From NCBI GenBank assembly GCA_019217005.1, contig JAHBNG010000159.1, positions 1-29,362 of the forward strand: a DNA stretch of 29,362 nt. Reading direction: 5' to 3'. This DNA comes from Chloroflexi bacterium TSY (GTDB lineage Bacteria; Chloroflexota; Anaerolineae; Caldilineales; Caldilineaceae). The position numbers were made by a program, and so were the translations under genes. This document shows positions 1-29,362 of this stretch, piece after piece. Below the pieces are notes generated by a model. It ran no database searches, had not been told where the DNA came from, and worked only from the letters and a program-made list of their open reading frames with translations. Every line of letters starts with the position of its first letter. Position 1 is the first letter of the stretch.

Positions 1-23
1 GTCCGCCTAAAATGAACCACCCC
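1..23. mobile_element. MITE family 1, terminal fragment cut by window edge
   Basis: These bases are the exact reverse complement of the first 23 bases of the complete 155-bp element at 23127-23281, ending in the terminal motif TGAACCACCCC. The rest of the copy lies outside the window. It abuts the upstream region of the thiamine transporter operon. The target duplication cannot be checked because the other end is not visible. Confidence 0.8.
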
Positions 24-27
24 GTTT

Positions 28-103
28 CATCTAAGAAATATTGTGCAAAAAATCGTTTCCGCTAGAAATGGAATTGTGGCTTGTGCAATTTCGTCTGATG
101 AGC
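28..103 (+). repeat. Imperfect inverted-repeat element, copy 1 (upstream of thiB)
   Basis: A stretch of about 75 nt begins CATCTAAGAAA, contains TTGTGCAAAAA and a second TTGTGCAA, and ends TTTCGTCTGATGAGC. A related copy lies at 6014-6090. In that copy the two ends are clearly inverted (GCTCATC against GATGAGC, then about 8 more pairs). Both copies sit just upstream of a ribosome binding site and start codon, here 22 nt before the thiB ATG. It may be a palindromic MITE or a regulatory RNA leader; the sequence does not decide. The MITE ending at 23 may have clipped its left end. Confidence 0.55.
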
Positions 104-125
104 GAAAGAAGAAAAGGAGAAAGCA

Positions 126-1280
126 ATGCGCCAGAACATAGTTGCATGGAAATATTTTGTGCCATTGGCACGAGAGGCAGGACAGACTAAGACTTTTCCG
201 GGGCGTCACACGTTTATACCTGTTTTGCTACTTGTACTGCTCTTGGGTGCCGCCTGTCAACCAATTGCCGTACAACCTGCCGGGGTAGCCCCTTCTTCAG
301 AAGAGCCAACGACGTTGATATTGGCCAGCCACGGTTCGTTTAGTATCAGTGAAGAAGTCCTTGCTCAATTTGAAGGCGAACACAATGTGACGCTTCAGCT
401 TTTGGAATTGGGAGATGCCGGGGAAGCATTGAATCGTCTGATTCTTAGCAAAGACGCTCCATTAGCTGACGTCTTTTATGGCGTAGACAATACCTTCTTG
501 AGCCGAGCGCTAGAGGCCGATATCTTCGAGTCATATGACTCACCCATGCTGGAGCAGATATCAGACGATCTCAAGCTGGACGCAGAAAATCGTCTGCTGC
601 CCGTTAACTTTGGTTTTGTCACCATTAATGCCGATAAAGAATGGTTTGCTGAAAGTGGTCTTGCGATACCCCAAACACTGGATGACTTGACGAATCCTGA
701 CTATAAAGGGTTATTGGTCGTGGAAAATCCGGCCACCTCATCGCCTGGACTGGCCTTTCTATTGACGACGGTTGCTTATTTTGGGGAAGATGGTTACCTA
801 GACTTTTGGCAAGCGTTGCGTGAGAATGACGTATTGATCACTCAGGGCTGGAGTGAAGCATACTTCGAGCACTTTACTGTTGGCTCCGGTGGAGGAGGGG
901 CTCGTCCACTGGTTGTCACCTATTCAACGAGCCCACCGGCTGACGTGGTCTTTGCTGAGGATGGACGGACCGAACCGGCCAGCGTCAATGTTTCACCACC
1001 TGAAGGCACCTTCCGCCAGATCGAATTTGTCGGGGTGTTAAAGGGTGCGCAGAACCCAGAGATGGGTCGGGCGCTCGTTGATTTCATGCTCGGCAAAAGC
1101 TTTCAGGAGGATATCCCACTGCAGATGTTTGTCTATCCAGCCAATGTGGATGCTGGCCTCCCTGATGTCTTTGTTGAGTTTGGCCAGACACCAGACACCC
1201 CCGCGGTTGTGGATCCTGCCGCCATTGAGGCCAACCGAGAGACATGGACAACAGAGTGGACCGAAATAATGCTTCGCTAA
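126..1280 (+). CDS. thiB: Thiamine-type ABC transporter substrate-binding lipoprotein
   Basis: This is the extracytoplasmic binding protein of a thiamine (or thiamine phosphate) importer, tethered to the membrane as a lipoprotein. The 384-residue product has an unusually long N-region, a hydrophobic stretch at about residues 31-41 and a lipobox ending at Cys44 (LLGAAC). The mature part follows the ThiB pattern: an initial beta strand then SHGSFS, a segment rich in DAGEAL, and ADVFYGVDN, as in family-1-like binding proteins for thiamine. The start is chosen because AAGGAGAAA lies 6-7 nt upstream of ATG. It is followed by the permease and ATPase genes in thiBPQ order. An iron or phosphonate binding protein is the main alternative, but the full gene set fits ThiBPQ best. 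Confidence 0.85.
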
Positions 1281-1295
1281 TCGAGCGTGTACCAT

Positions 1296-1350
1296 AAAAT
1301 GTGTAAATGGAGCCCGCTCAGTCAGAGAATCGGCTGCATTTACGCATTTT
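1296..1350. repeat. Long inverted repeat between thiB and thiP
   Basis: Two 19-nt arms (1296-1314 and 1332-1350) are complementary at 17 positions, with a 17-nt loop. The hairpin lies in the 120-nt gap between the binding-protein and permease genes. It has no T-run. An intra-operon stem-loop of this kind often stabilises the upstream message and lowers expression of the downstream part, which is inference here. Confidence 0.6.
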
Positions 1351-1400
1351 GGAACATGCTCCCGTTAATCTGAAAAGCATCTAAACTTTAGCAATCCAAC

Positions 1401-3158
1401 GTGGACAAACCGCTAACTCCTGACAACATAACCTCGTCGGCTAGACTTGTAGATGATGCGCGTCGGACATGGTCTGCGCCACGAACCATATATCACGCAG
1501 TACGTATCACGCTCTATGCACTCCCCCTGCTTTTTTTCGCCGTATTCTTTTTCTATCCCCTGCTGCGTATTCTACATTTAAGCTTCTTCCCGAACGGGCA
1601 GTTGAATCTGGGTGGCATTGTTGAACAACTCGCCCAGCCCTTTTTGTGGAAGGTGCTCTGGTTCACAATCTGGCAGGCAGCCGCGTCGACCATCTTAACG
1701 TTGCTGGGCGGTCTGCCCTTGGCTTACATCTTTGCACGATACCATTTTCCTGGGAAGACCCTGCTGCGTGCGCTGACCACTGTTCCCTTCGTCATGCCAA
1801 CAGTGGTCGTTGCGGCAGCATTCACGGCGCTTGTTGGGAACAATGGAGTGATCAACCAATGGCTGCGGGTGGCTTTTTCGTTGGACGAATCGCCCCTCCA
1901 ACTCATGCACACAATCTGGCTAATTCTGGCTGCCCATGTGTTTTATAACGTAAGCGTAATTGTGCGCACCGTGGGTGGCTTTTGGTCCAATCTCAACCCA
2001 CGTTTGTACGAAGCCGCCGCTGTATTGGGTGCAAATCGACGACGCCTTTTTTTTGAGATCACACTACCTCTACTGCTGCCTAGCATTCTCGCTGCGAGCC
2101 TCCTCGTCTTTCTCTTTTGCTTCACCAGTTTCGGCGTCATCCTCATTCTGGGCGGACTGGGCTTTGCAACGCTCGAAGTGGAGATCTATCGTCAGGCGGT
2201 CAGTCTTTTTAATCTACCCGTTGCTGCTTTTCTCAGCCTTATACAGATGATGCTTACCTTTTGTGTGATGGCTGTTTATACGAGACTCCAAGCCAAAAGC
2301 AGTCTGCCTCTAGAAATGCGTCCTGAACAGAGCACAGCTCAACCCTTGAGATCGGTCAGCACACGATTCTGGGTGGGTCTCTCCTTGGGCGTCATGTTTG
2401 TCCTACTCCTGGCACCGCTGCTAACATTGGCATGGCGCAGCATTATGTTGGGCGATGGTGGACCAACGCTCCGTTATTATACAGAGTTGACCATCAACCG
2501 GCGGCAGAGCGCATTCTTTGTTGCACCCATTGTGGCGGTCCGCAATTCGTTGCTCTATGCCATCACCACGATGCTCATTAGTCTGCTATTGGGGATTACT
2601 AGTGCATACTTATTGTCACATCCACGGGAGCGAACCTTTATGGGACGCGTCACGGCACTGCTCGACCCTATCTTTCTGCTGCCTTTGGGAACGTCTGCCG
2701 TGACCTTGGGCTTTGGCTACCTGATTTCGATGGGCAGTCTGCGTACATCTCTCCTATTGATTCCAATCGCCCACTCACTCATTGCTGTTCCATTTGTTGT
2801 GCGTACCTTTTTGCCTGCGTTGCGGAGCCTGGATCCACGCCTGCGTGAATCCGCTGCCATCATGGGTGCACCACCGATGCGCATCTGGTGGGAAGTAGAT
2901 GTGCCCCTACTTTTTCGTGCCGCGTTGGTGGGTGCTGTCTTTGCTTTCACGATTAGCTTGGGTGAATTTGGCGCTACACTACTTGTCAACCGCCCCGACA
3001 TGCCGACAATGCCGATTGTTATCTACAAGGCACTTGGTAATCCTGGGTTGCTTAACTACGGTCAGGCACTGGCCATGAGCACCATTCTGATGTTCGTTTC
3101 AATGTTTAGCTTCATCATCATTGAGCGACTGCGTTTTCAAGGGATCGGAGAGTTTTGA
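1401..3158 (+). CDS. thiP: Thiamine ABC transporter permease, fused two-domain
   Basis: This is the inner-membrane channel of the ThiBPQ importer. The 585-residue protein contains two homologous permease halves, each with about six membrane segments. Each half carries the cytoplasmic EAA loop that docks the ATPase: [20 protein letters not shown] in the first half and [10 protein letters not shown]...PLLF in the second. This fused architecture is typical of ThiP and FbpB-like permeases. Translation appears to start at GTG (1401); there is no strong Shine-Dalgarno and no better in-frame ATG before the first membrane helix. The stop codon lies 17 nt before the ATG of the ATPase gene, so the two are probably co-translated. 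Confidence 0.85.
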
Positions 3159-3175
3159 GCAGACAGGAAGGATCT

Positions 3176-4243
3176 ATGCTTAAATTACGCAATATCCACA
3201 AAACCTATGACGGCTCAGTGCCCGTCTTGCACGACATTGAGTTAACGGTTGCGACAGGCGAAATTGTCTGTTTGCTCGGCCCCAGTGGGTGTGGTAAGAC
3301 AACGCTGTTGCGCATCGTCGCCGGATTAGAGAAGCCAGACCGAGGAGAGCTACGCCTCGAGGGTGACGATCTGACGCGTGTTCCGGTTCATCGGCGCAAC
3401 TTTGGCTTGATGTTTCAGGAGTTTGCCCTCTTTCCACATAAGTCGGTTGGTGAGAATGTGGCATTTGGTTTGCGCATGGCGGGGCAGTCGCGGCGCGCAA
3501 TTGCCCAACGCGTTCATGAGATGTTGAGGCTCGTCTCATTAGAGGGTTACGAAGATCGGTCAATTTTTGAGCTAAGTGGTGGAGAACGGCAGCGCGTTGC
3601 CCTGGCGCGCAGTCTCGCGCCACAACCTCGCTTGTTGATGTTGGATGAACCATTGGGCAGTCTGGATCGGACGCTGCGTGAAGAGCTGATGACGGAGTTG
3701 AGCGTTATTCTCAAGCAAGTGGGCGTTACCGCACTCTACGTGACTCATGATCAGGAAGAGGCCTACGCAGTTGCAGATCGAGTGGTCGTGATGAATCGCG
3801 GAATGATTGCGCAAATTGGCACGCCCGCTGGGGTTTATCACCAACCCGCCAGCGAGTTTGTTGCCCGCTTTCTCGGATTCAATAATCTTTTACCGGCAAC
3901 GGTATCGGGTCGAGCACAGCAGGTGGTCAATACACCCATTGGCGATTTCCCTTTGACCACAACGGCTAGACAGGGTAACTACACTCTACTCATCCGTCCC
4001 GATGCTGCAACCATCGCACCAGTCGAAACGGATAATGGTTCAATCCTGTCTGGGACGCTCACTGCACTTTCATTTCGCGGGGGATATTATCGCGTGCAAG
4101 CAGTAGTAAAAGGAGCAGACAGTCCATACCAACTGGACTTTACGTTGGCCGATTCGATTCTTCCACAGTTGACGATTGGTCAAAAAATAAAATTCAAAAT
4201 AGATCCCAATTGTTTGACGCTATTAGGTTCTGTTGACATTTAG
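3176..4243 (+). CDS. thiQ: Thiamine-type ABC transporter ATP-binding protein with C-terminal TOBE-like domain
   Basis: This is the cytoplasmic ATPase that drives the importer. Visible motifs are Walker A GPSGCGKTT, Q-loop in LMFQEFALFP, signature LSGGERQRVALARSL, Walker B LLMLDEPLGSLD and the switch histidine in VTHDQEEA. At 355 residues it is longer than enterobacterial ThiQ because of a C-terminal TOBE-like domain (about residues 240-355), as in FbpC/PotA-type ATPases. The ATG at 3176 is preferred over an upstream TTG because AGGAAGGA lies just upstream. It is the last gene of the operon. Substrate assignment rests on the neighbouring thiB-like gene; iron or putrescine ATPases are similar. 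Confidence 0.8.
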   Translation: MLKLRNIHKTYDGSVPVLHDIELTVATGEIVCLLGPSGCGKTTLLRIVAGLEKPDRGELRLEGDDLTRVPVHRRNFGLMFQEFALFPHKSVGENVAFGLRMAGQSRRAIAQRVHEMLRLVSLEGYEDRSIFELSGGERQRVALARSLAPQPRLLMLDEPLGSLDRTLREELMTELSVILKQVGVTALYVTHDQEEAYAVADRVVVMNRGMIAQIGTPAGVYHQPASEFVARFLGFNNLLPATVSGRAQQVVNTPIGDFPLTTTARQGNYTLLIRPDAATIAPVETDNGSILSGTLTALSFRGGYYRVQAVVKGADSPYQLDFTLADSILPQLTIGQKIKFKIDPNCLTLLGSVDI

Positions 4244-4387
4244 CGTGCGCCCTCAGAGCGTTGGTCGCGTTGAGAGATACTTTCTCTCGAGAGGTTGTGG
4301 TGCGACGCACCCACTGCGTGAGCAAATGTCAACGATTCCCATAGATGTTCAGATAATGTCTTTCCACGCGAAACAGTAGCTTGTCAG

Positions 4388-4435
4388 CATTTCAGCCGGT
4401 CAGCCAGAGAGCTGACGAGCTGACCGGTTGAAATG
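4388..4435. terminator. Strong hairpin between convergent operons
   Basis: Two 17-nt arms (4388-4404 and 4419-4435) pair perfectly apart from one G-U, around a 14-nt loop. It lies between the end of thiQ and the end of the minus-strand enolase-superfamily gene, where a bidirectional terminator is expected. No clear T-run follows on either side, so it may act as an mRNA 3'-end stabiliser instead. Confidence 0.5.
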
Positions 4436-4513
4436 CCATCAACGACAGGAAAAGATTTTCCTGAAAGGCTATAGTAGATCGTGATCGTAAATTCGAGAGA
4501 TGAGCGTGCTCAA

Positions 4514-5671
4514 CTACTCGAATATTGCCTCACCTGTCTTATGGGCATTGATAAAATCCCAATCCAGCGGCACGCCTAATCCCGCGCCCTCTGGCACGTC
4601 GACGCAGCCGTTCTTATCCACCGAATCCACTTCGTCCATCCATTGTCTGTCCGGGTAGATCGGTGCTTTGGTCTGCTCTACTTTGTGAATGCCAACACCC
4701 AGTTCGAAGTAGTTGGTGTTGCGAATAGTCGCCATACAGTGGCGATGGGCCAAGCCGCCGCCGTGTAACTCAACATCCAGACCATTGGCTTCTGCAATTG
4801 CCGCAATCTTCATAACGCCTGTGATGCCGCCATCCATGTGGGCATTGGCTCGTACATAGTCAGTTGCGCCGGCATGAATTGTATCCATTTTAGCCTCTAA
4901 GCCGCGGATATGTTCTCCCATCAGCAATGGTGTTTTGATCAGTTCACGTAGCTTGGCGTGCGCAAATTGGGAAAAGCCGCCACCACGAAAGGCATCCTCA
5001 TACCACATATAGCGCGCCTCGTCACAAGCCCGCCCCACCCGCAATACATCATCAAAAGTGCTAAACGCCCCAGCCGGATCCAACATCAGGTCCATCTCAT
5101 CACCGACGGAATCACGGATGGCCAGCACAGCTGCAACTTCGCGGTCAATGGGACCGTGTACCCAGCCATGAATCTTGAAGGCTGGATAGCCATAGGTTTC
5201 TTTACAAAGCAATGCAAACTCAGCATAGTCTTCGGGTGTGCTCAGTCCCCCATTTTCATCGCCGTGGTAGGTGCTCGCATAGGCTGGCAGCTTTTTGCGC
5301 CAACCACCCAACAACTGATAGACTGGCACTTCGTAGAGCTTGCCTGCGATATCCCATAGAGCAATATCCACGGCGCTGGGCGGGGTGGCATCTGGTTGAC
5401 GGCGCAAACGCTTCAGGTCATGCCAAATAATTTCTCTTTGTAAGGGATTGCGCCCCAGCAAATATTGAGCTGTACGCTTATCAATGGTCCCAGGAACTTC
5501 TCCCCGAATACCAGCGTCGGTTTCGATGGTCAGGATGCTGCCGCCAGTCGAAAAGCGGTCACCTGGCGTATAGACTGTGTCGAAACCATATTTTACTTCC
5601 AGGGCGAGGTCCATCAAGTCATACTGAAAATGGGTGATGATGATACGATTGATTTTGAGGTTGCTGGTCAT
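4514..5671 (-). CDS. Mandelate racemase/muconate lactonizing enzyme family protein (enolase superfamily)
   Basis: This is a cytoplasmic Mg-dependent enzyme that abstracts a proton alpha to a carboxylate, probably a sugar-acid dehydratase or a racemase; the substrate cannot be read from the sequence. The product has 385 residues: N-terminal capping domain (about 1-125), then a TIM barrel. Barrel residues seen are K166-I-H168 (the KxK/KxH base position), metal ligands D198 (LMLDPAG), E225 (WYEDAF) and E253 (MGEHIRG), D280 in AHMDGGITG and H303 in ELHGGG. The frame is open further upstream, but the ATG at 5671 is chosen because AAGGAACGG precedes it and the residues after it match the family start. 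It is divergent from the DUF3179 gene and near a sugar importer, which fits carbohydrate-acid catabolism. Confidence 0.85.
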   Translation of the reverse strand: MTSNLKINRIIITHFQYDLMDLALEVKYGFDTVYTPGDRFSTGGSILTIETDAGIRGEVPGTIDKRTAQYLLGRNPLQREIIWHDLKRLRRQPDATPPSAVDIALWDIAGKLYEVPVYQLLGGWRKKLPAYASTYHGDENGGLSTPEDYAEFALLCKETYGYPAFKIHGWVHGPIDREVAAVLAIRDSVGDEMDLMLDPAGAFSTFDDVLRVGRACDEARYMWYEDAFRGGGFSQFAHAKLRELIKTPLLMGEHIRGLEAKMDTIHAGATDYVRANAHMDGGITGVMKIAAIAEANGLDVELHGGGLAHRHCMATIRNTNYFELGVGIHKVEQTKAPIYPDRQWMDEVDSVDKNGCVDVPEGAGLGVPLDWDFINAHKTGEAIFE

Positions 5672-5869
5672 GATTCCGTTCCTTGTGAGTAGTTTATTTT
5701 TGGAAAAGCCTAAAACCTTCTTATTTACTGGGCCAAATCCCGTCTTCCGTAGGCTCACCCACTGAATCTTCGTGGTTCAGACTGTAAGGTGAAAACAATA
5801 TAGAGGGGGCTGACATGGATATTACTTCTAGACTCTGTACGCTGCGTGAATAAAAACTCGTTTTCCAAT

Positions 5870-5935
5870 CTCAGTAGACCGCAATCGCTAGATTCTTCAC
5901 TTCGTTCGAGAATGACACGATTGCGATCTACTGAG
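5870..5935. repeat. Short palindromic element with CTCAGTAGA ends
   Basis: The ends CTCAGTAGACCGCAATCG and CGATTGCGATCTACTGAG are inverted with one mismatch. The core contains TTCTTCACTTCGTTCGAGAATGAC, a motif of the type common in intergenic palindromes of several bacterial phyla. The outer nine bases match the terminal inverted repeat of the 215-bp MITE at 23820-24034, so both may be mobilised by the same transposase. It lies in the divergent intergenic region 5672-6117. Confidence 0.65.
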
Positions 5936-6013
5936 TATGAATTGGTCTTCATATTCATACAGCTCACAACTGCAATTGAAATAAGAAGGTCTGAAACAGT
6001 CAATTTTATCAAG

Positions 6014-6090
6014 GCTCATCTAAGAAAATTGTGCAAAAATGTTTTCACAAAAGGGTTTATTGTGCAAGTTCACAATTTCGTCTGATGAGC
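6014..6090 (+). repeat. Imperfect inverted-repeat element, copy 2 (upstream of DUF3179 gene)
   Basis: The ends GCTCATC and GATGAGC are inverted, and adjoining bases AAATTGTG and CACAATTT extend the pairing (about 16 of 20 positions). It shares CATCTAAGAAA, TTGTGCAAAAA and TTTCGTCTGATGAGC with the copy at 28-103. It ends 27 nt before the ATG at 6118. The rest of the 5759-6117 gap holds the palindrome at 5870-5935 and no gene I can support. Confidence 0.6.
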
Positions 6091-6117
6091 GTCATCAATG
6101 ATCTGGAGGGGTTCATC

Positions 6118-7011
6118 ATGAATCGATTTGTCAAGATTGGGCTTTTTGCTGTAGCCGCAATCTTTGTTCTTTATAACCTCCCGACGATTGGCGCAATTTT
6201 TGGGATGCGCTCAACTGAAACGGTCGGGAGAACAGGTAGCAATGATGGTGAGGACCGTGGGTATGAAATGGTAACATTGTTGCCGAAAAATGCAATTCCG
6301 GCAATCAACAATCCTCAATTTGTCACGGGTGCTGAGGCCGATGAGCACTATGTACCGGAAGAGCTAGTTTTGGGTGTGGAGATTGATGGCGATGCAAGAG
6401 CTTACTCCATTCCTTTTCTGAGTGGACACGAGATTGTGAATGATGTGGTTGGCGGCGAGCCCATCGCCGTGACGTGGTGACCGCTCTGCTATACGGGCAT
6501 CGTGTATGCCCGCACAGTTGAAAATCCAACCACAGGTGCAGAAGAGACGCTCACTTTTGGTGTCAGTGGCAAGCTGATCATGAATGTGCTTGTGATGTTT
6601 GACAATGAGACTGATACCTACTGGAGCCAGCTTTTGGGAGAGGCGTTGGAAGGTTCACTTGCAGGAGCCAAGCTAACACCCATTGCAGCGGTCCAGACCA
6701 CATGGGATGAATGGAAAAAGCTGTATCCAGAGACGAAGGCATTGCGTACTGGGAGGACTGGTGGGTATGACCAGTATGCTGGCTATTACAAATCTGGGAG
6801 TGCCGGTGTTTTGGGCGAGGCATCACAGGATGACCGAGTTCCCGGAAAAGAATTGGTGGCGGGGGCTGTCTTGGATGAGCAGCCAGTGGCGTATCCACAC
6901 AGTGTGTTGGCCGCCGAGTTGGCCGTCAATGATACTGTTCAAGAAAAGCCAGTCGCCGTCTTTTTTGACCCGCGTACAGCCACGGCAGTCGCCGGGGCCA
7001 CGCACCCATGA
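6118..7011 (+). CDS. DUF3179 domain protein, candidate selenoprotein (in-frame UGA at 6478-6480)
   Basis: The reading frame from ATG 6118 (Shine-Dalgarno GGAGGGG, 7 nt away) gives 297 residues if UGA at codon 121 is read through. Residues 5-25 form one hydrophobic segment, so the protein is secreted or anchored. The DUF3179 pattern is clear on both sides of the UGA: RAYSIPFLSGHEIVNDVVGG, then VTW-UGA-PLCYTG, then TFGVSGKL and ELAVNDTV. The family has CPLC here, so UGA replaces the first Cys of a CxxC motif, giving UPLC (Sec121, Cys124). A hairpin follows at the right distance. The end of the domain after FFDPRTATA seems to be missing. Without selenocysteine machinery it would be a nonsense mutant. 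The family's function is not known; a redox role is suggested only by the UxxC motif. Confidence 0.65.
6478..6512 (+). promoter_or_regulatory. Candidate bacterial SECIS element
   Basis: The UGA is at 6478-6480. Downstream, GGGCAT (6495-6500) pairs with ATGCCC (6506-6511) around a 5-nt loop CGTGT with G at loop position 2. A further C-G pair and a weaker lower stem containing A-C mismatches extend it (6489-6517). The apical loop begins 20 nt after the UGA. Distance and loop guanine match what is known for bacterial SECIS hairpins bound by SelB. Confidence 0.5.
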
Positions 7012-7075
7012 TGGGCTGCTCTACAAACCACAAGATGAAGCCGAAACGACCAAGACTCGTGATCTGATCAACCGG

Positions 7076-7507
7076 ATGATTGTTGAGCTGACTTCTTCTG
7101 ATATGCACTCGGACCAAGGCGAACTGGCCCAAACCTGGCACGACGACATGATCTGGTTTGGACCAGCGGGCATCGGCGCTGCCTACACAACCGAGCGCTA
7201 TGAAATGCAACATCAAGGGCCATTCAGCGATGGGCTGGACGACATTGTGTTTCACGGCCACATTTGTCGCATGGCAGAAGGGAAATATGGCGGCTTCTTC
7301 GGTTGGGCCAACCTAACCATGAAACCGGGTGGCGGCTTTATGGGGATGCCAGCCTCGAACAGAGAGGTTGAAATGCGAGTGGTCGATATGTATCGCCGCG
7401 ACGGTAACAAACTGGCTGAAAACTGGATCTTTATTGATCTGTTGCATTTCCTCTCAATGCAGGGGTTGGATGTGCTGGGGAGGATGAGGCGGATTCATCG
7501 TAGATAG
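7076..7507 (+). pseudogene. SnoaL-like polyketide/ester cyclase, probably lacking its own start
   Basis: A SnoaL-like (NTF2-fold) domain is recognisable: HDDMIWFGPAGIG, then a GPF segment, then VDMYRRDGNKLAENWIFIDL near the C-terminus. The homologous frame begins before the first in-frame ATG (7076), at about 7004, in a region still occupied by the DUF3179 frame. It has no ribosome binding site there. It therefore looks 5'-truncated, with a junction at about 7005-7020 that also removed the DUF3179 C-terminus. Its closest relative in the window is the two-domain SnoaL protein at 11888-12814. The starting ATG at 7076 would give 143 residues and skip the first helix. Confidence 0.6.
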
Positions 7508-7612
7508 GCGCAAAGTTGCAAGGTTGCAGGATGGCGATGTTAAGGGTAGCAAAGTTGTATGGTAGTAAAGTGAAGTGAAACAACCCCGCTACTTTTCAAC
7601 TCTGCTCCCAAG
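7508..7612. repeat. GTTGCA-rich intergenic repeat, copy 1
   Basis: The gap after the SnoaL fragment begins GCAAAGTTGCAAGGTTGCAGG and continues with variants such as TAGCAAAGTTG, then CTACTTTTCAACTCTGC on the opposite strand sense. Related, clearer hairpins lie at 9001-9063 and 28201-28251. All three are intergenic and follow a stop codon. Confidence 0.5.
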
Positions 7613-7642
7613 AATCAATTCTTTATTGCTCTAGAGGAGAAA

Positions 7643-8998
7643 ATGATGTTAAAAAACGCAAAAATAGTCCCGTTGATTTTGGTTTTAGGTCTATTCAGTA
7701 TGTTGGTCATGGGTTGTGAAGCAGCCGCACCCGAGGCGGCAGCGGGGGGTGAAGCAGCGGCTGACGGGGAAGCGATGGCAGATGCTTCGGTTTGCAATGT
7801 AGAAGCGCCTGCAGAGCCTGTTGAGCTCAATCTAATCGGTTGGCCGTTTGACATTATGGACTTCTACACCGCTGAAATTGAGAAGTGCGGCCAGGTTGAG
7901 AATATTACCATCAACTCACAAATGCAAGACTTTACGGCAACCAAAGATGCGTTCCGTCTGGCCATGTCCGGCGGCGGTGAGTCTCCCTATGACATGATGC
8001 ACGTGGCCAATACAGGCATTACTGAATTTGGATCGGTGGGCTGGCTATTGCCCCTCAACGACTTGATTGACAAATATCGCGATGAGTACGACCTGGACGA
8101 TATCTCTGAGACTGCCTGGGCAGGTGGCACCATCGATGGTCAGATCTATGGTATTCCGGCTGTTGGCAACACGCTTCATCTGGCCTACCGTTCGGATATA
8201 TTTGAGGAGAATGGGCTAGAGGTTCCGGAGACCTACGATGATGTCATCGCCATCTGTGAAGCATTGACAGACCATCCCGATCTGGACGTGGTATTTACGC
8301 AAGATATGTCTGCTGGCTGGGCGTGGGAACTGGAGTTCCTGCACTTCCTGCGGGCACACGGCGGAGAGTATCTCAACGAGGATAGTACGCCAGCCTTCAA
8401 TAGCCCCGAAGGAGTGGCTGCTCTGACACAAATGAAAGCAGTTGTAGATGCCTGCATGGGGCCAGAAGGTCTTGCGCTAGGGTACGAAGCAGCCGAGGTC
8501 GCTATGAATACAGGTGCTCAGGCCATGGTCCACATTTGGGCATCCAATACCGTCAGCATGTTTGATCCAGAACAATCAGACTATGTGGACGTCATCAAAT
8601 TTGCACCTGCGCCTGTTGCAGTCGCTGGAGGTCCACGCGTTGGGAGTGCCTGGAACGACTTCTACACTATCCCAGCCACAACGCCAAACGATCCTGATCT
8701 CATTTTCCGTATCCTGATGGAGGCGCTGGACCATGAGAGTATGGTTGGCGCAGCCGATGTCGGTATCGTGACGCGTACGTCCATTACCAAAGGGTTACCC
8801 AATCTACCCGCAGCCAGCGAAACCATGGCAAATGGCATTGGTATTTACTCTACCAATCCAGCCACGAGCTTGGCCCAAGCCGCACTGTGGAATCATCTAC
8901 CTTTCGTTGGCACGAGCGAAATGTCTCCCGAAGAGGCGCTGGCGGCCGCGGAAGAAGAGTATATTGCGGAAGCAAAAGCACAGGGATATTTAGAGTAA
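7643..8998 (+). CDS. Sugar ABC transporter substrate-binding lipoprotein (family 1)
   Basis: This is the extracellular binding protein of a carbohydrate importer of the CUT1 type. The 451-residue precursor has a hydrophobic N-terminus and a lipobox ending at Cys25 (LVMGC), followed by an Ala/Glu/Gly-rich linker (about 26-50) typical of Chloroflexota lipoproteins. The mature part has the family pattern: a segment with SGGGESPYDMMHVAN, YGIPAVGNTLHLAYRSDIF, and a late PRVGSAWNDFYTIPA. AGAGGAGAAA precedes the ATG pair at 7643/7646. It is followed by two permease genes in the same direction; the substrate is not determinable. Confidence 0.9.
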   Translation: MMLKNAKIVPLILVLGLFSMLVMGCEAAAPEAAAGGEAAADGEAMADASVCNVEAPAEPVELNLIGWPFDIMDFYTAEIEKCGQVENITINSQMQDFTATKDAFRLAMSGGGESPYDMMHVANTGITEFGSVGWLLPLNDLIDKYRDEYDLDDISETAWAGGTIDGQIYGIPAVGNTLHLAYRSDIFEENGLEVPETYDDVIAICEALTDHPDLDVVFTQDMSAGWAWELEFLHFLRAHGGEYLNEDSTPAFNSPEGVAALTQMKAVVDACMGPEGLALGYEAAEVAMNTGAQAMVHIWASNTVSMFDPEQSDYVDVIKFAPAPVAVAGGPRVGSAWNDFYTIPATTPNDPDLIFRILMEALDHESMVGAADVGIVTRTSITKGLPNLPAASETMANGIGIYSTNPATSLAQAALWNHLPFVGTSEMSPEEALAAAEEEYIAEAKAQGYLE

Positions 8999-9000
8999 AA

Positions 9001-9063
9001 GTGGCGGAGTTGCAGGGTGGCAAAGTAACGCAGTGACGCTCTTCTACCTTGCAACTCTGCCAC
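9001..9063. repeat. GTTGCA-rich hairpin, copy 2, inside the sugar ABC operon
   Basis: Arms 9001-9020 and 9044-9063 match at 17 of 20 positions, with a 23-nt loop. The hairpin fills the gap between the binding-protein gene and the first permease gene, ending 9 nt before its ATG. In position it resembles the REP sequences between malE and malF of E. coli, which raise binding protein over permease levels. That role is inferred here. Confidence 0.65.
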
Positions 9064-9072
9064 CTTGCAACC

Positions 9073-9936
9073 ATGAAACTCAAGACATTCTTCCGATTCA
9101 CCGCTCCCAGCAACATCGTGATGATCACGCTCATGATTTTGCCGTTGGGATTGGCGGTCTGGTTTGGGCTGAACTATATTACCTTTACCAACGCAACCGA
9201 ACCGGATTTTGTGGGGCTTGCCAATTACAGAGAGGTTCTAACCGATTCCGATTTTTGGGTTGCGTTGCGTTGGACATTGGTGATTATTGTTGTGGTCGTG
9301 CCAGCCCATATCATGATCGCATTCGCGGAAGCTCTGATCCTGGACCAGGTAACGGGGCGGATGCGCGCTTTTTACCTGGCGGCGATGTTGATACCCATGA
9401 TTGTGGTCCCCGTCATTGGCACCATCGTTTTTCGGCAACTGTTTGATCCATCCGGGTTGATCGCGTGGTTTCTGCGCGTTGTTCTGCAGGAGAAATTCGT
9501 CTTCACCGAAACTTCCATGAAGACCCTGCTCCTTATTCACACCATCTGGATCTCCACCCCATTTGCGCTGGTCATCTTCTTTGCTGGATTGCAAACGTTG
9601 CCGAGCGCGCTGGTCGATGCCGCTGCGATTGATGGAGCCAACCGACTACAACAGATTCGGCACGTTGTCATTCCTCACTTGAGTTCACTCTTCTTACTGA
9701 ATGCCATCCTTGGCGTAATGGACATGTTTCGCCTCTTCGATAATGTCTTTGTGTTGACCAGAATGAATCCGATTTATCATGCGGACACGGTCTTGACTTA
9801 CAACTACCGGATCGCTCTGGTTGTGCGGCGATTGGGTAAGGGTAACGCCATGGCCGTTATTACCGTGGTCTTGATTATGTTCGTGCTCATTCCTTTCCTA
9901 ATCCATATGTATTGTGAACAAGTCGAGGAGCGCTGA
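9073..9936 (+). CDS. Sugar ABC transporter permease (MalF/UgpA type)
   Basis: This is one of the two membrane subunits of the importer. The product has 287 residues with about six hydrophobic segments, the first at about residues 15-35. The EAA loop appears as DAAAIDGANRLQQIRHVVIP, which contacts the ATPase. ATG 9073 is chosen because it opens the family's usual N-terminus (FRFTAPSNIVM); an upstream TTG at 9049 lies inside the hairpin repeat. No clear Shine-Dalgarno is seen, since the repeat occupies that position. It is followed at 1 nt by the second permease. Confidence 0.88.
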   Translation: MKLKTFFRFTAPSNIVMITLMILPLGLAVWFGLNYITFTNATEPDFVGLANYREVLTDSDFWVALRWTLVIIVVVVPAHIMIAFAEALILDQVTGRMRAFYLAAMLIPMIVVPVIGTIVFRQLFDPSGLIAWFLRVVLQEKFVFTETSMKTLLLIHTIWISTPFALVIFFAGLQTLPSALVDAAAIDGANRLQQIRHVVIPHLSSLFLLNAILGVMDMFRLFDNVFVLTRMNPIYHADTVLTYNYRIALVVRRLGKGNAMAVITVVLIMFVLIPFLIHMYCEQVEER

Positions 9937-9937
9937 G

Positions 9938-10945
9938 ATGCAGCCAATTAAAAACCCACTGGGCCGGGTTCTCATTCATGTTGCGCTGTGGGTGATTGTC
10001 TTCTTTAGCACCTTCCCCTTTGTCTGGACCATCCTCCAGTCAATCAAGACAAAGAAACAGGCCCACTCCCGCACCCCATTGATCTGGTTCAAGCCAACTG
10101 CGGAAAATTACAGCGAGCTGTGGCTGAATTCGGTGCCGGATACTTTCGCTGCGCTTGTCTACGGACTCATCGCCATTCTCTTGCTTCTCATCCTTCTTGC
10201 TACCTTGGCCAAACGTCAGCTCATTCCAGACAGAGTCGCCAACTGGACAATTGTGGCGGTGCTTGCCCTCATCCTTTGGACAATTCCACAGGTGGTAGAT
10301 ACAGCAGAATTCTACGATTACTTTGTCAACACGATCATCGTGGGTGTCGGGGCCGTAATTATTTCAATCAGTATTGCGAGCCTATCGGCCTATGGGTTGG
10401 CGCGCTATGTTGGTTTGGCCGGGGTTGTGCTGATTCTGCTGGCATTGGCTTTTCGCTCCTTGCCCAGGCTAGCCTTTATTTTACCCTACTATTGGATGGG
10501 TCAGCTTAGCGGCTTGTACGATACGCATTTCTTGGTCATTATCACCCTGGCTGCCGTAAATCAGCCCTTTGCCATCTATATGTTACGTAGCTTCTTCATG
10601 GATATTCCGCGCGAAATCGAAGAGGCGGCCATGATCGATGGGGCGTCCCGCATGCGCGCCTTCCTGCGCGTGATCATTCCCATCATGTGGCCGGGCATTG
10701 TTGCCACTGCCCTCTTTACGCTGGTGCTGGCCTATCACGAATTCTTACTCGTCAGCATCCTCACTCAATCCAACTGGACTCTAGCCGTGGCGATGAGACA
10801 GTTCCTGCCAGGGATTAGCGTGGCTGGCTCGCTCCCGCTTCAGTCTGCTGCCGCCGTTTCCGCGGCCCTCCCGCTGGTGATCGTCGTACTCATCTTCCAG
10901 AAACAGCTTGTCAAGGGTTTGGCCGCGGGAGCCGTGAAAGGGTAA
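9938..10945 (+). CDS. Sugar ABC transporter permease (MalG/UgpE type)
   Basis: This is the second membrane subunit of the importer: 335 residues, with the EAA loop EEAAMIDGASRMRAFLRVII. There is an N-terminal helix (VALWVIVFFSTFPFVWTIL), a periplasmic segment, and two extra hydrophobic stretches at about 65-115 that make it longer than a typical MalG. The ATG at 9938 follows the previous stop by 1 nt and has GAGGAG upstream, inside the end of the previous gene; an in-frame GTG at 9914 is less likely. No ATPase gene follows, so the importer probably uses a shared MsmK/UgpC-type ATPase encoded elsewhere. Confidence 0.88.
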   Translation: MQPIKNPLGRVLIHVALWVIVFFSTFPFVWTILQSIKTKKQAHSRTPLIWFKPTAENYSELWLNSVPDTFAALVYGLIAILLLLILLATLAKRQLIPDRVANWTIVAVLALILWTIPQVVDTAEFYDYFVNTIIVGVGAVIISISIASLSAYGLARYVGLAGVVLILLALAFRSLPRLAFILPYYWMGQLSGLYDTHFLVIITLAAVNQPFAIYMLRSFFMDIPREIEEAAMIDGASRMRAFLRVIIPIMWPGIVATALFTLVLAYHEFLLVSILTQSNWTLAVAMRQFLPGISVAGSLPLQSAAAVSAALPLVIVVLIFQKQLVKGLAAGAVKG

Positions 10946-11024
10946 CAAACCGAGTTGTTCTACACGGTTGTGGCTTCGAACAGCCGGCTCATTCAGATAC
11001 CGAACAGCCATATCAGATTGTAAA

Positions 11025-11849
11025 ATGTCAGAGATAAAAGAGATAGTCGACCCGCACGACCCGCAATATGTGACCAGCCAATATCAGGATGCGTCAAATC
11101 TAAATGCTCGCATTCGGTTGCATCGACGATTCAGCACGAACAAATATGGATGGCCTCGTTGGGTCTTTGACCAATTTGGTCTCCCGCCGCAGTGCCGCAT
11201 CTTGGAGTTGGGTTGTGGCACTGGTGACTTGTGGTTTGAAAATTTGGACCGTCTCTCAGCAGGATGGGAAATTGTGCTTTCGGATTTCTCGTCAGGTATG
11301 TTACGACATGCGCGGCACAACCTTGGAGATAACCGAAATTTTCGCTTTGGTGTGATAGATGCCCAATCGATACCTTTTGAAAGCGGAAGTTTTGACGCTG
11401 TTGTCGCAAATCACATGCTTTACCATGTGCCCAATAGGGCGAGAGCATTGGCGGAAATCCAGCGCGTCTTGAAATCCGATGGGCGTTTTTATGCTGCGAC
11501 GATCGGTACACAAGATTTACAAGAAATGGCGGCTTTGGTCGGCAAGTTTGACTCACAGCTGGCTTCTTGGCGCAGACGATTATCAGACTCCTTCACGCTC
11601 GAAAACGGCTCGGCTCAACTGACACAATGGTTCGACGGTGTTACGCTCCATCACTATGAAGACTCGCTCATTATCACAGAAGCCGCCCCACTCGTGGATT
11701 ACATCTTGTCGGGCAGGATAAATTTGTCAGCTGACCGACAACGCGATTTTGCTCGATTTGTACAACAGGAATTGCAACTGTGCGGAGGAAAGCTCTACGT
11801 CACGAAAGCCAGTGGCATTTTTGAATCAAGCGGCCCATTGCAGGCATAA
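11025..11849 (+). CDS. Class I SAM-dependent methyltransferase
   Basis: This is a soluble methyltransferase of the UbiE/BioC-like Methyltransf_11 type; the acceptor is unknown. The product has 274 residues. Motif I is ILELGCGTGDLW (about 59-70), an acidic residue follows in IVLSDFSSGML, motif II region is FESGSFDAVVANHMLYHVP, and motif III is a LKSDGRFYAATIG strand. The ATG at 11025 precedes MSEIKEIV; the frame is open further upstream but without family similarity. It lies 79 nt after the permease gene and 38 nt before the SnoaL gene, so it may be read with either. Confidence 0.85.
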   Translation: MSEIKEIVDPHDPQYVTSQYQDASNLNARIRLHRRFSTNKYGWPRWVFDQFGLPPQCRILELGCGTGDLWFENLDRLSAGWEIVLSDFSSGMLRHARHNLGDNRNFRFGVIDAQSIPFESGSFDAVVANHMLYHVPNRARALAEIQRVLKSDGRFYAATIGTQDLQEMAALVGKFDSQLASWRRRLSDSFTLENGSAQLTQWFDGVTLHHYEDSLIITEAAPLVDYILSGRINLSADRQRDFARFVQQELQLCGGKLYVTKASGIFESSGPLQA

Positions 11850-11887
11850 CTATTTACCGAAGCCCCTCGTTGGTAGGAGATCGATCA

Positions 11888-12814
11888 ATGTCCACACAAG
11901 AAAACCTAGACCTGGTTCACCGCATGTACGAAGCCTTAAATGCTCAGGATCTCGAAGCGCACCATGAGTATTGGACCGAAAATATGATCTGGCATGGCCC
12001 GCCGGGGTTTGGCGATATTCACGGGATTGACGGCTTTAAGTATGACGTGCTGAAACCCTTCTATACGACCTTTCCAGATTATCACGTCGTCAACGAAATT
12101 GAAGTTGCCAACGGCGATTGGGTGGCAGCCACAGGCATTCTCACTGGAACGCCACAAGACGAATGGCTTGGCGTCCCCGCGACGGGCAAACCCATTGTCA
12201 TGCGTTTCTCTGATTTTTGGCGTGTCGAAAATGGCAAACTGGCCGAGAACTGGGTGATGGTGGACAATCTAGGGGTTATGCAGCAACTCGCTGCTCCAGA
12301 GGCCGAACCGCGGTCGCCAGTCTGCCAGCAGATATACATAACTCCCAACGAACCAACCTTGGCGCAACAGAATCTCGATTTGGTTCACGATATGATTGAG
12401 ATCATCAACGCCCATGAGATTGAGGCTCACGCGCATTTTTGGACCGAGGATATGATCTGGCATGGTCCGCCCGGCTTTGGCGATATCCACGGGATTGAAG
12501 CATTTAAGCAGGATGCAATGAATGCATTTTATAGAGCATTTCCAGACTTTCATGGCGAGATGACCACGAATATAGACATCGGCGGCAGCGCAATCGAACT
12601 CGCCGATGATCATTTTGTGGCGGCCACCGGCATCGCCACTGGCACGCATCAAGGCCCCTGGTTCAATATCCCGCCCACTGGCAAGCATATCGAGATACGC
12701 TATTCAGATTTTTGGCGCATCGAGAACGGTAAGCTGGTAGAGAATTGGGTTATGATCGACCATGTGGGAATGTTACAACAGATTGGAGTTGATCCATTGA
12801 CGCTCCACTGCTGA
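11888..12814 (+). CDS. Tandem two-domain SnoaL-like (ester cyclase) protein
   Basis: The 308-residue protein contains two copies of an NTF2-fold SnoaL-like domain, about residues 1-135 and 155-305. The copies share NLDLVH, WTE(N/D)MIWHGPPGFGDIHGI, GVPATGKP/NIPPTGKH, and DFWR(V/I)ENGKL followed by ENWVM(V/I)D, so an internal duplication is plain. Conserved His/Asp/Trp in each copy would face the substrate pocket, but the reaction is not known. Start ATG 11888 has TAGGAG upstream. It is related to the truncated SnoaL fragment at 7076-7507. The gap after it is occupied by a truncated MITE. Confidence 0.85.
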   Translation: MSTQENLDLVHRMYEALNAQDLEAHHEYWTENMIWHGPPGFGDIHGIDGFKYDVLKPFYTTFPDYHVVNEIEVANGDWVAATGILTGTPQDEWLGVPATGKPIVMRFSDFWRVENGKLAENWVMVDNLGVMQQLAAPEAEPRSPVCQQIYITPNEPTLAQQNLDLVHDMIEIINAHEIEAHAHFWTEDMIWHGPPGFGDIHGIEAFKQDAMNAFYRAFPDFHGEMTTNIDIGGSAIELADDHFVAATGIATGTHQGPWFNIPPTGKHIEIRYSDFWRIENGKLVENWVMIDHVGMLQQIGVDPLTLHC

Positions 12815-12837
12815 CCCTGATAGTCGAGATTACCATC

Positions 12838-12975
12838 GATTGACAGAAACAACCTATTTCATATCTGAAAATCGCCCAAATCTAACGCAAAAACTAGATA
12901 TCGACCGGCAAATTTGTATTTATGTCAACTGTTTAGCCAGAATTCTCTCTCAAAACCTGAAATTTGGATCTACTG
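12838..12975. mobile_element. MITE family 2, truncated copy
   Basis: About 135 bp are almost identical (one indel seen) to the reverse complement of one side of the complete 215-bp element at 23820-24034. It ends with the terminal repeat AAATTTGGATCTACTG at 12975. The other ~80 bp are missing, so the copy lost its other end by deletion. It abuts the VOC gene and provides that gene's stop codon. Confidence 0.8.
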
Positions 12976-13275
12976 AGTCTGGTATGCCTCTGGCTCAATC
13001 TCAAATGCCAAGTGATTCAGACTCGATACGCCGACATCCAATCCACGAAAGCGTTTTTGAGCTGGCGGGTGGCGGTGAGGATCAATCAGCGCAAAGAGTT
13101 GTGGATGGCCGTTGCGCCCCAAGGGAGAATCTAGCTCGGCAATGGTTAGAAAAATGATGGTAGGTTCTTCGGTTGGATACTGGCTGTGTAGCCTAAAGCC
13201 TAATACCGTTTCGTAAAATTCGCGCGATTGCTCAATATCGTCGACATTAATGACAATTTCGGCGGGGTGGTTCAT
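12970..13275 (-). pseudogene. VOC/glyoxalase family protein, fragment between two MITEs
   Basis: The 101-residue frame begins MNHPAEIVINVDDIEQSREF, a VOC metalloenzyme/glyoxalase-bleomycin resistance N-terminus, and continues with YETVLGFRLHSQYP and a middle strand before SSLNHLAFEIEP. VOC proteins usually run about 120-130 residues, so the last strand and helix are missing. The start codon and MNHP lie inside the terminal repeat of MITE family 1 (ATGAACCACCCC), and the stop TAG lies inside the terminal repeat of MITE family 2. The gene is therefore a captured fragment. It could still be translated, but no native ribosome binding site remains visible. Confidence 0.7.
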
Positions 13276-13418
13276 TTTAGCTGGATAGATAGGTTTACAC
13301 TTTTAGAAACAGAAAGAACGTTTATATTCTCTGATTTCGCCGGTTCTCAGAGAGAAAACGGTCTCATATAGATTTTTGTCTATATATCAAAAGTGTAAAC
13401 CTAATTTTGAACCACCCC
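13264..13418. mobile_element. MITE family 1, complete copy (155 bp)
   Basis: The element starts GGGGTGGTTCA and ends TGAACCACCCC, with inner inverted blocks containing TAGGTTTACAC and GTGTAAACCTA. It is the same length as the copy at 23127-23281 and shares ATATAGATTTTTGTCTAT with it. No target duplication flanks it: the left flank belongs to a VOC gene and the right flank to a BTAD regulator. This suggests that recombination or deletion between copies joined two loci here. It contains no gene. Confidence 0.85.
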
Positions 13419-16400
13419 ACAGTTTAGATTGCCAACGTCTTCTTGCTGAAGGACAAGCCGAAAAGGATATGAGCAAACTTCGACAGGCGGTTGCGCTCTA
13501 CCAGGGCGAATTCTTGGTGGGATTTACAGTGAAGGAGGCGTTTGTCTTTGAGGAATGTGTTCACACCGAGCGCGAACACATTCGCTACCAAGTGATGGAA
13601 GGGCTAGAGCTACTCGTTGCTGATGCGATTCGTTGGGAAGATTGGACGAGCGGTGTAGACTATGCCCATCGCCTCTTGACCTTGGAACCATGGCGTGAAA
13701 GCACCCATCGTCAACTGATGATTCTTCACAATCGAGCAGGGCGGCGAGAGGCGGCAGTTGAACAGTTTGAACGCTGTAAGAAAATCTTGGCAGAAGAGCT
13801 GGCAGTTGAGCCATCAGCGGAAACAGTTGCTTTCTTTGAACGACTTCAAGCCACTCGCGTCGCACCACCGCACAATCTCCCGCCTCAACCCAACGCTTTC
13901 TTGGGACGTGTTGAGGAGTTGGAGCAGATTCATGAGAACCTCAATGATGTCAATTGTCGACTCCTCACCGTTGCCGGTTCTGGCGGCATCGGTAAGACAC
14001 GGCTCGCAATTGAAGCTGGTCGTCGCTATACCGATTCAACCAGATCGCTTTCCGGAACCATCTTTTCTGACGGCGTCTATTTTGTGCCCTTTGCCTCCAT
14101 TCAGGGAGGATATGAGTTGGACGCCGATGCCTGCATTGCCGCCATTGCCGAAGCAGTCGGTACTTCGTTTCATGGACAGACGGACTTACAAGATCATCTA
14201 AACCGCTTTCTCCAACCCAAATCGCTTTTGTTGATTTGCGACAATATCGAACATCTACTCTCTAGTGCCAGCGGTTCCAGCGCCAGCCATACGCCAATCC
14301 TTCGGACTCTGCAATCCATCCTGCGCGAGGCTCCAGACGTTAAATTACTTGTCACCTCACGGCAGCGGCTCAATCTCCAAGTCGAAAGGGTGTTAACAGT
14401 CGAAGGATTGACCTACCCAGAAACAGCGAGGCATGACCTAAAGAAAGATGCTCTTGAAGCTTACTCTGCCGTTGCGCTTTTTTTACGACGGGTGGAGCAG
14501 GCACAACCAGATTATGTACTCTCAGAGACGAGCGTTCTCGCGGTTGCTAAACTCTGTCGCTTGCTTGAAGGAATGCCTTTGGGATTGGAACTGGCCGCCC
14601 ATTGGGTGCGCTACCTCTCGATCGATGACATTGTGGAAGAGCTGGAAAGGGGATTGGATATCCTCACCACGTCGACACACAACATTCCGGCTCGCCACCG
14701 CAGCATGAGAGCTGTCTTTGACTATTCTTGGCAACGACTCTCGTCGAAGGAACAGAGCACGCTTAGCAAGCTCTCCGTTTTCCAAGGAGGATTTACCCCT
14801 GAGACCGCCACAGATATCACTGAGGCATCAATGGGAACACTGGTTGCCCTCTCTGATCAATCGCTTATTCGGCGTGTAGAGGGTGACCGTTACGAGATGC
14901 ATGAGCTGTTGCGCCAATTTGCGGCAGAAAAGCTGACAAATATGGGAGGCGAAAGAGAGGCTCAAACGCAGCACGGTCAATATTACCTGGCTCTTTTAGC
15001 TGAAAATGAGGAGGGGTTGTTTGGCGAAAAGCCGAAGCAAGTGCTGCAGATGTTGAGTCGCGAGATTGGAAATATCCGCAAAGCATGGCAGTGGGCGACC
15101 GCTAATCACCGCTGGTCCTCCTTGATCAATGGCATGGATGGGCTTGCAAAATTCTATGAAATCTCTGGCTTCTTCCAAGAAGGCGAACATCTCTTCGCCC
15201 AAACTGCGGATTCTCTTAACTCCAACCAACCTGAGCTCAATGCAATACGCTGTCGGCTGCAGATTGGACAAGCAAGTATGCTTTTTGCACAAGGTTTGCT
15301 GGGGCAAGCTGTTGAAGTTGCAAGAGAGGCAGTCGATCTAACCAACTCTTTGGTGTCATCACAAAAGAACAGGACAACGTCTGATTGGGCGCAGTCAAGT
15401 CATCTAGAATTGGAGGGTCGAGCTCGTTTTGAGTTGGGGCGTTCCTTACACAAACAGGGAGAACAATCTGCTGCTCCCACCCAATTCGAACGCGCATTGA
15501 CCCTGGCGCGTGCTGTTCAGAATCGTCATTTGGAGGCTGACATATTACGCCACTGGTGCTGGAATAGCTACGATCAAGGGGACTTTAACCGAGCGATCGA
15601 GTTACAGTCGGCTGCGGAAGAGCTTTTCCGCCAATTGGGTGATCGGCTAGGCATCGGCATCACGCAGTTTGACAGTGCCTTCATTGCTTTCTTTAAAGGG
15701 GATATCCGCACTGCTGGTAGAAAATTCGAAGCCGCATTGGCAGATTTTCGTCAAGTTGGCGACCGCCGCTTTGAGTCCTTCAGCGTTTTCAATTTGGGAA
15801 TCTGTGCCAGGGGTGGAGGAAAGTATACAAAGAGTCTCACCCTGCTACATGAGGCAATTTCTTTGGCGCAGGCCAATGGAGATCAGGATTCTGAAATCAA
15901 TGGGCTTGTGACTGCTGGAAAAATTTTGAGCGAAATCGGCGATTATGATGCCGCAGCAGACTATTTACAGCAAGCGTCGGAGATGAATCGTGTTCTGGGA
16001 GGGCGCGTCAATCTTGCTCGTTGGTGTAGAGCAACGGCCTATTTGTACCACTGCCAAGACAGACAGATGGACGCACTGAGACGGCTCGAAGAGGGTCTGG
16101 GTATTGTCCGCGAGATGGATAATTATGAGTTGGAGATCGAGATGCTTCCCCTGCTTGGTCGCGTCCATTCTGCGCTCTCCAATCATAAAGCAGCGCAAGA
16201 AATATATGAACAGGCCGCCAAGATGCTCGAGCAATCCGAAGACCACCGAGTGATTGAGCCGCTGGCTGGTCTTGCACAACTGCACCAGAATGCCGGTGAG
16301 ACCGAGCAAGCAATGGAAAAAGTCAACACGGTTCTAGAGACAATTGCGCGAGACGGTCTGATTGGTGTAACGGAGCCATTTCTGGTCTATCTCATTTGCC

Positions 16401-16603
16401 ATCAGGTATTGGAGGCGAATGGAGATTCTCGTGCAACAGAAGTATTGTTCACGGGACATCAGCTTCTACAAAACTCAGCTGGCTTTATTGAAGATGAAGG
16501 CCAGCGTCGATCGTTTTTTGAAGATGTTACAACGAATCGCGAGCTTGATCGGTTGGTTCATTTGAAGTTGGAAGATTCAAAACAGCCAATTGCATTTAGA
16601 TAA
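13376..16603 (+). CDS. SARP-like BTAD / NB-ARC ATPase / TPR regulator, N-terminus replaced by a MITE
   Basis: This is a large cytoplasmic signal-transducing ATPase of the AfsR/SARP type. Residues about 15-160 are a BTAD domain (VALYQGEFLVGF, then PWRESTHRQLMILHNRAG, EELAVEPSAETVAFF). Residues about 165-470 are an NB-ARC-like STAND ATPase with Walker A GSGGIGKTRL (about 200-209) and Walker B SLLLICDNIEHLL, then a winged helix region. About 560-1040 are TPR-like helices. The DNA-binding winged helix and the first BTAD helix that normally precede are missing, because the MITE ends at 13418. The open frame starts at a TTG inside the MITE, so the first 14 residues are MITE-derived; ATG 13470 is an alternative. 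Without its DNA-binding domain it is unlikely to act as a classical activator. Confidence 0.8.
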   Translation: MSIYQKCKPNFEPPHSLDCQRLLAEGQAEKDMSKLRQAVALYQGEFLVGFTVKEAFVFEECVHTEREHIRYQVMEGLELLVADAIRWEDWTSGVDYAHRLLTLEPWRESTHRQLMILHNRAGRREAAVEQFERCKKILAEELAVEPSAETVAFFERLQATRVAPPHNLPPQPNAFLGRVEELEQIHENLNDVNCRLLTVAGSGGIGKTRLAIEAGRRYTDSTRSLSGTIFSDGVYFVPFASIQGGYELDADACIAAIAEAVGTSFHGQTDLQDHLNRFLQPKSLLLICDNIEHLLSSASGSSASHTPILRTLQSILREAPDVKLLVTSRQRLNLQVERVLTVEGLTYPETARHDLKKDALEAYSAVALFLRRVEQAQPDYVLSETSVLAVAKLCRLLEGMPLGLELAAHWVRYLSIDDIVEELERGLDILTTSTHNIPARHRSMRAVFDYSWQRLSSKEQSTLSKLSVFQGGFTPETATDITEASMGTLVALSDQSLIRRVEGDRYEMHELLRQFAAEKLTNMGGEREAQTQHGQYYLALLAENEEGLFGEKPKQVLQMLSREIGNIRKAWQWATANHRWSSLINGMDGLAKFYEISGFFQEGEHLFAQTADSLNSNQPELNAIRCRLQIGQASMLFAQGLLGQAVEVAREAVDLTNSLVSSQKNRTTSDWAQSSHLELEGRARFELGRSLHKQGEQSAAPTQFERALTLARAVQNRHLEADILRHWCWNSYDQGDFNRAIELQSAAEELFRQLGDRLGIGITQFDSAFIAFFKGDIRTAGRKFEAALADFRQVGDRRFESFSVFNLGICARGGGKYTKSLTLLHEAISLAQANGDQDSEINGLVTAGKILSEIGDYDAAADYLQQASEMNRVLGGRVNLARWCRATAYLYHCQDRQMDALRRLEEGLGIVREMDNYELEIEMLPLLGRVHSALSNHKAAQEIYEQAAKMLEQSEDHRVIEPLAGLAQLHQNAGETEQAMEKVNTVLETIARDGLIGVTEPFLVYLICHQVLEANGDSRATEVLFTGHQLLQNSAGFIEDEGQRRSFFEDVTTNRELDRLVHLKLEDSKQPIAFR

Positions 16604-16926
16604 GAGTACGCTCTGCATCACTCGATCCGATATCGATTGCACCGCAAAATCACAGCGAACGTTAGAGATGACGAACAGCGCAAACGATTCACAAACGGTT
16701 CACAAACGCATCGTTGATATACTAACGCCAAGTATCAAGTATGAGATAAGATTGTCATAGCGTACATGTATGTACTGTGGTTGTGTAAATCCTGTTCATC
16801 TCTGGATAATTAATTTTTTGGAATCGCCTAATAGTCATATTGTTTAAACTTCGGACAATTGTCCCTCAAGAAAAAACGATTCTATTGTCCGAAGTTTAAG
16901 TGGCATCACTATAAGGAGAGAGAAAA
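16604..16926. promoter_or_regulatory. Regulatory-looking intergenic region with a long palindrome
   Basis: No gene is seen in this 323-nt gap. It holds a direct repeat of TTCACAAACG (two copies near 16690-16710) and a perfect inverted repeat, TTAAACTTCGGACAAT (16844-16859) with its complement at 16884-16899, around a 24-nt loop. The palindrome ends 27 nt before the ATG at 16927. It could be an operator for a metal-responsive repressor, a leader hairpin or a small palindromic element; the sequence does not decide. Confidence 0.5.
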
Positions 16927-17109
16927 ATGTGGATTGTGTTTGTGCTCTTGTTTCTCTTTAGCAGCATGGTTACCCTAACTGTTCTTCTCTGTTACCATAT
17001 TTCAGTTAGCACGAATACTCGTCACCCATCCCGACAACTTTTGATGAGTCCCTCGTCTGTTGCCATATCCGAACCACTGGAAGGCAGCTCTTTCCGAGGG
17101 ATGGAATGA
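16927..17109 (+). CDS. Small single-pass membrane protein coupled to the CobW-type GTPase
   Basis: The 60-residue frame has a good ribosome binding site (AAGGAGAG, about 8 nt before ATG), one hydrophobic helix (about residues 2-23, ending LLCYHISV) and a hydrophilic tail. Its stop overlaps the start of the next gene in ATGA, which implies translational coupling. I do not recognise the family. The start site and overlap make it a credible gene; alternatively it is a leader peptide that sets translation of the GTPase. Confidence 0.55.
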   Translation: MWIVFVLLFLFSSMVTLTVLLCYHISVSTNTRHPSRQLLMSPSSVAISEPLEGSSFRGME

Positions 17110-18188
17110 CAAGTAAAATCATCATTGCTGGCGGTTTTTTGGGAGCAGGCAAGACAACCTTACTCTTACAAACAGCCCAGGGACTGATCAAGCAAGGATA
17201 TCGGGTGGGGTTGATCACAAATGATCAAGGAGAAAACTTGGTCGACACAGCCCTGGCCACCCATCATGAAATTCCAGTGACTGAGGTGGCTGGGGGCTGT
17301 TTTTGTTGCCGTTTTCCGGACTTGATGAAGGCTCTCCATCATTTGCAAGAAAGCGTCCACCCAGATGTCATCTTGGCCGAACCAGTGGGCAGCTGCACTG
17401 ATTTAGTGGCCACGATTGTCTATCCACTTCAGCAATATTATGCTGACCAATTCCAGTTGGCTCCCCTGACCATCCTCTTTGATGCCCAACGGGATCTGAC
17501 TGAATTTTCACCAGAAGTGGCCTATCTCTACCACAAACAACTGGCCGAAGCAGATCTGCTCGTGCTCAGCAAGGCAGACCTGCTCTCCGCAGCTGAATTG
17601 GAACACCAACAGACCGAAATGGCGTTGCTGGCCCCCCAAGCCCAACTGCTCACTCTCTCTGCTCAAACTGGAGCGGGAATCGAGGAGTGGTTTGCCCATG
17701 TTCTCGACGAATCGGCCACGACCCACCATCCACTTGAACTGGATTACGTCCGCTATGGTGTGGCCGAAGCACAGCTAGGCTGGCTCAACGCTCAAGGCGT
17801 CCTGGTCTCCAGAGAGAAACCCTTTCAAGCAACAGCATGGGCCACCCGCCTTCTGGAGCATCTGTCTAAATGCTGGCGGGAAGAATCGGCTGCAGTCGCC
17901 CACGTCAAACTGAACTTGCAAACGCCAGGTGGCCTGTTCAAAGTCAGCCTAACCCAAACGGGCGGGCCTCTCATCTGGGATCGCCAAACAGAAGAAGGGC
18001 AGACCGATCACGTGGAGTTCATCCTCAACGCCCGCGTGAGCACATCCCCCGAACAACTCGAACAAACCGTCCGTCAAGGACTGGAGCAGATCAAACCGGC
18101 TGCTGCTGCCCGCACCCTCTTTCCTCACTTCGAATCCTTTAGCCCTGCGCCTCCTCAGCCGACTCATCGGTTGGTCGAACGGCTTTAA
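17106..18188 (+). CDS. COG0523/CobW family GTP-binding metallochaperone-like protein
   Basis: This is a cytoplasmic G3E-family GTPase that handles a metal, commonly zinc, cobalt or nickel depending on the subgroup. The product has 360 residues. Walker A is GGFLGAGKTT (9-18), the metal-binding CxCC motif is GGCFCC (Cys65, Cys67, Cys68), and the guanine-specificity loop is SKAD in LVLSKADLL. A C-terminal domain (about 235-345) is present but lacks an obvious His-rich tail. The gene overlaps the small membrane protein by 4 nt and ends at a strong terminator. The metal is not determined; the upstream palindrome may hold the answer. Confidence 0.85.
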   Translation: MTSKIIIAGGFLGAGKTTLLLQTAQGLIKQGYRVGLITNDQGENLVDTALATHHEIPVTEVAGGCFCCRFPDLMKALHHLQESVHPDVILAEPVGSCTDLVATIVYPLQQYYADQFQLAPLTILFDAQRDLTEFSPEVAYLYHKQLAEADLLVLSKADLLSAAELEHQQTEMALLAPQAQLLTLSAQTGAGIEEWFAHVLDESATTHHPLELDYVRYGVAEAQLGWLNAQGVLVSREKPFQATAWATRLLEHLSKCWREESAAVAHVKLNLQTPGGLFKVSLTQTGGPLIWDRQTEEGQTDHVEFILNARVSTSPEQLEQTVRQGLEQIKPAAAARTLFPHFESFSPAPPQPTHRLVERL

Positions 18189-18229
18189 TCTGCCGGTAAT
18201 GTTCTGCAATTGAAAATGGTGTTTATGTG

Positions 18230-18258
18230 AAAATTCTGTGCAATGCACAGAATTTTTT
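18230..18258 (+). terminator. Rho-independent terminator of the CobW operon
   Basis: AAAATTCTGTGCA (18230-18242) is followed after one base by its exact complement, ending in TTTTTT at 18253-18258. Allowing for a minimal loop, this is a stem of about 11 bp with a T-run, 41 nt after the stop codon. A TATAAT follows at 18261 but no convincing -35 was found. Confidence 0.85.
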
Positions 18259-18295
18259 GCTATAATGGGGAACATGACAAATACGGTTTAGGTTG

Positions 18296-18580
18296 TTAAC
18301 CACTGTGACACATCCTCGTTGTACACAATATTCTGCATACTGATTGATGTTTTACGAAGCCTTGAGGTACATAATGATACACATCAACAATGGCTGATTC
18401 CCCTCCCCTGGGCAACACGGCCATGCTGAGCCGATCTGGGATGATCTTTTGGGAGAGATTCAGCGTGTCGGCCAGGTAGAAGAAATTATCGGGGGAGACA
18501 GCGATCAGCACGTCGAGCTCCGCTGCATCCATGCCGCGCTGTAGACCATCCATATTGAGACGAGTAGGTTCGCTTATCAT
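18296..18580 (-). pseudogene. M24 (Xaa-Pro peptidase-like) gene, 5' fragment
   Basis: The native start remains: ATG 18580 with AAGGAG upstream, giving MISEPTRLNMDGLQRGMDAA and then LIAVSPDNFFYLADTLNLSQ. From 18543 down to 18386 the DNA matches 29362-29205 with about six differences in 158 nt. After GGESAIV the sequence becomes unrelated and the frame ends after about 30 foreign residues, so the catalytic pita-bread domain with all metal ligands is absent. This is a dead duplicate of the gene at the end of the window. It lies 38 nt after the PhyH pseudogene, in the same direction. Confidence 0.8.
18386..18543. repeat. Direct repeat copy A (with 29205-29362)
   Basis: This 158-nt stretch is about 96% identical to 29205-29362 in the same orientation and is part of the M24 gene 5' region. 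The true extent may be larger, because the second copy is cut by the window end. The two copies bracket the IS element and the CHAT/TIR-STAND genes. Confidence 0.9.
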
Positions 18581-18618
18581 CGTGACGCTCTCCTTATTTA
18601 TCCACAAAATAGAATTTG

Positions 18619-19100
18619 CTATCCTTTCTGTCGGGCAAACTGTGGAAGCAGTTCGTCGTGGAGTTCCATTGATTGCTGTAGATGAATCATACGCTTGTCG
18701 TCAGCTGGATCGAGAATCGTGGGGTAGAACATGCCCGCTCCGGTGTCTATGTTGTGCGTACCGGGCGAATGCCTACTCAGATATTGACGCAAGATGGCAA
18801 AATCGTCAGCGGTTTTGGCCCGACGCGTGCAATTCATGGTGAACATCCGCCGTCGTTCTCCTCCGCCAAAGGCCGCATGATAAAGGTCGTGCTGAAAAAT
18901 GACGACGTCGCCAGGACTGATTTCCAGCGCCACACTGCCAGGGAATTCACTTGGTGGCACGCCGAACAATTCCTGTGACTGATTGGGATCGATCTTCTCG
19001 CGTCGAACGAAATGCTCGGATTCATCTGTGAGAAGAGACCAGGCATCACCAGATAACCAAATGTATGGAAGAAGTTGCGCTGTTTCTGCGTGAGTTTCAT
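18619..19100 (-). pseudogene. Phytanoyl-CoA dioxygenase (PhyH) family protein, internally deleted and frameshifted
   Basis: The N-terminus is read in one frame from ATG 19100: MKLTQKQRNFFHTFGYLVMP, then GLF, typical of PhyH proteins. The C-terminal part is in another frame: LFGVPPSEFPGSVALEISPG, then DVVIFQHDLYHAAFGGGERRRMF, with the distal Fe-binding His and the 2-oxoglutarate Arg. The middle of the domain, including the HxD iron ligands, is missing. An intact member would be a non-haem Fe(II)/2-oxoglutarate oxygenase. PhyH then M24 order is kept with the fragment downstream, so this pair is a decayed copy of what probably lies beyond the window end. Confidence 0.75.
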
Positions 19101-19610
19101 GGCCCAAATAATCATACTTGAAAATCTATCAAAACTTTGATAAGATATACATTGCCTACGATTTTTCCTTGGGCAGAACTTGAGCCAATCATTGCAGACA
19201 ACTGTGCATGTGCCCCTGGCCCTAAATGCAACAAAATAAGATCTCCCGATTATGACAAACTCTACTCGAAAGATCCTCATTTTGGCTTCAGATCCCATGA
19301 TACCAGATGGCTCCGCTTTGACAAGGAATCACGCGAAATAGATGAGGAACTGCAGTTGACTCCTCGACGGGGCGAGTTTAACGTGGAGAGCCCATTTGCT
19401 GTGCACTCTAACGATGTATGTTGCGCCTCGTTGGACTATTGTTCAGTTGAATTTGTAGAAGATATATAAATTCAACTGAACTGCTAATTACACTGTCAAC
19501 TAAGTTTTTTGGTGTTTTCCCAGCATCTTTGCGATCAATAGGGCAAGACCTTTCCAGAAGAAGGCAAGAGTTAACGGTCATTCAAGACGATTTCTGCCTT
19601 TTCTGGAAAA
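19101..19610. other. Stretch without a supportable gene, containing a perfect hairpin
   Basis: No family is recognised in this 510-nt stretch. A 110-residue plus-strand frame (19137-19469) exists but has no ribosome binding site and no recognisable similarity. A perfect 14-bp inverted repeat, GTTCAGTTGAATTT at 19441-19454 with its complement at 19468-19481, lies at the end of that frame. A weaker hairpin spans about 19547-19610 (CCTTTCCAGAAG against CTTTTCTGGAAAAGG), and the IS element inserted at its edge. Confidence 0.5.
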
Positions 19611-20646
19611 GGCTCATGAATGAAAATAGGTGAAATGGGAGTCAATGAGAGAGCGAAGAAAGGAGTCATTGACGAATTTGAGATTGTGAGTCCATTCAAA
19701 GATGGCAACATATTGGGCAAGATAACGTTTATGAACACCCCGAAAGGGACGCAGAAAATTGCGTAGACCAGTCCAAATGCCTTCCATGGTGTTGCAGTGA
19801 ACTTCCCGAATGCCGTCGCCATCATCATCGCGAGCCCATTCGTACCGGGAGTGACAAACAGTGGCATGAGAGCGACCAGTCTCCGCAATGGGATTGTAGG
19901 CGTTGCACTCGTCGGTATAGAGAGTGGTGCCAGGGAGAGAGCAAGCAACAACTAAAGGAACAATGGTTGCTTGTTGTGTGTTGTCACAGACCGTGAACTG
20001 GACTTGGCCAGAGGTTCGTCCCACAACGCCCAGAATCGGTGGTCGGTCGTTCTCCATCGTCCCTCGTCCACGGCGCTTGTTGGCTCGAGGTCTGGGCGGG
20101 TCATCTGGATCGGGATGGTAATCGCCTTTCTCTCCTGCATTCTGGTACAGTTCATCGGCTTCAGCTACAGAATCGCGAAAAAGGGGGAAGCGGCTGCGGC
20201 TTGGAGCAACGCCGTATTCTGGATCCGATGGCGACGCTCCAACAACGTACTATAGTTCAGAGACAGTTCCTCTGATAGATGCAGCGTTGGTGTCCCTTGA
20301 ATGATGCCTCGCATCACTAAGACTATCGTCACACAATTGTAATGCGTTCCAGACCAGACTGTATTCGTAAAGGCATCGTATACTTTGCCGCATTCTCGGC
20401 ATCTGTACTTATTCACCGGGGCTCGCTCTCGACTGTGAGGCGCTTGCCCTTCTGGCAATCTATGTCCATCTGGACATTGCATCCCTTCTGGATGCAAGAT
20501 CTCTAACAATCTCTCATAACAGCCTTCTTCGCTCATCAGTTCTTGGATCGGATATCGCATTTTCATGGCTCTTTTTCTCTTTTCTTTTTTCTCATTGACC
20601 TCTTTCCCTATTTTACATACTTTTCACCTACTTTCATATATGAGCC
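19611..20646 (-). mobile_element. IS1595-family insertion sequence, complete ends, 1036 bp
   Basis: The left end begins GGCTCATGAATGAAAATAGG and the right end, read inward on the minus strand, begins GGCTCATATATGAAAGTAGG; about 22 of 25 terminal positions match. The flanks are TCTGGAAAA at 19602-19610 and TCTGGAAAA at 20647-20655, a duplicated target of 8-9 bp, as expected for IS1595 (8 bp). The intact ends and duplication show a simple insertion. Size and transposase type fit the family. Confidence 0.88.
19614..20566 (-). pseudogene. IS1595-family (ISXO2-like) transposase, one frameshift
   Basis: The N-terminal part (20566 to about 20185) has a zinc-ribbon region, CPDGH and YRCRECGKVYDAFTNTVWSG, and the typical EELSLNYSTLLERRHRIQ helix. 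The C-terminal part, in another frame (about 20177 to 19614), carries the catalytic domain: EADELYQNAGEKG (first Asp), TLYTDECNAY (second Asp), HCNTMEGIWTGLRNFLRPFR. The shift lies near an A5G5 run at 20178-20187. Corrected, the protein has about 317 residues. The stop codon falls inside the left terminal repeat. If the shift is real the element cannot move itself; a sequencing indel in the homopolymer is possible. Confidence 0.85.
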
Positions 20647-20655
20647 TCTGGAAAA

Positions 20656-20948
20656 TGCAACTACAAGCAGATACACATCTGTGAAACCGTAACATTGGCG
20701 TTATTATTCCGTCTGAACGGGTATAATCAATGCAAGTTCTGCAGCCGGTTAGTGGCAAACCAGACAGATACGTTTCACTTCTTGACGGTACGGACCGACT
20801 GTTTCGTATGTGCAATATCCATCAGAACGTAGCGCAAGCAAAATGGATGCTGGAGTATGGTCTTCTGACGCCGACCTCTTCGAACGATCCGCAATTCATG
20901 CTGTAATTTTCCGTGTGATGATAAGAATAGAGTGTTAAGGACGAGATT
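20656..20948. other. Upstream region of the CHAT gene
   Basis: No gene is seen between the IS target duplication and the CHAT start. A TATAAT at 20722-20727 is a possible -10 box, but no good -35 was found. AAGGA at 20937-20941 serves the GTG at 20949. Confidence 0.35.
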
Positions 20949-22604
20949 GTGATCACAATTCTATTTCTGGCGGCAAATCCAGCCGATAGAACCCAACTAA
21001 GATTAAGTGAAGAAATCCGAGTGATTGAACAAGCCCTATCTCGGGCAGAATTCCGGGATAGCTTTGATATCAAGCAACACTGGGAGGTGCGCGTCTCCGA
21101 GATACAGGAATTGCTGTTGCGTCATCAGCCGGACATTGTTCACTTCTCTGGTCACTCAGATGAATCTAGCAGAATTATCCTGCATGATGATGCGCGCAAA
21201 AGCCAGCCAATATCTAAGGATGCCATTGGAACGCTTTTCGCGGTACTACAAGACAATATCAAATGTATTGTATTAAATACATGTTACTCTGAGGAACAGG
21301 CTCAAATCATTGCACAACATATTGATTGCGTGATTGGAATTTCAGCGAAGATTAACGATAGTTCGGCTATCAAATTTGCTTCATCGTTTTACCAGGCCCT
21401 TGGTTATGGAAGGGCGATTCAAACCGCTTTCGAATTAGGTCGATTGCAAATCAAATTGGAGAATCTTGGCGAAGAGGATCGCCCTCGCTTACTTGCCAAG
21501 GATATTGACGCCTTCAAAACTGAATTCACCAATATTAAGCGGGAAAGTCAAAAAGGAAGTAGCCCGCAAACACCGTCTCTAATGCACTCCGACCACACAT
21601 TGGAACCGCCAACGGGCAACTTAGCACCTGATTCTGCATTATACATTGAGCGCAAGGCTGATGCTGATTGTCTGAACTATTTTAGTCGCGATCATGCAGT
21701 AACAGTCTATATCCAGGCTCCCAGTCAAATGGGAAGGCGTTCGCTCATGCAGCGTACTTTGTACCAGATTGAGCAAAAGCAAGTGTTCATCAATTTTGAA
21801 GAGTTTTTGGAGGAGCAACTGCAGGACAGAGAGCAGTTTTTCTTGGGTCTATGCCAGATGATAAGCGACAATTTAGAGATTCCCGATCACATCGACGAAT
21901 ACTGGAATCCGCGGCGAACTGTCTTGATAAATTGCAAGAATTATATGGCTAAGTATATTATTCCGACCATCAATCAGCGGTTTGTACTCGCCATGGACGA
22001 GGTTGATAGAGTCTTTGGAGCACCGTTCCAAAATGATTTTTTTGGTATGTTGCGAACTTGGCATAACTTACGTTCCCACAAGGATCAAAATTTCTCTCAA
22101 ATGAGTCTCTTTCTCGGCAGCTCAACCGAACCAGAGAAATTTATTGACGATCACGATCGGTCGCCGTTCAATGTTGCCCTCCCGATTTTACTAGAAGATT
22201 TCAGTCGAGACGAGATTGACCAACTTCATCATCGACATGGATCACCGGTCAATCAGCCGGATCTGGATGTGCTAATCAGGTTATTGGGTGGCCACCCGTT
22301 TTTGATTCGGCTGGCCTTCTATCTGTTAGCCACATCGACAATCAATTTTGACCAGTTAATGGGTACAGCAACGTCTGACGATGGCCCATTTGGCAGCCAT
22401 CTGCGACGGTACTGGCACATCTTGTTGGATAATCGAGAACTGCAATCAGCTCTGCGCAAGATATGGCTGGAGAAGACACATCCAGAAGACAGATTGTTTT
22501 ACCGTCTCAAGGGTCTAGGTCTCATAAAAAAAGTGGGGAATCAGATCGTCCTACGCAACCACCTCTACGAACTCTACTTTACGGAACGTCTCAATCATGC
22601 CTGA
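20949..22604 (+). CDS. CHAT-domain (caspase-like) protease fused to an AAA-like domain
   Basis: The 551-residue protein starts at GTG 20949 (AAGGA upstream). Residues about 1-165 form a CHAT domain, a clan CD cysteine protease fold related to caspases and separase: catalytic His69 in VHFSGHS and Cys112 in LNTCYS. Residues about 215-540 are an AAA-like domain (PF14516 type): ALYIERKADADCL, a degenerate Walker A APSQMGRRSL (about 257-266) in which GRRS replaces GKSS, Walker B VLAMDEVDRVF (about 347-357), and a FNVALPILLEDFS segment before a winged helix. Loss of the Walker A Lys suggests that it binds but does not hydrolyse NTP. It lies 28 nt before the TIR-STAND gene, whose N-terminus has the same AAA-like domain with an intact Walker A, so the two probably assemble. 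The likely role is a regulated protease effector in defence or cell death. Confidence 0.85.
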   Translation: MITILFLAANPADRTQLRLSEEIRVIEQALSRAEFRDSFDIKQHWEVRVSEIQELLLRHQPDIVHFSGHSDESSRIILHDDARKSQPISKDAIGTLFAVLQDNIKCIVLNTCYSEEQAQIIAQHIDCVIGISAKINDSSAIKFASSFYQALGYGRAIQTAFELGRLQIKLENLGEEDRPRLLAKDIDAFKTEFTNIKRESQKGSSPQTPSLMHSDHTLEPPTGNLAPDSALYIERKADADCLNYFSRDHAVTVYIQAPSQMGRRSLMQRTLYQIEQKQVFINFEEFLEEQLQDREQFFLGLCQMISDNLEIPDHIDEYWNPRRTVLINCKNYMAKYIIPTINQRFVLAMDEVDRVFGAPFQNDFFGMLRTWHNLRSHKDQNFSQMSLFLGSSTEPEKFIDDHDRSPFNVALPILLEDFSRDEIDQLHHRHGSPVNQPDLDVLIRLLGGHPFLIRLAFYLLATSTINFDQLMGTATSDDGPFGSHLRRYWHILLDNRELQSALRKIWLEKTHPEDRLFYRLKGLGLIKKVGNQIVLRNHLYELYFTERLNHA

Positions 22605-23126
22605 GCATACTACTTCTGAATAAACTTCTTCCATGCAAACCACTTCTGAACAAACAGTGCCCAAGCAACCTGTCAGACTCTCGGTTGGTGGTGATGTCCA
22701 GGCATCCAATGGAACCTATATAGAAAGAGTGGCAGACAAGCAGCTTTATGACGCCTGCCTCGCCCACGATTTCTCGTACGTACTGGCTTGTCGCCAGATC
22801 GGAAAGTCAAGTCTAAAAAACGCGGTTGCCGAACGACTCATTGCAGAGGGTGTTAGCGTATCTCGAATTGACCTAAATGTCATCGGCAAAGATGTATCAG
22901 GGGCTGAGGAGTGGTACTACAGTCTTCTGGACCAAATAGCCTATAGCTTGCATCTTGAGAGTAACCTGGATGAATGGTGGGAACGTCAACCCCAACAGCT
23001 CAGTTTGGTGCAACGATTCATGCGCTTTTTTGACGAGATTGTCCTGGCAACCATCCACGACCCCATTGTCATCTTCATTGATGAAATCGACCTGACGTTG
23101 GGATTGTCGTTTACAGGCGATTTTTT

Positions 23127-23281
23127 GGGGTGGTTCATTTTAGGCGGACAATTAGGTTTACATTTTTGCAAAGAGAAAAGATGTTTATATTTTCTAATTT
23201 GAGCCATGCTCAGGCAGAAAATGACCTCATATAGATTTTTGTCTATGTATCAAAAGTGTAAACCTAATTCTGAACCACCCC
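23127..23281. mobile_element. MITE family 1, complete copy with target duplication
   Basis: The 155-bp element has the ends GGGGTGGTTCA and TGAACCACCCC and carries no gene. It is flanked by GATTTTTT at 23119-23126 and 23282-23289, an 8-bp target duplication. Deleting the element and one target copy restores the AAA-like reading frame (GDFFAVIRT). The transposase family that moved it cannot be named; an 8-bp AT-rich target is seen in several IS families. Confidence 0.92.
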
Positions 23282-23819
23282 GATTTTTTTGCTGTAATTC
23301 GAACGATACACAATGATCGTGCGCAAAATCCTGACTATCAGCGTCTGACATTTGTCTTGTTGGGAGTTGCCACGCCAGATGAATTGATCAGCGATCGACA
23401 GCGTACGCCCTTTAACATCGGTCATGCGATCGATATGCGTGACTTTTCCTACGATGAGTGCAAGCCACTGCAATCGGCAATCGAGGCACGACATCCGATA
23501 AAGGCGGAATCCTATTTTCAGCAGATCTATGAATGGGCAAACGGACATCCCTACCTGACTCAGAGACTCTGCAAAGCCACAATAGAGACTCCGCAAACCG
23601 ATGACCCACATCTTGTCAAAAAGCTCGTCGACGAAATTTTTCTTGGCGAAAACGAGAATCTTGAACCAAATCTCTACTTCGTACAAACTCGAATTCTAAG
23701 TGATCCTCTTGCGCCACGAATGCTTCGACTATATAGCGCTCTCTTACAATACGGAACCATACCTGATGATCCTGAGTCACTTACAATCAATAGGCTAAAG
23801 CTATACGGGTTAATAGTCT

Positions 23820-24034
23820 CAGTAGATCCAAATTTCAGGTTTTGAGAGAGAATTCTGGCTAAACAGTTGACATAAATACAAATTTGCCGGTCGATATCTA
23901 GTTTTTGCGTTAGATTTGGGCGATTTTCAGATATGAAATAGGTTGTTTTCTGTAACCGAAATCTGAATAAATGACTCCAAAATCCCTGCAATCTCGACTG
24001 AAAATAGCCAAAAACGCCAAATTTGGATCTACTG
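23820..24034. mobile_element. MITE family 2, complete copy with target duplication
   Basis: The 215-bp element has perfect 16-bp terminal inverted repeats, CAGTAGATCCAAATTT and its complement, and no gene. AGTCT at 23815-23819 and 24035-24039 is a 5-bp target duplication. Deleting the element and one target copy restores the frame GLIVSQNGHLRVRNTIYEHF, joining the AAA-like winged helix to the TIR domain. A truncated near-identical copy lies at 12838-12975. Confidence 0.9.
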
Positions 24035-24902
24035 AGTCTCGCAGAATGGACATCTTCGTGTTCGTAACACGATATACGAGCACTTTTTTGATAGTCACTG
24101 GATTACTAAATTTGAAGAATTAGAAGCTTCATTTGACTTGTTCGTTTCTTATGATAGAAAGGATCAAGCCTGGGTAGAAGGATATTTACTAGACGCATTT
24201 GAACAGTCCAATTTCAAAATATATACTACGCAATCTTCTCATATACAGCAACCAAATTTTGCGGATCTTGAGCAAGCCCTTCTCCGGAGCCATCGTACGT
24301 TATTGATTCTGACCCCTGTGTTCCTTAGGGATCAATATGCTCTCCTTGTTGAGGTGCTGACCCATTTGTTTGGTGCGTCAAATAACACATGGCCTATCAT
24401 ACCTCTTATGCTTAAGCATATTGAACTACCTCCTCAACTCCAATCGGCAGATTTCATAGATGCGACTGAGCCCGATAATTGGTCGCTAATTATAGATGAA
24501 CTGTATGCGGAGTTTGACTTAGATCAGAAGTTGTTAAGTCAAACTCCTATTTCCCCTTGCCCCTATCCCGGTATGAGTTCATTTAGTGAGACAAACAGCC
24601 CTCACTTTTGCGGGCGCAGCAACGAGATTAACTACCTACAACAGAGTTTGCGTCTCCATCCAATTATTGCCGTGATTGGACCATCTGGCAGCGGTAAATC
24701 CTCGCTGGTCATGGCTGGTCTCATTCCGGCACTACGCAACGATAAACACCTGTTTACGGCTGGCGAATGGAATATCAAAGTAATACGACCAGGGGCTTTC
24801 CAGTGGATACACTCATTGAAACGATAGAGCCTGTGGTTGACCTCTCAGAGTGGCGTCCCACAATCAGAGGCCAAGGGCCTGTAAGGCGGCTTCTGTTGGT
24901 TA

Positions 24903-27900
24903 TTGATCAATTTGAGGAGATTTTTTACCTTTGCCGATGAGGAGCAGGCGAGTGAGTTTCAACAGAATCTCCTGAAGCTTATTGAGGCACCCGATATCTA
25001 CGTGGTGATTACCATGCGGTCCGACTTTTATGTCTGTCTCATGAATAGCCCACTTTGGCAGCAGATTTCGGAGCATCGGCTAGAACTCTTGCCATTAAAG
25101 GGGGAAGGTCTGCGCGAAGCTATTGTTAACCCTGCAACCAGTCAAGGAGTCAAACTCGAAGGCGCCTTAGTCGAGCAATTATTAGCGGATGCAGCGGACG
25201 AACCAGGTGTGCTTCCCTTTATTCAAGAAACCATGGTGCTACTTTGGGGAAAGCTGGAACGGCGCTATCTGCCTGCAGAGGCTTACTCAAGTCTCGGTGA
25301 TGGGACCCACAGTACTGTGAACGGACTATACGCAGCTATGACGCTTCATGCCGATCATACGCTGGCCAGTTTGTCCTCTGAACAGCGTGCTGTTGCGCAG
25401 CGCATTCTGCTACGTCTCATCCAATTTGGCGAAGGACGAGCCGACACTCACCGTCAGCAATCGGTGACAAGCCTGCGCTCCTACCAGGGGAAACAAGCTC
25501 TCTTCGAGCAAACGTTGGCAACACTGACCAATGGACGGTTGCTGACTTTGAGCGCCGAATTCTATTCAGGTCAAGTAAGCGACCCTTTGGTTGACATCGC
25601 TCATGGATCGCTGATCAATGGCTGGCCGACTTTGCGTACCTGGATTGATGAACGCAGAAGTGCCGAGTTGACTCGACGCCGCTTAGAAGAGAAGGCCACG
25701 GAATGGGTAAACCTAAACCAAGCAGGCGGACTGTTGGACGATCTTGAACTAGTCGAAGCAGAACGGTGGCTGAGCGGACCTGATGCAGAAGAATTGGGGG
25801 CCAGCCAGGATCTTGTCGATCTGGTTACAGAAAGTCGCGATACATTGAATGCCATCATTGCGGAGAAAAGGCGCAGCAGTCGTATACGCCTGACCTTGGT
25901 CACTGCTGTTGTCCTGCTGGTGATTGGAGCGCTTGGTGGTGGGGTCTGGTTCCAGAGTCAGATTGCCAACCAAGAGCGTCAGGCTGCAGAAGAAGCAGCT
26001 CGACTTCAGCAAGAGGCAGAAGAAGCCCGGGATCAAGCAAAAATCAGTGAAGCCAATGCACTTGAAGCAATGGCATCAGCTGAGCGTCAAAGCAGCATCA
26101 ATCGGGCCCAAACCATTCGGATCCAGTCTCTGCTTGAGGTGGATCGTAACGCCGAGTGTAGCCTAGCCCTGGCTCTGGAAGCCCATGACCTGGCTAAATC
26201 TATCTCTGACTTTCCTCATTTCCCCTTCCAAGACAGCGTACGCAATGCCTTACAAGCTACCCACACTGAGCAAGTTCTGCTAGCTCATACATCCTTGCAG
26301 GCCGTAGCATGGAGCCACGATGGCCGCACAATAGCCGCTGGTGGACAAGAAGGTGGTACCCAACTCTGGGAAGTAACGGATGAAGAGCTTCAAAAGACCG
26401 AACGGATCTCCACACCCAACTCGGTTTTCTCTCTAGCTTTCAGCCCCGACCATAAGCTGCTAGCCATCGGAAGTATCGAAATCGTTCTGTGGGACCAAAT
26501 AACGAAAACGGCGACTGGCACGTTAACAGACCACAGTCAGTTGTCGAGAGTGTTGGCCTGGCACCCAACTGGGCGCTGGCTTGCGTCTGGTTCTGACGAC
26601 GGGACAATTGTCATTTGGGATACGAAAACACTTTTGGCCGTACAAAGGTTGACGGAACATCAACAAGACAGCGGTACCGACGACGTAATGGGTCTGACCT
26701 GGAGTCCAGACGGTTTCTGGCTGGCCTCAACCGGATGGGACAATCGAATTCGCCTTTGGAATGCGTCTGACTTAGAGAACGATACGCCCGATGACTCCCC
26801 CTTGACCTTGGAAGCTGCCAGGGACGTTAATGAACAGGGAAATCCCACGCGGCTTGCCTGGTCACCCAATGGCATGCAACTAGCGATCGGCTATGTATCT
26901 GGCATTATTCAGCTTTGGCCGATAGACGCAGAGTCAGGTTTTTCAGACGACCAACAACCATTGCAGAGTCTGCAGGCTCATACGGGCACGATTTGGGGAT
27001 TAGCTTGGAGTTCCGATGGATCCCTACTCGTTTCCTCTTCGACAGACCAGATCATTCGCATTTGGGATAGCCAATCCCTAACGCCACTATTTGCGCTGAG
27101 CGGCCACCTCGATGCCATAACAGGGGGCGTAGCTTGGAAACCTGACGACAGTTTTTTGGTCTCAGCGTCGGTTGATCAGACTGTGCGGGTGTGGCGGCTG
27201 GCACCTAGCGTCGTCGAATCTCACCAAACGGAGGGGTTTCTATTGGATGCCGAATGGAAACCAAACGAATATATATTGGCATTGCTTGACGCTACTCAGC
27301 GTGGTGGCTCTATACACTTATGGGATTTAGAAAGTAATAGTACATACATCATTTTTGACTCTCATTCAGCTTCTGCAGTGCGTCTTGCATGGTCACCTGA
27401 TGGAAAACAGATTGCCACAGCATCCGGCGATACCGAAGTACATATTTACGATGCACAAAGTGGTGAACTACTTCACCGCCTGACTGGTCACACAGGCCCT
27501 GTGTATGACGTTGCCTGGTCACCTGATGGCCGTCAGCTCGTTTCAGCAGGCTCGGGTGATTCAAGTGTTTTCCTCTGGGACGTAAATGACGAGAGTTCAG
27601 AACGTTTCTCCGGTAGCAGCCCTTTACAGAGTGTCACTTGGCACCCCCGCGAAACTCTGTTTGCGGTTGGAGCGAGTGATGGACTTATCAATCTATGGAA
27701 CGTACCAATCGGCCAGCGCTACGACTGGAGTGGTTATGGGCCAGCCGTTTCATCAGTTGCCTGGCACCCAGACGGACAATGGCTGGCCTCTGGCGGACAA
27801 GATGGACGGATTATTATCTGGGATACATCTGAGGATGACTTGACTACAGGTCACATCTGGAAAGATAAATTCGACCTGGGTGAACAGATCTGGGATCTAG

Positions 27901-28187
27901 CATGGCAGGGCAACCAGTTGGCTGCATCAGGTGTCAATGGCTCCGTCAAGGTGTGGGATGTGGTGACAGGTGAAAATGTAGCCAATTACACTGGTCATGA
28001 AGGGGCTGTACGAGCCGTCGACTGGAGCCACGATGGTCGCTATCTGGCCACTGTGGGCATGACTGACGGGACGGCGCTGGTTCACTATGCTTGGTTTGAG
28101 GAGGATCTGCTGCCGATTGCACGTCGTCAATTGGAGCGGGGGAGTACGGAGGCAGATCGGGTGCGCTGTTTGGCGGTGATTCAGTAG
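24903..28187 (+). CDS. Residual open frame: nSTAND C-terminal part, TM helix, WD40 propellers
   Basis: This is the longest uninterrupted piece of the broken gene (1094 codons from a TTG). Only residues from about TFADEEQ (24922) on are in the true frame; the first seven or so are read out of frame across the shift. It contains the arm of the STAND ATPase (VVITMRSDFY, then LPLKGEGLREAIVNPA), a membrane helix at about residues 326-349, an Ala/Glu/Gln-rich coiled coil at about 350-400, and 14 WD40 repeats, most ending in a WD/WN-type dipeptide. It lacks Walker A and the TIR domain, so if made it could sense but not signal. No ribosome binding site is visible at 24903. Confidence 0.6.
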   Translation: MINLRRFFTFADEEQASEFQQNLLKLIEAPDIYVVITMRSDFYVCLMNSPLWQQISEHRLELLPLKGEGLREAIVNPATSQGVKLEGALVEQLLADAADEPGVLPFIQETMVLLWGKLERRYLPAEAYSSLGDGTHSTVNGLYAAMTLHADHTLASLSSEQRAVAQRILLRLIQFGEGRADTHRQQSVTSLRSYQGKQALFEQTLATLTNGRLLTLSAEFYSGQVSDPLVDIAHGSLINGWPTLRTWIDERRSAELTRRRLEEKATEWVNLNQAGGLLDDLELVEAERWLSGPDAEELGASQDLVDLVTESRDTLNAIIAEKRRSSRIRLTLVTAVVLLVIGALGGGVWFQSQIANQERQAAEEAARLQQEAEEARDQAKISEANALEAMASAERQSSINRAQTIRIQSLLEVDRNAECSLALALEAHDLAKSISDFPHFPFQDSVRNALQATHTEQVLLAHTSLQAVAWSHDGRTIAAGGQEGGTQLWEVTDEELQKTERISTPNSVFSLAFSPDHKLLAIGSIEIVLWDQITKTATGTLTDHSQLSRVLAWHPTGRWLASGSDDGTIVIWDTKTLLAVQRLTEHQQDSGTDDVMGLTWSPDGFWLASTGWDNRIRLWNASDLENDTPDDSPLTLEAARDVNEQGNPTRLAWSPNGMQLAIGYVSGIIQLWPIDAESGFSDDQQPLQSLQAHTGTIWGLAWSSDGSLLVSSSTDQIIRIWDSQSLTPLFALSGHLDAITGGVAWKPDDSFLVSASVDQTVRVWRLAPSVVESHQTEGFLLDAEWKPNEYILALLDATQRGGSIHLWDLESNSTYIIFDSHSASAVRLAWSPDGKQIATASGDTEVHIYDAQSGELLHRLTGHTGPVYDVAWSPDGRQLVSAGSGDSSVFLWDVNDESSERFSGSSPLQSVTWHPRETLFAVGASDGLINLWNVPIGQRYDWSGYGPAVSSVAWHPDGQWLASGGQDGRIIIWDTSEDDLTTGHIWKDKFDLGEQIWDLAWQGNQLAASGVNGSVKVWDVVTGENVANYTGHEGAVRAVDWSHDGRYLATVGMTDGTALVHYAWFEEDLLPIARRQLERGSTEADRVRCLAVIQ

Positions 28188-28200
28188 ACAAAGTATAAAA

Positions 28201-28251
28201 GTTGCAGCGTTGCAGGTTGCAGAGTCACGTATCACCTTGCAACAATGCAAC
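28201..28251. repeat. GTTGCA-rich hairpin, copy 3, between convergent genes
   Basis: GTTGCAGCGTTGCAGG (28201-28216) pairs imperfectly with CCTTGCAACAATGCAAC (28235-28251). It occupies the 87-nt gap between the WD40 gene and the minus-strand peptidase gene, so it may serve as a bidirectional terminator or transcript end. It belongs with the elements at 7508-7612 and 9001-9063. Confidence 0.6.
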
Positions 28252-28274
28252 CTCGCCACTCTTTGCACTCTTGC

Positions 28275-29362
28275 TCACCGAATCACAAAAATCTCCTCCG
28301 TATCCATCACCATTGTCAGAATCTGTGGATCATCCTCGGTCACGAGAAATAGATCCTCGATGTGGTAGAGGAATCCCTGGGAATCTTTGACGGCAGGCTC
28401 GATATTGAGCACCATGCCGGGCTTGAGGGTCGTCTCTTCTTGGGCATGCAGGACGGGGAACTCGTGCAGCCCCACACCCAGGCTGTGGCCGATGGCCTGG
28501 CTGGTGCCGGATAAGCCACGCTTTTCCAGGGCCTCTTGACTCAGACGATAGACGTCACAGGCACGCACGCCGGGACGGGCCGACTCGATCATTTCGCGTT
28601 GTGCCTCACGCAGACGACTGTAGACGGATCGTTGCTCATCACTGGCCCTGCCGATGGCAGCGGTGCGGGCTACATCTGACTGGTAGCCAGTGAAATTGCC
28701 GCCCACGTCGGTACGCAAAATCTCGCCTGGCGTTAGTGCTTTGGGGCCAGGATAGGGATGATTGATGGCTGTGTTGGAACCGGCCGCCAGAACAAGCCAG
28801 CGCGAAACTGCACCTGCGCCAAAGACGCGCAGCGAGATCCGATCCGCCACCCCTTTCTCGGTATCTCCTGGCCTGGCTTCTAAAAAGGAATCCAGGATCA
28901 CCTGCTCTGTTTGGCGTGCAATATCGGTCAGAATCTCGATCTCTACGGGTGTTTTGATGGCCTTCGCTTCATCAAAGACGCGGTCGCAGCCAACCAAGGT
29001 TGCGTTTGGCAGAAGTGCAGCCAACTCTTCCACATAGCAGGCGGCCAGAAAGTGCTTTTCAAACCCAATGCGAGCGTTGGCCAGACCGCTCTCCTTCAGC
29101 AGGTCAGCCAGTGGCTGCATGGGCGTCTCCCGGAATTCCAAATAGGTGCGAATATCAGTGATCCAGGACTCCAACCGGATCTGGCGCTCCTCATTGTAAC
29201 AGGTAACAATGGCTGGTTCCCCTCCCCTGGGCAACACGGCCATGCTGAGCCGATCAGGAATGATCTTTTGGGAGAGATTCAGCGTATCGGCCAGGTAGAA
29301 GAAATTGTCGGGGGAGACAGCGATCAGCACGTCGAGATCCGCTGCATCCATGCCGCGCTGTA
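28275..29362 (-). CDS. M24 family metallopeptidase (Xaa-Pro dipeptidase-like), 5' end outside window
   Basis: The gene encodes a pita-bread-fold metallopeptidase that would cleave Xaa-Pro peptides or a related amide. From the window edge the frame reads QRGMDAADLDVLIAVSPDNF, a creatinase-type N-terminal domain, then the catalytic domain. Metal ligands seen are Asp in ILRTDVGGNF, Asp in GYQSDVARTA, His in AIGHSLGVGLHEF, Glu in LNIEPAV and Glu in YHIEDLFLV. The internal Met at 29351 is not the true start: the duplicate at 18580 shows 16 more residues upstream, which lie beyond the window. Its partner gene may be a PhyH oxygenase, as in the decayed copy. Confidence 0.88.
   Translation of the reverse strand, partial: QRGMDAADLDVLIAVSPDNFFYLADTLNLSQKIIPDRLSMAVLPRGGEPAIVTCYNEERQIRLESWITDIRTYLEFRETPMQPLADLLKESGLANARIGFEKHFLAACYVEELAALLPNATLVGCDRVFDEAKAIKTPVEIEILTDIARQTEQVILDSFLEARPGDTEKGVADRISLRVFGAGAVSRWLVLAAGSNTAINHPYPGPKALTPGEILRTDVGGNFTGYQSDVARTAAIGRASDEQRSVYSRLREAQREMIESARPGVRACDVYRLSQEALEKRGLSGTSQAIGHSLGVGLHEFPVLHAQEETTLKPGMVLNIEPAVKDSQGFLYHIEDLFLVTEDDPQILTMVMDTEEIFVIR
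29205..29362. repeat. Direct repeat copy B (with 18386-18543)
   Basis: It is the 5' part of the intact M24 gene, about 96% identical to the fragment at 18386-18543 and in the same orientation, and is cut by the window end. Together the copies flank 10.8 kb with the IS element and the CHAT/TIR-STAND pair. Confidence 0.9.

Follow-up and report, generated by a model that had tools for sequence, protein, structure and literature searches.

The window, by which we mean the whole stretch of 29,362 nucleotides that was analysed, carries on its plus strand two neighbouring genes, A and B, each of which encodes an AAA_35 domain (PF14516). Gene A (20949..22604, + strand) is a single open frame of 551 aa with a GTG start, and open-reading-frame, profile and structure comparisons assign to it an N-terminal CHAT domain (approximately residues 1-185) and a C-terminal A-clade AAA_35 STAND-like module (residues 221-545). 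The AAA_35 match reached 282.8 bits (E 3.7e-84, curated cut-off 27), and the module scored 374.5 bits with the A profile versus 131.8 bits with the B profile, the window domain being itself part of the A training set. The CHAT match by Pfam was weak (21.8 bits, below the cut-off of 24), but the domain was matched by the PADLOC chat model (E 2e-16) and, by sequence, by the SAVED-CHAT protease 8tl0 (E 1.1e-12), which was the only solved relative at E <= 0.01 and also the top fold match of the predicted structure. In an alignment of CHAT domains, the conserved columns, which we take to be the catalytic ones, held His in 126/127 and 124/127 rows and Cys in 127/127, and all of them are filled in gene A of the window; the rows here, as in the Walker-A counts below, mix database proteins with loci and include near-copies. 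Judged from these columns, the CHAT domain of gene A is a putative protease whose His-Cys dyad is kept. The Walker-A position of gene A, however, is Arg rather than Lys. Lys was found in 197/200 aligned A domains, the exceptions being Arg twice (both the window's protein) and Thr once (P0108), and in 248/250 aligned B domains, the other two of which had a gap.

The gene B region (22633-28187) consists of four open-reading-frame pieces that carry AAA_35, TIR, nSTAND1 and WD40; its first open stretch ends at 23202 and is followed by 23225-23845, 24036-24827 and 24885-28187, with changes of frame. Piece 1 (22633..23202, + strand) holds the start and the N-terminal half of a B-clade AAA_35 with an intact Walker A (GKSS in the translation), scored 167.9 bits with the B profile versus 62.9 with the A profile, and runs into insert 1, where it stops. 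As found by repeat analysis, this MITE-like insert (23127..23281, no strand assigned) is 155 bp long, with 11-bp perfect terminal inverted repeats, an 8-bp flanking direct repeat and an inner inverted repeat, and has a second copy in the window at 13264-13418. Piece 2 (23282..23845, + strand) is the second part of the B-clade AAA_35 (181.6 bits with the B profile versus 57.6 with the A profile) and likewise stops after running into insert 2 (23820..24034, no strand assigned), a MITE-like element of 215 bp with 16-bp perfect terminal inverted repeats and a 5-bp flanking direct repeat, a partial copy of which, 99% identical, lies at 12843-12975. Piece 3 (24036..24827, + strand), delimited by profiles and alignment, contains the AAA_35 end, a TIR of the nSTAND1-linked kind and the first nSTAND1 part with its P-loop; its AAA_35 end and TIR align to residues 335-489 of gene B of a relative locus, L077. 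Piece 4 (24885..28187, + strand) contains the remaining nSTAND1, a hydrophobic segment that by eye resembles a membrane helix, and a WD40 region long enough for two propellers. Both inserts thus split the AAA_35 region, while the frame changes split nSTAND1 at about 24.75-24.94 kb.

The AAA_35 matches in the gene B pieces reached 51.6 and 46.7 bits against the cut-off of 27, and because the AAA_35 regions of both genes exceed the cut-off of one Pfam family, the shared domain is not a chance resemblance. The first-pass annotation, which had described a CHAT-AAA protein beside an AAA-TIR-STAND-WD40 protein with the same AAA-like domain in both, was therefore right about the domains, all of which were recovered (Pfam, PADLOC, 8tl0); a search of the window pieces against NCBIfam gave no match. 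What did not stand was the second gene as a single intact protein, which was rejected in view of the four pieces, the two MITE-like inserts and the frame changes. The window locus is most likely a relic, as read from its sequence, and since gene B is broken and gene A has no Walker-A lysine, this copy is probably non-functional.

The TIR domain had been proposed to provide an NAD-depleting arm. In the column that we take, with one column of slack, to be the catalytic one, Glu was present in 98% of 86 TIRs preceding an A-type AAA_35 versus 0% of 111 TIRs preceding nSTAND1, in row sets that mix database proteins and loci and include near-copies. The window TIR, one of these 111 rows, has Val in this column and Glu one column on, and contains a WVEGYLLDA stretch, as do TIRs preceding nSTAND1. 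Among solved structures, its best sequence matches, starting at E 1.6e-5, were TIRAP and TLR2 or TLR15-TLR2 constructs. On the grounds of the putative catalytic column and these matches, we rejected the idea that this TIR depletes NAD; as an nSTAND1-linked TIR without the Glu, it leaves that arm unsupported and more probably serves as a scaffold than as an NADase.

The adjacency of the two genes recurs elsewhere. At 63 of the 80 relative loci, an A gene (effector-AAA_35) is followed on the same strand by a B gene (AAA_35-sensor) with closely spaced frames, and the window, by its profile scores, has the arrangement by which we define a pair, namely a C-terminal A-clade domain and, in the next gene, an N-terminal B-clade domain. 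In three of the 80 loci (L019, L041 and L069), A was present with room for a partner and B was not found. Pairing in cyanobacteria is looser: in the cyanobacterial sample, B lay within 5 kb of 30/45 A domains (8 with no B on the contig, 7 with B only farther away), and in a set of five genomes within 5 kb of 27/45 (13 with no B on the contig, 5 with B only farther away). These counts omit 17 of the 42 rows of one scan (those below 70 bits) and all rows of the chosen genome G011 in the cyanobacterial sample; a bit score of 180 served to separate A from B, so that the B figures may include a few weakly scoring A domains. Judged from gene order at the relative loci and in whole-genome scans, the two neighbouring genes make up a conserved unit; homologues often lie side by side, and their AAA_35 domains fall into two clades of one family, so the pairing survives the refuting test set by the first-pass annotation. 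The exact layout fared differently. Pairs of a CHAT or other effector-bearing A with an AAA_35-bearing B recur, whereas the full set AAA_35-TIR-nSTAND1-WD40 was found in B at none of the 80 loci with our own profiles, the nearest architecture being AAA_35-TIR-LRR-Roc-COR (L077). A search with the nSTAND1 region, which covered candidates of up to about 1.9 kb aa, found 687 proteins; among the 120 matches listed, one was the window's own, and the same profiles revealed no AAA_35 in the other 119. The window architecture as a recurrent layout was thus rejected, with no second case among the data examined; at two Myxococcota loci, similar parts are spread over three genes.

In a tree, the A and B AAA_35 domains form two paralogous clades of one family, one per gene, with one row (L018_B_10293) that is B by position yet groups with A. 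Distances among A domains and among B domains co-vary (Mantel r 0.84; 42 pairs, left of 62 once near-identical A domains had been taken out). Co-varying trees are also expected from linked genes that are inherited together. Natural B-A fusion proteins exist; P0212 and P0215 also score as such, but their A part looks incomplete and they were left out of the evidence. Because there are two paralogous clades, co-varying distances and natural fusions, the hetero-assembly that the first-pass annotation had drawn from the shared domain is likely. The structure model of a natural B-A fusion gave a pTM of 0.47, too low for reading the domain arrangement. The predicted fold of the AAA_35 module is STAND/NLR-like, with nucleotide-binding, helical and winged-helix parts. 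When one A and two B AAA_35 domains were compared with Pfam, no nSTAND model appeared among the matches up to E 10. The effectors on A include CHAT, TIR, kinases, a phosphorylase and EADs, and at least 49 proteins are CHAT-TIR-AAA_35 (49/120 among the A-search matches listed). A search with the B-type AAA_35 region gave 5329 proteins at E <= 0.001 among 7996 scored candidates, other AAA_35 relatives included.

We propose, with a probability of roughly 0.6, that the locus is what is left, after decay, of a conserved conflict switch of two genes whose core is a pair of paralogous STAND-like AAA_35 NTPases. Protein A would carry its effector or signalling domain(s) N-terminally and the A-clade AAA_35 C-terminally, and protein B would begin with the B-clade AAA_35 and end with a repeat or sensor region. 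We infer the trigger, the complex, the direction of signalling and the fate of the cell as follows: B would perceive a trigger through its C-terminal repeats, change its nucleotide state and co-assemble with A via the AAA_35 modules, so that the A-borne effectors (CHAT proteolysis, a Glu-bearing TIR where A has one, a kinase or a phosphorylase) would be gathered and switched on, and the cell would die, become dormant or send a further signal. In the window variant, CHAT sits on A, and B would have gained an nSTAND1-WD40 sensor along with its TIR. In our best reading, the pairs form a paired-STAND conflict switch in which the effectors of A and the sensors of B are interchangeable. More tentatively, at somewhat short of even odds, AAA_35 A/B pairs of cyanobacteria, Chloroflexota, Myxococcota and other groups may constitute a class of STAND immune switches, undescribed and widespread, that are obligate hetero-oligomers: B would sense and A execute, many sensors and effectors could be swapped, and one assembly could fire proteolysis and NAD cleavage together through the CHAT-TIR-AAA_35 proteins; such a class would be the bacterial counterpart of sensor-helper NLR pairs. 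Plants possess paired NLRs with a division between sensor and executor. If A and B form one switch, bacteria evolved such a split between two paralogous STAND NTPases, the core staying fixed while effectors and sensors around it were swapped, and the CHAT-TIR-AAA_35 proteins would couple the two activities. As the AAA_35 family is large, this would give a testable role to genes whose present name says no more than 'AAA-like domain-containing protein'. The window copy is probably dead, and intact relatives elsewhere, such as the A and B genes of L017, L060 and L039, whose frames are open, merit study.

Other readings were weighed against this switch. That A and B are separate conflict genes that merely cluster, each working alone and sharing AAA_35 through domain shuffling rather than assembly, agrees with the wide shuffling of AAA_35, TIR, CHAT and nSTAND1 and with the A genes without B nearby and B genes without A nearby seen in whole-genome scans and relative loci; the fixed order, close frames and one partner per clade in the 63 loci, together with the co-varying distances and natural fusions, speak against it, and we consider it unlikely. 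Far less probable still is that gene B is intact in the organism and was broken only by faulty assembly or sequencing: the window consists of one contig, and the nSTAND1 frame changes could be errors, but both inserts end in perfect terminal inverted repeats, are flanked by direct repeats and recur at other places in the window, and the Walker A of gene A is altered as well.

A role outside defence, in programmed cell death, differentiation or stress signalling of filamentous or aggregating bacteria, is doubtful but to be taken seriously. AAA_35 was commonest in cyanobacteria among our samples (17/59 genomes versus at least 5/201 Chloroflexota, the latter count and one other genome scan being lower bounds because some first-look candidates were unscored), and a scan of 14 well-known control genomes revealed no case of it; CHASE2 or FGE-type domains occur on some of the B proteins. 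Nor was there a clear defence-island signal: at E <= 1e-10, 87 PADLOC families were matched for 100 neighbour proteins (the nearest 100 of 260 from 22 chosen loci) versus 60 for 100 controls (of 218, from 16 hand-placed stretches in 9 genomes that partly overlap with those of the loci), the unit of counting being the family rather than the protein. The swapping of effectors and the AAA_35 fusions to EAD, bDLD1 and a domain that Pfam calls ternary complex associated, on the other hand, fit the conflict systems outlined in excerpts of PMC7159879 and PMC8195603, and we retain the two-gene conflict switch as the preferred reading.

In the openly licensed literature, including excerpts of PMC8195603, PMC7159879, PMC10907252 and PMC11119718, no description of an AAA_35 pair was found; PF14516 was not found there as a term, and AAA_35 as a word for proteins appeared in passing mention only. 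Four single proteins (P0242-P0245, the last named Caldilineaceae) combine CHAT and nSTAND1 as CHAT-(TIR-like)-nSTAND1-WD40, with an nSTAND1 region 63-67% identical to that of the window; unlike the window, they are one gene with no AAA_35 found, and their TIR-like stretch was seen by eye and not by profile. Avs-type STAND defence proteins and eukaryotic NLRs / CED-4 resemble AAA_35 in its predicted fold and share the effector-NTPase-sensor logic. As a rule, they are single receptors or homo-oligomers, whereas AAA_35 pairs divide sensor and effector between two paralogous NTPases. SAVED-CHAT belongs to type III CRISPR. There, CHAT is joined to SAVED and forms a filament (8tl0, entry title), while gene A has a STAND-like module in place of SAVED. 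The MoxR-vWA ternary systems (2020, PMC7159879, in excerpt) are alike in their inactive STAND core (iSTAND type), their N-terminal caspase-like, TIR or EAD domains and their multicellular hosts, but need MoxR and vWA partners, and a scan of 10 other ORFs of the window showed no MoxR or vWA gene. The closest printed analogue that we found is the two-gene nSTAND2 system (Kaur et al. 2021, eLife e70394, PMC8195603), which, in the excerpts seen, shares with the A/B pairs adjacent genes, a STAND NTPase in each, a predicted hetero-multimer and variable effectors on one partner. It differs in that one of its STANDs has eroded NTP-binding motifs, whereas among relatives the Walker-A lysine is retained in both AAA_35 clades, and in that its effectors are mostly GT4 or HEPN, in place of the CHAT, TIR, kinases, phosphorylase and EADs of the AAA_35 pairs.

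Relatives of the two window genes bear out the kind of system that a first-pass annotation had proposed, in that an effector-AAA_35 gene (A) is followed on the same strand by an AAA_35-sensor gene (B), the AAA_35 domains form two clades, and the two are sometimes fused; the predicted fold class is STAND/NLR-like. The object of interest is this family of intact pairs and not the copy in the window. Genome contigs were scanned with a profile from 18 CHAT-AAA_35 proteins, and the analysis went on with the best 80 of 553 confirmed places; since the query was gene A only, the neighbours were unselected. An A-type domain was present in 74 of these best 80 of 553 loci (in the remaining 6, CHAT was present and no A-type domain was found), and in 63 of the 80 a same-strand B-type gene lay within 2 kb after A. 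Among the 63, the stop-to-stop frame of B starts at or before the end of the A frame in 29 and within 100 bp of it in 41. B lay elsewhere in 6 of the 80 loci (in L023, L024, L054 and L059 it came before A, in L048 the two were divergent, and L051 was fragmentary), the contig ended directly after A in 2, and 3 with room for a B (L019, L041, L069) had none.

A whole-genome scan for AAA_35 (PF14516) gave matches in 14 of 16 genomes picked through the relative loci, 17 of 59 cyanobacterial and at least 5 of 201 Chloroflexota genomes (the chosen genome counted in both), and at least 25 of 150 genomes from the class of an Anaerolineae genome, 8 of which held an A-type match of at least 180 bits; in each of four scans, PF14516 was found in 0 of 14 control genomes. 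With A defined genome-wide as a PF14516 match of at least 180 bits, a same-strand B lay within 200 bp downstream of 12 of 15 A domains in non-cyanobacterial genomes picked for holding loci and of 9 of 10 in the Anaerolineae-class sample (6 of 7 minus the chosen genome). The pairing is looser in cyanobacteria: B was within 200 bp downstream of 15 of 45 A domains in the 59-genome sample and 11 of 45 in five locus-picked genomes, and within 5 kb in any arrangement for 30 and 27 of 45, while 8 and 13 of 45, respectively, had no B on the contig.

In a quick tree of 144 AAA_35 domains from the relative loci and window gene A, in which several long branches were flagged and details are unsure, the best branch (support 99) brings every one of the 73 A domains onto one side, together with a single domain whose position had given it the label B; this one belongs to a CHAT-AAA_35 protein extended at its C-terminus. 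Distances between A domains correlated with those between their B partners across 42 non-redundant pairs (Mantel r 0.84), 33 cyanobacterial pairs (r 0.84) and 22 Nostocales pairs (r 0.81), and none of 2000 permutations reached such a value in any of the three sets; linked inheritance alone could be enough to yield this correlation. Domain order was B then A in all 7 fusions: three B-TIR-A proteins (P0178, P0188, P0203), a B-CHAT-TIR-A protein (P0192), and three frames in cyanobacterial genomes (G240 C98, G246 C30, G224 C48), called fused where adjoining A and B domains give one open frame length.

Among the 120 matches listed in the A search, 49 were CHAT-TIR-A, 22 CHAT-A (window included) and 4 TIR-A, and 45 had other N-termini, seven of which were scanned and carried EAD1, EAD7, EAD8, bDLD1, TCAD9, protein kinase or PNP_UDP. 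The B proteins looked at carried WD40, TPR, FGE, CHASE2, CHAT, kinase or TIR-LRR-Roc-COR; among the 120 matches listed in the B search, 52 were AAAB-AAAB, two B-type AAA_35 domains in a row, and another 4 joined WD40 or a third such domain to this tandem. B proteins with the tandem occur in L062 (11076-15059), L071 (10997-14992), L055 (3346-8409) and the database protein P0170. In Calditrichia (L077, 9152-15539), PNP_UDP-AAA_35 (A) precedes AAA_35-TIR-LRR-Roc-COR (B), tying a Roc-COR protein to the AAA_35 pair, and in an Oscillochloris pair (L042, 1122-7155) A is CHAT-TIR-AAA_35 and B has a C-terminal CHAT, placing a protease-type domain on both partners. In each of the Myxococcota loci L054 and L059, three open frames abut: one encodes AAA_35-WD40 (B), one TIR-AAA_35 (A) and one nSTAND1-WD40. 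Pfam calls the N-terminal part of the nSTAND1-WD40 protein CHAT in L059, and its counterpart in L054 has a similar sequence. The TIR there is not of the window's kind, because it sits on A; still, parts akin to the window's, spread over genes in another division, support their being one functional set. P0242-P0245 are single CHAT-(TIR-like, by eye)-nSTAND1-WD40 proteins (P0245 labelled Caldilineaceae), and the window nSTAND1 is nearest to them among the matches listed (63-67% identity).

TIR domains preceding A (86 rows) were aligned with those preceding nSTAND1 (111 rows, the window TIR among them). The column that we take to be catalytic, from knowledge of TIR NADases, holds Glu in 98% of the former and 0% of the latter; the window TIR reads Val at this column, with Glu in the next, and the solved sequences closest to it, the TIRAP adaptor and Toll-like receptors, are weak matches (from E 1.6e-5). 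Because of this column and these matches, NAD cleavage appears plausible for TIRs on A proteins and not for the window TIR, and the NAD depletion suggested earlier was rejected for it. The nSTAND1-linked subgroup (110 proteins and the window) keeps a W-V-E-G-Y-L stretch, with Glu absent from the expected catalytic column.

Gene 2 of the window, taken at first as one intact gene, is a decayed gene in four pieces: the first half of AAA_35 (22633-23202), its second part (23225-23845), the AAA_35 end with TIR and the nSTAND1 start (24036-24827), and the remaining nSTAND1 with WD40 (24885-28187). Its nSTAND1 is also broken by frame changes (~24.75 to 24.94 kb), and its AAA_35 region holds two MITE-like inserts. 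Insert 1 (23127-23281) is 155 bp long, with perfect inverted ends of 11 bp and a direct repeat of 8 bp; it has a full-length second copy at 13264-13418 (82.6% identical) and a 23-bp identical end at positions 1-23; the ends of this family are GGGGTGGTTCA. The copy at 13264-13418 overlies the start of a BTAD-TPR ORF (13376-16603), and the contig opens with the end of a further copy. Insert 2 (23820-24034) is 215 bp long, with perfect inverted ends of 16 bp and a direct repeat of 5 bp, and matches 12843-12975 with 99% identity across 134 bp, which suggests that its family moved recently. Both look like MITEs of this genome rather than sequencing noise, a name inferred from their length, their termini and the further copies. 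In the L077 gene B protein, the stretch 335-489, which takes in the end of AAA_35 and the TIR, aligns with the third piece from its residue 1 (31% identity, E 3.5e-20); because the alignment crosses this boundary, the AAA_35 and TIR of gene 2 were most likely parts of a single protein originally, as in L077. Across 200 A rows, two of which (P0001 and the window ORF) are the same window protein, the Walker-A lysine position is Lys in 197, Thr in P0108 and Arg in the window protein. This Arg in gene 1 reads as a second sign of decay, and loss of B may have left the window A open to drift.

Strong matches to the M24 peptidase (28275-29351) were found in 6 of 150 Anaerolineae-class genomes (best 61-62% identical, in three), and because of them a Chloroflexota origin of the window would fit. 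Of ten further window ORFs put through a Pfam scan, nine fell into transport, enolase-superfamily, CobW, M24 or regulator families, and the tenth had no match; none was a known defence gene by name.

We infer contact between A and B, a direction of signal, a trigger and an outcome, as follows: the C-terminal repeats of B would sense, nucleotide would drive B-A assembly and thereby cluster the A effectors, and the clustered CHAT or other A effectors would then act. A search of openly licensed papers found none on the AAA_35 pair. The two-gene nSTAND2 system, as outlined by Kaur et al. 2021 (PMC8195603), has one inactive partner and effectors that are mostly GT4 or HEPN; compared by description, the idea is alike, and the AAA_35 pairs of relatives show no such inactive partner. 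The wider class of conflict systems is treated in PMC7159879 (Kaur et al. 2020) and PMC10907252.
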